Assembly (NCBI RefSeq): GCF_000017505.1
Contig: NC_009675.1
Coordinates: forward strand, 1,612,001-1,676,000
Source: Anaeromyxobacter sp. Fw109-5
Lineage (GTDB): Bacteria; Myxococcota; Myxococcia; Myxococcales; Anaeromyxobacteraceae
Reading direction: 5' to 3'
Length of the DNA: 64,000 nt
Shown piece by piece: positions 1-64,000 of this stretch (the first letter of the stretch is position 1; each line of letters starts with the position of its first letter). Under the pieces are notes generated by a model, which did not search any database, was not told the origin of the DNA, and was given only the letters and a program-made list of their open reading frames with translations. Both the position numbers and the translations under genes were made by a program.

Positions 1-379
1 CGCGCGCGATGAACGCCGCCCGCGGCACCACCACCGCCGCGCGGGCGAGGAACCCGGGGGAGCGCAGGTTCCCGCGCAGGGCGCGGGCCCAGGCGCGCAG
101 GTAGGCGATCGGTCGCCTCCTGAGCCAGTGCAGCTGCGCGGCGACGACCTCGCCCGAGAGCCCGCGGTGGTAGCGCGTCCGGGCCACCATCTCCTCGGCG
201 CCCGGATGGCGTGGCCCGGGCGCGGCGCCCAGCAGCGGGTAGACGTCGATGTCCAGCCCCTGGCGCCGGAGCTCGAGCAGCTCGTGCAGGATGAAGGTCT
301 CGGTCGGCGCCGGGAACCAGGACATCAGGTACGCGACGCGCCCGCGGCGCGCCTTCGGCTTCGGCTCGGTGTCGGGCAT
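1..379 (-). CDS. Glycosyltransferase, N-terminal part (cut by window edge)
   Basis: Reading leftward from the ATG at 379, the frame is open to the window edge (126 codons). The N-terminus reads MPDTEPKPKARRGRVAYLMS followed by WFPAPTETFILHEL, a typical opening of group-1/GT4 glycosyltransferases of exopolysaccharide pathways, where an acceptor-binding Rossmann fold starts with a short beta strand and the P.TETFI motif. A GGGGGAG ribosome-binding site lies about ten bases upstream of the start. The first 55 bases overlap the end of the upstream glycosyltransferase gene, so the two are probably translationally coupled. The catalytic C-terminal half is outside the window, so donor and acceptor cannot be judged. 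Confidence 0.75.
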   Translation of the reverse strand, partial: MPDTEPKPKARRGRVAYLMSWFPAPTETFILHELLELRRQGLDIDVYPLLGAAPGPRHPGAEEMVARTRYHRGLSGEVVAAQLHWLRRRPIAYLRAWARALRGNLRSPGFLARAAVVVPRAAFIAR

Positions 380-1635
380 CGGCTCTCTGCTCCCCCGCCG
401 GCCGCCGGCTCGTTCCGGCGAAGCCGCGAGTAGACCTCCAGGAAGGTGTCGGCGACGCGATCGAGCCCATAGCGGGCGGCGACCTCGTCGCGCGCGGCCC
501 GCGCCCGCTCGCGCGCGTCCGGCTCGCGCAGGGCCTCGAGCAGTCCCGCCGCCAGCGCGTCCGGGCGCTCGGGGGGCACGAGCCGGCCGGTCACTCCGTC
601 GCGCAGCACCTCGACCGAGCCGCCCACCGCGGTCGCCACGGCGGGCACCCCGCACGCCATCGCCTCGAGCAGCGCGACCGGCATCCCCTCGGTGCGCGAC
701 GGCAGCACCGCCGCGTCCGCGGCCCGCACGAAGGGCGCCACGTCGGGGGCGGCGCCGGGGAGGGCGACGGAGTCGGCGACGCCGGTCCGGCGCGCGGCCT
801 CCTCGAGGCGCGCGCGCTCCGTCCCCTCGCCGAGCAGCCACAGCCGGGCCGCGGGGAGCCGCGCGACGACCGCCGGCCACGCCGCGAGGAGCAGGTCCAC
901 GCCCTTCTCCGGCGCCAGCCGTCCGGTGTAGACGACGAGCGGTCCCGGGGGGAGGCCGAGCGCCCGGCGGAGCGCGCCGCGCTCGTCCGGATCGGCAGGC
1001 CGGAAGCGATCGAGCTCCACGCCGTTCGGGATCGTGAGGATGCGCTCCTCCGGGACCCCGGCTCCGCGCAGCTCGGCGTGGATCGGTCCGCTGATGGCGA
1101 CGAAGGCGTCCGCCCGAGCCACCGTCGCGCGCAGCCGCAGCCGGCCGAGGGCCGTCGACGAGAGGACTCCCACGTCGCCGATGGTCCCGCAGGCGTGCGG
1201 GTTCAGCAGGACGGGCGTCCCGGCGAGCGCCTTGACGAGGAGGGCCGCCGACGAGGGCGACAGGAGCTGGTGCGCGTGGACCACGTCCACGCGGGGCGTG
1301 AGCGACGCCACGAGGCGCGCCGCGCCGGCGACGTACGCCAGCGTCGCGAGCGGCCCGGACGAGCCCGGCGGAGCCCCCACGCGGTGCACGTGAAGGCGCC
1401 CCTCGACGGCGTGGAGCGGATGGCCAGCCGCGCGGCGGGTCACGACGTGCACCTCCGCGCCCTTCGCCGCGAGCGCGCGGGACAGCGAGAACGTGTGGCT
1501 CTGGATGCCGCCGACGGACGGCGGATAGAGGGCGGTCAGCATGGCCACCCGGACGATCGGGCGCGCCGAGCTCCCCGCGCCGGTCGCGTCGGTCACGGCC
1601 CCGCCGGGCGCTGCGCAAAGCTCGGCTCGAAGCAT
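325..1635 (-). CDS. Glycosyltransferase family 4 protein
   Basis: The protein of 436 residues has the two-Rossmann (GT-B) layout of GT4 enzymes: MLTALYPPSVGGIQSH near the N-terminus, VYTGRLAPEKGVDLLLAAWP at the domain junction, and the nucleotide-sugar binding EX7E region EGMPVALLEAMACGVPAVAT near the C-terminus. It probably transfers a sugar from a nucleotide donor to a surface polysaccharide or lipid. The start at 1635 is preferred because AGGGAG stands about six bases before that ATG. A start at 1542, just before the first beta strand, is possible but has no convincing ribosome-binding site. The gene is divergent from the next glycosyltransferase and overlaps the start of another, suggesting a surface-polysaccharide cluster extending beyond the left edge. 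Confidence 0.85.
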   Translation of the reverse strand: MLRAELCAAPGGAVTDATGAGSSARPIVRVAMLTALYPPSVGGIQSHTFSLSRALAAKGAEVHVVTRRAAGHPLHAVEGRLHVHRVGAPPGSSGPLATLAYVAGAARLVASLTPRVDVVHAHQLLSPSSAALLVKALAGTPVLLNPHACGTIGDVGVLSSTALGRLRLRATVARADAFVAISGPIHAELRGAGVPEERILTIPNGVELDRFRPADPDERGALRRALGLPPGPLVVYTGRLAPEKGVDLLLAAWPAVVARLPAARLWLLGEGTERARLEEAARRTGVADSVALPGAAPDVAPFVRAADAAVLPSRTEGMPVALLEAMACGVPAVATAVGGSVEVLRDGVTGRLVPPERPDALAAGLLEALREPDARERARAARDEVAARYGLDRVADTFLEVYSRLRRNEPAAGGGAESRCPTPSRSRRRAAGASRT

Positions 1636-1753
1636 CGGTCTCCCTGTCGAGGTGAACGCTCGTCTGCTGACGCCGTGAAAGGAAGGACCATCTTCGGGAA
1701 GGGCGGGTCGTGCACGGCGTGCCGAGATTCGTCCGGGAGGGGGGACCTGCCGT

Positions 1754-2995
1754 TTGCGCATCGCCGAGATCATCAACTCGTTCGACATCGGAGGCGGAGA
1801 GGTCCAGCTGCTCGAGCTCCTGCGGGGGCTGATGCGGCGACATCGACTCTCCGTGCACGCGCTCGAGCTGCGCGGGCCGCTCCTCCCCAGCGTCCGCTCT
1901 CTCGGCTTCGAGCCGGACGGGCATCCGCTCGGCGGCTCGCTCGCCAGCAGGGGGGCCCTGAGGGCCATCGCGGAGCTCGCGCGCACCTTTCGCCGGGACG
2001 CGGTGCAGGTCGTGCACGCGCATGACTTCTACTCCGCGTTCGTCGCCGTCCCCGCCGCGCGGCTGGCCGGGGCCGGGGTGGTGGTGGGGCGGCTCGACCT
2101 GGGGCACCTGCAGAGCCCCGCGCAGCGGGCGGTCCTCGCCGGGCTGTCACACGCCGCGGACGCGGTGATCGCCAACTGCGGCGCCATCTTCGACCTCGTC
2201 ATCGGCGACGAGCGGGTGCCGCCCGAGCGAGTCTCGCTCATCCGGAACGGGATCGACCTCGCCGCGTTCGACGCCGCGCGCGAGCGTCCGCTCGCGCTGC
2301 CGCTGCCGGAGACGACCGGGCGTCCGCTCGCCGTCATCGTCGCGAACATGCGCCACGAGGTGAAGCGGCAGGAGGACTTCCTCCGCGCGGTATCCCTGGC
2401 GCGCCGCGAGCGGCCGGAGCTCGCCGCGTTCCTCGTCGGCGAAGGTGAGCGCGTCGACGGGCTGAAGGCGCTGGCGGCGAGGCTCGGCCTGGAGGGCCAC
2501 GCGTTCTTCCTCGGCCGGCGCCCCGACGTGCCGGCCGTGCTCGCCCGCGCCGCCGTGGGCGTGCTGTCGTCGGCCCAGGAAGGGCTCTCGAACGCCGTCA
2601 TCGAGGGGATGGCGGCTGGACTGCCGATGGTGGTCACCGACGCGGGCGGGAACGGCGAGCTCGTCCGGGACGGGGAGCGCGGCCTCGTCGTCCCGGTCGG
2701 CCAGCCGGAGGCGCTCGCGCGCGCCATCGTCGAGGTGATCTCGGAGCCGGAGCGCGCGCGGGCCTTCGGCCAGGCCGGCCGGCGGTTCGTGGAGCGCGAG
2801 ATCACCGTGGACCGGATGGTCGCCGAGCACGAGCGGCTGTACCGGCGCGTCGCGGCGGAGCGTCCCGGCCTGGCGCGCTCCGTGGCGCGGGCCGGCGGCG
2901 GCGCGCGGCGGGTCGCCACCGGCGGACTCGGCTTCCTGCGACACCGGGCGGCGGCGCGGGCGGTCGGCGATGGCTCCGCGCGCGACCTGCGCTGA
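1754..2995 (+). CDS. Glycosyltransferase family 4 protein
   Basis: This 413-residue GT-B glycosyltransferase starts MRIAEIINSFDIGGGEVQLL, the usual N-terminal strand and glycine loop of GT4 enzymes. VIVANMRHEVKRQEDFL marks the start of the donor domain, and EGLSNAVIEGMAAGLPMVVT is the EX7E donor-binding motif. The start is a TTG at 1754 preceded by a GGGAGGGGGG stretch. The last 30 or so residues are Arg/Gly/Ala-rich and probably disordered. It is transcribed away from the neighbouring glycosyltransferase and converges on the SDR gene with only 3 bases between the stops. The substrate cannot be told from sequence. Confidence 0.85.
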   Translation: MRIAEIINSFDIGGGEVQLLELLRGLMRRHRLSVHALELRGPLLPSVRSLGFEPDGHPLGGSLASRGALRAIAELARTFRRDAVQVVHAHDFYSAFVAVPAARLAGAGVVVGRLDLGHLQSPAQRAVLAGLSHAADAVIANCGAIFDLVIGDERVPPERVSLIRNGIDLAAFDAARERPLALPLPETTGRPLAVIVANMRHEVKRQEDFLRAVSLARRERPELAAFLVGEGERVDGLKALAARLGLEGHAFFLGRRPDVPAVLARAAVGVLSSAQEGLSNAVIEGMAAGLPMVVTDAGGNGELVRDGERGLVVPVGQPEALARAIVEVISEPERARAFGQAGRRFVEREITVDRMVAEHERLYRRVAAERPGLARSVARAGGGARRVATGGLGFLRHRAAARAVGDGSARDLR

Positions 2996-2998
2996 CCC

Positions 2999-4009
2999 TC
3001 ACGCGGTGGGGCCGACCCCGGGCGCCGCGAGCGCGCGCTCGATGTCGCGGCGCGCGTATCCCTCGGGCCTGTCCGAGGGAGGGTGGGCGAGGAAGCTCGC
3101 GACGATCTTGCCGAGGTAGATCTCGAGCGCCTCGTGCCGGAAGCCGAGCTCGGCGTGCGCGCGCGACGGGTCGAGGAACGACATCCACCGGCCGCTGTAG
3201 GGGGAGAGCCGCAGCGGCTCGAGGCCTGCTGCCCGGATCTTCTCGGAGGGGATCGCGACCACGTCGGCGCGGCTGCCGAGGTGGTGCCGCAGGATCGCCA
3301 TGAGCTCGGCGAGGGTCGGCGTCTCGTGCTGCGCGACGTTGTAGGCCTTCCCGAACGTCTCGGTGCGGCCGAGGAGCTCCGCGAGGAAGCGCGCCACCTC
3401 GCCGCCGTAGACGTGCCGGACGCGGTGCTCGCCCCCGTCCGGCAGGATGACGGGACCGCCGTCCACGAGCCGCCAGAGGTACGTCTCCAGGCGGCGGTGG
3501 TAGTCGCGCTCGCCGTTCACCATCGGGATGCGCACGCGCGTCGCCGGGAACCCGCTCGCGGCGTGGGCCTCGGCGAGCGCGTCCTCGCAGGCGCGCTTGC
3601 CGAGCCCGTACTCCCAGTCGGCGATGTCGGCGGGATCCGGAGGCCTTCCCATCACCCGCCCGTCGTAGTCCTCCTCCCGCGCCGGCCGCGGCGCCTCCTC
3701 GCGCACCAGGTAGACCTGGCCCGTCGAGACCATCACGTAGTGGCCGCAGCCGGCGAAGAGCTGCGAGGCGCGCCGGCCGTCCTCTCCCGTGAACGCGGCG
3801 AGATCCACGACGGCGTCGAAGCGGCGGCCCTGCAGCAGGCGGTCGAGGTCGCGCGAGGTGCGGTCGGCGACGATGCGATCGACGCGCCCGCCGAACGGGT
3901 CCGCCAGGCGGCCGCGGTTGAGGAGCGTGACCTGGTGGCCAGCGGCGAGGAGCCTGAACCCCAGGAGCCAGCCGACGAACCGGTTGCCGCCGATGACGAG
4001 GACGTCCAC
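2999..4009 (-). CDS. NAD-dependent epimerase/dehydratase family protein (extended SDR)
   Basis: The 336-residue protein starts VDVLVIGGNRFVGWLLGF, where GGNRFVG is the glycine-rich dinucleotide-binding loop of an extended short-chain dehydrogenase. DAVVDLAAF follows the third strand, and YGLGK supplies a candidate YxxxK catalytic pair. The family acts on nucleotide-sugars or similar substrates and uses bound NAD(P). The start is a GTG at 4009 with GAGGAGGGG about seven bases upstream. An upstream in-frame extension has no domain content. It lies between a glycosyltransferase and an amino-acid decarboxylase, so a polysaccharide role is plausible but unproven. Confidence 0.8.
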   Translation of the reverse strand: MDVLVIGGNRFVGWLLGFRLLAAGHQVTLLNRGRLADPFGGRVDRIVADRTSRDLDRLLQGRRFDAVVDLAAFTGEDGRRASQLFAGCGHYVMVSTGQVYLVREEAPRPAREEDYDGRVMGRPPDPADIADWEYGLGKRACEDALAEAHAASGFPATRVRIPMVNGERDYHRRLETYLWRLVDGGPVILPDGGEHRVRHVYGGEVARFLAELLGRTETFGKAYNVAQHETPTLAELMAILRHHLGSRADVVAIPSEKIRAAGLEPLRLSPYSGRWMSFLDPSRAHAELGFRHEALEIYLGKIVASFLAHPPSDRPEGYARRDIERALAAPGVGPTA

Positions 4010-4109
4010 GCAGGGTCCCCTCCTCGCTCGTACGTGCCCCCGCGCCCGGGCTGGCGTCAAGGAGGAAAGCGGTCCCCCCGGCGAGCCGGGGATGGGGCAG
4101 ACTCCGCGG

Positions 4110-5522
4110 ATGACCCCCGAAGAGTTTCGGCGCCTCGGCCACGCGCTCGTCGACTGGATCGCCGCGTACCGGGATCGCCTCCCCACGCTGCCGGTGATGA
4201 GCCAGGTCGAGCCCGGCGCCATCCGGGCGCGCTTCCCCGAGGAGCCGCCCGCGGAGGGCGGCCGGCTCGCCGAGGCGGTCGCCGCGCTCGACGACGCGGT
4301 CCTCCCCGGCATCACGCACTGGAACCACCCCGGCTTCTTCGCCTACTTCCCCTCGAACACGAGCCTCGCCTCGGTGCTCGGCGACCTCGTCGCCGCCGGG
4401 CTGGGGGCGCAGGGGATGAGCTGGCAGACCTCGCCCGCCGCGACCGAGGTCGAGGAGGTGGTGATGGGCTGGCTCCGGCGGATGATCGGGCTACCGCCCG
4501 CGTTCGCGGGGGTCGTGCAGGACACCGCCTCGACCGCGACGTTCACCGCCCTGCTGTGCGCCCGCGAGCGGACGAGCGGCTTCTCCCAGAACGGCGCGGG
4601 CCTGCAGGGGGGCGGGGCGCCCCTCGTCGTCTACGCCTCGGACCAGGCGCACAGCTCGATCGAGAAGGGCGCGCTCCTCGCCGGCTTCGGGAAGGCCCAC
4701 CTGCGGCTCGTTCCGACGGACGACGCGCACGCGCTCCGGCTCGACCTCCTGGGGCGCGCCATCGCCGACGACCTCGCCGCGGGCCTTCGCCCGTGCGCGC
4801 TGGTCGCGGCCACGGGCACCACCGCCACGACCGCCCTCGATCCGGTGGCCGGGATGGCGGACCTCGCCGAGCGCCACGGGCTGTGGCTGCACGTCGACGC
4901 CGCGCTCGCCGGGACCGCGATGGTGCTGCCGGAGTGCCGCTGGATGTGGGCCGGCGTGGAGCGGGCGGACTCGGTGGTCTTCAACCCGCACAAGTGGATG
5001 GGGATCGGCTTCGACTTCAGCGCCTACTTCGTGCGCGACCCGCAGCACCTCGTGCGCGTCATGAGCACGAACCCGTCCTACCTGCGCACCGCCCACGACG
5101 CCGTGGTCAACAACTTCCGGGACTGGGGCATCCCGCTCGGCCGCCGCTTCCGGGCGCTGAAAGGCTGGTTCCACCTCGTCGACGAGGGCGTCGCGGCGAT
5201 GCAGGCGCGCCTCCGCCGCGACCTCGCGAACGCGGCGTGGCTGAAGGAGCAGGTGGACGCGGCGCCCGGCTGGGAGCGGCTCGCGCCGGTGCCGCTCCAG
5301 ACCGTCTGCCTGCGCCACGTGCCCGCCGGCGTCGCCGACGAGCGCGCCCTCGCGGAGCACAACCTCGCCATCGCGCGGCGGGTGAACGAGGGCGGCCGGG
5401 CGTACGTGACGCCGAGCGTCCTCAAGGGGCGCCAGATGATCCGCGTGTCCGTCGGCGCGGCGGCCACGGAGCGCCCCGACGTCGAGCGGGTGTGGAGGGA
5501 GCTGCGGGAGGCGGCGGGGTAG
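4110..5522 (+). CDS. Pyridoxal-dependent group II amino-acid decarboxylase (aromatic-L-amino-acid decarboxylase type)
   Basis: This 470-residue protein is the usual length for the aromatic-amino-acid/glutamate decarboxylase family of fold-type I PLP enzymes. NHPGFFAYFPSN, QTSPAATEVEEVVMGWL and VVQDTASTATFTALL match conserved family blocks. HVDAALAGTA supplies the PLP-nitrogen-binding Asp, and FNPHKWMGIGFD carries the Schiff-base lysine. The family usually has HVDAAYAGSA, so the Tyr-to-Leu and Ser-to-Thr changes may alter substrate choice. The ATG at 4110 is chosen because MTPEEFRRLGHALVDWI is the standard family N-terminus; an ATG at 4092 would add six residues. The next gene begins nine bases downstream. 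Confidence 0.85.
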   Translation: MTPEEFRRLGHALVDWIAAYRDRLPTLPVMSQVEPGAIRARFPEEPPAEGGRLAEAVAALDDAVLPGITHWNHPGFFAYFPSNTSLASVLGDLVAAGLGAQGMSWQTSPAATEVEEVVMGWLRRMIGLPPAFAGVVQDTASTATFTALLCARERTSGFSQNGAGLQGGGAPLVVYASDQAHSSIEKGALLAGFGKAHLRLVPTDDAHALRLDLLGRAIADDLAAGLRPCALVAATGTTATTALDPVAGMADLAERHGLWLHVDAALAGTAMVLPECRWMWAGVERADSVVFNPHKWMGIGFDFSAYFVRDPQHLVRVMSTNPSYLRTAHDAVVNNFRDWGIPLGRRFRALKGWFHLVDEGVAAMQARLRRDLANAAWLKEQVDAAPGWERLAPVPLQTVCLRHVPAGVADERALAEHNLAIARRVNEGGRAYVTPSVLKGRQMIRVSVGAAATERPDVERVWRELREAAG

Positions 5523-5530
5523 GGGGGACG

Positions 5531-6229
5531 ATGCGTCTCGACTCGGAGCTGCAGCGGCTGCTCGTCGGCCGTTGCTCCGATCCGATGATCCCGTTCGGAA
5601 CGAGCGGCGTCCGGCTTCACCGAGAGGTGATCCCGCCGCTCGAAGCGCTGGTCGCCGCCGCGGCCGGCGAAGGCATCGGGCTCGAGGTGGCGAGCGGGTT
5701 CCGCGAGTTCGATCGGCAGGCGAAGATCTGGAACGAGAAGGCACGCGGAGAGCGTCCGCTGCTCGACGCCGCCGAGTCTCCGGTCGATGCGAGCCAGCTG
5801 TCACCCGAGCAGCGCGTCTTCGCCCTCCTTCGGTGGACCGCGCTCCCCGGAGCGAGCCGCCACCACTGGGGCACCGATCTCGACGTGTTCGACCGAAGCG
5901 CGTTGTCGCCCGGGGCCGAACCGCTGCTCGAGCGGCGCGAGGCGGAGCACGGCGGGACGTTCGCGCGTCTACATGCGTGGCTCGACGAGAACCTCGATCG
6001 CTTCGGGTTCTTCCGGCCCTATGACCGGGACCGGGGAGGCGTGAGGCCCGAGCCGTGGCACCTCAGTTACGCTCCTGTGTCGCGTCACCTGCAGGAGGCG
6101 TTCTCGCTCGAGCTCCTGCAAGGCGTCCTGGGAGGTACCGAGCTCGAGTTGAAGGAAGTGGTGCTCCGGCACATCGAGACCATCTACGCACGATACGTGG
6201 ACAACGTAGCGACCTCCTCCCGAGCGTAG
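5531..6229 (+). CDS. M15-family D-alanyl-D-alanine carboxypeptidase (VanY-like)
   Basis: The 232-residue protein carries the zinc peptidase signature of the M15B/VanY family. SGFREFDRQAKIW (about 55-67) is the substrate-loop block; SRHHWGTDLDVF (109-120) supplies the SxHxxG...D zinc ligands His111 and Asp118; EPWHLSY (174-180) supplies the third ligand His177 and the catalytic glutamate. It would trim D-Ala from peptidoglycan stem peptides. No signal peptide is visible, unusual for a cell-wall enzyme; it may be cytoplasmic or exported another way. A GGGGGG tract precedes the ATG at 5531. The stop codon lies inside a REP-like repeat (6219-6252), so the last residues (SSRA) come from the repeat. 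Confidence 0.85.
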   Translation: MRLDSELQRLLVGRCSDPMIPFGTSGVRLHREVIPPLEALVAAAAGEGIGLEVASGFREFDRQAKIWNEKARGERPLLDAAESPVDASQLSPEQRVFALLRWTALPGASRHHWGTDLDVFDRSALSPGAEPLLERREAEHGGTFARLHAWLDENLDRFGFFRPYDRDRGGVRPEPWHLSYAPVSRHLQEAFSLELLQGVLGGTELELKEVVLRHIETIYARYVDNVATSSRA

Positions 6230-6252
6230 CCTACGGAGCGGAGTCGAGGGAC
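6219..6252. repeat. REP-like palindromic repeat overlapping the vanY-like stop codon
   Basis: The sequence CCCGAGCGTAG, a short palindromic centre, then GGAGTCGAGGGAC matches, in reverse orientation, the ends of two repeats inside clpA (52631-52681 and 52721-52771) and one at 60806-60850. The TAG stop of the upstream gene is part of the repeat. Confidence 0.55.
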
Positions 6253-6298
6253 CCCCGACCTCGACCTTGTCACTCATCGCGAGGACGTGGGAGCGCGT

Positions 6299-6442
6299 TT
6301 CCCCTCGAACCTCGTCAAGCGGGCAACGTTAACCCACCGCAACGGTGACTCGCGTGGCTCGCAAGAGCTACCGCTGGAGATAGCAAGAACGCATAGTGAA
6401 TGCCGCGAGACGCTTGCGCGACTTTCCTCGGACCTGCTCTCG
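6299..6442 (-). repeat. Left arm of a long inverted repeat flanking the GGGGTC array
   Basis: Read on the minus strand, this stretch matches about 6741-6906 over roughly 140 bases, including CCTCGAACCTCGTCAAG, the GCTCGCAAGAGCTA block and CTTTCCTCGGACCTGCTCT. The same module occurs in cassette B (33715-33860). It contains a small hairpin, GCTATC/GATAGC around TCCAGC in the right arm. Identity is judged by eye at roughly 80-85 percent. Confidence 0.7.
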
Positions 6443-6453
6443 GGGTGGGGGTG

Positions 6454-6579
6454 GGGGTCGGGGTCGGGGTCGGGGTCGCGGTCGGGGTCGAGGTCGAGGT
6501 CGAGGTCGGGGTCGGGGTCGGGGTCGGGGTCGCGGTCGGGGTCGAGGTCGAGGTCGAGGTCGGGGTCGGGGTCGGGGTC
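6454..6579. repeat. GGGGTC hexamer array with a duplicated 54-bp higher-order unit
   Basis: Twenty-one uninterrupted hexamers run from 6454 to 6579. The order is four GGGGTC, one GCGGTC, one GGGGTC, three GAGGTC; this 54-bp unit (6454-6507) is repeated exactly at 6508-6561, and three GGGGTC follow. The plus strand has runs of four guanines separated by TC, which fits the G-quadruplex pattern. Cassette B has only two hexamers at the equivalent place. The open frames across the array read as low-complexity peptides in every frame and are not genes. Confidence 0.95.
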
Positions 6580-6740
6580 TCTTCATTCGTCACATCCCAC
6601 GGCGACAGCACGCGCGCGCGGGGTTGTGTGCCGCCGCTCGACGCAGAGGGCTCGGGCATCGAGGGGAGAAGCGCCCGGTTCCCGGCGCGCCTCGGGCATG
6701 GCACGCGGCGGGTCTTCGTCGCCGTCGGCGCGAGGACTGG

Positions 6741-6906
6741 ACGAGCGGGCAGAGCAGGTCCGAGGAAGTTGCGCGCACGTCTCCGCCCATGCCGGCGTTC
6801 ACTAATAGTCCCCGCTATCTCCAGCGATAGCTCTTGCGAGCCACGCGAGTCCCAGTTGCGGTGGGTGAATGTTGCCCTCTTGACGAGGTTCGAGGCGAAA
6901 CGTGCT
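6741..6906 (+). repeat. Right arm of the long inverted repeat, part of the HNH leader
   Basis: This stretch is the inverted partner of 6299-6442 and lies within the conserved leader of the HNH gene. It includes AGCAGGTCCGAGGAAG, the hairpin GCTATC-TCCAGC-GATAGC and CTTGACGAGGTTCGAGGCGA. In cassette B the same leader occurs only once and is not mirrored. Confidence 0.7.
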
Positions 6907-7085
6907 TCGACGTCCGCGGCACGTCGAGAGCACGCTCCTCGCGAGCGCAGGCAGGTCGCACCGTGCGCGTCCGGCGCACCGCGTGGACGGCGAAGGGGCG
7001 GGCCCGGAACGCAGCGCAGGCGCGAGCCTGGTGCGTTCCAGGAGAGCCGCAAATCGCGTGTTACGAAGTGCACAGGAGGTGCACC

Positions 7086-8252
7086 ATGCCCGCGATCGCC
7101 CCTTCCGCCCTCGACTCGACCCTGCTCGCCCAGCGCCTGCGCGAGCTCGCCGGCCAGGAGCGCGACGTCCAGGTCGAGTTCCTCCTCCACCTCGAGGTGT
7201 TCGATCGCCGCCGCGCCTACGTGGAGGCCGGCTACCCCTCGCTCTGGGCGTATTGCCTGGAGGTGCTCCACCTGCGCGAGGGCGCGGCCGGGCGACGCAT
7301 CCAGGCGATGCGGGTGCTGCGCCGGTTCCCCAGTCTCGAGGGCGCGCTTCGGGATGGCCGCCTTTGCATCTCCACCGTCCAGCTGCTCGGCCAGGTGCTG
7401 ACCGAGGAGAACCTGCCCGACCTCGTCGCCCGGGCCGCCTACCGCACCAAGGCCGAGGTGGATCACCTCGTCGCCTCGCTCCAGGCGCGCACGGCTCCGC
7501 GGACGGGCCTGCGCAAGCTGCCCGACCGCGCCTCAGCCGCGAGCGCCCCGGCGCTGCCGCTGGCGACAGTCCATGCCGGACCTGCCGAGCCGCAGGAGGC
7601 GATCCCCGCGCCGGCGGCGGCTGGTGGGTCGCTGCCGCCCACGGTCTCCGCGCTGCCCGACGTTCCTCGCCCGAAGGCGCGGGCGGAGACCCGCGCCGTG
7701 AGCGAGAGCGGCTGGTCGCTGCGGGTCACCATCGACCGGGGCTGCAAGGAGGACCTCGAGACGCTCACCGCGCTGCTCTCGCACAAGATCCCGGACGGCG
7801 ATCTCGCGGCGGTGCTCCGCGAGGCCATCCGCTGCGCCATCGAGACGCACGGCAAGCGCAAGGGCGCGATCGCGCCGGAGCGGCAGCGGAAAGCGGACGG
7901 GGACCCACGGCCCTCTGCCGAGCGCGCCGCGCCCACGGGCACGATCCCGGCGATAGTGCGGCGCGAGGTCTGGAAGCGCGACGGCGGACGCTGCGCCTGG
8001 GTCGCTCCGGACGGGCGGCGCTGCAACAGCCGCTGGCAGCTGGAGCTCGACCACATCCACCCGCAGGCCCTGGGCGGACCCTCGACGGTCGAGAACCTCC
8101 GAGTCGCCTGCAAGTCGCACAACCTGTTGCACGCCGAACAGACCTACGGGCGCGAGCACATGGACCGCTTCCGTCGCATGGGCGTCGCCGGGGTGACGCC
8201 AGATGCCAGCGGGGCGCCACCAGCGCCGCAGCAGGCCCTGTGGGGACCGTGA
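7086..8252 (+). CDS. HNH endonuclease (multi-copy family), copy A
   Basis: The 388-residue protein has an alpha-helical N-terminal part (about 1-150, beginning MPAIAPSALDSTLLAQRL), a variable Ala/Pro-rich linker (about 155-205), a middle helical region and a C-terminal HNH nuclease domain. The HNH core is RCAWVAPDGRRC, LELDHIHP and then NLRVACKSHNLLHA, giving the catalytic Asp-His and the Asn/His of the beta-beta-alpha-metal fold plus cysteine pairs likely to bind zinc. The ATG at 7086 has a perfect AGGAGGTGCACC before it; the in-frame extension upstream is not conserved in frame in copy B, supporting this start. The second copy (32355-33530) is nearly identical outside the linker and C-terminal tail. 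DNA cleavage is inferred from the fold; the biological target is unknown. Confidence 0.85.
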   Translation: MPAIAPSALDSTLLAQRLRELAGQERDVQVEFLLHLEVFDRRRAYVEAGYPSLWAYCLEVLHLREGAAGRRIQAMRVLRRFPSLEGALRDGRLCISTVQLLGQVLTEENLPDLVARAAYRTKAEVDHLVASLQARTAPRTGLRKLPDRASAASAPALPLATVHAGPAEPQEAIPAPAAAGGSLPPTVSALPDVPRPKARAETRAVSESGWSLRVTIDRGCKEDLETLTALLSHKIPDGDLAAVLREAIRCAIETHGKRKGAIAPERQRKADGDPRPSAERAAPTGTIPAIVRREVWKRDGGRCAWVAPDGRRCNSRWQLELDHIHPQALGGPSTVENLRVACKSHNLLHAEQTYGREHMDRFRRMGVAGVTPDASGAPPAPQQALWGP

Positions 8253-8359
8253 CCCGGGCCTACGGAACGGGAGCAAAGCCGACCGCAGCGTCTTCCGGCG
8301 ACGCCGATCCGCGGCGACTCCGCCCCTCGGGCCTCCTCGTAGCCCGCCTTTCCCTCGCT

Positions 8360-8460
8360 CGTACTGCTCCGTCGCGCGTGCCCACCACGCTCGCGCGGTC
8401 GGCACCTCGTCCCGAGTCCAGCGCGAGCCGATGTGACGAATGACAAGGTCGGGGTCGGGG
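8360..8460 (-). repeat. 101-bp cassette-edge repeat (R), copy at the 3' end of cassette A
   Basis: On the minus strand this runs from CCCCGACCCCGACCTTGTCA through GGGACGAGGTGCCGACC to GGAGCAGTACG and matches the repeats at 32147-32247 and 34034-34134 over their full 101 bases with scattered mismatches. Downstream, 8467-8520 repeats the sequence at 6649-6702 (GGCTCGGGCATCGAGGGGAG...), so the remnant of a further leader copy follows. Confidence 0.85.
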
Positions 8461-8653
8461 TCGCGGGGCTCGGGCATCGAGGGGAGAAGCGCTCGGCTGC
8501 GGGCGCACCTCGCGCATCGCACCGGCGGCCGCCTGGATCCCTGACGCCGGCCACCCCGAGCCCTTCGAGCACTCCGCGGCCCGAAGGCCTCGGGGCCCGT
8601 CGGGGTGGGGCTGCGGTTGCCCTCCGCCCGTCTCCGTCGCATAACTCCGCGCG
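8461..8653. other. Intergenic remnant: partial leader repeat and long hairpin
   Basis: With the adjoining 101-bp repeat this forms the 401-base gap between the HNH and ATP-grasp genes (8253-8653). It holds a 54-base fragment of the HNH leader (8467-8520) and a long imperfect hairpin (8551-8608) closed by CCACCCCGA/TCGGGGTGG with an inner CCTTCG/CGAAGG stem. No coding sequence is convincing. The hairpin has no T-tract, so it is not called a terminator. Confidence 0.6.
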
Positions 8654-9928
8654 ATGACGACCTCCGCTGGCGAGCTCCTCCTCCTCGTCCCCACCACGAG
8701 CTACCGGCTCGACGACTTCCAGGCCGCCGCACGGCGGCTGGGGGTGCCGCTCCTGGTCGGGAGCGATCTCTGCCACAAGATCGAGGACACCTTCGGGGCG
8801 CAGCCGGACCTCATCCCGCTCGACTACCGCCGGCCGGCGCGCGCGGCGGAGCAGGTCGCCGAGGCGGCGGCGGGGCGTCACATCCGCGGGATCGTTCCGG
8901 CGAGCGACGCGACGGCGGTCATCGCGGCGCTCGCGGCGGAGCGGCTGGGGCTCCCGTACAACCCCCCGGAGGCGGCGCGCCGCGCCGCGAACAAGCACGC
9001 GATGCGCAGCGCGCTGCGGGCCGCCGGGGTGGCGGTGCCGGACTTCGCGCTGCACGACCTCCACTCCGACCCGGAGATCGCGGCGCGGGCGACGCCGTAT
9101 CCGTGCGTCCTGAAGCCGCTCATCTTCTCGGCCAGCCGCGGGGTCATCCGCGCGGACGATCCCGCCGGGTTCGTGGCCGCCTGGCGGCGCATCGCGCGGC
9201 TGCTCTCCGACACGAAGGCAGAGCGGCGGCCGCGCGAGGAGGACGAGTCGCGCGAGGTGCTCGTCGAGTCGTTCGTGCCCGGCGCGGAGGTGGCGCTGGA
9301 GGGGCTCCTCCGCGGCGGCGCGCTGGAGGTGCTGGCGCTCTTCGACAAGCCCGATCCGCTCGACGGCCCGTACTTCGAGGAGACCCTCTACGTCACCCCG
9401 TCGCGCCACCCGGCCACGCTGCAGCGCGAGATCGAGCGCGTGGTCGCCGACGGCGCGCGCGCCCTCGGCCTGCGAGAGGGGCCGCTGCACGCCGAGCTGC
9501 GGCTCTCGCCCGCGGGTCCGGTGGTGCTGGAGATCGCGGCCCGCTCCATCGGCGGGCTCTGCTCGCGGGCGCTGCGCTTCGGCGCGGGGCTCACGCTCGA
9601 GGAGGTGCTGGTGGCGCACGCGATGGGGCTGCCGCTCGAGTCGCTCCACCGCGAGCAGCGCGCGTCGGGCGTCATGATGATCCCGATCCCGCGGCGCGGG
9701 ATCCTCCACGCCGTGCGCGGCGTGGAGGCGGCGCGAGCGGTGCCGGGCGTCGTGGACCTCGTCGTCACCGCCGAGCCGGGTCGCGAGGTGGTGCCGCTGC
9801 CGGAGGGGGAGGCGTACCTGGGCTTCCTGTTCGCGAAGGCCGAGACGCCCGCCGAGGTGGAGGCGGCGCTCCGCGAGGCGCACCGCCGGCTCGAGCTCGA
9901 CATCCGCGCGCCGCTGCCGACCGTCTGA
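8654..9928 (+). CDS. ATP-grasp domain-containing protein
   Basis: The 424-residue protein reads as an ATP-grasp ligase of the carboxylate-amine type. An N-terminal pre-ATP-grasp domain (LLLLVPTTSYRLDDF, then IRGIVPASDATAVIAALAA) leads to NKHAMRSALRAAGVAVPDF, the start of the ATP-binding fold. PCVLKPLIFSASRGV supplies the phosphate-binding lysine, and VLVESFVPGAEVALEGLL the second ATP-binding block. LHAELRLSPAGPVVLEIAAR has the acidic residues expected to bind magnesium. Such enzymes join a carboxylate to an amine with ATP hydrolysis; dipeptide or natural-product ligases of the BL00235/LysX-like groups are closest in style. The substrate is unknown. It converges on the kinase gene with 12 bases between stops. 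Confidence 0.8.
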   Translation: MTTSAGELLLLVPTTSYRLDDFQAAARRLGVPLLVGSDLCHKIEDTFGAQPDLIPLDYRRPARAAEQVAEAAAGRHIRGIVPASDATAVIAALAAERLGLPYNPPEAARRAANKHAMRSALRAAGVAVPDFALHDLHSDPEIAARATPYPCVLKPLIFSASRGVIRADDPAGFVAAWRRIARLLSDTKAERRPREEDESREVLVESFVPGAEVALEGLLRGGALEVLALFDKPDPLDGPYFEETLYVTPSRHPATLQREIERVVADGARALGLREGPLHAELRLSPAGPVVLEIAARSIGGLCSRALRFGAGLTLEEVLVAHAMGLPLESLHREQRASGVMMIPIPRRGILHAVRGVEAARAVPGVVDLVVTAEPGREVVPLPEGEAYLGFLFAKAETPAEVEAALREAHRRLELDIRAPLPTV

Positions 9929-9940
9929 CGGAGCTCGAGC

Positions 9941-12832
9941 TCAGCGCCGCGCGAGCTGCGCCCGGAGCGCCAGCGCCTCTTGCAGCATCGGGAGATCGGC
10001 GTCTGCGCCACGCCACAGGGACAGCAGGCGCTCGACCTCGGCGCGCGCCTCGTCGCGTTCCCCGAGCCGCGCGTGCGCGAGCGCCGTGCGCAGGATGGAC
10101 CGCGGGTAGGTCCACGCGAGGAACGCGTGGATGAACGGCGCGGGATCCGCGAGCGCGCGTCGCGACGCGGCGTACCCCTCCAGCGCGCACCGCCAGTCGC
10201 CCGCCGCGAAGCACAGGTCGGCGGTCAGGTACGCCGCGGTCGCGCCCTGCACCACGTCGCGCTTCGCGACGGCGCGCGCGCGGGCGACGGCCGCCACGGC
10301 GTTGCCCGCGTGGAGCTGGTCCCACGCGTCGACGAAGGCGCGGTACCAGGCGGCGCTCGGGAGCGGCGTCGCGCGGACGCTCTCTCGCGCGAGCTCGACG
10401 TCGCCCGCGAGGAGCCCGCTCAGCGCGGTGAGGCCGCACTGGTCCTCCATCTCGCGGCAGTGGCGCCGCGCCGCCGCGCGGTGCTGCTCGGGCGTGGCGA
10501 TCCCGCCGAGGAGGAAGACGTGGCGCGCTGCGGCGTCCGGGACGCGGTAGCCGCTCGACCAGTCCCCCTTCAGGACCCGGCGCGCCTCGGCCCACCGCCC
10601 CTCGGCGACGCGCATGAAGGCCAGGACGAGCGGGGGCGCGTCCGCGACGCTCGCGACGACCTCGTCGGCGCCGGCGTAGTCGTCGTTCGCCCACAGCGCC
10701 GCGGCGATCGGGTAGTGAGACTGCCACGGTACCGTCTCGTGAATGGCGGCGATGCGTCGCCCCACGTCGAGGAGCGCCTCACGATCGCCGCGCCACAGGT
10801 GCACGGAGTAGAGCAGCCTCAGGTCCGAGTAGGACGCGACGTGAGCGACGCCCTCCCGCGCGAGCGCCAGCGCCTCGTCGCACCGCCCCGCGCCGCAGAG
10901 GAGCCGGTAGTGGAGCCGCCGTGTCCTGCGATCGTGCGGGTCCAGCCGGAGGGCCTGCTCGACGAGCGGCACCGCCTCGGGACGAAAGCCGCCGTCGAGC
11001 CAGAGCATCGTCGCCGCCTCGAGGTACGCCTCCTTCTCCTCCGGAAAGCGGGCGATGGCCTCGCGGTAGAGCGCGAGCGCGCCATCGAGGTCGAGGCGCA
11101 TCCGCGCGTCGAACGCGCGGGCGAGGAGCCGCTCCCTCTCGGGGAGCACGCCGGCCCCGTCCATCACGCGGGACATCATGTCGCGGATCGCCGCCCGCGC
11201 GAGCGTCCCGTCGGACTCGATGAGGGCGAGCTCGAGCCGCGCGAGCGCGAAGCGTGGATCGATCGTGAGGGCGCGCTCGAGGAGTGAGCGGAGCCGCGTC
11301 GAGTCGAGGCGCCCCCACCGCTCGTCGCGGGCGCACGCGTAGAGCGCGTAGGCCGCCAGGCTCGGGGTGACGGACTGCGCGACCCTCACCGATGACCGCG
11401 CGATCTCGTCGCGCGGCTCCCCGAGGCGCACGCGGATCCGCGCCCCGAGCTCGTCCACCAGCGCGGGGACGTCCTGCACGTGGCGCGCGTAGGCGACCTC
11501 GGAGAACAGGCGTAGGTTGCGGACGCTGTCGCGAGCCTCGAGCACCAACGCGTACCCGCCATTCGCTCTTCTGAACACGGGCGTCAGCAAGATCCGGGCG
11601 CCCGCGCGGCGCGCCACCGCGAGGGAGGTCGTGACGTCGAGCTCGAGGCCGCCCTCGTCTCCCTCGCGCCCGAGCAGGTCGAGCATCCGGCTACGCGTCA
11701 TGACCCTGAGGCGACGGGATTGCTCGAGGGAGGTGATGAGGAGGCCGGAGACGGCGTCCACCTCCGCATGATCCGTCTCGTTGGACACGTCGGCGACCGC
11801 GAGCGCGACCACGTCGCCCGTCGGCAGCGCGTCGCCGCCCCAGCGGGAGGAGAACGCCATCGCCAGGACGGTGAGCGCCCCCAGCGCCAGCAGGGCGAGG
11901 CGCCGTTGCCGCCGACGCGTCGCGTGGCCCTCCACGGCGGTGAGCGCCGCCTGCACCGACCGGAAATCGGGCAGCCGATCTTCTGCGGCAGGAGCGATCA
12001 TCCGCTCGACGACGCCTGCGAGCGTCCTGGGCACGTCGTTCGGCACGCCCGCGCGTGAGCGCTCCGTGCCGCCCGCGCCGCCGTCGCGCCGGTGCGGGAG
12101 CGTGCCCCTGATCATCTCGTGCAGCATCACGCCCAGCGCGAAGACGTCGGCGCGGGCGTCCTCGGGCTCACCGCGCCACTGCTCGGGCGCGACGTAAGCT
12201 GGCGTGCCCCCGCGCTTGGCCTCTGCGCCGACGAGCTGCGCGAGCCCGAAGTCGAGCACCTTCACCGATCCCTCGTCCGTCAGAAACACGTTCCCGGGCT
12301 TCAGGTCCCGGTGCATCACGCCGTGGCGGTGCGCGTGCGCGACCGCGGACGCGACGCCGAGCGCGATCCGGAGCGCCTCGCGCGGCGGCAGCGGCCCGCG
12401 CCGCAGCCGTCGCTCCAGCGTCTCCCCGGTGAGCAGCTCGAACACGAGGTACGGCTGTCCGCGGTACATCCCGAGGTCGTGGAGGGCGACGATGTTGGGG
12501 TGCTGGAGCTGCGCGGCGGCCTCGGCCTCCTCGACGAGCCAGCGCGCCTCCGGCGCGCCGCGCGATCGGTCCGGCCTCAGCATCTTCAGCGCGACTCGGC
12601 GTCCGAGCGCTTCGTCCCGCGCTTCGTACACGACGCCGAAGCCGCCCGTACCGAGCTCACGAAGCACCTGAAACCTGCCGACGGACGTGCCTGGCACGAG
12701 CGACGAGGCGTCGTGGCCGCCATCGTCCGGAGCAGCGGCGATCGCCGCGAGCAGCGCGGTCACGGTCCCGTGAGCGATCCCGCCGCCGGTCCGGCGGCCG
12801 GAGCGCTCCGCGTCCTCCGACCCGAGCTCCAC
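9941..12832 (-). CDS. Transmembrane serine/threonine protein kinase with TPR-like C-terminal region
   Basis: The protein has 963 residues. A Hanks-type kinase domain occupies about 50-300: glycine loop LRELGTGGFGVVYEA (58-71), ATP-binding lysine in VALKML (Lys83), HRDLKPGNV (174-182), DFGLA (194-198) and APEQ (215-218), so it looks catalytically intact. RRLALLALGALTVLAMAF (310-327) is a single membrane helix. The remaining 630 residues are helical repeats of TPR character (for example EKEAYLEAATMLWLDGG and LVEQALRLDPHDRRTRRL), presumably outside the cytoplasm. The GTG at 12832 has GGGGAGG seven bases upstream. It is divergent from a sigma-factor-like gene, a common arrangement in myxobacteria suggesting a shared signalling circuit. 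Confidence 0.9.
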   Translation of the reverse strand: MELGSEDAERSGRRTGGGIAHGTVTALLAAIAAAPDDGGHDASSLVPGTSVGRFQVLRELGTGGFGVVYEARDEALGRRVALKMLRPDRSRGAPEARWLVEEAEAAAQLQHPNIVALHDLGMYRGQPYLVFELLTGETLERRLRRGPLPPREALRIALGVASAVAHAHRHGVMHRDLKPGNVFLTDEGSVKVLDFGLAQLVGAEAKRGGTPAYVAPEQWRGEPEDARADVFALGVMLHEMIRGTLPHRRDGGAGGTERSRAGVPNDVPRTLAGVVERMIAPAAEDRLPDFRSVQAALTAVEGHATRRRQRRLALLALGALTVLAMAFSSRWGGDALPTGDVVALAVADVSNETDHAEVDAVSGLLITSLEQSRRLRVMTRSRMLDLLGREGDEGGLELDVTTSLAVARRAGARILLTPVFRRANGGYALVLEARDSVRNLRLFSEVAYARHVQDVPALVDELGARIRVRLGEPRDEIARSSVRVAQSVTPSLAAYALYACARDERWGRLDSTRLRSLLERALTIDPRFALARLELALIESDGTLARAAIRDMMSRVMDGAGVLPERERLLARAFDARMRLDLDGALALYREAIARFPEEKEAYLEAATMLWLDGGFRPEAVPLVEQALRLDPHDRRTRRLHYRLLCGAGRCDEALALAREGVAHVASYSDLRLLYSVHLWRGDREALLDVGRRIAAIHETVPWQSHYPIAAALWANDDYAGADEVVASVADAPPLVLAFMRVAEGRWAEARRVLKGDWSSGYRVPDAAARHVFLLGGIATPEQHRAAARRHCREMEDQCGLTALSGLLAGDVELARESVRATPLPSAAWYRAFVDAWDQLHAGNAVAAVARARAVAKRDVVQGATAAYLTADLCFAAGDWRCALEGYAASRRALADPAPFIHAFLAWTYPRSILRTALAHARLGERDEARAEVERLLSLWRGADADLPMLQEALALRAQLARR

Positions 12833-12997
12833 GACGTCGCCTCCCCGTTGGCTCGCATCATGGCACGCCCGGACGACGCGCCGGTGGGGCTCATCTCTGA
12901 GGGGGCTACGGAAGTGACTTGGCCAGGTCGCGCCTTACGATGGGCGATGGGATGGACCGTGCGATGGACGAGAGGCGCACGCGTCCTACGGTGAACG

Positions 12998-13579
12998 GTG
13001 TACCTGGATCCGGCGAACCTCGAGGCGAGGAGCCGCGCGCTCCTGGCGGCGGGAGACGACCGAGCGGCAGCCACGATGGTCCTGCGCGAGCTGGGCCCCC
13101 AGGTGGTGCGCTACCTGCGCTCCGTGCTTCGCCACGAGGACGACGCCGCGGAGGCGTTCTCCTCCTTCGCCGAGGATCTCTGGCGCGGGCTCCCGGCGTT
13201 TCGCTGGGAGGCCCCCCTGCGCAGCTGGGTGTTCCGCGTCGCCTGGCACGCGGCGCTCGCGGTGCGGAACGACGCCTTCCGGCGGCACGGCCGGCGGCTC
13301 GAGACCGGGGAGGCGTCCGCCCTGGCGGCGGAGATCCACACGACGGCCGCGCGCGTCGAGCTGCAGCGCCGCGCGCTCGGCGCGCTCCGCGACGCGCTCT
13401 CTCCCGAGGAGCAGTCGCTGCTCGCCCTGCGGGTGGATCAGCAGCTGCCGTGGGAGGAGGTCGCGGTCGTCCTGACGGGAGAGGCCGACGCGCGGAGCGT
13501 CGCGGCGCTGCGGAAGCGCTTCGAGCGGCTGAAGGAGCGCATCGCCCGGCTCGCGCGAGAGCGCGGCGTCCTCGAGTGA
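12998..13579 (+). CDS. ECF-like sigma-70 family RNA polymerase sigma factor
   Basis: The 193-residue protein has the two-domain layout of an ECF sigma factor. Region 2 includes VVRYLRSVLRHEDDAAEAFSSFAEDLWRGL and FRWEAPLRSWVFRVAWHAAL, with the typical [W/F]..W.[F/Y].[I/V]A motif. Region 4 includes ALGALRDALSPEEQSLLALRV and DQQLPWEEVAVVL with a degenerate helix-turn-helix. The sequence is divergent: the HTH reads LPWEEVAVVLTGEADARSVAAL, with an insertion compared with canonical LPYEEIAEVLG. The GTG at 12998 is the most likely start. The gene is divergent from the Ser/Thr kinase across 165 bases and converges on lutC with four bases between stops. No anti-sigma factor is adjacent. Confidence 0.8.
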   Translation: MYLDPANLEARSRALLAAGDDRAAATMVLRELGPQVVRYLRSVLRHEDDAAEAFSSFAEDLWRGLPAFRWEAPLRSWVFRVAWHAALAVRNDAFRRHGRRLETGEASALAAEIHTTAARVELQRRALGALRDALSPEEQSLLALRVDQQLPWEEVAVVLTGEADARSVAALRKRFERLKERIARLARERGVLE

Positions 13580-13583
13580 GCCG

Positions 13584-14174
13584 CTACCCCACCAGGAACA
13601 CGGTGCACGATCGCGCGCCGTGCGCGCCGATGACGAGCGCCTGCTCGATGTCCGCGGTCTTCGACGGTCCGGCGATGAACAGGCCGTAGCTCCTCGGCAG
13701 CGCGGCGATCCGCGCGTAGGCGGCGTGCATGTCGGTCACGACCTCGCGCGCGGGGAGCACGAGCGCGAGGTGCTGCGTGACGACGAACACGCCGCGATGG
13801 GGGAGCGCGGCCGCGTTCACCCAGATCGCGCCGTTCTCCGCGACCCCGAACTCACCGGGCAGGATCGCGAGATCCAGCCCCTCCAGCTCGTGCGGATCCG
13901 CGAGCTCCTCCGGGCGGACGGTCCCGGGCGCGGCGCCCGGCACGGCGGACGCGATCCGTGTCGCCCCGAGCTGCGCCACGACCGCGGCGACGGCCTCGGG
14001 GAGCGCGGCGACGCCCGCGACCCGCACGGGCACGGCGGCGACCGCCTGGAGCGCGGCCTCGAGCTGGGCGAGCGGGTCCGCGTACGGCACGGTCTCGCTG
14101 CGCGGGTCGGGGAGCGGCGCCGGCGGGGGCGCGGCGGCGCGCAGCCGCTTCAGGATCTCGCTGCGGCTATCCAC
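13584..14174 (-). CDS. lutC: LUD-domain lactate utilization protein LutC
   Basis: This 196-residue protein is a LUD (YkgG/LutC) family member, the small subunit of the LutABC L-lactate oxidation complex. MDSRSEILKRLRAA is the usual N-terminus. The GVAENGAIWV block followed by VVTQHLALVL is the conserved core, and LFIAGPSKTADIEQALVIGAHG is the characteristic C-terminal motif. It overlaps the end of lutB by eight bases, so translation is coupled. In the characterised Bacillus and Shewanella systems LutA, LutB and LutC together oxidise L-lactate to pyruvate. It is the last gene of the minus-strand lactate cluster. Confidence 0.92.
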   Translation of the reverse strand: MDSRSEILKRLRAAAPPPAPLPDPRSETVPYADPLAQLEAALQAVAAVPVRVAGVAALPEAVAAVVAQLGATRIASAVPGAAPGTVRPEELADPHELEGLDLAILPGEFGVAENGAIWVNAAALPHRGVFVVTQHLALVLPAREVVTDMHAAYARIAALPRSYGLFIAGPSKTADIEQALVIGAHGARSCTVFLVG

Positions 14175-15543
14175 GGCGCTCGCTCCTGTGCTGCCGGTAG
14201 AGGTCGCGGAAGCTCTCCCGCGGCAAGGGCGGCAGCTCCCGCTGACGGCCCCACACGTTCCAGCGGCCGTACAGGATCCGGCGGGGCAGCGCGCGGCCGA
14301 GGAGCTTCCCCAGGCGGCTGGCGAGCAGGTACAGGAAGCCGGAGCGCAGCACCATCCCCGCGAGCCTCATGCCGAGCCGCTTCCCGGAGGAGAGGAGCCC
14401 GGCGCGGGCGGCGTCGCGGCGTCGCGCGAGGAGCTGGTCGTGGAGCGGGATGCGGACCGGGCAGACGTCGTCGCACGAGCCGCATAGGCTCGACGCGAAC
14501 GGGAGCGAGGCGTGCGCGCGCGGGTCGACGGAGGGCGCGAGGACGGAGCCGATGGGGCCGGGGATGGTGTACGCGTAGCTGTAGCCGCCGCTGCGCCTGA
14601 AGACGGGGCAGGTGTTCATGCAGGCGCCGCACCGGATGCAGTGCAGCGCGCGCCGGAAGGTCTCGTCCGCGAGCAGCCGGCTCCGGCCGTTGTCCACCAC
14701 GACGATGTGCAGCTCGCCCCCGCGGAGCGGGCCCAGGAAGTGGGTGGTGTACGTGGTCGTCGGCTGGCCGGTGGCGCTGCGCGCCAGCAGCCGCAGGAAG
14801 ACCGCCAGATCCGCGAGGCGCGGGACGAGCTTCTCCACCCCCATGCACGCGATGTGGATGGGCGGCAGCGAGGTGCCCATGTCCGCGTTGCCCTCGTTCG
14901 TGCAGACGACGACGTGGCCGGTCTCGGCGACCGCGAAGTTCACGCCGGTGAGCCCGGCCTGCGCGCGCATGAACCGCTCGCGCAGGTGACCCCGGGCGGC
15001 CTCGGTGAGGACCTTCGGGTCGGAGAGCCCCGCCGCCGTCCCGAGCTTGTGGTGGAACAGCTCGCCGATCTCCTCCTTCTTGCGGTGGATGGCGGGGAGC
15101 ACGATGTGCGAGGGGGGCTCGTGCGCGAGCTGGACGATTCGCTCGCCGAGATCCGTGTCCACGACCTCGATGCCCCGCGCCTCGAGGTACGGGTTGAGGT
15201 GGCACTCCTCGGTGAGCATCGACTTCGACTTCACGAGGCGCGTCGCGCCGCGATCCGCGAGGATGCGGTGGACGATGGCGTTGTGCTCCTCCGCGTCGCG
15301 CGCCCAGTGGACCCGGGCGCCCGCGGCGGTGGCGTTCCGCTCGAACTCCTCGAGGTAGTCGGCGAGGCGCGACTGGGTGTGCGCCTTGATGGCGGAGGCG
15401 AGCCCGCGCAGCCGCTCCCAGTCCGGGACCGCCGAGGCCGCCTTGTCGCGCTTCGCCCGCACCCACCAGAGCGCCTGGTCGTGCCAGTGCGCCCTCGCGT
15501 CGTCCGCCGCGAACCGCGCCGCTCGCTCCGCGTGGCCGATCAT
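14167..15543 (-). CDS. lutB: Iron-sulfur lactate utilization protein LutB
   Basis: This 458-residue protein has the LutB (YkgF) layout. An N-terminal LUD domain, with NATAAGARVHWARDAEEHN and VKSKSMLTEECHLN, precedes two ferredoxin-type motifs CIRCGACMNTCPVF and CGSCDDVCPVRIPL for two [4Fe-4S] clusters, and a C-terminal DUF3390-like tail. In the LutABC complex it is the electron-transfer and probable catalytic scaffold subunit for L-lactate oxidation. Both cluster motifs are complete. It starts 25 bases after the lutA stop and overlaps lutC at its end. Confidence 0.93.
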   Translation of the reverse strand: MIGHAERAARFAADDARAHWHDQALWWVRAKRDKAASAVPDWERLRGLASAIKAHTQSRLADYLEEFERNATAAGARVHWARDAEEHNAIVHRILADRGATRLVKSKSMLTEECHLNPYLEARGIEVVDTDLGERIVQLAHEPPSHIVLPAIHRKKEEIGELFHHKLGTAAGLSDPKVLTEAARGHLRERFMRAQAGLTGVNFAVAETGHVVVCTNEGNADMGTSLPPIHIACMGVEKLVPRLADLAVFLRLLARSATGQPTTTYTTHFLGPLRGGELHIVVVDNGRSRLLADETFRRALHCIRCGACMNTCPVFRRSGGYSYAYTIPGPIGSVLAPSVDPRAHASLPFASSLCGSCDDVCPVRIPLHDQLLARRRDAARAGLLSSGKRLGMRLAGMVLRSGFLYLLASRLGKLLGRALPRRILYGRWNVWGRQRELPPLPRESFRDLYRQHRSERRG

Positions 15544-15568
15544 CTGCGCCTCCCGCCGGGGTGCCGGA

Positions 15569-16312
15569 TCATGCCATGGCCTCCGCGAGGATCTCCGCCA
15601 CGTGGCGGAACCGGACCCGCTCGCCGGCGCGGCGGGCGAGGCCGTCCATGTGCATGAGGCAGGAGACGTCCGTGCCGGTGACCACCTCGGCGCCCGCCTT
15701 CACGTGGTCGGCGATCCGGTCGCGCCCCATCATGCAGGAGACCGCCTCCTCCGCCACCGCGAAGGTGCCGCCGAACCCGCAGCACTCGTCCGGCCGCGCC
15801 AGCGGGACGAGCTCGATCCCCTCGAGCGACGAGAGCAGGCTCGCGACCTTGCTGTAGCGCGGCACGAGCAGCTCGCTCGCGCTGCCGAGCCGGAGCTCGC
15901 GCAGCCCGTGGCAGCTCTGGTGGAGCCCCACCTTGAGCGGGTAGCGCCCCGGGATGCGGGCGACCTTCAGGACGTCGGTGATGAACTCGCAGAGCTCGAA
16001 CGTGCCCTGCTTCAGCGCCTCGAAGCCGGGCGCTCCGGCGAGGTACGGGTCGTAGTGGTTCCGCACCATCGAGGTGCAGCTCCCCGACGGGCAGACCACG
16101 TGCTCGAAGCGCCCGAACACCTCGAGGAACTTCCGGGCGAGCGGCGCCGCGTCGTCGGCGAACCCGGCGTTGGCCATGGGCTGGCCGCAGCAGGTCTGCT
16201 CCTCCGGGTAGACGATCTCGACGCCGAGCTTCTCGAGCACGCGCACGGTGGCCATGCCCACGTGCGGGTAGAGCTGGTCCACGTAGCACGGGATGAACAG
16301 CGCGACCTTCAT
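15569..16312 (-). CDS. lutA: Cysteine-rich (CCG-domain) lactate utilization protein LutA
   Basis: This 247-residue protein consists of two CCG (cysteine-rich) domains. The first ends with YPEEQTCCGQPMANAGF and the second with RPDECCGFGGTFAV. CPSGSCTSMVRNHY and GLHQSCHGLREL complete the four cysteine clusters, giving CX(n)CCGX(m)CXXC patterns like those that bind iron-sulfur clusters in heterodisulfide reductase. It is the LutA (YkgE) subunit of the L-lactate oxidising complex. MKVALFIPCYVDQLYPHVG is the standard family N-terminus. Confidence 0.93.
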   Translation of the reverse strand: MKVALFIPCYVDQLYPHVGMATVRVLEKLGVEIVYPEEQTCCGQPMANAGFADDAAPLARKFLEVFGRFEHVVCPSGSCTSMVRNHYDPYLAGAPGFEALKQGTFELCEFITDVLKVARIPGRYPLKVGLHQSCHGLRELRLGSASELLVPRYSKVASLLSSLEGIELVPLARPDECCGFGGTFAVAEEAVSCMMGRDRIADHVKAGAEVVTGTDVSCLMHMDGLARRAGERVRFRHVAEILAEAMA

Positions 16313-16337
16313 CGGGCCACCTCGCGGAGGCGGCGCC

Positions 16338-16360
16338 GCCGGCCCGGAGAGCGGGCCGGC
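16338..16360 (-). other. Intercistronic hairpin between lldP and lutA
   Basis: A perfect nine-base stem GCCGGCCCG/CGGGCCGGC with loop GAGAG lies between the lldP stop and the lutA start. No T-tract follows on the minus strand, so it is more likely an mRNA-stability or partial-attenuation structure than a full terminator. It could set the ratio of permease to LutABC. Confidence 0.5.
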
Positions 16361-16372
16361 GCGCCGCGCCGT

Positions 16373-18043
<1,671 letters not shown>

Positions 18044-18054
18044 ACGAGCGGCTC

Positions 18055-20958
18055 CTACTGGGTGGGGTCGGCGATGCGCACCGCGGCGTGCGCGACTTCG
18101 GGTGGGGACGCGCGCACCGGCCGCGGCGACGCGCAGCGGTCCACGAGGACCGCGAGGGAGCGGTAGGGGATCCCGGAGTGCAGCGAGAGCCCGATCTCGC
18201 AGGTGCGCGAGGCGGAGAAGCCCTCGCGGCAGTCGGCCGGCAGCGCGGCGGCGAGCGGGGCGAGGGCCGCCGCGTTCAGCTCCGGGTGCGTGAACCCCCG
18301 GTCCCCCGCGAAGCCGCAACAGCCGACGCCGCTCGGGACGACGACGCGCTCGGCGCACGCGACGGCGACGCGCCGGTAGGTCTCCGCGAGCCCCGTCTTG
18401 GTCGCGCTGCAGGTCACGTGGAGTGCGATGGGCCCGGGCGCGCGCACGATCTCCAGCCGCGGGAGCAGGAAGCGGTCGATGAACTCGACCGGATCGAGGA
18501 TGCGCAGCTTCCCCTGGGTCACGCTCTTCATGCGGTAGGTGCAGGGGCTCGTGTCGAAGACCACGGGGAGCGCCCCGTCGTCGCTCGCCGCGAGGAGCGC
18601 CTCCTCGAGCTGGCGCGCCTTCTCCTCCGCCTGGACGGGGAAGCCCTTCGACTCGAAGGGCATCCCGCAGCACAGGTCGGCCATGCCGTCCGGGAAGACC
18701 ACGTCGCAGCGCGCCTTCGCGAAGAGCGACAGGAGCGCGGCGTACACCGGCGGCGCCTCGTCGCCGCGCGCGGGCCCCATCGTGCGGGCGATGCAGCTCG
18801 GGAAGTACACCGCCCGGAGATCCGCGCCGGTGGAGGTGCCGGTGAGGCGCGGCTTCACGGCGCGCGGCATGGCCGGGTTCCAGAGCGGCAGCCTCCCTCC
18901 GGTCGCCGCGCGCACGCCGCGCGCGACGGCGCCCATGGCGCCGGCACCCAGCACCGCGTGGGCCGCGTCGGCGGCCCGCAGGGCCGCCCGCGCCACCGAG
19001 CCCACCACGGCGAAGTGCTCGGCGGCGGAGGCCGCGATCCCCGGGTCGTCTCCGCGCCGCTGGGCGCGCAGCCACTTCGTGTGCGCGCCGGTGTCGATGC
19101 CGACCGGGCACGCGGTGGCGCACAGGCCGTCCGTCGCGCAGGTCTGGTCGCCCATGTACTCGTAGTCGGCCTCCAGGCGCTGGAGCAGGTCGGGATCCTC
19201 CGCGGTGACGCGCAGCCGCGCCAGCTCGCGCTGGACGACGATCCGCTGCCGCGGGGTGGTGGTGAGGTCGCGCGACGGGCAGCGCGGCTCGCAGAAGCCG
19301 CACTCGATGCAGCGGTCGATGATCGGGTGCGCCCGGGGGAGCGGCTTCAGCGCCTGGAGGTGGGCGCGCGGGTCGCCGTTGATGATCACCCCGGGGTTGA
19401 GCAGCGTGTGCGGGTCGAGCAGCGACTTGATGCGGCGCATGAGGCCGTACGCCTTCTCGCCCCACTCGAGCTCGACGAACGGCGCCATGTTCCGGCCGGT
19501 GCCGTGCTCGGCCTTGAGCGAGCCGTCGTACTTGCGCGCCACCATCTGGCAGACGTCGTCCATGAAGCGTGCGTAGCGCGTCACCTCCTGGACGTCCCCG
19601 AACTCCGGGGTGAAGACGAAGTGGAGGTTCCCGTCGAGCGCGTGGCCGAAGATGATCGCGTCGGAGTAGCCGTGCGCGGTCAGGAGCCGGCGCAGGTCGA
19701 CCGTGCCCTCCGCCATGCGGGCGATCGGGAACGCCACGTCCTCGATGACCACCGTGGAGCCGATCGGGCGCGCCGCCCCCACGGCGGGGAAGAGGCCGCG
19801 GCGGATGTCCCACAGCCGCTCGTACTCCGCCTTCACCGGCGTGAAGGCGACCGGGGAGAGGGTGGGGACCGGCGCCAGGCGCGCGAGGCACTCGGCGATC
19901 TGCGCGTGGAGCGCGGCCGGATCGGGGGCGCGCGTCTCGATGAGGAGCGCCGCCGCGTCCTCCACGAGGCCGCGCAGCTCGGCGGGCATGCCGGGCTTCC
20001 CCTCGACCGCGCGGAGCGAGGCGCGATCCATGAGCTCCACCGCCGACACCGGGCCGCCGGCCAGGAGCTGCGTCGCCCGCGCGGCCTCGCCGATGTCCGG
20101 GAAGAACGCCAGCGCGCTCGCCTTGTGCGGCTGCTCGACCACGGTGCGGTAGGTGATCTCGGCGATGAAGGCGAGGGTGCCCTCCGAGCCGACGAGGAGG
20201 TGCAGCAGGATGTCGACGGGGTCGTCGAAGTCCACGAACGCGTTGAGCGAGTAGCCCGTCGTGTTCTTGATGCGGAACTTCTCGGCGATCCGGGCGCGCA
20301 GCGCGGGGTCCGCGCGGAGCTCGTCGCGGACGGCGGCGAGCCCGCGGAGGAGCTCGGGGTGGCTCCCGGCGAGGCGCGCGCGCGAGGCCGCGTCGGCGGT
20401 GTCGACGAAGGTCCCGTCCCAGAGGACGAGCTTCATGCTCTCCACGGTCCGGTACGTGTTCTGCGCGGTGCCGCAGCACATCCCGGACGAGTTGTTCGCG
20501 GCGATGCCGCCCACCATGCACGAGCCGATGGAGGCGGGGTCGGGCCCGAGCTTGCGCCCGAAGGGCGCGAGGGCGAGGTTCACGTCGGCGCCGATCACGC
20601 CCGGCTCGCAGGCCACCCGCTCCCCGCCGTCGAGCACGGTGAGCCCGCGGAACCCTCCCGCCACCAGCACGAGCACGGAGTCGGAGATGGCCTGGCCGGA
20701 GAGGCTCGTGCCGGCGGCGCGGAACGTGACGGGCAGCCCGAGCGCGGCGGCCTCGCGCAGCACCCTCGCCACCTCGTCGGCCGAGCGCGCCTGCACGACC
20801 AGCTTCGGGATCAGCCGGTAGAAGCTCGCGTCGGTGCCGAAGGCGAGCCGGCGCAGGGGATCGGCGATGATCCGATCCCCGGGGAGGTGAGGGGCGAGCG
20901 CGTCGTGCAGGCGCCGGTACGGCTCGGGCAGCGCGCGAAGGTCCTTCCGCTTGGGCAT
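18055..20958 (-). CDS. FAD-binding and (Fe-S)-binding oxidoreductase, probable D-lactate dehydrogenase (GlcD-GlcF type fusion)
   Basis: The 967-residue protein fuses a flavin subunit to an iron-sulfur subunit. The N-terminal half is a FAD_binding_4 domain (VTFRAAGTSLSGQAISDSVL, GVIGADVNLALAPFGRKLGP, MVGGIAANNSSGM) with an FAD-oxidase C-terminal domain (GHALDGNLHFVFTPEFG). Then follow two [4Fe-4S] motifs, CIECGFCEPRCPSRDL and CATDGLCATACPVGI, and two CCG domains (DLCCGMPFESKGF and GVGCCGFAGDRGF). This is the layout of respiratory FAD/Fe-S D-lactate dehydrogenases; glycolate or 2-hydroxyglutarate oxidation is an alternative. It heads the minus-strand lactate cluster, so D-lactate is the best guess. 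Electrons probably go to the quinone pool. Confidence 0.88.
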   Translation of the reverse strand: MPKRKDLRALPEPYRRLHDALAPHLPGDRIIADPLRRLAFGTDASFYRLIPKLVVQARSADEVARVLREAAALGLPVTFRAAGTSLSGQAISDSVLVLVAGGFRGLTVLDGGERVACEPGVIGADVNLALAPFGRKLGPDPASIGSCMVGGIAANNSSGMCCGTAQNTYRTVESMKLVLWDGTFVDTADAASRARLAGSHPELLRGLAAVRDELRADPALRARIAEKFRIKNTTGYSLNAFVDFDDPVDILLHLLVGSEGTLAFIAEITYRTVVEQPHKASALAFFPDIGEAARATQLLAGGPVSAVELMDRASLRAVEGKPGMPAELRGLVEDAAALLIETRAPDPAALHAQIAECLARLAPVPTLSPVAFTPVKAEYERLWDIRRGLFPAVGAARPIGSTVVIEDVAFPIARMAEGTVDLRRLLTAHGYSDAIIFGHALDGNLHFVFTPEFGDVQEVTRYARFMDDVCQMVARKYDGSLKAEHGTGRNMAPFVELEWGEKAYGLMRRIKSLLDPHTLLNPGVIINGDPRAHLQALKPLPRAHPIIDRCIECGFCEPRCPSRDLTTTPRQRIVVQRELARLRVTAEDPDLLQRLEADYEYMGDQTCATDGLCATACPVGIDTGAHTKWLRAQRRGDDPGIAASAAEHFAVVGSVARAALRAADAAHAVLGAGAMGAVARGVRAATGGRLPLWNPAMPRAVKPRLTGTSTGADLRAVYFPSCIARTMGPARGDEAPPVYAALLSLFAKARCDVVFPDGMADLCCGMPFESKGFPVQAEEKARQLEEALLAASDDGALPVVFDTSPCTYRMKSVTQGKLRILDPVEFIDRFLLPRLEIVRAPGPIALHVTCSATKTGLAETYRRVAVACAERVVVPSGVGCCGFAGDRGFTHPELNAAALAPLAAALPADCREGFSASRTCEIGLSLHSGIPYRSLAVLVDRCASPRPVRASPPEVAHAAVRIADPTQ

Positions 20959-20989
20959 GGCCGCCGAACTCCAGCAAATCCGGAGGGGT

Positions 20990-21035
20990 CCGCACGGGGG
21001 AACTGCGCGACCGGCGTCCCCCGCCTCCCGTGCGG
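20990..21035. promoter_or_regulatory. Inverted repeat upstream of the lactate cluster
   Basis: CCGCACGGG (20990-20998) and CCCGTGCGG (21027-21035) form a perfect nine-base inverted repeat with 28 bases between arms, 30 to 80 bases upstream of the dehydrogenase start. In DNA it could be a regulator site, in RNA a leader hairpin. The arms do not resemble known LytTR direct-repeat sites, so the cognate protein is unknown. Confidence 0.35.
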
Positions 21036-21189
21036 TCGCAGGGGAGGGGTGAGCGGTGGACGGGCGGACGAATGACGCTCTGCGTGATCGGGTGGCGCCT
21101 CGGCCGGAGACGAGCGGATCGGGGAACGCCGCTCGCGGTGAGCATGTCGAACCGCGGGCGAGCCCGATCGACTCGAGCGGGCACGGCCA

Positions 21190-21900
21190 TCACAGCCCCA
21201 GCCGCTCCCTGAGCGCCGCGAGGAACCTCCGGCTCACCGGCACGAGATGCCCGGCGCGGGTGCGGACGGTGGCGGCGGGATCCTCGCCGGGCCGGATCTC
21301 GTCGATGCGCTCGAGGTTCACGAGGTGCTGCTTGTGGCAGCGCACGAGGCCGCCGCGCTCCTCCAGCACGCGCAGCGTGAGGTCGGTGAGGAACTCGCCC
21401 GCGGCGGTCACGACGTACACGCCCGCCGCGCTCGAGCGGACGTGATCCACCTCGGCGAGCGGGACGAGCTTGATCGCCTTGCCCGCCAGGCATGGGACGC
21501 GCGTGAGCGGGGGCGCGGGGACGGTCGGGCGCGGCGCCGGGGAGGTGCGGCGGGCGAGCTTCTCGACCGTCTTCGCGAGCCGCTCGCGCGTGACGGGCTT
21601 CAGGAGGTAGTCCGCCGCGCTCTCCTCGAACGCCCGCAGCGCGAAGGCGTCGTGCGCGGTCACGAACACGACCGCCGGCAAGACGTCCTCGTCGAGCATG
21701 GCGAGGAGCTCGAACCCGTTCACGACCGGCATCTGCACGTCCAGGAACAGGACGTCCGGCCGCTCGCGCTGGACGGCGTTCAGGGCCTCCACGGCGTTCG
21801 GGCACTCGCCCGCGATCTCGACGGCCCCGGTCTGCTCGAGCAGCGCGCGCAGCTCCGCGCGCGCGCCGGGCTCGTCGTCCACGATGAGCGCTCGCATCAT
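21190..21900 (-). CDS. LytTR-family DNA-binding response regulator
   Basis: This 236-residue protein has a receiver domain (about 1-120: ALIVDDEPGARAEL, phospho-acceptor Asp in VLFLDVQMPVVNGFELL, conserved Thr/Lys in VFVTAHDAF and YLLKPV) and a C-terminal LytTR DNA-binding domain (about 140-236: IKLVPLAEVDHVRSSAAGVY, FLTDLTLRVLEERGGLVRCH, NLERIDEIRP, VPVSRRFLAALRERL). Its ATG overlaps the histidine kinase stop (ATGA), so the pair is translationally coupled. It lies just upstream of the lactate cluster on the same strand. LytTR regulators often control carboxylate or pyruvate transport genes, so control of lldP-lut is a reasonable inference. Confidence 0.92.
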   Translation of the reverse strand: MMRALIVDDEPGARAELRALLEQTGAVEIAGECPNAVEALNAVQRERPDVLFLDVQMPVVNGFELLAMLDEDVLPAVVFVTAHDAFALRAFEESAADYLLKPVTRERLAKTVEKLARRTSPAPRPTVPAPPLTRVPCLAGKAIKLVPLAEVDHVRSSAAGVYVVTAAGEFLTDLTLRVLEERGGLVRCHKQHLVNLERIDEIRPGEDPAATVRTRAGHLVPVSRRFLAALRERLGL

Positions 21901-23576
21901 GCCGCGCGCGCCTCCAGCGGGACGCGCACCGTCACCCGCGTCAGCTCGGCCGGCACGCACGAGACGCTCACCCCGAAGGCGCCGCCCATGAGGCTCTTGA
22001 TGCGCCGGTCGACGAGGGTCATCCCGAGCCCGTCGCCGGCGAGCGGAGCGCGCCAGGTCCCGGCGTTGTCCTCGACGTCGATGAGGGCGACGTCTCCCTC
22101 GCGCCGGGCGCGAATGCGGGCCACCCCGCGGTCGAGGGTGGCGGCGAGCCCGTGCTTCACGGCGTTCTCGATGAGCGGCTGCAGCGTGAAGGTGGGCAGC
22201 TCGACCGCCAGGAGCTCCGGGTCCACGTCGATCTCGACGACGAGCCGGTCCGGGAAGCGGGCCCGCTCGATCTCGAGGTAGGAGCGCACGTGATCGAGCT
22301 CCTCCTCGAGGGTGGAGAGCTCGGCAGAGCGCTTCAGGTTCTTGCGGAAGAAGTTGGAGAGGTGCACGAGCAGCGCGCGCGCCTGCTCCGGCGCCGTGCG
22401 GGTCGCGGCGATGATGGTGTTCAGCGCGTTGAACAGGAAGTGCGGGTTCACCTGCGCCTGGACGAGCTTCAGCTCGGCGCGGACGAGCAGGTTCTTCTGG
22501 CTCTCGTAGCGCGCGCGCAGGAGCTGCTCGGAGAGGAGGTGGGCGAGCCCCTCTCCGAGGGAGCGGTTCATGCTGCGGAACCGCTTCGCGCGCGGCTCGA
22601 AGAGCTGGACCGTCCCGATGATCTGGCCGTCCACCTCGAGCGGCACCACGAGCGCCGAGGCGATCGGGCAGGTCGGCGAGAGGGGGCAGCGGTAGCGCTC
22701 GCGGCGCCCGTCGGCGAACACCACCTCGCGTCCCTCGATGGCGCGGCGCGTGAGCGGGGAGGCGATCGGGGCGCCCGGGCGGTGGTGATCGAACCCTGCC
22801 CCGACGAAGGAGAGGATCGTGTCGCCGTCGGTGATCGCGACGGCGCCGACCCCGGTCTCCTCCTGGATGATGGTCGCGAGCTCCACCGCGACCTCGCGGT
22901 TGAAGCCCTTGGCGAGCGGCTCGAGCGTGCGCTCCGCGACCCGGAGCGCCTTCGCGGAGGTCATCGCCCCGACCTTGTCGTAGAGGTTCGCGCGATCCCG
23001 CAGCACCGTCATGAACAGCGCGGCGCCGGCGGCGTTCGCGAGGATCATGGGCCCCGCGATGATCCGGATGAGGGCGATCACGTCCGCGGTCGGCCGCGAG
23101 ACGAGGAGCAGCATCCCCATGTGGCCGACCTCGCCGAGCGCGGTGAGCGCGCCGGCGAGCCTCCAGCTGATGATCCGCTCGGGCGTCCCGCGCCGCGTGA
23201 AGTAGAGGTGCACGAGCCCCGCGATCAGCCCCTCGAGCGAGGTCGAGATGGCGCCGGACATCGCCGTGATTCCGCCCAGCGAGATGCGGTGCAGGCCGGC
23301 GGTCACGCCCACGGCCCCGCCCAGCGCCGGTCCGCCGAGGAGGCCCGCGAGCACGGCGCCCATCGCGCGCGTGTTCGCGACCGCGCCGCCCTCCAGGCGC
23401 AGGCCGAGGTAGGTGCCGAGGATCGAGATCCCCGAGAAGAACAGGTAGAGCGAGAGCCTCGCGCGGGGGCGCAGCCAGTCGGTGCGCTGCGGCCGGAACG
23501 CGGGCGAGCGGCTGTACAGGTGGAACAGCACGAAGAAGACGGACATCGCCTGGAGGAGCGAGAGGAGGAGTCGCAT
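21897..23576 (-). CDS. LytS-type sensor histidine kinase (5TM-LYT, GAF, HisKA-like)
   Basis: This 559-residue protein has an N-terminal membrane region of five to six helices of the 5TMR-LYT type (MRLLLSLLQAMSVFFVLFHL, ANTRAMGAVLAGLLGGPALG, LGGITAMSGAISTSLEGLIA), a GAF-like domain (about 215-345), then the His_kinase motif VQAQVNPHFLFNALNTI with the phospho-accepting histidine and an HATPase_c domain (LQPLIENAVKHGL, DNAGTWR, GLGMTLVDRRI). It is the LytS/YehU/BtsS type that pairs with LytTR regulators; characterised members sense pyruvate or membrane state. The start at 23576 is chosen because the membrane domain begins there and GAGGAGGAG precedes it. The ligand here may be lactate or pyruvate. 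Confidence 0.92.
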   Translation of the reverse strand: MRLLLSLLQAMSVFFVLFHLYSRSPAFRPQRTDWLRPRARLSLYLFFSGISILGTYLGLRLEGGAVANTRAMGAVLAGLLGGPALGGAVGVTAGLHRISLGGITAMSGAISTSLEGLIAGLVHLYFTRRGTPERIISWRLAGALTALGEVGHMGMLLLVSRPTADVIALIRIIAGPMILANAAGAALFMTVLRDRANLYDKVGAMTSAKALRVAERTLEPLAKGFNREVAVELATIIQEETGVGAVAITDGDTILSFVGAGFDHHRPGAPIASPLTRRAIEGREVVFADGRRERYRCPLSPTCPIASALVVPLEVDGQIIGTVQLFEPRAKRFRSMNRSLGEGLAHLLSEQLLRARYESQKNLLVRAELKLVQAQVNPHFLFNALNTIIAATRTAPEQARALLVHLSNFFRKNLKRSAELSTLEEELDHVRSYLEIERARFPDRLVVEIDVDPELLAVELPTFTLQPLIENAVKHGLAATLDRGVARIRARREGDVALIDVEDNAGTWRAPLAGDGLGMTLVDRRIKSLMGGAFGVSVSCVPAELTRVTVRVPLEARAA

Positions 23577-23670
23577 GGCGAGGCCGGTTCGGGGTGCCGG
23601 GGGGCGACGATAGCCAGGGCGGCGCTCCGAGCGCAAATGCGGCCGTCGGCGGTCCGCCGCGGTGCGTCGG

Positions 23671-25083
23671 TCACTCGAGCGGAGCCAACTGCCCCGCGGT
23701 GGGCTCCGATCAGCAGAACCAGGACTCGGTGAGGCGCGGGACGCGCCGGCGGTCCGGAGAGAGCACGCGGACGTGGCCGTCGGGGAGCCCCGCCGCCGCG
23801 AGCGCGAGCGACCGCACGCGCGCGATCGTGGCGAGCGCTGGCTCGCCCGCCCCGACGCCGGCCTCGACCGCCGCCGCGACCCGCGTCTGCAGCGCGTCCA
23901 TCCGCGGATCGGGGTGGCGCCACCGCCAGGTGAGCGCGGCGGGGTCGAGCCCGTCGAACGGGATCGTCGGATCGCCCTCGAGCAGCGACCCGGGCGGCAC
24001 GAGCAGCCGGATCGTGAGCTGGACGGGGTCGAGGTTCTCGAGCCAGGCGCGCGCCTCGAGCAGCTCGAGGAGCTCGAGGTAGTCGTCGAGCGTCGCCCAG
24101 GGGGTGAACGGCAGGAGCGAGGGGCGCAGGGGCACGCCGGCCGCGTCGGCGAGATCGAACGCGGCGAGCGCGTCGGCGCGGGTGTGACCCTTCGCGAGCC
24201 TGGCGAGCACCTCGTCGGAGAGCGACTCCACGGCGGAGGTGACGAAGAGCGCGCCGAGGCCGGCGAGCTCGCCGAGCGCGTCCCCCGCGCGGAGGAGGTG
24301 CTCGACCTTCGCGGTGAAGTCGAACGTGAGGGCCGGGAACCGGGCGTGCATCGCGCGCGCGACGCGGAGGGCGTGCTCCGGGCCGTTCAGGAAGTCGGGG
24401 TCGCCGAAGGTGACGTGCTCGACGCCGCGCGCCACCTGCTGGGCGACGTCCTCCACGACGGCGTCGACGGGAACCGCGAAGAACCGCCCGTCGTAGACGG
24501 CCGGGAGCGGACAGTGCCGGCAGCGGTGCTTGCAGCCGCGGCTCGCCTCCGCGTAGCCGGCGAGCCGGAGCGAGCCGTCCGCGGCGGCGAGCCGGGCGTA
24601 GCGCTCGGCCGGCGGGAGCCCCTCGCGGCTCGGGATGGGGTAGTCGAGCCGGCGCCGGAGGGCGGCGGCGCCGCCGCGCTGGACGAACCGCGCGAGCGGC
24701 TCCCCCCGCTCGACCGCGCGGGCGAGCGAGACGAGCTCCTCGTCGGACTCGCCGCCGAGCACCGCGGCGGCGCCGGCGGCGAGGAGGAGGTCGGCGTGGA
24801 GGGGCGCGTACACGCCGTGGAAGCAGAGGACGGCCTCCGGCGCGAGGGTCCGGATCCGCGCCGCGGCCTGCAGGCCGAGCCGGAGGGCGGTGTGCATCGG
24901 GACCGACAGGGCGACGAGCCGTGCGCGCCGCACGCGGCTCGGGTCGAGCGGCTCGACTGCCAGATCGAGCGCCGCGGGGGAGAACCCGGCGCGCTCCAGG
25001 AACGCCTTCGGGAGCGCCACGCCGTGGGGCGCGTGCCCGAGCTCGTAGGTGGAGACGAGGAGGATGTCGCCGGGGGATCGCAC
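23671..25083 (-). CDS. B12-binding-type radical SAM protein, probable selenoprotein with in-frame TGA (CUAEP/CCAEP-tail-like)
   Basis: The conventional frame ends at TGA 23710-23712 after 457 residues. It has a cobalamin-binding-like N-terminal domain (ILLVSTYELGHAPHGVALP, VALSVPMHTALRLGLQAAAR, AVLGGESDEELVSL) and a radical SAM core with EASRGCKHRCRHCPLP, the CX3CX2C cluster motif. The last residues are ESWFC, then TGA, then TCG GAG CCC (Ser-Glu-Pro) and nine more codons to a second stop at 23671-23673. C-TGA-SEP closely resembles the C-terminal C-U-A-E-P / C-C-A-E-P motif known from a radical SAM (seleno)protein family. A SECIS-like hairpin directly follows the TGA. Reading TGA as selenocysteine gives 470 residues. 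The reaction is unknown. Radical SAM assignment is certain; selenocysteine is a strong inference. Confidence 0.8.
23680..23712 (-). promoter_or_regulatory. SECIS-like hairpin next to the in-frame TGA of the radical SAM gene
   Basis: On the minus strand TGA (23712-23710) is followed after one base by CGGAGCC (23708-23702), a 15-base loop (23701-23687) and GGCTCCG (23686-23680), a perfect seven-base-pair stem. The loop can form an inner CC/GG pair leaving a G-containing tip. Bacterial SECIS elements are stem-loops immediately 3' of the UGA, so placement and size fit, though the distance from UGA to loop is at the short end. Confidence 0.6.
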
Positions 25084-25125
25084 GCGAGGAGGCCCGCCGG
25101 AGCCCTCGGGGCCCGCCGACGGGCG

Positions 25126-25404
25126 CTAGCCCTTGGAGCGGGGGGGGCGGTAGTCGGGCGGGAGCTGCGCGCCCTCGCTGAAGAAGAACTGCTCCGCCTG
25201 CTGGTACAGGATCTCCTGCGAGCGCGGATCGGCGGGAGAGAGCCGGTACTCGTTCATGATCATCTTGAAGTGCTCGAGCCAGAGCTTCCAGGCGTCCTGC
25301 GAGACCGAGTCGTAGATCCGCTGCCCGAGCTCGTTCGGGAACGGCTTGAAGGTGAGCCCCGGCAGCTCCTTGCCGAGCTTCTTGCACATCACCATGCGAG
25401 CCAT
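25126..25404 (-). CDS. yggX: Probable Fe(2+)-trafficking protein (YggX family oxidative damage protection protein)
   Basis: This 92-residue protein matches Ygg[21 protein letters not shown] carries the conserved cysteine (Cys7) and G.ELG region, followed by [20 protein letters not shown] and [20 protein letters not shown]. YggX proteins protect iron-sulfur proteins from oxidative damage and help iron trafficking. The ATG at 25404 is preceded by GGGAG. The downstream neighbour, 42 bases away on the same strand, is a radical SAM iron-sulfur enzyme, which fits an iron-sulfur theme. Confidence 0.9.
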
Positions 25405-25582
25405 TCCGTCTCCCTTTTCCGGTGGGTTCGTGGACCGTAAGAGGCTGGGAACATAAGCGATCTCCCGGTGGGATGCACGCCCGCGCGCTCCGGGGCGTGT
25501 ACCGGGCCTCACCGGAACGCACCGCGGCCCCGGCCGAGCGCCCGATTGGCGCTCGGCCGGAGCCGCGGGAAGGCGACCGTCT

Positions 25583-25789
25583 TCAGGAGAGCAGAGAGGT
25601 CGGCGAGACGGCCAGCGCCTTTGCGAGCGACTCGAGCGTGTCGAGCGGCGGCGTGCGCTGCCCGCGCTCGAGCATGGAGATGTAGGAGACCGAGAGGCCT
25701 GCCTTGGCGGCGAGGGCCTCCTGGGAGAGCTTGCGGCGGAGCCGCTCGCTCTTGAGGTTCACGGCGAACTTGTCTGCGAGACCAGGCAT
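25583..25789 (-). CDS. XRE-family helix-turn-helix transcriptional regulator
   Basis: This 68-residue protein is a single HTH_3 domain: [20 protein letters not shown] is helices 1-2, [20 protein letters not shown] the recognition helix and turn, and [16 protein letters not shown] the last helices. Such small regulators bind palindromic operators as dimers and usually repress nearby genes including their own. A perfect palindrome, TTGCGGA-T-TCCGCAA, lies about 35 bases upstream of its start and is a candidate operator. No phage or toxin gene accompanies it. Confidence 0.85.
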
Positions 25790-26085
25790 CTATGCGACTC
25801 CTGCGAGCTGCCCCCGGAGGTGAGTTGCGGATTCCGCAACGCCGAATGGCGCGTTCCGCAGCGTCAGCCATACCATTCCACGCCGAGTCTGGCCAGCGTC
25901 GTTCCCACGCATAGTGTGTCCGTGTACTTGCGGCTCCCGGAGCGGCGGCGCTCCCGGAGTCACGGACGGCCGAGGCGAACGCGCCGCGCCGCGCGGTCTC
26001 TCGCGAGCGACCCGCGGTGCGTGCACGCGCACCGGAAGACGCGGAGCGCCTCGCCTGCCGCTCGAGCGCGGCCGGACCTCCCCCA
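25790..26085. promoter_or_regulatory. Intergenic region with palindromic operator candidates for the XRE regulator
   Basis: The 296 bases between the XRE gene start and the moeA stop hold no convincing gene. TTGCGGA-T-TCCGCAA (25825-25839) is a perfect palindrome; a further half-site GTTCCGCA lies at 25853-25860, with GCC-GAAT-GGC between them. Their position upstream of the XRE start suggests autoregulation. Confidence 0.5.
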
Positions 26086-27306
26086 TCATGGCTCCGGGGG
26101 AGCCTGTAGCAGCACGGCCTCGATCTCGGTGCCGCGGGCCAGCCGCGCGCGGCCGGCGGGGAGCACCGCGAGCGCGTCGTGCCCCGCGACCGAGGTCAGG
26201 TGGCCGGAGAGCTGCGTCGGGAGCGGCTCGACCACGAGGCCGGTCCGGCTCCGCCGCACGCGGGCGCGGACGAACACCGCCAGCTCCGCCGGCTTCTCCT
26301 GCGCGACCGCGAGGCGCGCGGGGACGGTGACGCGGCCGGTGCCCGCGAGCCCGGCGAGCGCGCGGAGCGCCGGACGGGCGAACAGCTCGAAGGTGACGAG
26401 CGCGCTCGCCGGGTTGCCGGGGAGCCCGAAGACCGCGGTCCGCTCCCAGCGACCGAAGGTGAACGGCTTGCCGGGGCGCATCGCGACCTTCCAGAAGTCG
26501 AGCCGGGCGCCGGCCCGCACGAGCGCGTCGCGGACGAGATCGCGCGTCCCGACCGACACGCCACCCGTGGTGACGAGCGCGTCGAGCCCGCGCGCCGCCT
26601 CCAGCGCGCGCGCCAGGGTCTCCGGGTCGTCGCCCGCGATGGGCAGGAGCACGGGATCCCCGCCCGCCTCTCTCACCGCCGCGGCCAGCGCGGGGCCGTT
26701 CGACTCGTGGATCTGCCCAGGGCCTGGGACCCTGCCGGCGGGCACGACCTCGTCGCCCGTCGGCAGGATCGCCACCCGCGGCCGTCGCCGGACCGCGAGC
26801 TCGGTGCGGCCGAGGCCGGCCGCGAGCCCGATGACGCCCGCGTCGATGACGGCCCCCGCGGCCAGGGCGACCGCGCCGGCGGCCACGTCGGAGCCGGCGC
26901 GGCGCACGAAGCGGCCGGCCTCGGCGGCGCGCCGGAAGGCCGCCGGACCGCGACCGGCGCGGCGGACCTCCTCCTGCATCTCGACGGCGTCGGCGCCCTC
27001 GGGCAGGGGCGCGCCGGTGAAGATCCGGCAGCAGCTCCCGGGGGGCAGCGGCGCCGGCGCCGGCCGGCCGGCGTACACCTCGAACGCCACGGGGAGCCTC
27101 GCGCCCGCGCGCGGCGCGTCGGCGGCGCGCAGCGCGTACCCGTCCATCGTCGCGGCGTCGAACCCGGGGACGTCGCGGGCGGCGGTGAGCTCCTCGGCGA
27201 GGGCGCGGCCGAGCGCGTCGGCGAGCGGTACGCGCTCGGCGGCGAGGGGGGCGACGTCGGAGAGCGCGGCGAGGATACGGGCGCGGGCGGCGGCGGGCGT
27301 GAGCAC
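26086..27306 (-). CDS. moeA: Molybdopterin molybdenumtransferase MoeA
   Basis: The 406-residue protein has the MoeA domain order. An N-terminal domain (PLADALGRALAEELTAARDV, PGFDAATMDGYALRA) is followed by a catalytic MoCF domain (VAILPTGDEVV, GQIHESNGPALAAAVREAGG, VTTGGVSVGTRDLV, WKVAMRPGKPFTFG, FGLPGNPASALVTFEL) and a C-terminal beta domain. MoeA inserts molybdate into adenylylated molybdopterin to finish molybdenum cofactor. The GTG at 27306 is preferred since the family starts with LTPAAARARIL; the ribosome-binding site is weak, and an ATG 63 bases upstream is an alternative. No other cofactor gene is adjacent. Confidence 0.9.
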   Translation of the reverse strand: MLTPAAARARILAALSDVAPLAAERVPLADALGRALAEELTAARDVPGFDAATMDGYALRAADAPRAGARLPVAFEVYAGRPAPAPLPPGSCCRIFTGAPLPEGADAVEMQEEVRRAGRGPAAFRRAAEAGRFVRRAGSDVAAGAVALAAGAVIDAGVIGLAAGLGRTELAVRRRPRVAILPTGDEVVPAGRVPGPGQIHESNGPALAAAVREAGGDPVLLPIAGDDPETLARALEAARGLDALVTTGGVSVGTRDLVRDALVRAGARLDFWKVAMRPGKPFTFGRWERTAVFGLPGNPASALVTFELFARPALRALAGLAGTGRVTVPARLAVAQEKPAELAVFVRARVRRSRTGLVVEPLPTQLSGHLTSVAGHDALAVLPAGRARLARGTEIEAVLLQAPPEP

Positions 27307-27378
27307 GACCGCGTTATACCGCGCCGGCGCCCTTCTTCCCGCCGTGCGCGCCTCGCCGCGCGTGTACACTCCCGCGCC

Positions 27379-28218
27379 ATGACGTGTCCCTCCTGTGGCG
27401 CCGCCGCGTCGAGCGGTGCCTACTGCTCAGCGTGCGGCGCGCGCCTGGCCCCCGTGTCCACGGTCGGCGAGGGCGCCGTGCTGACGACGACCACGGCCGG
27501 GTCCGCCTTGCGTTACCAGCTCGTCGGCGGCAGCGCCTTCGCCGCGGCGCGCGTGGAGCTCGCGCCCGACCAGGCGATCCGGGCCGAGGCCGGCGCGATG
27601 GTGTCGATGAGCGGCAACGTCGACCTCCAGTCGCAGCTGCAGGGCGGGCTGCTCGGCGCGCTCAAGCGGGTGGTGTCGCGCGAGTCGCTGTTCGTCTCCA
27701 CGTTCACCGCGCAGGGCGGCGCGGGCGAGGTCATCCTGGCGCCCCCGGTGCCGGGCGACCTCGTGGGCGTCGAGCTCGCCGGCCGCGCGCTCCTCGTGCA
27801 GTCGTCCTCCTGGCTCGCCTCGGAGCCGGAGGTCCAGCTCGACACCGAGTTCGCCGGCTTCCGCGGGCTGTTCGCCGGCGAGGGGCTCTTCTTCATCCGC
27901 GCGTCGGGGCAGGGCACCGTCCTGCTCTCGTCGTTCGGCGCCATCGTGCGCCGGCCGCTGCCGGCCGGCGCGCGGTACGTGGTGGACACCGGGCACGTGG
28001 TGGCGTTCGACGCGCGCATGCCGTTCCAGGTGCGCAAGGCGAGCCGCCGCGGGTGGATGCGCTCGCTGCTCTCGGGCGAGGCGCTCGTGGCGGAGTTCAC
28101 CGGCCCTGGCGAGGTTTACCTGCAGACACGCAACCTGCGCTCCCTCGCGGGCGCGCTCTTCCCGTTCTTCCCGACCCAGCAGAAGGGCGGGGGGCTCGGC
28201 CAGCTGTTCGGAGAATAG
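27379..28218 (+). CDS. AIM24/TIGR00266-family protein with N-terminal zinc ribbon
   Basis: This 279-residue protein begins with a short zinc ribbon, CPSCGAAASSGAYCSACG (residues 3-20, two CXXC pairs), followed by a TIGR00266/AIM24 beta-sheet domain (VELAPDQAIRAEAGAMVSMS, LFVSTFTAQGGAGEVILAPP, GLFFIRASGQGTVLLSSFGA, FTGPGEVYLQTRNL). The family is widespread but of unclear biochemical function; the domain resembles tryptophan RNA-binding attenuator-like folds. It lies two bases upstream of the RNase R gene, so the two are almost certainly co-transcribed. It is divergent from moeA. Confidence 0.85.
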   Translation: MTCPSCGAAASSGAYCSACGARLAPVSTVGEGAVLTTTTAGSALRYQLVGGSAFAAARVELAPDQAIRAEAGAMVSMSGNVDLQSQLQGGLLGALKRVVSRESLFVSTFTAQGGAGEVILAPPVPGDLVGVELAGRALLVQSSSWLASEPEVQLDTEFAGFRGLFAGEGLFFIRASGQGTVLLSSFGAIVRRPLPAGARYVVDTGHVVAFDARMPFQVRKASRRGWMRSLLSGEALVAEFTGPGEVYLQTRNLRSLAGALFPFFPTQQKGGGLGQLFGE

Positions 28219-28220
28219 GC

Positions 28221-30953
28221 ATGGGGCACGAAGGCCAGGAGCGGCGGCGCACGGCGCTCGTCGAGGAGCTGCGTCGCGCGGCGGGAAAGCCGCTCTCCAT
28301 CCGGGAGCTCATGCAGCGGGCGAGGATCCACCCCGGCGAGCGGACGGACGTGAAGCGGGCGCTGCGCGACCTCACGCGCGAGGGCGTCCTGCTCCGCGAC
28401 GGGAAGCGCTTCTCGCTGCCCGGCGCACGCCCCGCGGCCGCGCCGGCGGCCGCGCTCGCCCCCGTGGGCGAGCGGCGCGGGATGCGCCGGGCCGGCCGCG
28501 GCAACGAGGTGGTGGGCACCCTCAAGAAGCACCGGGACGGCTACGGGTTCGTCGCCAGGATCGACCGCAAGGGCGACGACGTGTTCGTCCCGCCCGGCGA
28601 GGCGGCCCAGGCGCTGGACGGCGACCTCGTGCGGGTCGAGATCGTCCCCGCGCGCGGCGGGCGCACCGCCGGGCGGCTCGTCGAGGTGATCGAGCGGCGC
28701 CGGCGCCTGCTCATCGGCACCTACCACGCCCGGGGCGCGCGCAGCTTCGTCGTCCCGGCGGACGAGGAGCTGGGCGAGGCGGTGCCGGTGCCGGAGACCG
28801 CGGCGGCGCAGGACGGAGACGTCGTGAAGGTCGCGCTCGAGCCCGGGACGGCGCGGCTGCAGGGCGCGGTGGTGGAGGCCATCGGGCGTCCCGGCGAGCC
28901 GCGCGTCGAGGTGCTGAAGGTCGCCTACGCGAAGGGCTTCGCCGACGTGTTTCCGGAGCCCGTCCGCGCCGAGGCGGAGGCGACGCCGGATCGGGTCCGC
29001 CCCGAGGATCGCCAGGGCCGGCGCGATCTCACCGCCCTCCCGCTCGTCACCATCGACGGCGAGGACGCGCGCGACTTCGACGACGCCGTTCACGTCGAGC
29101 GCCTCGAGGGCCGGAAGGGGCTCTACCGGCTGGTCGTCGCCATCGCCGACGTGGCGCACTACGTGCGACCCGGCGCGGCGCTCGACGCCGAGGCGGGGCG
29201 GCGCGGGACGAGCGTGTACTTCCCGATGCAGGTGCTGCCGATGCTGCCGGAGCGGCTCTCGAACGGCATCTGCTCGCTCAACCCCGACGTGGACCGCCTG
29301 TGCATGGTGGCGGACCTCGTGGTGGACGAGCACGGCGAGACCCGCTCGGCCGAGGTGTACGAGGGCGTGATGCGGAGCGCCGCGCGCTGCACGTACACCG
29401 AGGTGGCGAACGTCGTCGCGGGCCAGTCGGTCCCCGGCCGCGATCGCTTCCGGGAGCGGTTCCTGCTCATGGCGGAGCTGCAGGAGAAGCTCACCGCGAT
29501 GCGCGGCCGCCGCGGCGCCCTGGACTTCGACCTGCCCGAGGCGAAGATCGTGCTCGGCGAGGGCGGCGAGGTCGTCGCCATCGAGAAGCGCCCCCGCAAC
29601 CGCGCGCACCGGATCGTCGAGGAGTTCATGCTCGCGGCGAACGAGGCCGTCGCGCGCTGGTTCGGCTCGCGCGAGCTGCCCACCATCTACCGGATCCACG
29701 ACGTGCCGGACGAGGAGAAGCTCCAGGCCTTCCTGGACCTCGCCGAGTCGCACGGCTTCGAGGTGCCGGAGGTGCCGGGCCCGCGCGCGCTGAACGCGCT
29801 CCTCGGGCGGTTCCAGGGCCACGCGCAGCAGCGCGCGCTGAACCAGCTCCTGCTGCGCGCGATGATGCAGGCGGTCTACGCCACCGAGAACATCGGCCAC
29901 TACGGGCTCGCCGCCCAGCACTACCTGCACTTCACCTCGCCCATCCGCCGCTACCCGGACCTCGTCGTGCACCGGCTCCTGAAGGAGGAGTGGGCGCGGC
30001 GGCAGGGGCAGCCGGTGCGCGAGCCGTCGCCCGCGGCCCTGGCGGAGATGGCGGCGGTCTCCTCGGAGCGCGAGCGCGCGGCGATGGAGGCGGAGCGGGA
30101 CATCGCCGCCTTCTACGCGGCGCTGTTCATGAAAGACAAGGTCGGCGAGCGCTACGAGGGCGTGATCTCTGCCGTCGTCGAGTTCGGGCTGTTCGTCGAG
30201 CTGAAGCGCTGGTTCGTGGAGGGGCTCGTGCGCCTCGAGGACCTCGGGGGCGCGCCGGAGCTCGACACCGAGCTGCACGCGCTCGTGGATCGCACCACGG
30301 GTCGCGCCTTCCGCGTGGGCGACGAGGTCACCGTCGACGTGGTCTCCGCGAGCCCGATCCGCCGCCGCATCGAGCTGAAGCTCGTCGAGGAGGCGAAGGC
30401 CATCGGGAAGCCCGCGGCGAAGGGTCGGCGGCGGCGCGAGGCGGAGCCGGTCCTCGCAGAGGCGGGGCCGGAGGAGGCCGATGCCCGGGGAGCCCGCGCC
30501 CCGCGACGCGGGAAGCCCGCCCCGGCGAGCGCGCCGCCAGCGGCCGGTCGCCGGCAGCGCAGCGGCGAGGGGCATCGCGAGCACGGGGTGAAGCAGGGAC
30601 CGCGGGCGCGCACCGGCGGAGGGCGGGAGCAGCAGGGCGAGCGGCGTGGCCGGGGAGGAGAGGGGCGCGGCCGCGGAGGTGAGGGGCGCGGTCGCGGAGG
30701 AGGAGAGGGGCGCGGTCGGGGAGGAGAGGCGCGCGGTCGCCGAGGTGAGGGGCGCGGTCGGGGAGGAGAGGCGCGCGGTCGGGGAGGAGAGGCGCGCGGT
30801 CGGGGGCCGTCCGAGCGAGCCGGGGGTGCGCCGGGCAAGGTCGGCTCGCGCCGCGGTCCTCCCGGCAGGAAGGGTGGAGCCGGGAAGGGGGCCGCGAAGC
30901 CGTCCAAGGGTGCCAAGGGCCGGGGCGGCGGGCGGCGCCGGCGGGGGCGGTAG
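28221..30953 (+). CDS. rnr: Ribonuclease R with long Arg/Gly-rich repeat tail
   Basis: The 910-residue protein has RNase R domains in order: an N-terminal winged-helix domain (ALVEELRRAAGKPLSIREL), cold-shock domains (VVGTLKKHRDGYGFVARID), an RNB catalytic domain (TIDGEDARDFDDAVHVE with magnesium-binding aspartates; YFPMQVLPMLPERLSNGICS; HFTSPIRRYPDLVVHRLL) and an S1 domain (VGERYEGVISAVVEFGLFVE). It degrades structured RNA 3' to 5'. After residue 730 comes a basic tail of about 180 residues with seven heptads of the type GRGGEGR encoded by a 21-bp tandem repeat. E. coli RNase R is 813 residues and has a shorter lysine-rich tail. It follows the AIM24-like gene by two bases. Confidence 0.93.
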   Translation: MGHEGQERRRTALVEELRRAAGKPLSIRELMQRARIHPGERTDVKRALRDLTREGVLLRDGKRFSLPGARPAAAPAAALAPVGERRGMRRAGRGNEVVGTLKKHRDGYGFVARIDRKGDDVFVPPGEAAQALDGDLVRVEIVPARGGRTAGRLVEVIERRRRLLIGTYHARGARSFVVPADEELGEAVPVPETAAAQDGDVVKVALEPGTARLQGAVVEAIGRPGEPRVEVLKVAYAKGFADVFPEPVRAEAEATPDRVRPEDRQGRRDLTALPLVTIDGEDARDFDDAVHVERLEGRKGLYRLVVAIADVAHYVRPGAALDAEAGRRGTSVYFPMQVLPMLPERLSNGICSLNPDVDRLCMVADLVVDEHGETRSAEVYEGVMRSAARCTYTEVANVVAGQSVPGRDRFRERFLLMAELQEKLTAMRGRRGALDFDLPEAKIVLGEGGEVVAIEKRPRNRAHRIVEEFMLAANEAVARWFGSRELPTIYRIHDVPDEEKLQAFLDLAESHGFEVPEVPGPRALNALLGRFQGHAQQRALNQLLLRAMMQAVYATENIGHYGLAAQHYLHFTSPIRRYPDLVVHRLLKEEWARRQGQPVREPSPAALAEMAAVSSERERAAMEAERDIAAFYAALFMKDKVGERYEGVISAVVEFGLFVELKRWFVEGLVRLEDLGGAPELDTELHALVDRTTGRAFRVGDEVTVDVVSASPIRRRIELKLVEEAKAIGKPAAKGRRRREAEPVLAEAGPEEADARGARAPRRGKPAPASAPPAAGRRQRSGEGHREHGVKQGPRARTGGGREQQGERRGRGGEGRGRGGEGRGRGGGEGRGRGGEARGRRGEGRGRGGEARGRGGEARGRGPSERAGGAPGKVGSRRGPPGRKGGAGKGAAKPSKGAKGRGGGRRRRGR
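30644..30812 (+). repeat. 21-bp tandem repeat in the RNase R tail
   Basis: About seven imperfect 21- to 24-bp units of the type GGAGGAGAGGGGCGCGGTCG encode GRGGEGR, GRGGGEGR, GRGGEAR and GRRGEGR heptads. Unit length is a multiple of three, so copy-number change would keep the frame. Confidence 0.85.
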
Positions 30954-30984
30954 AGCGCTCGGCTCGCCGCAGGGCGGCGACACG

Positions 30985-31293
30985 TCAAGCCGAAGGCGGC
31001 TTCCCGCGAAGCGCGGCGAGGAAGCGTCGCGCCTCCTCGAGCGGGCCGGGGCCGTGCCCGAGGTGCGGCTCCGCCTCGGCGCGCGGGACGAGGCGCACGT
31101 CGCCCGGCGCCTCCGGGTCGAACGCGACCGCGAGGTGCCGCGCGGAGAGCGCCCGGAAGAAGGGCTCCCACCCGCAGCGGCCGGAGACGTCGCCGTGCCC
31201 CACCAGGAGCGGCGTGCCGTCGCGCACCGCCGGCGAGAGGCGGCTCCGCCCTGCGGCGTGGATGATCTCGCCCCGGTCGACGGTCGTACGCAT
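30985..31293 (-). CDS. Hypothetical protein
   Basis: This 102-residue frame starts MRTTVDRGEIIHAAGRSRLS at the ATG at 31293, which has GGAGG about eight bases upstream. It contains GTPLLVGHGDVSGRCGWEPF and FRALSARHLAVAFDPEAPGD. No known domain is recognised; it is soluble with no signal peptide. The good ribosome-binding site and normal residue mix argue for a real gene. It is convergent with rnr (31 bases apart) and divergent from the TSUP permease. Confidence 0.6.
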   Translation of the reverse strand: MRTTVDRGEIIHAAGRSRLSPAVRDGTPLLVGHGDVSGRCGWEPFFRALSARHLAVAFDPEAPGDVRLVPRAEAEPHLGHGPGPLEEARRFLAALRGKPPSA

Positions 31294-31387
31294 CGGGACC
31301 TCCGCGCGGGATCTGCCGCGGCTCGCCGGCGCCTGCAATCGCCCTGCGGGGGCTGCGCGCCAGGCGCGTTCCTGTTACTCACGTAGC

Positions 31388-32134
31388 GTGACGCTCGGCG
31401 ACGGCTTCCTCGTGACCGCCTCGGCCGCCGCCGCCGGCCTCATCAACGCGGTCGCGGGCGGCGGGACGCTCCTCACCTTCCCGGCGCTGCTCGCGGCAGG
31501 GCTCGGCCCCGTCCACGCCAACGCGACGAGCACGGTCGCGCTGTGGCCAGGGCAGCTCTCCTCGGTCTGGGCCTACCGCCGCCACGTCGGCGAGGAGCGG
31601 CGGCGCGCCGTGGTGCTCGGCGTACCGGCCGTGCTCGGCGGCGCCATCGGCTCGACGCTGCTCCTCGCGCTCCCCGAGACGGCGTTCGCGGCGGTGGTCC
31701 CCTGGCTCATCCTGTTCGCCTGCGCGCTGCTGGCGCTGCAGCGACCCATCGGGCTGTTCGTGCGGGGGCACGCGGTGGGGAATCACCCCGTGGCGCACTG
31801 GGTGATCCAGCTGCTCATCTCGATCTACGGCGGCTACTTCGGCGCGGGCATCGGCATCCTGATGCTCGCCGCGATGGGCATCCTCGTGCCGTCCTCGATG
31901 CAGCACGCCAACGCGCTCAAGGTGCTGCTCGCTCTCCTCACGAACGGGGTGGCGACCCTGCTCTTCGCCGCCAGCGGGAAGGTCGATCTGCGCGTCGCGG
32001 CGCTGATGGCGGTGGCGTCGCTGGCGGGCGGCTGGATCGGCGCGCTGCTGGCGCAGCGGCTGCCCCCCGCCGGGATGCGCGCGTTCGCCATCGCCGTCGG
32101 CCTGTTCGCGGCGGGGAAGATGTTCTTCCGGTAG
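31388..32134 (+). CDS. TSUP (TauE/SafE) family transporter
   Basis: This 248-residue protein has about eight membrane helices and the TauE/SafE signatures: AAGLINAVAGGGTLLTFPAL near the N-terminus and GGYFGAGIGILMLAAMGIL in the second half, the two internally repeated glycine motifs. The family exports or imports small organic sulfur or carboxylate anions such as sulfite, sulfoacetate or taurine-related compounds. The GTG at 31388 is the most likely start although the ribosome-binding site is poor. The stop lies 12 bases from the left edge of HNH cassette B. Confidence 0.88.
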   Translation: MTLGDGFLVTASAAAAGLINAVAGGGTLLTFPALLAAGLGPVHANATSTVALWPGQLSSVWAYRRHVGEERRRAVVLGVPAVLGGAIGSTLLLALPETAFAAVVPWLILFACALLALQRPIGLFVRGHAVGNHPVAHWVIQLLISIYGGYFGAGIGILMLAAMGILVPSSMQHANALKVLLALLTNGVATLLFAASGKVDLRVAALMAVASLAGGWIGALLAQRLPPAGMRAFAIAVGLFAAGKMFFR

Positions 32135-32146
32135 GGGCGGACTCGA

Positions 32147-32247
32147 CCCCGACCCCGACCTTGTCATTCATCACATCGGCACGCCCCGGGCTCGGGACGA
32201 GGTGCCGACCGCGCGACCGCGGTGGGCACGCGAGAGGGAGCAGTACG
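32147..32247 (+). repeat. 101-bp cassette-edge repeat R (left copy of cassette B)
   Basis: Runs from CCCCGACCCCGACCTTGTCA to GGGAGCAGTACG. It matches 34034-34134 in direct orientation with four differences and 8360-8460 in inverted orientation. Confidence 0.9.
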
Positions 32248-32354
32248 AGCGAAAAGATGCGGGCACGAGGGGCCGGAGAGGCGGCGTCGCCGCGCGTCCG
32301 CCGCGTCGCCGCGCCGCGCTGCGGTCGGCTTAGCTCTCGTTCCGCCGTCAGCGG

Positions 32355-33530
32355 TCACGTTGCCCACAAGCCCTGCTGAATGGCAGCTGGGGCGGTGCCG
32401 GCATGCCCCGTCCGCTCGGAGACGCTCTCACGCCGGAAGCGATCCATGTGCTCGCGCCCGTAGGTCTGTTCGGCGTGCAACAGGTTGTGCGACTTGCAGG
32501 CGACTCGGAGGTTCTCGACCGTCGAGGGTCCGCCCAGGGCCTGCGGGTGGATGTGGTCGAGCTCCAGCTGCCAGCGGCTGTTGCAGCGCCGCCCGTCCGG
32601 AGCGACCCAGGCGCAGCGTCCGCCGTCGCGCTTCCAGACCTCGCGCCGCACTATCGCCGGGATCGTGCTCGTGGGCGCGGCGGACTCGGCGGAGGGACGT
32701 GGCTCCCGGTCGGTCCCCCGCTGCCGCTGCGGCGCGACCGCGCCCTTGCGCCTGCCGTGCTTCTCGATGGCGCAGCGGATGGCCTCCCGGAGCACCCCCG
32801 CGAGATCGCCGTCCGGGAACTTGTGCGAGAGCAGCGCGGTGAGCGTCTCGAGGTCCTCCTTGCAGGCCCGGTCGATGGTGACCCGCAGCGACCAGCCGCT
32901 CTCGCTCACCGCACGGGTGACCGCCCGCGTCCTCTGGCGAGACGGGTCGGACGGCGCGGGCATCGTGGCGGGGGACACCCCGGCAGCAGCGGCCGACGAC
33001 GGCGGCGCGAGCGGCGACTCCTGCGGCTCGGCAGGTCCGGCATCCACTGCCGCCAGCGGCAGCGCCGGGGCGCTCGCGGCTGCAGCGCGGTCGGGCAGCT
33101 TGCGCAGGCCCGCCCGCGGAGCGGTGCGCGCCTGGAGCGAGGCGACGAGGTGATCCACCTCCGCCTTGGTGCGGTACGCGGCCCGGCCGACGAGGTCGGG
33201 CAGGTTCTCCTCGGTCAGCACCTGGCCGAGCAGCTGGACGGTGGAGATGCAAAGGCGGCCATCTCGCAGGGCGTCCTCGAGGCTGGGGAACCGGCGCAGC
33301 ACCCGCATCGCCTGGATGCGTCGCCCGGCCGCGCCCTCGCGCAGGTGGAGCACCTCCAGGCAATACGCCCAGAGCGAGGGGTAGCCGGCGTCCACGTACG
33401 CGCGGCGGCGATCGAACACCTCGAGGTGGAGGAGGAACTCGACCTGGACGTCGCGCTCCTGGCCTGCGAGCTCGCGCAGGCGCTGGGCGAGGAGGGTCGA
33501 GTCGAGGGCGGAAGGGGCGATCGCGGGCAT
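32355..33530 (-). CDS. HNH endonuclease (multi-copy family), copy B
   Basis: This 391-residue protein is a close paralogue of the copy at 7086-8252. The N-terminal helical part and a C-terminal stretch of about 75 residues spanning the HNH motif (RCAWVAPDGRRC, LELDHIHP, NLRVACKSHNLLHA) are identical or nearly so. The linker (about 160-210) differs in sequence and length, and the last 20 residues differ completely. The ATG at 33530 has the same AGGAGGTGCACC leader. Upstream extension frames differ between the copies because of small indels, confirming the start. Strong conservation of both domains suggests recent duplication or selection. Target and role are unknown. Confidence 0.85.
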   Translation of the reverse strand: MPAIAPSALDSTLLAQRLRELAGQERDVQVEFLLHLEVFDRRRAYVDAGYPSLWAYCLEVLHLREGAAGRRIQAMRVLRRFPSLEDALRDGRLCISTVQLLGQVLTEENLPDLVGRAAYRTKAEVDHLVASLQARTAPRAGLRKLPDRAAAASAPALPLAAVDAGPAEPQESPLAPPSSAAAAGVSPATMPAPSDPSRQRTRAVTRAVSESGWSLRVTIDRACKEDLETLTALLSHKFPDGDLAGVLREAIRCAIEKHGRRKGAVAPQRQRGTDREPRPSAESAAPTSTIPAIVRREVWKRDGGRCAWVAPDGRRCNSRWQLELDHIHPQALGGPSTVENLRVACKSHNLLHAEQTYGREHMDRFRRESVSERTGHAGTAPAAIQQGLWAT

Positions 33531-34033
33531 GGTGCACCTCCTGTGCACCCTTCGTAACACGCGATGTGCGGCTCGCCTGGAACGCACCAGGCTCGCGCCT
33601 GCGCTGCGTTCCGGCCCCGCCCCTTCGCCGTCCATGCGGCGCGCCGGACGCGCACGGCGCGGCCTGCCTGCGCTCGCGAGGTACGTGCTCTCGACGTACC
33701 GCGGACGTCGAAGCGCGCTTCGCCTCGAACCTCGTCAAGAGGGCGACGTTCACCCACCGCAACTGGGACTCGCGGGGCTCGCAAGAGCTGTCGCTGGAGA
33801 TAGCAGGGACTATTAGTGAATGCCGCTAGACGGTTGCGCGACCTTCCTCGGACCTGCTCCGCCCGCTCCCCAGTCCTCGCGTCGACGGCGACGAAGACCC
33901 GCCCGTGCGATGCGCGAGGCGCGCCGGGAACCGAGCGCCTCTCCCCTCGATGCCCGAGCCCTCTGCGTCGAGCGGCGGCACACAACCCCGCGCGCGCGCG
34001 TGCTGTCGCCGTGGGATGTGACGAATGAAGAGA

Positions 34034-34134
34034 CCCCGACCCCGACCTTGTCATTCATCACATCGGCTCGTCCTGGACTCGGGACGAGGTGCCGACCGCG
34101 CGACCGCGGTGGGCACGCGAGAGGGAGCAGTACG
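34034..34134 (+). repeat. 101-bp cassette-edge repeat R (right copy of cassette B)
   Basis: Direct repeat of 32147-32247, differing at four positions within bases 35-45 of the unit. It abuts two GGGGTC hexamers of the leader on the minus strand. Confidence 0.9.
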
Positions 34135-34187
34135 CGCGAGCGAAAGGCGGGCGGAGTCGCCGCGCTCCGCCGCGTCGCCGCCTTTTC

Positions 34188-34622
34188 CTACGGCGCGCGC
34201 GCCGAGAAATGAATGAGCGCCTCGAGCGCGTTGGTCGTCGTCAGGATACCGACGAGGTCGCCGCGGTCGTCCACCACGATGACGCCGTTCAGCTTCCGGT
34301 CGTGGAGGAGCTTCGCCGCCTCCGAGAGCGGTGTCCCGACCTTGACCGCGTGCGGGCTCGGGTTCATCGCCGCGGTCACGGGCGTCTTCGAGAGCAGGTA
34401 GTGGAGCTCCCACTGGTCGAGACTCGTCGCCTTCGCCGGCATGTAGCCGAGCAGCATCTTCTCCGTGACGAGGCCGACGAGCTTGCCGCCCTTCATCACC
34501 GGCAGGCGCCGGATGTTCTTCTCTCGCAGGAGGTGGATCGCCTCCACGATCGACGCGTCGTCCCCGATGGTGATCGGGTTCCGCGTCATCCAGTCGCCGA
34601 CCGTGAGCTTCGTGTCCGCCAT
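34188..34622 (-). CDS. CBS-domain pair protein
   Basis: This 144-residue protein is two CBS domains: VGDWMTRNPITIGDDASIVE to VTEKMLLGYM, and VTAAMNPSPHAVKVGTPLSE to NGVIVVDDRGDLVGILTTTN. CBS pairs bind adenosyl ligands such as AMP, ATP or S-adenosylmethionine and regulate enzymes or transporters. The start at 34622 has GGGGA at proper spacing; an alternative ATG at 34628 overlaps the livF stop. It is the last gene of the liv transporter operon, so it may sense energy state for the importer. Confidence 0.85.
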   Translation of the reverse strand: MADTKLTVGDWMTRNPITIGDDASIVEAIHLLREKNIRRLPVMKGGKLVGLVTEKMLLGYMPAKATSLDQWELHYLLSKTPVTAAMNPSPHAVKVGTPLSEAAKLLHDRKLNGVIVVDDRGDLVGILTTTNALEALIHFSARAP

Positions 34623-34624
34623 GA

Positions 34625-35329
34625 TCACATCCCCAGGAAGGCCTTCTTCACGTGCGCGTTGTCGAGCAGCTCGGCCCCGGTGCCGGAGAGTACCACCCGG
34701 CCCGTCTCGAGCACGTAGGCCCGATGGGAGATGCGCAGCGACTGGAACACGTTCTGCTCGACGAGGAGGATGGTCGTCCCCTGACGGTTGATCTCCTTGA
34801 TGATCTCGAAGATGTTCCGCACGAGCAGCGGCGACAGCCCGAGCGAGGGCTCGTCGAGGAGCAGGACGCGGGGGTTGCCCATGAGCCCGCGGCCGATCGC
34901 CAGCATCTGCTGCTCTCCGCCGGACATCGTGCCGCCGAGCTGGCTCTTGCGCTCCGCGAGGCGCGGGAAGAGCGAGAACACCCGCTCCATGTTGCGCTCG
35001 CGGTCCTTGCGCGTGGCCTTCACGAACGAGCCCATGCGCAGGTTCTCGGTGACCGTCATCTCCGGGAAGATGCGGCGCGCCTCCGGCACCTGCACGATCC
35101 CCAGCTCCACCACCTTGTGGGAGGGGACGTGCGAGAGCTCGTGACCCTCGAACATGATGGACCCGTCCGTCGGGCGGACGAGGCGGGAGACGTTCTTCAG
35201 GATGGTCGACTTGCCGGCGCCGTTCGAGCCGACCACCGTGACGATCTCGCCCTGCTTCACCTCGAGGTCGACGTCCCAGAGGACCTGCAGGTCGCCGTAG
35301 GCGAAGTTGAGCTTGCGGATCTGCAGCAT
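34625..35329 (-). CDS. livF: Branched-chain amino-acid type ABC transporter ATP-binding protein LivF
   Basis: This 234-residue ATPase has Walker A GSNGAGKST, Q-loop VPEARRIFPEMTVTENL, signature MSGGEQQMLAIGRGLM, Walker B RVLLLDEPSLGLSP and the H-loop region LLVEQNVFQSL, which fit LivF. It pairs with LivG on the cytoplasmic side of a hydrophobic amino-acid uptake importer. The ATG at 35329 has GGGAG before it; a GTG at 35344 overlapping the livG stop is an alternative. It is followed directly by the CBS gene. Confidence 0.93.
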   Translation of the reverse strand: MLQIRKLNFAYGDLQVLWDVDLEVKQGEIVTVVGSNGAGKSTILKNVSRLVRPTDGSIMFEGHELSHVPSHKVVELGIVQVPEARRIFPEMTVTENLRMGSFVKATRKDRERNMERVFSLFPRLAERKSQLGGTMSGGEQQMLAIGRGLMGNPRVLLLDEPSLGLSPLLVRNIFEIIKEINRQGTTILLVEQNVFQSLRISHRAYVLETGRVVLSGTGAELLDNAHVKKAFLGM

Positions 35330-35340
35330 GGGGTCTCCCG

Positions 35341-36060
35341 TCACTCGACCCGCTCGCCCAGATAGGCGGCGATGACGTCGGGGTTGTCGGCGATCTCGCG
35401 GGGCCCGCCCTCGGCGAGCTTCTCGCCCGAGTTCAGGACCACGATGCGGTCGGAGATCCGCATGATGGCCTTCATGTCGTGCTCGATGACCATCTGCGTG
35501 AGCCCGCGCTTCTTGAGCTCGAGGATGAGCTGGATGATCTCCTCCGACTCGGCGGGGTTGAGGCCGCCCATCACCTCGTCGAGGAGCAGGAGCTCGGGCT
35601 TCGTGGCGAGGGCGCGCGCGACCTCCAGCTTCTTGCGGTCGCCGATGGGGAGCCCGCCCGCGGGGAACTCCGGCTTGTGCTCCATGCGGACGACCTTGAG
35701 CTGCTCCATCGCGAGCTCGCGCGCGACCTTCAGGCTCGAGGTGCGGGCGAGGGCGCCGACCATCACGTTGTCCAGCACCGAGAGCTTCGCGAGCGGACGG
35801 ACCTTCTGCCAGGTCCGCACCATGCCGAGCCGGCAGACCTGATCCGGCTGGAGCCCGTTCAGCCGCGTGCCCTTGAACGTCACCTCGCCCTTCGAGGGCG
35901 GGTAGTAGCCGGTGATGCAGTTGAAGAGGGTGGTCTTGCCCGCGCCGTTCGGGCCGATGAGGCCCATGATCATCCCCTGCTCCATGGAGAAGGAGACGTC
36001 GGAGTTCGCCGCGAGCCCGCCGAAGAACTTGGAGACGTGCTTGATTTCGAGGATCGCCAT
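35341..36060 (-). CDS. livG: Branched-chain amino-acid type ABC transporter ATP-binding protein LivG
   Basis: This 239-residue ATPase has Walker A GPNGAGKTT, signature-like region GGLPIGDRKKLEVARALATK, Walker B ELLLLDEVMGGLNP and an H-loop in MVIEHDMKAIM. The C-terminal LAEGGPREIADNPDVIAAYL is typical of LivG. GLNPAE and the altered signature (IGDRKKLEVAR instead of SGGQQQ) are family traits. GGAGG lies upstream of the ATG at 36060. It sits 11 bases after livM. Confidence 0.93.
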   Translation of the reverse strand: MAILEIKHVSKFFGGLAANSDVSFSMEQGMIMGLIGPNGAGKTTLFNCITGYYPPSKGEVTFKGTRLNGLQPDQVCRLGMVRTWQKVRPLAKLSVLDNVMVGALARTSSLKVARELAMEQLKVVRMEHKPEFPAGGLPIGDRKKLEVARALATKPELLLLDEVMGGLNPAESEEIIQLILELKKRGLTQMVIEHDMKAIMRISDRIVVLNSGEKLAEGGPREIADNPDVIAAYLGERVE

Positions 36061-36071
36061 GGTCGCCTCCG

Positions 36072-37172
36072 TCAGGCCGTCGCGGCCGGCTCGGTCCGTC
36101 CCCGCGCGGCCGTGCGGCGCACGCGCGCCGCGATGCGCCGGATCACGCCGAGCACGCCCTCGGGGGCGAAGAGGATCACGATCACCACGAGGATGCCGTA
36201 CACGAGCAGGTGCGCGTTGGAGAGGTTCGCCTCGACGAACCGCACGAACCCGGAGTCCGAGGAGAGGATCCCGAGCTGAACGAGCCCCTTGGGGTTGCGG
36301 AGCACCTCGGAGAGGGGGACGAGGACCATGGCGCCGATGACCGGCCCGAGGATCGTCCCGATCCCGCCGATGATGCAGATGAGGACGAACTGCACCGAGA
36401 CGTCGAGGCCGAACACCGTGTTCGGGTCGATGAACTTCACGAACATCGCGTAGAAGCCACCCGCCCACGCGGTGAACGCCGCGGAGATGGCGAGGGCCAC
36501 GTTCTTGTAGAAGGCCGGGTTGATGCCGAGCGAGTGCGCCGCGTCCTGGTCCTCGCGGATCGCCTGGAAGTAGTACCCGAGCTTCGAGTGCTGGACGAGG
36601 TAGTTCGCCACGATGGTGATCACCGCGAGCCCGAGCGCGGCGAAGTAGAACGGCCGCTTCGTGAAGAACTCGATCTCGGTCGCGCCGATCTTCAGGGCAG
36701 GGATGTCCGACAGCAGGAAGCCCTCGGCGCCGCGCGTGAAGTCCTTGAAGTGGAGGGCCGCGAGCCGGATGATCTCGGCCACCGAGATGGAGGCGAGCAC
36801 GAAGTACGGGCCGCGCAGGCGGAACGTGATGCTGCCGATGACGAGCGACAGCGCCACCGCCGCCGCGATCGCCGCCCAGATCCCGATCCAGGGGGCGATC
36901 TTGTTCAGCTCGAGCAGCATCGTCGTGACGTAGGCGCCGATGCCGAAGTACGCGGCGTGGCCCACCGAGTACTGGCCGGCGTAGCCGCCGACGACGTTCC
37001 AGGCCTGGCCCTGGATGATGGCGAGGAACAGCACGACGCCCATGTGCAGGACGTACGGCTTCTTCACGAAGCTCGGGAACGCCCACAGCGCCGCGACCGC
37101 GGCGACGAACAGGACGAGCCCGAGGACGGAGAAGCCGCGCGGTGCGCGGGAGAGCAGAGGAGGCCTATCCAT
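36072..37172 (-). CDS. livM: Branched-chain amino-acid type ABC transporter permease LivM
   Basis: This 366-residue membrane protein has about nine to ten hydrophobic segments and the LivM signatures GQAWNVVGGYAGQYSVGHAA, FRLRGPYFVLASISVAEIIR, YYFQAIREDQDAAHSLGINP (the EAA-like coupling loop) and IGGIGTILGPVIGAMVLVPL. It forms the translocation pore with LivH. The start ATG at 37172 is followed by the first hydrophobic segment. It begins 11 bases downstream of livH. Confidence 0.93.
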   Translation of the reverse strand: MDRPPLLSRAPRGFSVLGLVLFVAAVAALWAFPSFVKKPYVLHMGVVLFLAIIQGQAWNVVGGYAGQYSVGHAAYFGIGAYVTTMLLELNKIAPWIGIWAAIAAAVALSLVIGSITFRLRGPYFVLASISVAEIIRLAALHFKDFTRGAEGFLLSDIPALKIGATEIEFFTKRPFYFAALGLAVITIVANYLVQHSKLGYYFQAIREDQDAAHSLGINPAFYKNVALAISAAFTAWAGGFYAMFVKFIDPNTVFGLDVSVQFVLICIIGGIGTILGPVIGAMVLVPLSEVLRNPKGLVQLGILSSDSGFVRFVEANLSNAHLLVYGILVVIVILFAPEGVLGVIRRIAARVRRTAARGRTEPAATA

Positions 37173-37183
37173 GGAGTGCTCCC

Positions 37184-38050
37184 TTAGGCCCGGGTCTTCC
37201 CGAGGAGGCCGGACGGCTTGAACAGGAGGAGGCCGAGGAACAGCACGAAGGTGACGAGCTCCTTCAGGCCCGACGCGATGTACACCGCCGAGAGCGACTC
37301 GGTGACTCCGATGATGAGGCCGCCGAGCGTCGCGCCGATGACGCTGCCCATGCCGCCCAGCACCACGATCACGAACGCCTTCAGCGTGAACGCGCTGCCG
37401 ACCTGGGGGAAGATGTAGTAGGTGGGCGAGATGAGCGCGCCCGCCACCCCGGCGAGCGCGGACCCCAGGCCGAACGCCAGCACCGACATCGCCTTCACGT
37501 TGATGCCCATGAGCTGCGCCGCGTCGCGGTCCTGCGCGGTGGCGCGGATCGCCTGGCCGGTGTCCGTCTTGAGGAGGAACCAGTAGAGCGCGCCGGTGAT
37601 CGCCGCGGTGATGAGGAAGGCGTAGAGCAGCGGCTGCGAGATCGAGATCCCGCCCACGGAGAAGCTCGAGGACGAGTAGGAGGTGGTCAGGATCCGGTAG
37701 TCGGACGTGAAGGCCAGCATGATCGAGTTCGACATGATGAGGCCGAGCCCGATCGTGAGCAGGATCTGGTTCTGCGGGAGCGCGTTGAGCACGCGGTTGA
37801 TGATCGTCTTCTGCAGGAACGCGCCCCACAGGAACAGGAGCGGGGCGGTGATCACGATCGAGAGGAACGGATCGATCCCGAGCCAGGAGAAGACGATCCA
37901 GGTCGCGTACATCCCCAGCATGAGCAGCTCGCCTTGCGCGAAGTTGATGATGCGCATGACGCCGAAGATGATCGTGAGACCGATCCCGATGAGCGCGTAG
38001 ACGCCGCCCACGAGGATCCCGCTGATCACCGATTGCATGAACACGGTCAT
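37184..38050 (-). CDS. livH: Branched-chain amino-acid type ABC transporter permease LivH
   Basis: This 288-residue membrane protein has LivH signatures: SGILVGGVYALIGIGLTIIF, RIINFAQGELLMLGMYATWI, TGQAIRATAQDRDAAQLMGI (coupling loop) and VIVVLGGMGSVIGATLGGLI. The ATG at 38050 is chosen because MTVFMQSVISGILVGG is the usual start and GGAG precedes it. It follows the livK gene by 244 bases containing a terminator-like hairpin, so livHMGF probably has its own promoter in addition to any readthrough. Confidence 0.93.
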   Translation of the reverse strand: MTVFMQSVISGILVGGVYALIGIGLTIIFGVMRIINFAQGELLMLGMYATWIVFSWLGIDPFLSIVITAPLLFLWGAFLQKTIINRVLNALPQNQILLTIGLGLIMSNSIMLAFTSDYRILTTSYSSSSFSVGGISISQPLLYAFLITAAITGALYWFLLKTDTGQAIRATAQDRDAAQLMGINVKAMSVLAFGLGSALAGVAGALISPTYYIFPQVGSAFTLKAFVIVVLGGMGSVIGATLGGLIIGVTESLSAVYIASGLKELVTFVLFLGLLLFKPSGLLGKTRA

Positions 38051-38199
38051 TCGGCTGGCTCCGCGATGCTCCGTTCGAGGGTGAGACACGGACGAGAAGG
38101 CGGGCGAGCGTACCCAAACAGGCGCGCCGACTTCAATATCCGTCGGCTCGCCGCGCGCCGAAAATTCGCGACCGGCGCTCGGCGGAAGGTGACCGGCGC

Positions 38200-38243
38200 C
38201 GGAAAACGACGGGGCGGCGGGCCCGCGTCCGGCCCGCCGCCCC
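38200..38243 (-). terminator. Intrinsic terminator after livK
   Basis: A perfect 13-base stem, GGGGCGGCGGGCC/GGCCCGCCGCCCC (38211-38223 with 38231-38243), has a seven-base loop. On the minus strand it is followed by GTCGTTTTCC, a short T-tract. It would reduce transcription from livK into livHMGF, giving more binding protein than permease. Confidence 0.8.
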
Positions 38244-38294
38244 GAGAGCTTCAGCTTCGCCAGGCGCGGCTCGTGCCGCGCCGCGGCGGGACGA

Positions 38295-39443
38295 TCACTT
38301 CCAGGTGAACGGGAAGACCGCCTTCTTCTTCGCGAGCTGCTTCGGGTAGACGGTCACCGACTTGCCGCCCTGGTACTGGATGACCGGCATGATGAGCTTG
38401 TTCTGGTTCGTGAACCCCTCGTAATCCTGGAAGTCCACCTCGCCCATGATGCCGGTCCACTTGCCGGCCTTGAGCTCCTCCTGGATCTTCTTGCGGTCGC
38501 CGCCCGCCTTCTGCGCCGCCTCGCCGACGACCATCATGGCCGCGTACGCGCAGGCCGCGTGATAGGTCGGCTTCTTGCCGTACTTCTGGCGATAGCGGTT
38601 CGCGAACTCCTCCGCCCCCGGCGTGCTCTCCGGCGTCCACTGGGTCACCGAGAAGACGAGGTTGGAGATGTCCTTCTCGCTCTCGAACTGTGCGGTGTCG
38701 AACCCGGCGCCGCCGCCGAGGAACGCCTGCGGCTTCAGGCCGACCTCGCGCGACTGCCGCATGAGCAGGATGGCGTCCGCGACGTAGGACACCATGAAGA
38801 CGAGGTCGGGGTTCGCCGCCTTGACCTTCGTGAGGGTCGAGCGGTAGTCCGGCGCGCCCTTCTGGTAGGCCTCGTCCCCGACGACCTTGAGGCCCTTCTT
38901 CTGCGCGTAGTCCTTCCCCGCGGTCGCCACGGAGGTCCCGAAGTCGGTGGACTCGTAGATGAAGGCGATCGTCTTCGGCTTGCCGAACTCGAGCGCCGCG
39001 TCGAGGAGCGACTGCGCGTACTGGTGCGCCGGCGCGTTGAGCCGGAAGACCCAGTCGTACCCCTGGCGCGTGATCTCCTCCTTCGCGGCCGCGGGCACGA
39101 CCTGGGGCACCTTGTACTGGTTCGCGAGCTTCGCGACCGCGTTCGCCGTCGCCGAGGTGTAGGGGCCGACCACCGCCGCGACCTCGTCACCCGTCGCGAG
39201 CTGCTCCATCGCGCTCATCGACACCTGGGGCTTGCCGGTGTCGTCCTGCTTGATGAGCTGTACGTTCACGCCCTTCTTCTTGAGATCCTCGACGGCCATG
39301 TCGACGCCGTTCGTGAGGTTCTCGCCGATGGGGGCCTCGGGGCCGGTGATGGAGTTGATGAACCCGATCTTCACCTGCGCCTGGCCCGCGCCCGGAAGGG
39401 CGAGGCTGAGCGCGGCGAGGGCCGGGGCGAGCATCTTCTTCAT
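38295..39443 (-). CDS. livK: ABC transporter periplasmic substrate-binding protein (LivK/LivJ type)
   Basis: This 382-residue protein starts with a signal peptide MKKMLAPALAALSLALPGAG, cleaved near AQA-QVKIG. The mature part is a type I periplasmic-binding fold: VKIGFINSITGPEAPIGENL, VVGPYTSATANAVAKLANQY, VPQVVPAAAKEEITRQGYDW, VFRLNAPAHQYAQSLLDAA. It delivers branched-chain or other hydrophobic amino acids, or an aromatic or amide substrate, to LivHMGF. The ligand cannot be set from sequence. It lies 90 bases downstream of the porin. Confidence 0.92.
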   Translation of the reverse strand: MKKMLAPALAALSLALPGAGQAQVKIGFINSITGPEAPIGENLTNGVDMAVEDLKKKGVNVQLIKQDDTGKPQVSMSAMEQLATGDEVAAVVGPYTSATANAVAKLANQYKVPQVVPAAAKEEITRQGYDWVFRLNAPAHQYAQSLLDAALEFGKPKTIAFIYESTDFGTSVATAGKDYAQKKGLKVVGDEAYQKGAPDYRSTLTKVKAANPDLVFMVSYVADAILLMRQSREVGLKPQAFLGGGAGFDTAQFESEKDISNLVFSVTQWTPESTPGAEEFANRYRQKYGKKPTYHAACAYAAMMVVGEAAQKAGGDRKKIQEELKAGKWTGIMGEVDFQDYEGFTNQNKLIMPVIQYQGGKSVTVYPKQLAKKKAVFPFTWK

Positions 39444-39485
39444 GTGCCGCTCCTTGCGAGAGGGTGAAACCCTTTGACGTACGAA

Positions 39486-39517
39486 GGCGTCCGCGGAATT
39501 CAACCTCCGCGGACGCC
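39486..39517 (-). terminator. Perfect hairpin between porin gene and livK
   Basis: GGCGTCCGCGGA (39486-39497) and TCCGCGGACGCC (39506-39517) form a perfect 12-base stem with an eight-base loop. No strong T-tract follows on the minus strand, so it may be a weak terminator, an RNA-stabilising element for the porin message, or an attenuator before livK. Confidence 0.55.
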
Positions 39518-39533
39518 CCCGATGTGACCCCGA

Positions 39534-40838
39534 CTAGAACTTCAGCTGCGAGGAGACCGCGATCTGGCTGGCGTCGAAGTCGGCGCCGTTGCCGTACGTG
39601 GTCTCGGTCCGCATGAACTCCACGCCGAACCGCCAGGCCTTCCCGGCGTTCACGAGCGCGCCGAAGGCGAGCTGCGTGTTCTCCTCGCGGGCGGTCGCGG
39701 CGGTGACGAACTCCGGCTCGTCGCTCTCGGCCGAGCCGTAACCGGCGGTGAGCCAGAGGTACGGGACCGGCTTGATGATGGCCTGCGCCCACCAGCCCTT
39801 CGTGTCGAGCGCCTCACGCGCCCCCGCGTCGCCGCGGGTGCTCGGGTCCGGGGCGTTGTACGTATCGCTCGCGCCGGAGCCCATGTAGTACTCGCCCTTC
39901 GCCGCCAGGAACTGCGTCAGGTTCAGCTCGGCGTCGACGCCGAACATCCAGGTGTCGAGCTCGTCGTCCGTGCCGCCCGTGGCGTTCAGGTACTTCCGCT
40001 CCTGCCGGTGGTAGCTCACGCCCACCGTGCCGCCCATGTCCGGGGCGAACTTCGCGTTCACGGCCGCGCGCGCCTCGAGGTCCGGCACGCCGGAGGCGTT
40101 GCCGGGGCCGAAGTCGGTGCCGTGCGGCCCGTCGCCGTCGGTGAAGCCGTCGGCCGGCGAGAGCACCGCGCCCTGGAGCGTCAGGCCCATGTCACCGAAC
40201 TTCCCGTTGAACGTGGCGCGCACCTGGGGAGAGCGGCGCCACAGGTTGCCGGCCTGCCAGAAGAGCGGATCCGCGACCCAGGCCAGCGACTCCGCGAAGA
40301 GCGGGTTCACGAGGCCGTACTCCTGGCCGGCGAGGACGGCGAACGAGGAGCCGTTCGCGAACTTCCAGCTCGCCGTGGCCGCGGCGAGGCGGAGCCGCAT
40401 GACGCCGTTGTACCAGTTGGTGCTCGCCGCGTTCGCGCCGGCGATGTGACCGGCCTTGAAGTCGAACTCGATGACGCCGGACAGGTCGGCGCCGGTGAGC
40501 ATGGTGTCCTTGCCGCCGAGCCGCACGCCGAAGCGGGACTGGCGCGCGCTCATCAGGAACGCCTCGCCGGTGTCCAGCGACGACGCCTGGCCCGGGTAGT
40601 CCTTGGTCGCGAACGCGTCCAGGTCGTAGAACGCGTTCAGCAGCACGAAGCCGTACGGGGTGACCTTGATCGCGTCGTCTGCGGGCTTCGTCGCCGGGAC
40701 CTTCTCGGCGACGGGGGCACCGGCGGGCGCCGCCTGCTCGGCGGGCTTCGCCGGCTCGGCGGGCGTGGTCTGCGCGAGCGCCGAGAGCGGCAGCGCGAGC
40801 GCGAGGCCTGCAGCGACCAGCTTCTTGAAAGCCTTCAT
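39534..40838 (-). CDS. Outer-membrane porin-like beta-barrel protein
   Basis: This 434-residue protein begins with a signal peptide MKAFKKLVAAGLALALPLSA, cleaved near LAQ-TTP. After a Pro/Ala/Lys-rich linker come alternating beta-strand segments rich in Gly, Tyr, Phe and Trp (VTPYGFVLLNAFYDLDAF, QSRFGVRLGGKDTMLTG, WRFGVEFMRTETTY). It ends in SSQLKF with the C-terminal phenylalanine recognised by the BAM machinery. It probably forms a general or amino-acid-facilitating pore. GGAGG precedes the ATG at 40838. Its position directly upstream of livK on the same strand suggests it brings the same substrate across the outer membrane. Confidence 0.88.
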   Translation of the reverse strand: MKAFKKLVAAGLALALPLSALAQTTPAEPAKPAEQAAPAGAPVAEKVPATKPADDAIKVTPYGFVLLNAFYDLDAFATKDYPGQASSLDTGEAFLMSARQSRFGVRLGGKDTMLTGADLSGVIEFDFKAGHIAGANAASTNWYNGVMRLRLAAATASWKFANGSSFAVLAGQEYGLVNPLFAESLAWVADPLFWQAGNLWRRSPQVRATFNGKFGDMGLTLQGAVLSPADGFTDGDGPHGTDFGPGNASGVPDLEARAAVNAKFAPDMGGTVGVSYHRQERKYLNATGGTDDELDTWMFGVDAELNLTQFLAAKGEYYMGSGASDTYNAPDPSTRGDAGAREALDTKGWWAQAIIKPVPYLWLTAGYGSAESDEPEFVTAATAREENTQLAFGALVNAGKAWRFGVEFMRTETTYGNGADFDASQIAVSSQLKF

Positions 40839-41126
40839 GCAGTTCCTCCGGAAATCGACTTGCTTTGCGTTTTGCGCGAGAGCCCGGGCCGGTTCAGCGG
40901 GGAGCGCCAGCTCGGACGAGTGCCTCCTCTCTACCACACCGTGCGGACCGCCGAGCGCAGAAAAGTTCGCTAGCCCCGCAGGAATTGCGGACTCGTGAAG
41001 ACGGGTTCGGCGGTCCCTCGCACGAACGAGGCAAACGCTGGCCCTGGATCGACCGGGCGCCCGCACGGCCGGAGCTCCCGCCGTCGCGCGCGATTTGCGT
41101 GCGCGGGCGCACGCCTGGCAGCGGCG

Positions 41127-43544
41127 CTAGCGCCGGAGGCTGACGACCGTCACCGCGTCGCCGCCCTCGTGCCGGTCGCCGGCGCGGAAGGCGCCGACGT
41201 AGGGCGAGGCGGAGAGGTGATCGCGCAGCGCCTGCTTCAGCGCGCCGGTGCCGTGGCCGTGGAGGATGAGGCAGTCGGCCTCGCCGTCCGAGTAGAGGCG
41301 ATCGAGGAATCGCTCCACCTCCCGGAGCAGCTCCTCGACGCGCAGGCCGCGCACGTCGAGCCGCCGCTCGAGGCCGGGCGGCGCGCTCGGGCGGGCCTCC
41401 GAGGCCGCCTGGAGCTTCTCCGAGCGCGAGCGCCCGAGCTTCGCCGCGTCCTTCGCCTTGCCGAGGAGCGGCACGAGATCCGCGACCGGCCGGCGGACCT
41501 TCAGCGGCCCGGCCCGCACGAGCGCGTCCTTGCCGTCCACCTCGACCACCTCGCCCTCCTGGCCGAGCGAGACGATCCGCACGCGCACGCCCGGCCTCAC
41601 CTCGCCGCCCGGGAGCGCCTCCGCGCCGGCGTCGGCGCGCGCCTGCGTCGCCTTCGCCGCCTGGGCGACCGTCGCGCGCCAGGCGTCGAGCTGGCGGGCG
41701 GCGTCGGTCGCCGCCTTCACGGTGGGCCGCGCCTGCAGGCCGGCGAGCAGCTCCGCCACCTCCGCGCGCGCGGCCTCGAGCTCGTCCGCGAGCGCCTCGC
41801 CCATGCGCGCCGCCGCCTCGCGCTGGGCGCGCCGCGCGACCTCCTCGGCGGCCCGGGCGCGCTCCTCGGCCTTCCGCGCCGCGTCCCGCGCGCTCTCCGC
41901 GGCGCGCCGCTCCTCCGCGAGCCGCGCGCGCTCGTCGTCGAGGGCGCGGAGCGCCTGCCCGAGCGCGCCGCCGTGCCCGGTGAGCGCCGCCCGCGCCCGC
42001 TCGACGAGCGGCGCCGGCAGGCCCACCCGCGCGGCGACCTCGATCGCCGACGAGCTGCCCGGGCTCCCGAGGTGCAGCTGGTAGGTGGGCGCGAGCCGCT
42101 CGGCGTCGAAGCCGACGCGGGCGTTCGCGTAGCGCGGGTCCGTGAGAGCGAGCGCCTTCAGCTCGTCGAGGTGCGTGGTCACGAGCACCGCCGCGCCGCG
42201 CTCGACCAGGGACTCCAGGATCGCCGCGGCGAGGGCCGCCCCCTCGCGCGGATCGGTGTCGGCGGCGATCTCGTCCACGAGGATGAGGGAGCCGGGCACC
42301 GCGCCCGCGAGCATCTCCTTCACGGCCGCGAGGTGGGCGGTGAAGGTGGAGAGGTCCTTCGCGAGATCGCCCCGCTCGTCCACCGCCGCCTTCACCTCCA
42401 GGAAGAACGGCAGCCGCGACCCCTCGGCGGCCGCGACCGGCAGGCCGGCGCGGAGCATGAGCGCGGACAGCCCGACCGCGGTGATGGCGACCGTCTTCCC
42501 GCCGCCGTTCGGCCCCGACACGATGAGCGCGCGCGCGGGCGCGTCGAGCCGGACGTGGCTCGGGACCACCTTCTTGCCCTGGAGGACGAGCAGGGGATGG
42601 CGGAGCGACAGCAGCTCGAAGCCGGCGCCAGCGCCGCCCACCCTGAGCCCGTCGAAGGGGGAGAGCACCTCGGGGGCGTGCGCGTCGAGATCGGAGGCGA
42701 GCAGCGCCGAGCCCTCGAGCACGTCGAGCGCGGCCAGGATCCCGAGGTCGCGGGCGAGCGCGCCCGAGTCGGCCATGAGCGCGCCGGTGAGCTCGCGCAG
42801 GATGCGCTGCTCCTCCTCGGCGGCGACGGCGTTCGCGATCGAGAGCTCGTTGCCGAGCTCGACCATCGAATCCGGCTCGACGAAGAGCGTCTGGCCGGAC
42901 TGCGAGGCGTTGTGGACGATGCCGGGGACGGCGCGGCGCGCGCTCGCGAGCACCGGGAGGACGTAGCGCTCGTTGCGGATGGTGAAGTAGGTGTCGCGCA
43001 GGTGGCGCTGCATGTCCGCGTCCGCGAGGAGCGTCTCGACCTGGGCCTTGAGCGCGCGGTGGAGGCCGCGGGATCGCTCGCGGGCCTGGGCGAGCTCCGC
43101 GCTCGCCCGGTCCGAGATCGCGCCCGAGGGCTCGATGGCGCGCTCGATCCGATCGGCGAGCGCCGCCGAGGGCGACAGCGGCTCCGCGAGCGCCCACAGC
43201 CGCGGCGTCTCCGACGCCCGGGCCTCGAGCAGGCCCCGGGTCCGGGCGGCGGCGCGTGCGAGCGCGGCGCACTCGCGCAGCGCGAGCGGCTCGAGGACGC
43301 CCCCCTTGCTCGCCCGCTCGAGGTGCCCCTCCACGTCGCCGACGCCCCCGAGCGGCAGCGCGAGGGCGAGCTCCGACAGTCGCCGCGCCTCTCCCACCAA
43401 GGCGAGCGCCTCGCGCGCGGCCTCCGCGGTCGGCTGGAAGGGGAGGGCGAGCGCCCGGTTGCGGCCCGCCGGCAGCCGGCAGCGGGCCGCGAGGGCGTTG
43501 AGGATCTCGGGCCAGCCGAGCTCTCGTTGCGTGCGGTCGGTCAT
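41127..43544 (-). CDS. mutS2: Endonuclease MutS2
   Basis: This 805-residue protein has the MutS2 layout. N-terminal core/lever helices (GWPEILNALAARCRLPAGRN, DTYFTIRNERYVLPVLASAR) precede an ATPase domain with Walker A SGPNGGGKTV and Walker B ILVDEIAADTDPREGAAL, and VTTHLDELKALAL is the H-loop. Next come a long coiled coil (about 510-620, Ala/Glu/Arg-rich), a KOW-like segment and a C-terminal Smr nuclease domain (LDVRGLRVEELLREVERFLD, ILHGHGTGALKQALRDHL). MutS2 suppresses recombination by resolving branched DNA and, in some bacteria, rescues collided ribosomes. The ATG at 43544 is preferred to a GTG 15 bases upstream. Confidence 0.95.
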   Translation of the reverse strand: MTDRTQRELGWPEILNALAARCRLPAGRNRALALPFQPTAEAAREALALVGEARRLSELALALPLGGVGDVEGHLERASKGGVLEPLALRECAALARAAARTRGLLEARASETPRLWALAEPLSPSAALADRIERAIEPSGAISDRASAELAQARERSRGLHRALKAQVETLLADADMQRHLRDTYFTIRNERYVLPVLASARRAVPGIVHNASQSGQTLFVEPDSMVELGNELSIANAVAAEEEQRILRELTGALMADSGALARDLGILAALDVLEGSALLASDLDAHAPEVLSPFDGLRVGGAGAGFELLSLRHPLLVLQGKKVVPSHVRLDAPARALIVSGPNGGGKTVAITAVGLSALMLRAGLPVAAAEGSRLPFFLEVKAAVDERGDLAKDLSTFTAHLAAVKEMLAGAVPGSLILVDEIAADTDPREGAALAAAILESLVERGAAVLVTTHLDELKALALTDPRYANARVGFDAERLAPTYQLHLGSPGSSSAIEVAARVGLPAPLVERARAALTGHGGALGQALRALDDERARLAEERRAAESARDAARKAEERARAAEEVARRAQREAAARMGEALADELEAARAEVAELLAGLQARPTVKAATDAARQLDAWRATVAQAAKATQARADAGAEALPGGEVRPGVRVRIVSLGQEGEVVEVDGKDALVRAGPLKVRRPVADLVPLLGKAKDAAKLGRSRSEKLQAASEARPSAPPGLERRLDVRGLRVEELLREVERFLDRLYSDGEADCLILHGHGTGALKQALRDHLSASPYVGAFRAGDRHEGGDAVTVVSLRR

Positions 43545-43626
43545 CGGTCGGTGCTCCACTTACCCGTTCCGGGCGCGACGCGCCACCGACCGGATTACCG
43601 GCGCGTCCGCGTGGTTATATGACCTC

Positions 43627-44400
43627 GTGAAGCGCCTGCCCCTCGCCTCGTCCATCGCGCTGGTCGCGCTGCTGCTCGCCTGCGCCTCGACTCCCCCCCT
43701 GCCGTCCGGGCCCCTGCCCGCCGCCGCGGTCCCGGCCGCCGTCCCGCTGCCGGGCTCCGACGCGCTCCTCGCCGAGGGTCGTGCCCTGCGCGAGGCGGGC
43801 GACGTGGCCGGCGCGGTGGCCCGGCTCGAGGAGGCGCACGCCGCCGCGCCAGCGCGCGACGACGTCCGGATCGAGCTCGCCGAGCTGCTCGTCGCGGACG
43901 GCAAGGAGCTCGACCGCGCCGGGGCGGTCCTCGCCGGCGTGCGCCGGAGGACCGTGGACGCGCGATGGGACCTCGCGAGCGCTGGCCTCGCGGAGCTGCG
44001 CGGCGACGACGAGGCGGCCCAGGCGGCTTACGGGCGCGCCCTCATGGTCCGCGAGGATCCCGACGTGCGCCTCCGCCGCGCGCGCGCGCTCGAGCGGCTC
44101 GGACGCGTCGCCGACGCGGCGCAGGAGCTGGAGCGGGCACGCTCCTCCCGGCCTCGCGACACGGTCGTGAGGGCACGCCTGGCGGAGCTGTACGAGGCGG
44201 CGGGTCGCCTCACCGAGGCCGAGACCGAGCTGCTCGGCGTGGCGCGCGCGGCGCCCGAGCGGTCGGCAGGGTGGACCCAGCTCGCGCGCTTCTACGAGCG
44301 CAACGGCCGGACCGCCGACGCCGAGAAGGCCGACGCGAAGGCGCGGGCGACGGGGCGGCCGGGCCGGAACCTCAGGCCGCTGCTGCCTTCCCGCCGGTGA
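43627..44400 (+). CDS. TPR-repeat lipoprotein
   Basis: This 257-residue protein starts from GTG 43627 with VKRLPLASSIALVALLLACA, a lipoprotein signal peptide with lipobox LLAC. After a Pro/Ala linker come tetratricopeptide repeats: ALREAGDVAGAVARLEEAHA, LRGDDEAAQAAYGRALMVRE, RLGRVADAAQELERARSSRP, ARLAELYEAAGRLTEAETEL and FYERNGRTADAEKADAKARA. It is probably anchored in the outer or inner membrane facing the periplasm and acts as a protein-interaction scaffold. It is divergent from mutS2; the short intergenic region includes TTATATGACC just before the start. Confidence 0.8.
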   Translation: MKRLPLASSIALVALLLACASTPPLPSGPLPAAAVPAAVPLPGSDALLAEGRALREAGDVAGAVARLEEAHAAAPARDDVRIELAELLVADGKELDRAGAVLAGVRRRTVDARWDLASAGLAELRGDDEAAQAAYGRALMVREDPDVRLRRARALERLGRVADAAQELERARSSRPRDTVVRARLAELYEAAGRLTEAETELLGVARAAPERSAGWTQLARFYERNGRTADAEKADAKARATGRPGRNLRPLLPSRR

Positions 44401-44466
44401 GCCTCGCACGGCGTCGTGGCAGCCCGGCTCCCGCTCCCGATGGGGGCGGTCGCCTCAAGGCTCGTT

Positions 44467-44559
44467 CAGAATGCCGGGGACCGAGCCAGGCGAGCGAAAC
44501 GCGAGCAACGCAGCGATGCGACGCGGATCGTTCGCCGCGGCGACGGGACCGGCGTTCTG
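44467..44559. repeat. MITE-like intergenic repeat (short copy)
   Basis: The core GGACCGAGCCAGGCG...GCGATGCGACGCGGATCG matches the longer element at 48909-49070. It is bounded by an inverted repeat, CAGAATGCCGG at the left and CCGGCGTTCTG at the right (one mismatch). It lies between the convergent ends of the TPR lipoprotein gene and the next gene, so it may also act as a bidirectional terminator. Confidence 0.65.
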
Positions 44560-44565
44560 CGGCCC

Positions 44566-44994
44566 TCATCGCCTGAAGCGCTCGGCCAGCCAGGCGACCG
44601 CGAACGACCGCGGGATCCCAGCGGCGAGACTCCCGGCGAGGATCCCGAGGGGCGCCGACAGATAGATGAGCGCCAGCAACCCGCCCGACAGCCCCCACAG
44701 CGCGGAGAGGAGCAGGCCGAGGCCCCGCACCCGCCGAGCGGCGTCGTCCAGGGCGGCCGCGAGCGTGGCCGTGATGAGGCCGTTCACCGAGGAGGCCGCG
44801 ATCGCCACGGCGATCGAGACGGCGGTGCGGTCGATCGCGACGATGTCCCGGAACGGGCCCGCCACGTAATCCACCAGGAGGTAGGGGGGGGTGGTCCAGG
44901 GCAGCCGGGTCGACAGCACGTCGAAAGCGAGGTGCGCGGCCGCCGCGATCACGGCGGTGACGGGCACCCTGGTGCGGAGGGTCCGCTCGGACAT
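44566..44994 (-). CDS. Hypothetical membrane protein
   Basis: This 142-residue protein has about four hydrophobic segments: VPVTAVIAAAAHLAFDVLST, AVSIAVAIAASSVNGLITAT, LGLLLSALWGLSGGLLALIY and APLGILAGSLAAGIPRSFAV. LPWTTPPYLLVDYVAGPFRD connects the first two. No family is recognised. The normal membrane-protein pattern and coding-like composition support a real gene. It is divergent from a small membrane protein and glycosyltransferase. Confidence 0.65.
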   Translation of the reverse strand: MSERTLRTRVPVTAVIAAAAHLAFDVLSTRLPWTTPPYLLVDYVAGPFRDIVAIDRTAVSIAVAIAASSVNGLITATLAAALDDAARRVRGLGLLLSALWGLSGGLLALIYLSAPLGILAGSLAAGIPRSFAVAWLAERFRR

Positions 44995-45112
44995 CCGCGC
45001 GTGCTTAGCAAAATCCGGCCACTGGGCGCCAGCGGACCGAGCGGGCCCACCGCCGGGGCCGGTTGGCCGGCTCGGGAGCGGGTGTCTACGTTGGCCAGAG
45101 GAGGAAGTCCTC

Positions 45113-45391
45113 GTGCCTCACTCTGGTCCGACCGTCTCACGAGGCCACCTGCGCCTGGCCAGCGCCCCCGCACCGCATCGCGTCGAAGGGCGCGCGGTCC
45201 TGCTCGTCCGTGCCGCCGGGGCGGCGCTCGCGCTGCTCTGGCTCACAGCCGCGGCGTGGATCTCCGCAGCCCTCGCCCTCGCGCCGCTGGCGTGGCGCCG
45301 CGCGCCGCTCGGAAGACGCGTGCGCCCCATCCCGCCGCGCGAGGCGCGCGTCATCCCGTTCCAGCCACGCCGCCAGGCGCTGACGCGCTGA
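45113..45391 (+). CDS. Small hypothetical membrane protein
   Basis: This 92-residue protein starts from GTG 45113 with GAGGAGG about eight bases upstream. It has one strong hydrophobic segment, VLLVRAAGAALALLWLTAAA WISAALALAPLA, possibly a hairpin, followed by a basic tail (WRRAPLGRRVRPIPPREARV). No family is recognised. It is 25 bases upstream of a glycosyltransferase gene and probably co-transcribed with it. Confidence 0.5.
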   Translation: MPHSGPTVSRGHLRLASAPAPHRVEGRAVLLVRAAGAALALLWLTAAAWISAALALAPLAWRRAPLGRRVRPIPPREARVIPFQPRRQALTR

Positions 45392-45416
45392 GCGGCTCCG
45401 CCCCAGGAGGCGGCCC

Positions 45417-46541
45417 TTGCGCATCGGCGTCGTCACCGAGGAGTACTACCCCAGCCTCGGCGGCATCCCCGAGCACGTCCACAACTTCGCGCGCGAGGCC
45501 CGCCGCCTCGGGCACACGGTCAAGATCGTCACGAGCGTGATGCCGGACGTGGCGAAGGGCGCGCCGCCTCCCACGGAAGCCCAGTCCTCTGACGTGCTGC
45601 GGGTAGGGGCGAGCCGGCCGCTCGCCCAGCGCGGCGCGGTCGGGCGGGTGACGGGCGGGACGGGCGTGGGGGCAGCCCTGCGCGACCTCTTCGCGCGCGA
45701 GCGGTTCGACGTGGTCCACGTGCACGCGCCCCTCTCGCCGGTCCTCCCGCTGCTCGCGATCCACCACGCGACCGGGCCGGTCGTCGGCACCTTCCACCCC
45801 GGCGCGCGCCCCGGGCTCCTGTTCCGGCTCGCGCGCGGCGTGCTCCAGCGGTACGTGGATCGGCTGGACGCGACGATCGCCGTGTCGCGGGCCGCGCTGG
45901 CGCCTTACGGCGATCGGCTCGGCGCGGACGTCCGGATGATCCCGCACGGCGTGGACTACGACCGGCTCTCGCGCGGACGGAGGCTGCGTCGCTTCGACGA
46001 CGGCAAGCTGAACGTGCTGTGGCTCGGGCGCGTCGAGCCGCGGAACGGGCTCGACTGCATGATCGGCGCCTTCCACCGGGCCTGGCGGCAGATCGACGCG
46101 CGGCTGATCGTGGTCGGCGACGGGCCCGGGCTCGCCCGCGCTCGCGCGCGCCTGCCGCGCGAGCTGGAGGAGGACGTGGTCTTCGTGGGCCGCGTCCAGG
46201 ACGAGCGGCCGGACTGGTACGCCACGGCCGACGTCTTCTGCGCGCCGTCGCAGGCCCCGAGCGCCGGGGTGACGCTCCTCGAGGCGATGGCGGCCGGCAA
46301 GCCGGTCCTCGCCTCCGACGTCGAGGGGTACCGCGAGATCGTGCAGCACGGGCGGGAGGGCGAGATCCTGCCCGCGACCGACGAGGCGGCCTGGGCGCGG
46401 GCCCTGCTGCGCCTCGCGCGGGAGCCCGCTCGCGGCGCGGCGTACGGCGAGCGCGGGCGTGTGACCGCGCAGCGGTTCGCCTGGCCGTCCGTCGCGCGCG
46501 AGGTGCTCGGGGTGTACCGCGCGATCGGCGTCCGCGGGTGA
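45417..46541 (+). CDS. Glycosyltransferase family 4 protein (PimA/PimB-like)
   Basis: This 374-residue GT-B enzyme has N-terminal MRIGVVTEEYYPSLGGIPEH with the GGIPEHV motif of phosphatidylinositol mannosyltransferase-like GT4 enzymes. FDVVHVHAPLSPVLPLLAIH and MIPHGVDYDRLSRG fit the family, LNVLWLGRVEPRNGLDCMI starts the donor domain, and PSAGVTLLEAMAAGKPVLAS is the EX7E motif. It probably glycosylates a membrane lipid from a GDP- or UDP-sugar. The TTG at 45417 has CAGGAGG upstream. A flippase-like gene follows 52 bases later. Confidence 0.9.
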   Translation: MRIGVVTEEYYPSLGGIPEHVHNFAREARRLGHTVKIVTSVMPDVAKGAPPPTEAQSSDVLRVGASRPLAQRGAVGRVTGGTGVGAALRDLFARERFDVVHVHAPLSPVLPLLAIHHATGPVVGTFHPGARPGLLFRLARGVLQRYVDRLDATIAVSRAALAPYGDRLGADVRMIPHGVDYDRLSRGRRLRRFDDGKLNVLWLGRVEPRNGLDCMIGAFHRAWRQIDARLIVVGDGPGLARARARLPRELEEDVVFVGRVQDERPDWYATADVFCAPSQAPSAGVTLLEAMAAGKPVLASDVEGYREIVQHGREGEILPATDEAAWARALLRLAREPARGAAYGERGRVTAQRFAWPSVAREVLGVYRAIGVRG

Positions 46542-46593
46542 ATCCCCGGAGCGCCCTTTCGCTCCGGCGGATCCGCGGCTAGTCTGTCGCGCC

Positions 46594-47634
46594 GTGTCCG
46601 CCCTCTGGCAGCGCCTCCGCGGCATCGCCGCCACGCCCGAAGGGCGCCCCGGACGCCAGCGGCTGCTCCGGCTCGCCGGCCTCGCGATCATCGCGGCGTT
46701 CGGCGCCGTGGCGCTCGCGCGGGTCGACCTGCGCGAGGTCCTCCGCAGCCTCGCCTCCGCGCGGCCCGAGGCCTTGCTCCTCGCCATGGGCGCGAACGTG
46801 CTGTCGCAGTGGCTGCACGCCGGCCGCTGGGCCGCGGTGGTGCGGCCGCCCGGCGTTCGGGTCCGGGCGCGCGACGCGTTCGGGCCCCTCGTCGCCGGCT
46901 ACGCGGTCGGCGTCGCCGTGCCGGCGCGCGCCGGCGACTTCGTCCGGTCGCACCTCCTCGCCCGCCGGACCGGCCTCGCCACCACCTCGGTGCTCGCCGC
47001 GGCGATCCTCGACTACGTGGTCGGGACGGCCACCCTCGTGCCGCTCATCGCCGGGCTCGCCTTCGCCGCGCCGCTCCCGCCGTGGGCGCGCCAGGCGCTG
47101 CTCGCGTTCGCGGTCATCGCAGGAGCGGGGCTCGCCGCCTCGTGGCTCGCGCGGCCGCGCGCCGGTCACGACGCCTCGGGCCGGGGGCTCGCCGGCCTGT
47201 GGGCCCGGCTGCGGGCGGGTCTCGGCGCCGCGCACGAGCCGCGCGCCCTCGGCAAGTCGTTCGCGTGGGGGCTCGCCGGGTGGGGGGCGGAGCTCCTCGT
47301 GGCCTGGTTCTCGCTGGTGTCGCTCGGCCTGCCGGCGACGCTCCAGCTCGCGGGTCTCCTCGTCGTCGCCACCACGGCCGCGAACGTGATCTCGCTCTCG
47401 CCCGGCAACGCCGGTCCGTTCGAGGCCGCCGCCGCGCTCGTGGTGGCCGGCGTGGGCGTCGCCGCCGCGCCGGCGCTCGCGTTCGCGCTCCTCTATCACG
47501 CGGCCCACCTCGCCCCGATGTTCGCCCTGGGCGCGATGGCGCTCGTGCGCGAGGCGCGCGATCCCCGCCGATCGCGGCTCGGCGAGGGCGCGGAGCCCCG
47601 TGACGCGAGCGCGCCCGGCGCCACCGGGAACTGA
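46594..47634 (+). CDS. Lysylphosphatidylglycerol synthase-type transmembrane (flippase-like, UPF0104/DUF2029-style) protein
   Basis: This 346-residue integral membrane protein has about eight helices and the motifs of the LPG_synthase_TM family: QWLHAGRWAAVVRPPGVRVR, GPLVAGYAVGVAVPARAGDF, RSHLLARRTGLATTSVLAAA and NVISLSPGNAGPFEAAAALV (the conserved S.S.GG.G.FE-like block). The family includes MprF flippase domains and dolichol-phosphate-related transporters. It lies immediately after a glycosyltransferase, suggesting that the two make and move a glycolipid. Starts at GTG 46594. Confidence 0.82.
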   Translation: MSALWQRLRGIAATPEGRPGRQRLLRLAGLAIIAAFGAVALARVDLREVLRSLASARPEALLLAMGANVLSQWLHAGRWAAVVRPPGVRVRARDAFGPLVAGYAVGVAVPARAGDFVRSHLLARRTGLATTSVLAAAILDYVVGTATLVPLIAGLAFAAPLPPWARQALLAFAVIAGAGLAASWLARPRAGHDASGRGLAGLWARLRAGLGAAHEPRALGKSFAWGLAGWGAELLVAWFSLVSLGLPATLQLAGLLVVATTAANVISLSPGNAGPFEAAAALVVAGVGVAAAPALAFALLYHAAHLAPMFALGAMALVREARDPRRSRLGEGAEPRDASAPGATGN

Positions 47635-47655
47635 GCCCAGCCCGAGGGAGCTTCC

Positions 47656-48909
47656 ATGCCTCGCCGCGCGAACGCCCGCCGGAAAGCCGCCGCCCCCCGG
47701 GGGGCCGAGCGCGGACGCGCGCGCGCGGCCGTGGTTCGCTCCGGCCTCGACGTGCTCGCCCGCGGCCGCTTCCGGGCGCTGCGGGGACGGCGGGTCGGCC
47801 TCGTCTGCAACCCCACGGCGGTCACGGCCGAGCTCGTGCACGCGGCGGACCTGCTCCACGGCGCGTCCGGCGTCGAGCTCGCCGCGCTGTTCGGCCCCGA
47901 GCACGGCGTCCGGGGCGACGCGCAGTACATGGCGGCGGTCGGGGGCGAGCGCGACCCGCGCACCGGCGTCGCGGTCCACTCGCTCTACGGCGAGACCCCC
48001 GAGTCGCTGAAGCCGTCTCCCGAGGCCCTCGACGGGCTCGACGCGCTCGTCTTCGACATCCAGGACGTCGGCGCCCGCTACTACACGTACCAGGCGACGA
48101 TGATGCTCTGCATGGAGGCGGCCGCCGACGCGCGGGTGCCGTTCGTCGTGCTCGACCGGCCGAATCCGATCGGCGGTGTGCTGGTCGAGGGGCCGCGCCT
48201 CACGCCGGGGTTCGAGAGCTTCTGCGGCCTGCACGACCTCGCGCCGCGCCACGGCATGACCGTCGCCGAGCTCGCGCTGCTGTTCCGCGCGGAGCGGAGG
48301 CTCGACCTCGAGCTCGAGCTCGTGGCCTGCGAGGGCTGGCGGCGGGAGAGGTCGTTCCGCGAGACGGGGCTCCCCTGGGTGTTCCCGTCGCCGAACATGC
48401 CGACGCCGGAGGCGGCGCTCGTGTACCCGGGCATGTGCCTCCTCGAGGGGACGAACCTCTCCGAGGCGCGGGGCACCACCCGCCCCTTCGAGCTGTTCGG
48501 GGCGCCCTGGCTCGACGCGCCCCGGCTCGTCGCCGACCTCGCGCGCGAGCGGCTCCCCGGCGTCCGCTTCCGCCCGGCGAGCTTCGTGCCGACCTGGGAC
48601 AAGCACACGGGCGTCCGGTGCCACGGCGTCGAGCTGTTCGTCACGGACGCCGAGCGCTTCCGGCCGTTCCGGACCGGCCTCGCCTGCGTGCTCCACGCGC
48701 GGGCCCAGGATCCCGCGCGGTTCGCCTGGCGCACCGAGCCGTACGAGTTCGTCGCCGGCGTGCCCGCCTTCGACCTGCTCTGCGGCTCGGCGCGAGAGCG
48801 CGAGGGGATCGAGGCGGGGGCCACGCTGGCGGAGCTCGCGCGGGCGTTCGCGCCGGAGGAGCGCTCCTTCGCGCGGCGGCGGGCGCCCTACCTCCGGTAC
48901 GCGGGCTGA
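47656..48909 (+). CDS. namZ: DUF1343 protein, probable exo-beta-N-acetylmuramidase NamZ
   Basis: The 417-residue protein has NamZ/DUF1343 motifs in order: GLDVLARGRFRALRGRRVGL, VCNPTAVTAELVHAADLLHG, LAALFGPEHGVRGDAQYMAA, LVFDIQDVGARYYTYQATMM, FVVLDRPNPIGGVLVEGPRL, PSPNMPTPEAALVYPGMCLL, EGTNLSEARGTTRPFELFGA and WDKHTGVRCHGVELFVTD. NamZ removes terminal MurNAc from peptidoglycan fragments in cell-wall recycling. Characterised enzymes are often secreted; this one begins with an Arg/Ala-rich segment (MPRRANARRKAAAPRGAERG) rather than a signal peptide, so it may be cytoplasmic. It ends exactly where a MITE-like repeat begins. Confidence 0.9.
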   Translation: MPRRANARRKAAAPRGAERGRARAAVVRSGLDVLARGRFRALRGRRVGLVCNPTAVTAELVHAADLLHGASGVELAALFGPEHGVRGDAQYMAAVGGERDPRTGVAVHSLYGETPESLKPSPEALDGLDALVFDIQDVGARYYTYQATMMLCMEAAADARVPFVVLDRPNPIGGVLVEGPRLTPGFESFCGLHDLAPRHGMTVAELALLFRAERRLDLELELVACEGWRRERSFRETGLPWVFPSPNMPTPEAALVYPGMCLLEGTNLSEARGTTRPFELFGAPWLDAPRLVADLARERLPGVRFRPASFVPTWDKHTGVRCHGVELFVTDAERFRPFRTGLACVLHARAQDPARFAWRTEPYEFVAGVPAFDLLCGSAREREGIEAGATLAELARAFAPEERSFARRRAPYLRYAG

Positions 48910-49070
48910 GGGCCGTGAATCAGTCCCCGGACCGAGCCAGGCGGACGAGACGCGAGCAGCGCGAGGCGCGACGACCGAGCATACCCGTAGGGTATGTGAG
49001 GGAGGAGCAACGAAGCGATGCGACGCGGATCGGCCGCCGCGGCGATGGGAGGGGACTGTTTCACGGCCCT
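48909..49070. repeat. MITE-like element of 162 bp with 20-bp terminal inverted repeats
   Basis: The ends AGGGCCGTGAATCAGTCCCC (48909-48928) and GGGGACTGTTTCACGGCCCT (49051-49070) are inverted repeats with one mismatch. The core GGACCGAGCCAGGCG and AACGAAGCGATGCGACGCGG is shared with 44467-44559. Unlike the short copy it contains an extra internal hairpin, CATACCC-GTA-GGGTATG (48980-48996). No protein is encoded. It overlaps the last base of the namZ stop. Confidence 0.8.
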
Positions 49071-49116
49071 GGGGTAGGCTCCGCCGGCTGGGAAATGCTG
49101 TGGAGGAGGCGTCTCC

Positions 49117-49668
49117 TTGAGGATCGGGCTCGCAAGCGACACTCACGGCAACCTCGACGCGCTCGCGCGCGCCTTCGAGCGCTTCGAGCGCGCCGGCGCG
49201 GAGCAGGTCTTCTTCCTGGGCGGGCGGCACGCGGACGTGGACGGCGTGCTGGCCCGGCGCCGGCGCGGCACGCCCGATCCCATCGCCGCGCGCATCGTGC
49301 GCGTCGCGAGCCGGGCTTGCCCGGAGGGCGTGAGCGGCGAGGTCCCCCGCACTCACGTCGATCTCGTCGAGGGGCGCATCTGCTGCCTGGTCCACGACAA
49401 GGCGGACCTCTCGCGGGACGACATCGCGAACGCCTCCGTCTTCTTCCACGGCAACAGCGCGCGCGCCGGCATCGTGCAGATCGGGCCGCGCTGCTTCGTG
49501 ACGCCGGGGCACCTCCGCGGCGACGCGCCCCCGGACGCGCCGGCCACCTTCGCGATCGCCGAGCTCACGGACCGCGACGTCGTCCTCACCGTCTATTCGG
49601 CCGGCGGCGCGGAGCTGCGCACCGAGCGCTGCGCGCCCACGGCGCAGGGCCGGATGTCGGTGAAGTGA
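49117..49668 (+). CDS. Metallophosphoesterase-like protein with degenerate motifs
   Basis: This 183-residue protein starts MRIGLASDTHGNLDALARAF, with the first motif (DxH) of YfcE-type metallophosphoesterases. The second motif reads FFLGGRHADVDG, where the usual GD is GG, and the C-terminal GHTH block is replaced by FFHGNSARAG and VTPGHLRG. Several metal ligands therefore appear lost, and phosphoesterase activity is doubtful. The TTG at 49117 has TGGAGGAGG upstream. Its stop overlaps the nadD start (TGATG), so it is translationally coupled to NAD biosynthesis. Confidence 0.78.
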   Translation: MRIGLASDTHGNLDALARAFERFERAGAEQVFFLGGRHADVDGVLARRRRGTPDPIAARIVRVASRACPEGVSGEVPRTHVDLVEGRICCLVHDKADLSRDDIANASVFFHGNSARAGIVQIGPRCFVTPGHLRGDAPPDAPATFAIAELTDRDVVLTVYSAGGAELRTERCAPTAQGRMSVK

Positions 49669-50264
49669 TGGCGCGGCGGACGCCGGGCGGCGCGCGCGCG
49701 CGCGCGGGCGGAGGGCGAGCGGTCGCGATCCTCGGCGGCTCCTTCAACCCGCCGCACGTGGCCCACCTCATGGCGGCGTACTGGGCGCTCGCGACGCAGG
49801 ACGTCTCGGAGGTCTGGCTCCTCCCCTCGTACCAGCACCCGTTCGGCAAGGCGCTCGCGCCGTTCGACGACCGGGTCCGGATGTGCGAGCTCGCCGCGCG
49901 CGCGATCCGCGGCGTGGCCGTGTGCACCGCCGAGGCCGAGCTCGCCGGCGATCCGCTGGTGGGGAAGACCGCGCGCACCCTCGAGCACCTCCACGCGAAG
50001 CATCCGGATCACCGCTTCACGCTCGTGGTCGGCGCGGACATCCTGCCGGACACGGACAAGTGGTACCGCTGGGACCGCGTCCAGGAGCTGGCGCGCGTGG
50101 TGGTGGTGGGGAGGGAGGGGTACCCGCCGGTGCCGGGAGCCCCCACGCTGCCGGCCATCTCGTCCACCCTGGTGCGCGAGCGGCTCGCCCGGGGGGAGGA
50201 CGTCTCGGGGCTCGTCGCGCGGAGCGTGCGGGAGTACGTCGAGCAGCGCGGGCTGTATCGCTAG
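49668..50264 (+). CDS. nadD: Nicotinate-nucleotide adenylyltransferase NadD
   Basis: This 198-residue protein has the nucleotidyltransferase signature GGSFNPPHVAHLMAAYWALA, with the conserved G.FNPPH.AH, a central LVVGADILPDTDKWYRWD block and the ISSTLVRERLARG motif (ISSTxxR) near the C-terminus. It adenylates nicotinate mononucleotide with ATP to give deamido-NAD. The first 18 residues are Arg/Ala/Gly-rich. It overlaps the phosphoesterase-like gene by one base. It is not beside rsfS or obgE as in many bacteria. Confidence 0.93.
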   Translation: MARRTPGGARARAGGGRAVAILGGSFNPPHVAHLMAAYWALATQDVSEVWLLPSYQHPFGKALAPFDDRVRMCELAARAIRGVAVCTAEAELAGDPLVGKTARTLEHLHAKHPDHRFTLVVGADILPDTDKWYRWDRVQELARVVVVGREGYPPVPGAPTLPAISSTLVRERLARGEDVSGLVARSVREYVEQRGLYR

Positions 50265-50352
50265 GGCGCCGCGCGCTCTCTCGGCCTCGTGCGGGGGCGG
50301 CGTTCACGCGAGGAGCGTTGCGGCGGCGGGCGGCGCCGTCAAACTGGCGCGC

Positions 50353-50823
50353 ATGGGCGAATCCCTCCGCACCCGCGTCGAACGCCTCGGCTTCAACCTG
50401 TTCCCCGCCTACCGGGGGAGCGGCGGCCGGGTGACGTTCATCGCGCACGACTGGCGCGAGGTGCGGGTGGAGCTGCCGCTCTCGCGCCGCACGCGCAACT
50501 ACGTGGGCACCATCTTCGGCGGCTCGATCTACGCCGCCGTCGATCCCATCTACATGCTCATGCTCATCCGGTGCCTGGGCGCTGGCTTCGTCGTGTGGGA
50601 CAAGGCCGCGGCGATCCGGTTCCTGCGGCCGGGCCGCTCCACGCTGCGCGCCACGTTCACGCTGCCGGAGGAGGAGACCGATGCCATCCGGACGGCGCTC
50701 GAGGCCGCGCGCTCGGTGGACCGCGTCTATACGGTGCGGCTCGTGGACGGGCAGGGGACCGTCTGCGCCGAGGTCGACAAGACGCTGTATGTCCGCCGGA
50801 GGGAGGGCGGCACCGGGCGCTGA
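50353..50823 (+). CDS. DUF4442 hotdog-fold protein (thioesterase-like)
   Basis: This 156-residue protein starts MGESLRTRVERLGFNLFPAY and contains the DUF4442 hotdog signature RRTRNYVGTIFGGSIYAAVD, followed by PIYMLMLIRCLGAGFVVWDK. FRLRPGRSTL-like sequence (FLRPGRSTLRATFTLPEE) and VCAEVDKTLYVRRRE complete the fold. Hotdog proteins of this group resemble acyl-CoA thioesterases such as PaaI and YiiD. The substrate is unknown. It converges on clpA with three bases between stops. Confidence 0.82.
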   Translation: MGESLRTRVERLGFNLFPAYRGSGGRVTFIAHDWREVRVELPLSRRTRNYVGTIFGGSIYAAVDPIYMLMLIRCLGAGFVVWDKAAAIRFLRPGRSTLRATFTLPEEETDAIRTALEAARSVDRVYTVRLVDGQGTVCAEVDKTLYVRRREGGTGR

Positions 50824-50826
50824 CGG

Positions 50827-53349
50827 TCAGGCGCGCGCGGCGCGGTCGAAGCGCAGCCCGCCCGCGGCGTCCACGTCCACGATGGCGACGTCGCCCGGGC
50901 CGAGCTCGCCGGCGAGGATCCGCTCCGCGAGCGGGGCCTCCACGAGCCGCTGGATGGCGCCGCGCATCGGGCGCGCGCCGAGCGCCGCGTCGAACCCGCC
51001 GTTCTCCACGAGGTGCGCGATCGCCCCGTCGGTGGCCTCGAAGCGGATCCGCCGCTCCGCCTCCAGCCGCCGGGACGAGCCGGCGACGAGGAGGCGCGCG
51101 ACCTTCGCCACGTCCTCGCGGGACAGGGGCGAGAAGCAGACGCGCTCGTCGAGGCGGTTCCACAGCTCCGGCGGCACGGCGCCGCGCGCGGCCTGCAGGA
51201 CGCGGTCGGTCCTGGGCTGGACCCGCTCCGCTGCGCCGAACCCCATCGCGCCGGTGGAGGTGCGCGTCGCCTCCTCGGCGCCGAGGTTCGAGGTGAGGAC
51301 GACGACCGCGTTGGAGAAGTCCACCTGGCGGCCGCGCCCGTCGGTGAGCCGCCCCTCCTCGAGCACCTGCAGGAGCAGCATCTGCACGTCGCGGTGGGCC
51401 TTCTCGATCTCGTCGAGCACCACCACGGAGGCCGGGCGGCGGCGGACGGCGTCGGTGAGCTGGCCGCCCTCGCCGTAGCCGACGTAGCCCGGCGCGGCGC
51501 CGACCAGGCGCGCGACCCCGGTCGTCTCGGCGCACTCGCTCATGTCGAGCTGGACCAGCGCGTCGGGGGCGCCGTAGAGCGCGTCGGCGAGCGCGCGGGC
51601 GAGCTCGGTCTTGCCGACGCCCGTGGGGCCGAGGAAGAGGAACGAGCCCATGGGCCGGCGGGTGGCGAACCCGGCGAAGTTGCGCTTCAGCACCGCCGCG
51701 ACGCGCGCGATGGCGTCCGCGTGGCCGACCACTCTGTCGCGCAGCGCGACCTCGAGCCCGAGGATCCGCTCCCGGTCGGAGGCGAGCAGGCGGGACTCGG
51801 GGATGCCGGCCATCTTCGCGACGGTGCGGGCGACGTCCGCGGCGTCCACCTCGGCCGCGCCCGCGCGCGAGGCGCGGGAGCCGGCGAGATCGAGGGCGCT
51901 CACCGCCTTGTCGGGCAGGAAGCGGTCGGTGACGTAGCGGGCGGAGAGGGACGCTGCGGCCTCGAGCGCGCCGTCGGCGAACCGCACCCGGTGGTGCTTC
52001 TCGTAGCGCGGCGCGAGGCCGCGCAGGATCGTGACCGTGTCCGCCACGGACGGCTCGCGCACCAGCACCGGCGTGAAGCGGCGCTCGAGCGCGGGATCCT
52101 TCTCGATGTGCTGGCGGTACTCGTCGTGCGTGGTGGCGCCGATGCAGGGGAACTCGCCGCGGCCGAGCGCCGCCTTGAGCTCGTTCGCCGCGTCCTGCGG
52201 CCCCTCGCCCGCCTGGCCCGCGCCCATGAGCGTGTGGATCTCGTCGATGAAGACCACGACCCGGCCCGCGGCGCGGCGCACCTCCTCCTGGATGCCGAGG
52301 AGCTTCTCCGAGAACGCCCCGCGGAGCGACGTGCCCGCCACCACGCTCGCCATGTCGATCTCGACGATCACCCGCTCGCGCGCGGACTGGAGGAGCCGCT
52401 GCGCGATCCCCTCGACGATGGCGGTCTTGCCGACGCCGGGCTCGCCGACGAGGAGCGGGTTGTTCGTGCGCCGCTTGCCGAGGACGTCGATCGCCTCCTC
52501 GACCTCCTGCTCGCGGCCGACGAGCGGGTCGAGGCGGCCGGCGGCGGCGAGCTCGGTCAGGTTCCGCCCGAGCTGCGAGAGCCAGGGGAGCTCCTTGGGA
52601 TCGAGCGCGTGCGGGGAGCGGCGCGCGCGGGTCCCTCGACTGCGCGTCTCCGCGTCCGCGGAGACGCTACGCTCGGGATGAGCGGCCTCGGGAGCGTCGG
52701 TCGAGGTCGGGGGCGGGGTGGTCCCTCGACTCCGTGTGTCCGCTGCCGCGGACACACCACGCTCGGGATGAACGGCCTCTCCATCCGTCGCGGTCGCGTC
52801 TCCGAGCGCCTGCTCGAGGTGGGCGTCGAGCTGGAGGTCCCGGCTCGGGTCGGCCGCGCGAGCGCGCGGCTCGCTCCGCCGCGGGGGCGTGAGGGGCTGC
52901 GCCGGCCGCACCTGCACCGGCTGCAGCTCGCGCAGCCGGCGCGGCATGCTGGCGGTGAAGTAGGAGAGGGCGACGTTCCGCAGGGTCGAGAGCTGGAGCC
53001 CGCACGCGCCGAGGAGCTGGTGGGCGGCGCTCGCGCGGACGCGCCCCATCGCGATGAGGAGGTGCAGGCAGTCGACCTCCTCCGCCCCGACCGACTCCGC
53101 CACCTCGCGCGACCGCTCGCGCAGGTCGCGCAGGACGCCCTCCGGCTCCTTCGGCTTGCCGGTCATCGCCGCGAGGAGCCGGTCCTCGTCGATGCCGCGC
53201 TCCTTGAGGAGGATCTCCGCCCGGTTCGGCACCGTGAAGAAGGCCAGGAGCTGATGGGCGCTCGTGAGCTTCTGCTTGACGCTCGCCGCGATGTCCGCTG
53301 CTTCGGCGATGACCTGCGCCAGCTCCATCGACTCGATGACCGGGGGCAT
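50827..53349 (-). CDS. clpA: ClpA-type AAA+ ATPase with repeat-derived linker
   Basis: This 840-residue protein has an N-terminal Clp domain (ELAQVIAEAADIAASVKQKL, TSAHQLLAFF), a first ATPase module (NPLLVGEPGVGKTAIVEGIA, Walker B VVVFIDEIHTLMGAGQA), a second module (GSFLFLGPTGVGKTELARAL, SVVVLDEIEKAHRDVQMLLL) and the D2-small domain. There is no middle ClpB/ClpC coiled coil, which fits ClpA. Instead of the IGL ClpP-docking tripeptide it has TGAMGFG, so MGF may play that role as in ClpC. The linker (about 190-245) contains two copies of HPER.VSA.A.TRSRGT encoded by REP-like repeats. No clpS is adjacent. A later start at 53328 is possible. It would unfold substrates for ClpP. Confidence 0.88.
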   Translation of the reverse strand: MPPVIESMELAQVIAEAADIAASVKQKLTSAHQLLAFFTVPNRAEILLKERGIDEDRLLAAMTGKPKEPEGVLRDLRERSREVAESVGAEEVDCLHLLIAMGRVRASAAHQLLGACGLQLSTLRNVALSYFTASMPRRLRELQPVQVRPAQPLTPPRRSEPRARAADPSRDLQLDAHLEQALGDATATDGEAVHPERGVSAAADTRSRGTTPPPTSTDAPEAAHPERSVSADAETRSRGTRARRSPHALDPKELPWLSQLGRNLTELAAAGRLDPLVGREQEVEEAIDVLGKRRTNNPLLVGEPGVGKTAIVEGIAQRLLQSARERVIVEIDMASVVAGTSLRGAFSEKLLGIQEEVRRAAGRVVVFIDEIHTLMGAGQAGEGPQDAANELKAALGRGEFPCIGATTHDEYRQHIEKDPALERRFTPVLVREPSVADTVTILRGLAPRYEKHHRVRFADGALEAAASLSARYVTDRFLPDKAVSALDLAGSRASRAGAAEVDAADVARTVAKMAGIPESRLLASDRERILGLEVALRDRVVGHADAIARVAAVLKRNFAGFATRRPMGSFLFLGPTGVGKTELARALADALYGAPDALVQLDMSECAETTGVARLVGAAPGYVGYGEGGQLTDAVRRRPASVVVLDEIEKAHRDVQMLLLQVLEEGRLTDGRGRQVDFSNAVVVLTSNLGAEEATRTSTGAMGFGAAERVQPRTDRVLQAARGAVPPELWNRLDERVCFSPLSREDVAKVARLLVAGSSRRLEAERRIRFEATDGAIAHLVENGGFDAALGARPMRGAIQRLVEAPLAERILAGELGPGDVAIVDVDAAGGLRFDRAARA
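52631..52681. repeat. REP-like palindrome within clpA (copy 1)
   Basis: The 51-bp unit runs from GTCCCTCGAC to GCTCGGGATGA. Its centre is a perfect ten-base stem GCGTCTCCGC/GCGGAGACGC with loop GTCC. It is in frame and encodes part of the linker. Confidence 0.85.
52721..52771. repeat. REP-like palindrome within clpA (copy 2)
   Basis: The 51-bp unit has the same ends as copy 1 and a perfect ten-base stem GTGTGTCCGC/GCGGACACAC with loop TGCC. Stem bases that differ from copy 1 differ on both sides so that pairing is kept. Confidence 0.85.
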
Positions 53350-53417
53350 TCGGCGCGACGATGCGATATCGGCCCATAGGGGTCAATTTTCCGGCCGATC
53401 CGCTATGTTTCAGGGTC

Positions 53418-54353
53418 ATGCGCCGCCCTCTCGCCGCCGCCGTCCTGCTCCTCGCCGCCTGCCGCACCGCGGCGCCCACGCTCGTCACCGAGCGCCAGCC
53501 GCCGCGGGTCCTCGAGGCGCCCCCCGCGCCGGTCCCCGAGCCGCGCGTCGCCCTCGTCCTGGGCGGCGGCGCGGCGCGCGGCTTCGCCCACATCGGCGTC
53601 ATCCGGGTGCTCGAGCAGGAGCGCATCCCGGTGGACCTCGTCGTCGGCACGAGCGTGGGGAGCCTCATCGGCGCGGTCTACGCGAGCCACAAGGACAGCT
53701 TCGAGCTGGAGTGGACCGCCTTCCAGCTCGATCAGGACGACCTCTTCGACTTCGGGATCGTGAACGCCGTGGTCGGGATGGGCTACGCCAAGGGCGAGAA
53801 GCTCGAGCGGTTCGTGCGCGAGAGCGTGAAGCAGAGGGACATCGAGCAGCTCCGCGTCCCGTTCGCGGCGGTGGCGACGGACCTGAACTGGGGGCAGCGG
53901 GTGGTGCTCGACAAGGGGTCGGTCTCGCGCGCGGTCCGCGCGTCGTCGGCCATCCCGGGCGTGTTCGAGCCCGTGCAGCACCAGGGGAAGCTCCTCGTGG
54001 ACGGTGGCGTCGTCGACAACATCCCCATCGACGTGGCGAAGGCGAAGGGAGCGGACCTCGTCATCGCCGTGGACATCTCCGCCGACGTCGGGAACACGGA
54101 CCTCCGCAACGTCGTGGACGTCATGCTCCAGGCGACGAACATCATGTTCGCCGTGAACGTCGGGTTCCGTCGCCAGGGCGCGGACGTCCTCGTGCAGCCG
54201 AAGGTCGGGAACCTGGGGATGCTCGACTTCTCGAAGAAGAAGGAGTGCATGCTCGCCGGCATCGAGGCGGCGCGCGAGGCGGTGCCGCGCATCCGCGCCG
54301 CCATCGACCAGTGGAAGGCGCGCAAGGCGCTCGAGGGGACGCCGCGAGGGTGA
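53418..54353 (+). CDS. Patatin-like phospholipase family lipoprotein (RssA-like)
   Basis: This 311-residue protein starts with a lipoprotein signal MRRPLAAAVLLLAACRTAAP (lipobox LAAC). The patatin domain has oxyanion loop VLGGGAARGFAHIGVIRVLE, nucleophile elbow GTSVGS and catalytic Asp motif LVDGGVVDNIPIDVA, so the Ser-Asp dyad is intact. It probably hydrolyses lipid acyl esters at the cell envelope. The ATG at 53418 fits the signal peptide; upstream in-frame residues do not. It is divergent from clpA. Confidence 0.9.
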   Translation: MRRPLAAAVLLLAACRTAAPTLVTERQPPRVLEAPPAPVPEPRVALVLGGGAARGFAHIGVIRVLEQERIPVDLVVGTSVGSLIGAVYASHKDSFELEWTAFQLDQDDLFDFGIVNAVVGMGYAKGEKLERFVRESVKQRDIEQLRVPFAAVATDLNWGQRVVLDKGSVSRAVRASSAIPGVFEPVQHQGKLLVDGGVVDNIPIDVAKAKGADLVIAVDISADVGNTDLRNVVDVMLQATNIMFAVNVGFRRQGADVLVQPKVGNLGMLDFSKKKECMLAGIEAAREAVPRIRAAIDQWKARKALEGTPRG

Positions 54354-54452
54354 GCTCGCCCGCGGCCCGCGCGTCGCACCCCGGAACGGCTCCCCCTCCG
54401 GGAGCGGCGTCCGCGCCGGGCAGCGAGGGTAGGCTCGACGTGGAGGTCCGCC

Positions 54453-55025
54453 ATGTCCGAGGCCAAGGTGCCTGGCTACAGCTCCGACGAGAGGGCGCCG
54501 CTGCCGCCGCCGCGCGACCTGCTCATCCGCGCGGAGGATCGCGTCCGGCTCCAGGAGGAGTCCGCTCGCCATCCCTGGAACCCGAGGTCGGAGATCCACG
54601 GCTACATGCTCGGGCGGAGGGCGGGGCTCGCGCGCGTCGGCGTGAACCTGCTCCGCGTGCCGCCCGGCAAGGAGTCGTTCGCGTTCCACCGCCACCTGCG
54701 GGAGGAGGAGTTCGCGTTCGTCCTGTCCGGCAAGGGCGTCGTGGACGTCGGCGACGAGACCTTCGAGATCGGCCCGGGCGACTTCCTCGGCTTCCCGGCC
54801 GGCAGCCACCCGCACAACCTCCGCAACACCGGGAGGGAGGACCTCGTGTATCTCTCGGGCGGCGAGAACCGGAACGCCGAGATCGCCGAGTTCCCGCGCG
54901 ACGGCAAGGTGATGGTGCGGGTGGGACGCGACGTGACCGTCTACCCGCGGGCGGCCGGGGAGCCGTTCTGGCCGAGGCACGGGGGCGCGGAGGGGAGTGA
55001 CGACGTCGGGCCGCATGAAGGGTGA
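54453..55025 (+). CDS. Cupin-domain protein
   Basis: This 190-residue protein has one conserved cupin barrel. Motif 1 is FHRHLREEEFAFVLSGKGVV (metal ligands H-x-H and E) and motif 2 is GDFLGFPAGSHPHNLRNTG (the third histidine). The N-terminal SEIHGYMLGRRAGLARVGVN gives the first strands. Cupins of this shape occur in mannose-6-phosphate isomerase-like and dioxygenase-like proteins; no enzyme activity can be assigned. It ends four bases before the next gene. Confidence 0.85.
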   Translation: MSEAKVPGYSSDERAPLPPPRDLLIRAEDRVRLQEESARHPWNPRSEIHGYMLGRRAGLARVGVNLLRVPPGKESFAFHRHLREEEFAFVLSGKGVVDVGDETFEIGPGDFLGFPAGSHPHNLRNTGREDLVYLSGGENRNAEIAEFPRDGKVMVRVGRDVTVYPRAAGEPFWPRHGGAEGSDDVGPHEG

Positions 55026-55028
55026 GCG

Positions 55029-55670
55029 TTGACGGCTCCCCTCGCAGCGCTCGTCCTGGCGGTCGCCACGGCGGGGGCCGACCGCGCCGTGGAGCCGAGC
55101 CGTCCCGCGCCGCCCGTTCGGCTCCGCGTCGAGGCCGGCCCGGACGGCGCCCCCGTCGCGTTCCGGGAGGGCGATCCGTCGCCCCTGCGCGGCGTGGCCA
55201 TCTACCGCGCCGTGCTCCGGCTCGACCTCGTGGAGCGGCACGACCGCGCCCGGATCACCCGGCGGGCGCTCCTCGTGGGCGGCGCGGTCGCGCTCCTCGG
55301 AGGCCCCGCGCTCGGCTATGCGTTCGGCTCGGCCGCGGCGCGGCCGACCGTGAACTGCTGGGTGATGGGCGACGACGGCCAGCCGATCCCGCAGTGCCGG
55401 CCGAACGCGGACATCGAGCGCGAGAACGACCAGAAGCTGCGCCGCGGGGTGCTCGTGGGCACGGGCGTCGGCGTCGCCCTCTCGGCGCTGCTCGTCACCG
55501 CCGGCCTCTCGGTGGACCCGGCCGTCCCGGACCTCGCCGAGGCGCAGGCGCTGGTGGCGCGCTTCAACGCGCGGCTCGAGCGCCCCGCGGGCGTGACGGC
55601 GCCGCGGGCGCGGCTGCGGCTCGAGCCGCTCGAGGGCGGCGGGTGGGTCGGGGTGGTGGGGACGTTCTAG
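55029..55670 (+). CDS. Hypothetical membrane-anchored protein
   Basis: This 213-residue protein starts from TTG 55029 with a short hydrophobic N-terminus (LAALVLAVATAGADRA) that may be a signal peptide. Two more hydrophobic segments follow, ALLVGGAVALLGGPALGYAF and GVLVGTGVGVALSALLVTAG, with a cysteine pair (NCWVMGDDGQPIPQCRP) between them. No family is recognised. It follows the cupin gene by three bases and is probably co-transcribed. Confidence 0.6.
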   Translation: MTAPLAALVLAVATAGADRAVEPSRPAPPVRLRVEAGPDGAPVAFREGDPSPLRGVAIYRAVLRLDLVERHDRARITRRALLVGGAVALLGGPALGYAFGSAAARPTVNCWVMGDDGQPIPQCRPNADIERENDQKLRRGVLVGTGVGVALSALLVTAGLSVDPAVPDLAEAQALVARFNARLERPAGVTAPRARLRLEPLEGGGWVGVVGTF

Positions 55671-55858
55671 GCGTGCGGCCCGCGAGCGCGACCGCGCCCT
55701 TCGCCGAGCGCGGGGCGAGCGGATCCATGTCTGCTCCGCTCGCGATGCCCCTCGACGACGGCTTCGGGGAGCCGCGCGCGGGATCCGGTCCGCCGTGAGG
55801 CCGCGCTCGAGGCCGAGCACCCTGGACCGCGCCGTCCACCTGGGTTAAGGAGCCGCCG

Positions 55859-56464
55859 ATGCCCGCGCGCTCCCGCTTCGACGCCGACTACTTCCGCCGC
55901 TTCTACGACGGACCCGGCAAGACCCACTCCGCCGCCGAGATCGGGCGGCTCGCGTGCGGGGTCGACGGGCTCGCCGCCTGGCTGGGCGTCGAGATCCGCT
56001 CCGTGCTCGACGTCGGCGCCGGGACGGGCCTGTGGCGGACCTGGTTCCGCAAGCACCGCCCCGGCGTGCGCTACCGCTCGATCGACGTCTCGCCCTTCGC
56101 CTGCGAGCGCTACGGCCACGAGCTGCGCGACATCGCGCGGTGGCGCTCCCGCGAGCGCTTCGACCTCGTGGTGTGCCACAGCGTGCTGCAGTACCTCGAC
56201 GACGCCGCGGCGGCGCAGGCGCTCGAAAACATCGGCCGGATGTGCCGTGGGTTGCTGTACCTCGAGGCCGTGACGAGGAGCGACGTCCCGATCCTGGATC
56301 TCGAGAAGTCGGACACGCAGATGCACGTGCGCAGCGGCGCCTGGTACCGGCGCGAGCTCGGGCGTCACTTCTTCCAGATCGGCGCCGGGCTGTGGGGATC
56401 GCGGCGCAGCCCGGTCCAGCTCTTCGATCTGGAGGGCCCGGGGGCGCTCGCGAGCCGCGGCTAG
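55859..56464 (+). CDS. Class I SAM-dependent methyltransferase
   Basis: This 201-residue protein has the methyltransferase motifs I (SVLDVGAGTGLWRTWF), II/III (YRSIDVSPFACERYGHEL) and IV (RFDLVVCHSVLQYLDDAAAA). The C-terminal part (LYLEAVTRSDVPILDLEKSD) completes the fold. It binds S-adenosylmethionine; the methyl acceptor is not predictable. AAGGAG lies upstream of the ATG at 55859. Confidence 0.87.
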   Translation: MPARSRFDADYFRRFYDGPGKTHSAAEIGRLACGVDGLAAWLGVEIRSVLDVGAGTGLWRTWFRKHRPGVRYRSIDVSPFACERYGHELRDIARWRSRERFDLVVCHSVLQYLDDAAAAQALENIGRMCRGLLYLEAVTRSDVPILDLEKSDTQMHVRSGAWYRRELGRHFFQIGAGLWGSRRSPVQLFDLEGPGALASRG

Positions 56465-56543
56465 ACCGCGCGGGCCGCGCAGGGGCATCCGCCGGAGCGA
56501 GCGAAGCGAGCGCCCGGAGCCCCGGCGGCGTCGCCCGTCTGGA

Positions 56544-57611
56544 TCAATCCAGCCCCCGCGCCCACAGCTCGTCCTCGTCGAGCCCGAGGAAGTGCCCCAC
56601 CTCGTGGACGAGCGTCACGCCGATCTCCTGGATCAGCTCCTCCCGGCTGCGCGCGAAGCGCTCCAGGTTCTTCTGGAAGAGGACGATGGCGGACGGGAGG
56701 TGGCTCCAGGGATCCATGGAGACCTTCTGGCCGTACGGTGCGCCGCGGAAGAGGCCGAGGATGGCGGGAGAGAGGGGCGGGTCGGAGGCGAGGAGATCGT
56801 CGGAGGTGGGCAGGTCCTCCACGGTGATGGCGACGTTCGCGAGGTAGCGCCGGACCTGCTCCGGGATCTCCGCGAGCGCGTCCTCCACCGCGCGCTCGAA
56901 CTCCGCGGGCGTGAGCGCGATCGGCTCGGGGAAGGCCTTCGGGTCGAGCCGGTGGGCGCGGGCGAAGCGGCGGCGCGCCTCGGCGGCGTCGCCGCGGCGC
57001 TCGGCGACGAGGCCGAGGTGGTGCTGCGTCCAGGGCTCCTCGGGATCGAGGGCCTCGGCGCGGAGCAGCACCGCGAGCGCCTCGTCGAAGCGGCACAGCT
57101 CGTAGAGCGCGAACCCCTGCTCCACCCGCACCTCGACCGAGTCGGGCAGCGCGTCCTCCGCCTCGGTGAGCCGCGCGAGGGCGGCGCGCGACTCGCCGAG
57201 CTGGTTCAGGCCCGCGCCCTCCAGCCAGGCGAACTCGCCCGCGAGGGCGGGATCGCCGGCCTTCCTCGCGAGCTTCGCCCCGCGCCGCGCCAGGACGAGG
57301 CCACGCTCCACGAGCTCGCGATCGGTGTCCTCCTCCTGGAGGACGTTCACGTGGAAGTCGGCCGCGCCGAACAGCAGGTCGAGGTCGTCCTTGCCCACCG
57401 CCAGCGCGGCGTCGTACGCCGCGCGCGCCTCGTCGAGCCGGCCCAGCTCGGCGAGCGCCGCGGCCCGGTACTGCAGCGCGCCCACCGAGCGTGGCGACGC
57501 GCGGAGCGCTTCCTCGGCGTGCGCCAGCGCGTCCTCGAAGCGGGCGTCCTCGAAGGCCTCGCCGGCGGCCTCCACGAGCGCCTCCCCGGGATCCGGGCGG
57601 GCAGGTGGCAT
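56544..57611 (-). CDS. TPR protein fused to a zincin-like metallopeptidase domain
   Basis: This 355-residue protein has N-terminal tetratricopeptide repeats (ARFEDALAHAEEALRASPRS, ELGRLDEARAAYDAALAVGK, LCRFDEALAVLLRAEALDPE, ERRGDAAEARRRFARAHRLD). A C-terminal minimal metalloprotease (DUF1025, zincin_1) domain has VTLVHEVGHFLGLDEDELWA, the HExxHxxG zinc motif with a downstream acidic residue. The family is a small cytoplasmic zinc peptidase of unknown substrate. The TPR fusion suggests recruitment of protein partners. It is divergent from groEL. Confidence 0.85.
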   Translation of the reverse strand: MPPARPDPGEALVEAAGEAFEDARFEDALAHAEEALRASPRSVGALQYRAAALAELGRLDEARAAYDAALAVGKDDLDLLFGAADFHVNVLQEEDTDRELVERGLVLARRGAKLARKAGDPALAGEFAWLEGAGLNQLGESRAALARLTEAEDALPDSVEVRVEQGFALYELCRFDEALAVLLRAEALDPEEPWTQHHLGLVAERRGDAAEARRRFARAHRLDPKAFPEPIALTPAEFERAVEDALAEIPEQVRRYLANVAITVEDLPTSDDLLASDPPLSPAILGLFRGAPYGQKVSMDPWSHLPSAIVLFQKNLERFARSREELIQEIGVTLVHEVGHFLGLDEDELWARGLD

Positions 57612-57757
57612 CTCAGCGCTCCTCTCGGCGGCACGTCATCGGGGCCGGCCTATCGGTCGCTCCGGCCGTTGTCAAACCCGGCTCGCCCCGCGTGGGGCGG
57701 CCGGCGGACCGGCTCCGTTCACGATGAGCGCGTCTGCGGCGGGGCCCGGGAGCCCGC

Positions 57758-57785
57758 TTGACCGGGGTCCTCGCGCGGTTATCTT
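57758..57785 (+). promoter_or_regulatory. Probable sigma-70 promoter of groEL
   Basis: TTGACC (57758-57763) and TATCTT (57780-57785) are separated by 16 bases and lie about 85 bases upstream of the groEL start. Both boxes are close to consensus. No CIRCE operator (TTAGCACTC-N9-GAGTGCTAA) is present nearby. Confidence 0.55.
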
Positions 57786-57869
57786 AGCGGCCGCTCCGGG
57801 CGACTGCCAGCGCGCAGACCGGGCGAACAAATCGAAACCACGAGGATTTTCGACAAAGGAGCCTTCGCC

Positions 57870-59513
<1,644 letters not shown>

Positions 59514-59540
59514 CGCGCGCGCGCCGGTGACCGTCGCACC

Positions 59541-59576
59541 ACGGCGGAGGCCACCCGGCCTCCGCCGTCTCTTTTC
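59541..59576 (+). terminator. Intrinsic terminator of groEL
   Basis: ACGGCGGAGGCC/GGCCTCCGCCGT forms a perfect 12-base stem with loop ACCC, followed by CTCTTTTC. It lies 28 bases after the groEL stop and also just beyond the end of the convergent DUF305 gene. Confidence 0.9.
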
Positions 59577-59585
59577 GCGCGCTGG

Positions 59586-60347
59586 TCAGCGGCGTCCCCC
59601 CATGCCGCCGCCTGGCCCAGTGCCACCGCCGTGCATCGGACCCGTGCCGCCGCCGTACGGCCCCGGACCCGTGCCATCGCCGTACGGCCCCGGCCCCATG
59701 CCATCGCCGCAGAACCCGCCTGGCCCGGTGCCCGCAGCCCCCGTCCCAGCCGGGCAGTCCCCGATCGCGACGCAGTCCCCGTACCAATCGCACCGCCATG
59801 TCTGCATCGACGCGATCTCGGCGGACTGCGCCTCGATGATCGACGCGCAGAGATCCGTGAGCTCCTGGTGCGTCGCGTGCGCGAGGCACCCCTGGCTCAT
59901 GTGCACGGCCTGCTGGTGGTGGGGGATCATCTCCTCGAGGAACGCCACCTCGAAGGCGTCTCCCCGGAGCCCCGACAGGTCGGCGTCGCCCCGCATCATC
60001 ATCCCGCCGGATCCCGCCTCGTACGTGACGCCGTACCAATCGGCGAGCCACTCGGTCATCGACGCAATCTCCGCGGTCTGCGTCGTGATGACATCGCCGC
60101 AGAGCTCGAGCAGCTCGGGGTGATACGCGGCCCCTGGCTGGACGCAGGCCATGCCCATCTCGACCGCCATCGCGTGGTGATCGATCATCTGCGTCATCCA
60201 CATCACCTCGAACCCGGAGCGGTTTCCCGTCGGCAAACCGGGTCCGGGGCCCTGCGCGGATTCGGCGTCGGTCGCCGGGGGAGCCTCGCCTCCGCAAGCC
60301 ACTGCGGTGAGCACCGCCCCGGCCAAGATCATCGTGTTGCGATTCAT
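59586..60347 (-). CDS. DUF305 lipoprotein with duplicated domain and Gly/Pro tail
   Basis: This 253-residue protein starts with a lipoprotein signal (MNRNTMILAGAVLTAVACGG, lipobox AVAC). It has two DUF305-like halves: FEVMWMTQMIDHHAMAVEMG with YHPELLELCGDVITTQTAEI, and FEVAFLEEMIPHHQQAVHMS with HQELTDLCASIIEAQSAEIA. The family is ferritin-like helical; the paired His residues may bind metal such as copper. Each half has added cysteines, including ELCGDV and DLCAS. The tail repeats GPGPYGDGT-like units. GGAGGAC lies upstream of the ATG at 60347. Periplasmic metal handling is a possible role. Confidence 0.83.
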   Translation of the reverse strand: MNRNTMILAGAVLTAVACGGEAPPATDAESAQGPGPGLPTGNRSGFEVMWMTQMIDHHAMAVEMGMACVQPGAAYHPELLELCGDVITTQTAEIASMTEWLADWYGVTYEAGSGGMMMRGDADLSGLRGDAFEVAFLEEMIPHHQQAVHMSQGCLAHATHQELTDLCASIIEAQSAEIASMQTWRCDWYGDCVAIGDCPAGTGAAGTGPGGFCGDGMGPGPYGDGTGPGPYGGGTGPMHGGGTGPGGGMGGRR

Positions 60348-60601
60348 CGCGTGTCCTCCGCTGTAGGACCCCCACTCTGGGCTGGTTGGGTATGGGTCAG
60401 GGCTGCCCCATGCACGTCGGCCCCAACTTGGCCGCGGCCGATCCGGGGGTTGCTTGCGACAGATTGTCGCGCCCCGCGCGCACGCCGCGGACCTCGCGGA
60501 AGCACACGCCGGCGCAGGGATCCGGTGCCGCGACCGTCGCGGGGGTGGGGACGAAGCCCCACGAAGCGCTCCGCCCGGCGCGCCGGAGCGGGCGCGCAGC
60601 C

Positions 60602-60630
60602 TTGACGCTCCGCGGCGAGGTCGGTATGTA
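60602..60630 (+). promoter_or_regulatory. Promoter-like sequence upstream of the orphan terminator
   Basis: TTGACG (60602-60607) and TATGTA (60625-60630) are 17 bases apart. The -35 box matches consensus at five of six positions; the -10 box at only three, but this is the most AT-rich stretch nearby. Confidence 0.4.
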
Positions 60631-60637
60631 CCCAAAT

Positions 60638-60770
60638 CAACGGACGCGCCGCCTGAGAGAGCACGCGTCCGGATGACGAGGGCAACCGCTACTACGTGCT
60701 GAAACGGGCGGAACCCGGGTGTCGTCGTCAGCGGGGCCAAGGACGAGAGTCCTTGGCCCCGTTCTTTTTC
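60638..60770 (+). ncRNA. Candidate small RNA of about 130 nt
   Basis: The interval runs from the expected transcription start to the terminator. It begins with CGGACGCG/CGCGTCCG, a perfect eight-base stem (60641-60648 with 60664-60671), then about 60 bases of mixed sequence and the terminator hairpin. No known RNA family is recognised; it does not match tmRNA, 6S or a common riboswitch by eye. No protein gene lies between promoter and terminator. Expression evidence is lacking. Confidence 0.4.
60733..60770 (+). terminator. Orphan intrinsic terminator
   Basis: GGGGCCAAGGA/TCCTTGGCCCC forms a perfect 11-base stem with loop CGAGAG, followed on the plus strand by GTTCTTTTTCTC. It is the strongest terminator in the window, yet no plus-strand protein gene lies upstream for over 1.2 kb. 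Confidence 0.9.
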
Positions 60771-60805
60771 TCTCCCGCGTCAGGCGAACGAGTCCGCCGC
60801 CCGCG

Positions 60806-60850
60806 CATCCCGAGCGTAGGGCCCGCGGCCCGGGGGCCGGAGTCGAAGGA
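60806..60850. repeat. REP-like repeat
   Basis: CATCCCGAGCGTAG at one end and GGAGTCGAAGGAC at the other enclose a GC-rich palindrome (GGGCCCGCGGCCCGGGGGCC). The ends match, in reverse, the units inside clpA and the one at 6219-6252. Confidence 0.65.
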
Positions 60851-60874
60851 CGCAGGCGGGCCTCGTGCGCCGCT

Positions 60875-62254
60875 CTACGCCCGCTCTCGCTCCCGCTCCC
60901 CCACCGGCACCGGCGGCAAGTCCTTCGACGCCATGTAGACCACGTTCCGGTTGGAGCGCTTGCCGCGGTACATGGCGCGATCCGCGAGGTCGAGCAGCTC
61001 GGCCTTGGCGCTCGCGTGCTCGGGGAAGCTGGCGAGGCCGATGGAGGCGGTGACGCGCACGCGCTGCCCCTCGCGCGACAGGAAGCGGTGGTCCTCGATG
61101 GCGCGGCGGATCCGCTCCGCCACCTTGAGGGCGCCCCCCGAGTCGATGCCGGAGAGGATGACGACGTACTCGTCGCCGCCGTAGCGGACGATGACGTCCT
61201 CCTCGCGCACGCAGGAGCGCAGGACCCGCCCCACCTCCACGAGCAGGCGCGAGCCGGACAGGTGCCCGTGCTGGTCGTTCACGGCCTTGAAGTGGTCGAG
61301 GTCCATGAACAGGACCGAGAACGCGCGGCCGCCGCCCAGCTCGCGCTGCAGCGCGACCTCCAGGTACCGCGTGTTGTAGAGGTGGGTGAGGTCGTCGAGG
61401 TAGGCGAGGTGCTCGACCTTGCGGAGCCGGCCGAGGTTCGTGAGGGCGAGGCCGAGGTGGCGCGCGAGGAAGGCGGCGCCCTCGGCGCAGTCCTCCGAGA
61501 GGGGGCCGGGCACCACCACCGCCGCGGCGCCCAGCACCTCGCCGTCGTCCGCCACCGGCAGGCACACCACGCGCCGGTGCGCGGTGGGCCCGACGCCGGC
61601 GGGCGCGCGGGCCTCGACGGCGCGCTCGCGCCCCAGCTCGGCGAGCGCGGGCCGCACCGCCTCCAGCACCGCCCGGGCCTCCTCGGGCTCGAGGCCGTGC
61701 GCGCCGGCGACGCTCCAGCCGCCCGCCACCGGCTCGAGGAGCGCGCAGGCGGGGGTCACGCACTGCGCGGAGAGGGCGGCGAGCGCCATGGGCACGAGCC
61801 GCTCGCGGTCGAGCGTCCCCGCGATGCGCTGCCCGGTCTCGAACAGCCGCAGGTGCTCGCGCAGCGAGCGGTTCTCGGCGAGCACCTCGCGCATCGACAG
61901 GCAGCGCTGCACCGCCACCTGGAGCTGCTCGGGCGTGACGGGCTTCACGAGGTAGTCGCTCGCGCCCGCGCGCATCGCGCGCACCGCGGTGTCCACCTTG
62001 TCGAGCGCCGTGACGACGACGACGCCGATGCCCGGGTCGAGCTGCTTCGCGGCGTCGAGGAGCTCGAGGCCGTCCTTGTCGCCGGGGAGGATGACGTCGG
62101 TGAGGAGGACGTCGAAGCGGCGCCGCGCGAGCTGCGCCAGCGCGGTGTCCGCGCCGTCCGCGACCTCCACGTCGTAGCCCGCCGCGCGCAGGTAGTCGCC
62201 GTAGACGGTACGCGCGAACCGCTCGTCGTCGACGAGGAGGACGGCGTTTCCCAT
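60875..62254 (-). CDS. Response regulator with GAF-like and GGDEF (diguanylate cyclase) domains
   Basis: This 459-residue protein has an N-terminal receiver (AVLLVDDERFARTVYGDYLR, phospho-acceptor in FDVLLTDVILPGDKDG, YLVKPVTPEQL), a middle GAF-like domain (about 145-290) and a C-terminal GGDEF domain (HLAYLDDLTHLYNTRYLEVA, VRYGGDEYVVILSG, GLASFPEHA). YGGDEY is an active-site motif, so it probably makes cyclic di-GMP in response to phosphorylation. DGNG-type I-site residues are not obvious. The start at 62254 is divergent from the CheW-like gene with only 16 bases between starts. Confidence 0.9.
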   Translation of the reverse strand: MGNAVLLVDDERFARTVYGDYLRAAGYDVEVADGADTALAQLARRRFDVLLTDVILPGDKDGLELLDAAKQLDPGIGVVVVTALDKVDTAVRAMRAGASDYLVKPVTPEQLQVAVQRCLSMREVLAENRSLREHLRLFETGQRIAGTLDRERLVPMALAALSAQCVTPACALLEPVAGGWSVAGAHGLEPEEARAVLEAVRPALAELGRERAVEARAPAGVGPTAHRRVVCLPVADDGEVLGAAAVVVPGPLSEDCAEGAAFLARHLGLALTNLGRLRKVEHLAYLDDLTHLYNTRYLEVALQRELGGGRAFSVLFMDLDHFKAVNDQHGHLSGSRLLVEVGRVLRSCVREEDVIVRYGGDEYVVILSGIDSGGALKVAERIRRAIEDHRFLSREGQRVRVTASIGLASFPEHASAKAELLDLADRAMYRGKRSNRNVVYMASKDLPPVPVGERERERA

Positions 62255-62270
62255 GGCCGGCCATCGTATC

Positions 62271-63056
62271 ATGGCGTCCGTGGGCTCCCTCGCGTCCGAC
62301 GGCAAGGCGCTGATCTTCTCCGCGGGCGGGGTGCGCCTCGCGCTCCGGCTCTCGCACGTGCGCGAGCTCCTCGCCGTGCCGCCCGACGCGGGAGAGGTGA
62401 GCGTCCGCGGCGAGCCGGTGCCGACCGCCTTCGTGTCCACGGTGCTCGGCCTCCCCGCCGGCCCCTCGCCCTACGCGCTCCTCACCGAGGACCCCGCGCG
62501 CGCCGCGCTGCGCGTCGAGGCGCTGCACGGGATCGTCGATCTCGCCGAGGCGGAGGTGTTCCAGCTCCCCGCGCGCACGCCGCTGCCGCAGCCGGCGCCG
62601 TTCGCGGGCGCGATCGTGGCGCGGGGCGAGCTGGCGCTCGAGCTCGCCGTCTCCACGCTCGGCTTCGCACCGCTCGAGCCCGCCGAGGAGCTGCCGGAGC
62701 CGCCGCCCGACGCCGCGCTCGGCGCCGGGGCGGAGCGCGAGCTTCGCTTCGCCCGCGGCGGCCGCACCTACGCCGTCCCGCTGTCGCTGCTCGTCCAGAT
62801 CCTCGAGGCGCCGGAGGTCGCGCGCGTGCCGCTCACGCCGCAGTCGCACCGCGGCCTCCTCCACCACGCGCGCGCGCTCCACCCGGTCGTCGACGTCGGC
62901 GTCCTCTACGGCGACGCGCCGGGGGAGGGGAGGACCGTGCTGCTCGTGGACGCGGGCGGCGCCGGGGTGGGCGTCGTCGCCGATCGCGTGCTCGGTGTCG
63001 CCGAGGGTGAGGCGGAGGTCACCCGGCCACCGTGGGACGCGCTCTTCGGCGTGTAG
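62271..63056 (+). CDS. Protein with two CheW-like domains
   Basis: This 261-residue protein has two CheW-like beta barrels: KALIFSAGGVRLALRLSHVR with VRGEPVPTAFVSTVLGLPAG, and RELRFARGGRTYAVPLSLLV with HRGLLHHARALHPVVDVGVL and VGVVADRVLGVAEGEAEV. CheW domains link receptors to the CheA kinase. Two in tandem without CheA suggests a scaffold or decoy. The ATG at 62271 is chosen; an ATG at 62253 would overlap the divergent gene. It precedes a receiver-domain protein. Confidence 0.8.
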   Translation: MASVGSLASDGKALIFSAGGVRLALRLSHVRELLAVPPDAGEVSVRGEPVPTAFVSTVLGLPAGPSPYALLTEDPARAALRVEALHGIVDLAEAEVFQLPARTPLPQPAPFAGAIVARGELALELAVSTLGFAPLEPAEELPEPPPDAALGAGAERELRFARGGRTYAVPLSLLVQILEAPEVARVPLTPQSHRGLLHHARALHPVVDVGVLYGDAPGEGRTVLLVDAGGAGVGVVADRVLGVAEGEAEVTRPPWDALFGV

Positions 63057-63196
63057 CCGAGGGGGCCGACCGGCGCCGGTGTGGGCCTCGCGGGATCACC
63101 TCCAGGCGCCCGTAAAGCCTCGCGAACGTTGACATTCGGGCGATCGCGGCGTTACTGGTTACGGTCTTCCTCCCCTCCGCTCCCCCGGGATCCCCG

Positions 63197-64000
63197 ATGC
63201 CCAAGAACCTGCTCCTCGCGGACGACTCGATCACGATCCAGAAGGTCGTGGGCATCACCTTCGCGAACGAGGACTACCAGGTCGTCGCGGTGGGGAACGG
63301 GGAGGACGCCGTCCTGCGGGCGCGCGAGCTGAAGCCGGACGTCATCCTCGCCGACGTCGTCATGCCGAAGCGCAACGGCTACGAGGTGTGCGAGGCGGTG
63401 AAGGCGGATCCGGCGCTGGCGCACATCCCGGTGATCCTGCTCGCCGGCACGTTCGAGGCGTTCGACGAGGCGCGCGCTCGCGGCGCGCGCGCCGACGGGC
63501 ACATCGCGAAGCCCTTCGAGAGCCAGGCGCTCATCAACAAGGTGCGCGAGCTGGTCGAGGGGAAGGCGGCGGCGGCGGCCGCGCCCCAGGCTCCGCGCCC
63601 GTTCGCGTCCGCCGCCGCGCCCCGGCCCGCCGCTCCGTCGCCCGGCGCGCCCGCCCCTGCGTCGACCCGCCCGACGGCGCCCGGCGCCATCCCTCCCGGC
63701 GCGCGTCCGGGCGGACCGATCCCCGCGCCCGGCGCCCGTCCGTCGGCACCCGGCTATCCGCCCGCAGGCGTGCCCCGGCCCGGGATGGCCGCGCCGCCCG
63801 CCGGAGCGCGGCCCGCCGGACCTTTCCCCGGCCCCGCCGCCCAGGCGCGTCCCGGAGTGCCCGGCCCCGGCGTTCCGCCGGGCGCTCGACCCGGCGCGTT
63901 CCCGTCCGGCGCCGTCCCCGGTGCGCGTCCCGGAGCGATGCCCCCGGGCGCGGTCCCGGCTCCCGGCGCCTTCCGGCCCGCGGCGCCGGGGGTGCCTCCG
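63197..64000 (+). CDS. Receiver-domain protein with long proline-rich region (RomR-like), cut by window edge
   Basis: The 268 residues in the window start MPKNLLLADDSITIQKVVGI, a receiver domain with phospho-acceptor in DVILADVVMPKRNGYEV and IPVILLAGTFEAFDEAR, ending with HIAKPFESQALINKVRELVE. From residue 124 to the edge the chain is rich in Pro, Ala and Gly (GAPAPASTRPTAPGAIPP). Myxobacterial RomR, a polarity regulator of motility, has this layout (receiver, proline-rich region, glutamate-rich tail), but the C-terminus is outside the window. The 140-base gap upstream holds no recognised site. A generic response regulator is the alternative. Confidence 0.75.
   Translation, partial: MPKNLLLADDSITIQKVVGITFANEDYQVVAVGNGEDAVLRARELKPDVILADVVMPKRNGYEVCEAVKADPALAHIPVILLAGTFEAFDEARARGARADGHIAKPFESQALINKVRELVEGKAAAAAAPQAPRPFASAAAPRPAAPSPGAPAPASTRPTAPGAIPPGARPGGPIPAPGARPSAPGYPPAGVPRPGMAAPPAGARPAGPFPGPAAQARPGVPGPGVPPGARPGAFPSGAVPGARPGAMPPGAVPAPGAFRPAAPGVPP

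Follow-up and report, generated by a model that had tools for sequence, protein, structure and literature searches.

Where does the protein encoded by a radical SAM gene of Anaeromyxobacter sp. Fw109-5 end? The gene lies on the minus strand of a 64,000-nucleotide stretch of contig NC_009675.1 (positions 1,612,001 to 1,676,000; hereafter the window), and its open reading frame at 23710–25083 closes with LTESWFC followed by TGA. The codons 3′ of this TGA are TCG GAG CCC ACC GCG GGG CAG TTG GCT CCG CTC GAG TGA. The read-through product of this frame therefore carries C-U-S-E-P plus nine residues, for a C terminus of WFC-U-SEPTAGQLAPLE. An initial annotation of this DNA had proposed that the gene encodes a hidden selenoprotein, and its description of the reading frame holds in full: a TGA directly after Phe-Cys, read-through into CUSEP, 12 residues beyond the putative selenocysteine (Sec), and 470 residues in total. 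The parts of the gene are as follows.

23671–25083, minus strand: predicted CUAEP-tail radical SAM selenoprotein gene, with a GTG start, 457 codons, the Sec codon, 12 further codons, and a terminal TGA (470 residues).

24511–24534, minus strand: radical SAM cluster motif C184-x3-C188-x2-C191, from the alignment and a Pfam match (Radical_SAM, PF04055, E = 1.9e-15).

23710–23712, minus strand: in-frame TGA, the predicted Sec codon (U458) right after Cys457, recognized by codon conservation in 78 sequences.

23671–23673, minus strand: terminal TGA, 12 codons past the Sec codon.

The last of these was also considered as another Sec codon and rejected. The sequence that follows 23673–23671 is not conserved among close relatives, and this TGA is therefore taken to be the true stop.

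The initial annotation had likened the tail to that of the CUAEP/CCAEP radical SAM family, and this assignment proved correct as the family is curated. In a profile search against the NCBIfam model NF040546, named “CUAEP/CCAEP-tail radical SAM (seleno)protein,” the window protein scores 629.7 bits up to the TGA and 648 bits once read-through is included. Since the curated cut-off is 500 bits, membership is settled. The match spans residues 7–467 of the protein and positions 1–467 of the 468 in the model. Besides the score, the window protein has the CxxxCxxC motif of the family (C184, C188, and C191) and the C-U-S-E-P version of its C-[U/C]-A-E-P tail. Serine stands here at the position where the family usually has alanine; an SEP tail also occurs at two other loci (L044 and L078), both of which are Cys forms.

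A scan of genome contigs recovered 80 NF040546 loci spread over many phyla. The C-terminal tail could be read by pattern in 78 sequences, comprising 77 of the 80 loci and the window's own sequence. The codon after the conserved cysteine is TGA in 65 of them, TGC in eight, and TGT in five, with no other codon present, and the next residues are [A/S]-Glu-Pro in all 78. As for the other three loci, the tail of L078 was read separately as CCSEP, and the contigs of L023 and L073 end too close to the gene for a tail to be visible. In an alignment of 55 sequences, Glu453, Trp455, Cys457, residue 458 (Sec or Cys), Glu460, and Pro461 are invariant, whereas Ala459 is nearly so, with Ser as the variant. 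Among the cluster cysteines of the same alignment, C184 and C188 are invariant and C191 is present in at least 90% of sequences.

An independent set of 60 relatives gave a similar picture. The NF040546 cut-off is exceeded in 28 of these genomes, and exactly one in-frame TGA is found in 27 of them, including the window's genome. When the latter is excluded, the tally is 26 of 27 relatives, the exception being one genome (G093) with none. The initial annotation had allowed that a TGA followed by a family-like tail might be a coincidence in a single sequence. Conservation in 78 sequences, the gain of 18 bits in family score upon read-through, and the 26 of 27 independent relatives place the combination beyond chance. 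The comparison of orthologous tails that had been proposed as a check thus returned TGA or TGC/TGT at the site with AEP or SEP thereafter in every case (78 of 78). None of the observations that had been named as counting against the proposal, namely other stop codons, unrelated sequence after the cysteine, or absence of selABCD from the genome, was made.

Decoding of UGA as Sec depends on dedicated machinery, and the search for selA, selB, selC, and selD suggested by the initial annotation found all four. In the window's genome, selA scores 545 bits, selB 325 bits, tRNA-Sec 75.4 bits, and selD 397 bits, each over its cut-off. ARAGORN detects no tRNA in the window itself; the tRNA-Sec gene sits elsewhere in the genome. 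The selD gene (G000:C1:4028582-4029508, L099) has an in-frame TGA of its own, and for this reason the selenophosphate synthetase SelD of this organism is probably a selenoprotein as well.

The presence of this machinery was compared with the codon form of the gene in the 50 genomes behind the loci. A selA gene over the cut-off is found in 31 of 36 TGA genomes versus 1 of 14 Cys genomes (Fisher p = 3e-7). Strong tRNA-Sec matches were counted only at ∼70 bits because the model gives matches in all 14 control genomes, and scores below ∼50 bits are mostly ordinary tRNAs. Of the five TGA genomes that lack selA, four have tRNA-Sec by this measure; so do three Cys genomes, all of which are Nitrospirae metagenome-assembled genomes (MAGs). 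Either selA or tRNA-Sec is therefore found in 35 of 36 TGA genomes versus 3 of 14 Cys genomes, a tally that is slightly uneven because the tRNA-Sec search was limited to the Cys genomes and to those TGA genomes that were in doubt. The remaining 11 of 14 Cys genomes have neither selA nor a strong tRNA-Sec, which means that cysteine is used where the machinery is missing.

The three Nitrospirae MAGs (L030, L036, and L037) form a case of their own. They retain tRNA-Sec, and one of them also has a full selA, yet they carry cysteine in the CUAEP-family protein. This is a replacement of Sec by Cys without loss of the machinery.

Bacterial Sec insertion further involves a SECIS hairpin downstream from the UGA. 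The initial annotation had named one candidate stem, and comparison of orthologues points to a different one that overlaps its 3′ arm.

23679–23697, minus strand: bacterial SECIS hairpin GCGGGGC-AGTTG-GCTCCGC, with 7 bp and a 5-nt loop, beginning 12 nt after the TGA; covariation.

23680–23708, minus strand: stem CGGAGCC/GGCTCCG of the initial annotation, with arms at 23708–23702 and 23686–23680 and a 15-base spacer; structure not conserved.

Nearly all TGA orthologues can form a 7-bp stem located 12 bases past the TGA with an AGTT-type loop, a placement that resembles the mini-hairpin of Escherichia coli fdhF. In 64 TGA sequences, 6.56 of the 7 positions are paired on average, compared to 5.17 in random synonymous recodings. 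In contrast, the same position in 13 Cys orthologues gives 4.00 paired positions versus 4.15 in recodings, and the SECIS is absent from these Cys forms. With this codon-preserving control, single sequences are weak individually (median p 0.07), and the strength of the result lies in the whole set and in the contrast with the Cys forms.

Covariation was measured in 30 TGA sequences that are in register, a set that was picked, once the first analysis had been done, because its members share a five-base loop. The stem at 23697–23679 is paired in 94.8% of cells, and it shows 37 double changes versus 10.1 in shuffles. Its covariation score is 0.57 versus 0.22 for shuffled alignments, a value reached by 0 of 500 shuffles, and the pairing is destroyed when the partner is slid by one to three columns. 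Because these sequences were chosen for their loop, the result leans somewhat toward structure; the comparison of 64 sequences is free of that bias. The hairpin is retained although the protein sequence after AEP varies by group (QLAL, QFGPL, QLDPL), an argument that the constraint acts on the RNA and not on the protein alone. The hairpin is shifted or interrupted in some close relatives (L005 and L006).

The stem CGGAGCC/GGCTCCG fares differently in 30 orthologues, where pairing is 60.5% versus 59.8% in shuffles, with no covariation. It is ruled out as the SECIS on these grounds. Its 5′ arm begins one base past the UGA and would be covered by the decoding ribosome, which also counts against such a role. 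In the window's sequence the two structures compete. Bare-stem energies are −13.2 kcal/mol for the SECIS and −11.3 kcal/mol for the other stem, and the minimum-energy fold of an isolated 54-nt segment holds the latter. The initial annotation was therefore right that a repeat with a 15-base spacer is present and that a SECIS exists, but the stem it named is not conserved, and the true element is the one at 23697–23679. Folding of orthologous 3′ regions, which it had recommended, is what yields this common covarying stem. An Rfam scan of the window returned no SECIS or other RNA family above the gathering score.

The gene surroundings of the family were compared as well. Two genes in the window are relevant.

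25126–25404, minus strand: YggX-type Fe(2+) trafficking protein (PF04362, E = 2.6e-36), starting at the ATG of MARMVMC and located just upstream of the CUAEP gene with a 42-base gap.

8654–9928, plus strand: ATP-grasp protein, amino-acid-ligase-like, with 57% identity to a Rokubacteria CUAEP neighbor (E = 7.4e-134), ∼14 kb from the CUAEP gene.

Iron–sulfur and iron-handling genes recur beside the family. At 52 of the 80 loci, a same-strand gene no more than 1 kb away encodes an Nfu/NifU-domain protein, an A-type Fe-S carrier, or YggX (Nfu at 26, YggX at 13, A-type at nine, and Nfu with A-type at four). At an Ignavibacteriales locus (L020), the CUAEP gene stands between an A-type carrier and Nfu inside a SUF operon, whose upstream portion includes two SufB/D-type genes with a SufC-type ATPase gene between them, plus a SufS-type gene. 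At 31 of 80 loci, there is an ATP-grasp gene within 4 kb whose product has a C-terminal domain of the L-amino-acid-ligase type; 29 of these loci also have an iron or Fe-S gene. The ATP-grasp gene at 8654–9928 is an orthologue of the gene that neighbors CUAEP genes in other phyla, and it is the sole match to the Rokubacteria neighbor in the window's genome. Genes for DUF169 proteins occur at 14 CUAEP loci and take the place of an Fe-S or iron gene at 12 of them, leaving 16 of 80 loci with no adjacent gene of either kind.

The DUF169 (COG2043) genes are found at L012, L014, L022, L025, L027, L028, L030, L031, L034, L035, L036, L053, L074, and L079, mostly in MAGs labeled Planctomycetes or Nitrospirae and often where Nfu, A-type, and YggX genes are missing. 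DUF169 is a candidate for a functional stand-in for these proteins.

Downstream from the CUAEP gene of the window are genes for a LytS-type histidine kinase and a LytTR regulator, followed by lactate oxidation and lactate permease genes. These form a lactate utilization block at 14167–23579 on the same (minus) strand, which encodes a LutB/LldF-type Fe-S protein, an LdhH-like protein, a GlcD/D-lactate-type dehydrogenase, and an LctP permease in addition to the two regulatory proteins. Elsewhere in the window, the product of 6861–8252 (plus strand) weakly matches IscB/Cas9d-type endonucleases at its C terminus (E about 3e-5, far short of the cut-off) and probably contains just an HNH-like domain. 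A search for phage carriage of the CUAEP gene gave no match.

The AlphaFold model of the protein has a mean pLDDT of 92.9, falling to 67–75 per block at residues 431–467. The solved structures closest to it are AprD4 (Z 27.2, 404 residues, 3.7 Å), MgmA (Z 25.2, 355 residues, 3.3 Å), OxsB, TsrM (Z 24.6, 396 residues, 3.3 Å), and MiaB (Z 23.1, 369 residues, 3.5 Å). AprD4, MgmA, TsrM, and MiaB share with the model an overall fold composed of a Rossmann-type N-terminal domain and a radical SAM core, at 15%–19% identity. To our knowledge, none of these four enzymes has a Cys-Sec tail, and a predicted fold held in common with them does not show function.

Sequence comparison identifies a closer relative. 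The second-best family for the window protein is ArsL (NF040542) at 265 bits, with all others below 39 bits. This score is lower than the curated ArsL cut-off of 450 bits, and the tail is WFC-U-SEPTAGQLAPLE rather than RCCLKC. When 55 CUAEP proteins were aligned with seven ArsL/RCCLKC proteins, 46 positions, including the cluster cysteines, were found to be conserved in both sets, and the CC of RCCLKC aligns with Cys457-Sec458, although across a gap of more than 40 columns. In the predicted ArsL reaction, SAM donates a 3-amino-3-carboxypropyl group to As(III) (PMC8552651). ArsL is the nearest relative of the CUAEP protein and resembles it in having vicinal cysteines near the C terminus and an ATP-grasp gene nearby in most of the loci that were read.

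That gene is present in six of seven ArsL/RCCLKC plasmid loci (L105, L107, L108, L109, L110, and L111, from Priestia, Alicyclobacillus, Pantoea, and Klebsiella), which also hold arsM, arsN1, arsR, or aquaporin genes; a Pseudomonas arsQ-arsL-arsM locus is without it. The ATP-grasp proteins of the two settings are distant from each other (25% identity over 240 residues). Their occurrence in ArsL/RCCLKC clusters hints at a peptide derivative, and the literature search returned no paper linking ATP-grasp with arsinothricin. Apart from its RCCLKC tail in place of WFC-U-AEP, ArsL differs in its surroundings, since the arsenic gene cluster is missing around CUAEP loci: the 80 loci include no arsN1, arsQ, aquaporin, or arsR gene, and arsM is represented by one weak match (L006).

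Could the TGA nevertheless be an ordinary stop? The protein would then end at Phe-Cys, and the resemblance downstream would be left over from an ancestor with a longer tail, as sequence that has decayed or is not translated. TGA is indeed a common stop in the window, and a public record for Thermomicrobium roseum is annotated in this manner. Although the gene carries the family name there (CUAEP/CCAEP-tail radical SAM protein), its translation ends at LTESWFC, and the next codons are TGA GCG GAG CCG. However, AEP or SEP is kept after the TGA in 65 sequences across many phyla, which practically refutes this explanation. Moreover, the TGA is replaced exactly by a cysteine codon in the Cys forms, the Sec machinery tracks the TGA form, and a covarying SECIS follows TGA forms only. 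We consider termination at this codon to be extremely improbable. From these comparative data, it is nearly certain that the UGA at 23712–23710 is decoded as Sec in the living cell. The T. roseum record instead demonstrates that truncation by annotation does occur, as had been anticipated in the initial annotation, at least in this public entry.

Several roles can be envisioned for the Cys-Sec pair of such a selenoprotein. One is that of a redox relay. The C-terminal arm would be mobile, and its selenylsulfide would reduce a bound product, the cluster, or an auxiliary cluster; mammalian thioredoxin reductase has a comparable arm with the sequence Gly-Cys-Sec-Gly. The lower model confidence at residues 431–467 is as expected of a mobile arm, and most selenoproteins are thought to be redox active (PMC13188914). 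No recurring reductase partner gene was seen, however, and the CC pair is common to ArsL, whose substrate is a thiophilic metalloid; a relay therefore seems rather unlikely. We judge a function in Fe-S biogenesis to be unlikely to a similar degree. In such a role the enzyme might, for example, modify or repair Nfu, A-type, or YggX proteins or the clusters that they carry, Cys-Sec being a ligand of iron or of a cluster. The same-strand partners at 52 of 80 loci and the SUF setting of L020 speak for it, but 12 loci have DUF169 instead and 16 have no such gene, the Fe-S genes may just serve the enzyme's own cluster, and an amino-acid-ligase partner better fits small-molecule synthesis. That the protein is a true ArsL, making arsinothricin with arsenite as the acceptor, is improbable. 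The 265-bit match, the shared conserved sites, and the common type of ATP-grasp partner would be consistent with this identity, whereas the shortfall from the cut-off, the different tail, and the lack of arsenic genes (save for the single weak arsM-like match) are not.

The reading that we prefer is a selenoprotein that would act as an ArsL-like transferase. The ribosome almost certainly reads the UGA at 23712–23710 as Sec by using SelA, SelB, tRNA-Sec, SelD, and the SECIS at 23697–23679 to produce 470 residues. As a sister of ArsL, the CUAEP protein would cleave SAM by means of its N-terminal B12-type Rossmann domain and radical SAM core. Cys457-Sec458, as the likely counterpart of the CC in RCCLKC, would bind the acceptor, a soft and thiophilic species, within the active site; the group added to it would derive from SAM and would most likely be 3-amino-3-carboxypropyl. 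The amino acid formed in this way would serve, in many genomes, as substrate for the partner ATP-grasp ligase, and the neighboring Nfu, A-type, or YggX proteins would supply or protect the Fe-S cluster of the enzyme.

Not all parts of this scheme are equally secure. Cys-Sec is probably more than a redox arm and acts in the active site. A reaction like the aminocarboxypropyl transfer of ArsL is somewhat less likely than not. We regard as tentative the suggestion that Cys-Sec binds a soft element as the acceptor, and we place the use of the enzyme's product by the ATP-grasp ligase at the same level. Taken as a whole, a selenium-dependent branch of ArsL-like chemistry in which Cys-Sec presents a metalloid or metal for formation of a carbon bond and the product amino acid is ligated by ATP-grasp must be considered doubtful.

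Other selenoproteins provide some context. HgcA, SaoL, SaoC, and MbdU have adjacent Cys-Sec residues, and several of them are linked to mercury, organometals, or metal binding (PMC13188914). They share the CU motif with the CUAEP protein but belong to other families, and none is an NF040546 radical SAM protein. Their links to metals fit, without proving, a mechanism with a soft acceptor. TIGR04167 and TrsS (NF045646) are radical SAM selenoproteins listed in the same 2026 inventory (PMC13188914), and these differ from the CUAEP protein in family and in Sec motif.

The family and its likely selenoprotein status are already on record with the NCBIfam curators (NF040546). The model offers a name only, and none of the papers searched describes the SECIS or the gene partners reported above. 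NF040546 is absent from the 2026 inventory table of 119 prokaryotic selenoprotein families (PMC13188914), and a full-text search with its name and accession, which did not extend to two Haft papers on selenoprotein neighborhoods, gave nothing relevant. New here are the correct SECIS, the correlation with the Sec machinery, the Fe-S and ligase genes as recurrent partners, and the comparison with ArsL.

These findings have a practical consequence in that gene callers can cut the CUAEP protein at its likely functional residue. In addition, what was a family name becomes, through the SECIS, the partners, and the relationship to ArsL, a concrete question about the role of a vicinal Cys-Sec pair in a radical SAM enzyme. 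If the proposed mechanism is true, then many soil, groundwater, and marine bacteria would make an undescribed natural product or metal-handling metabolite.
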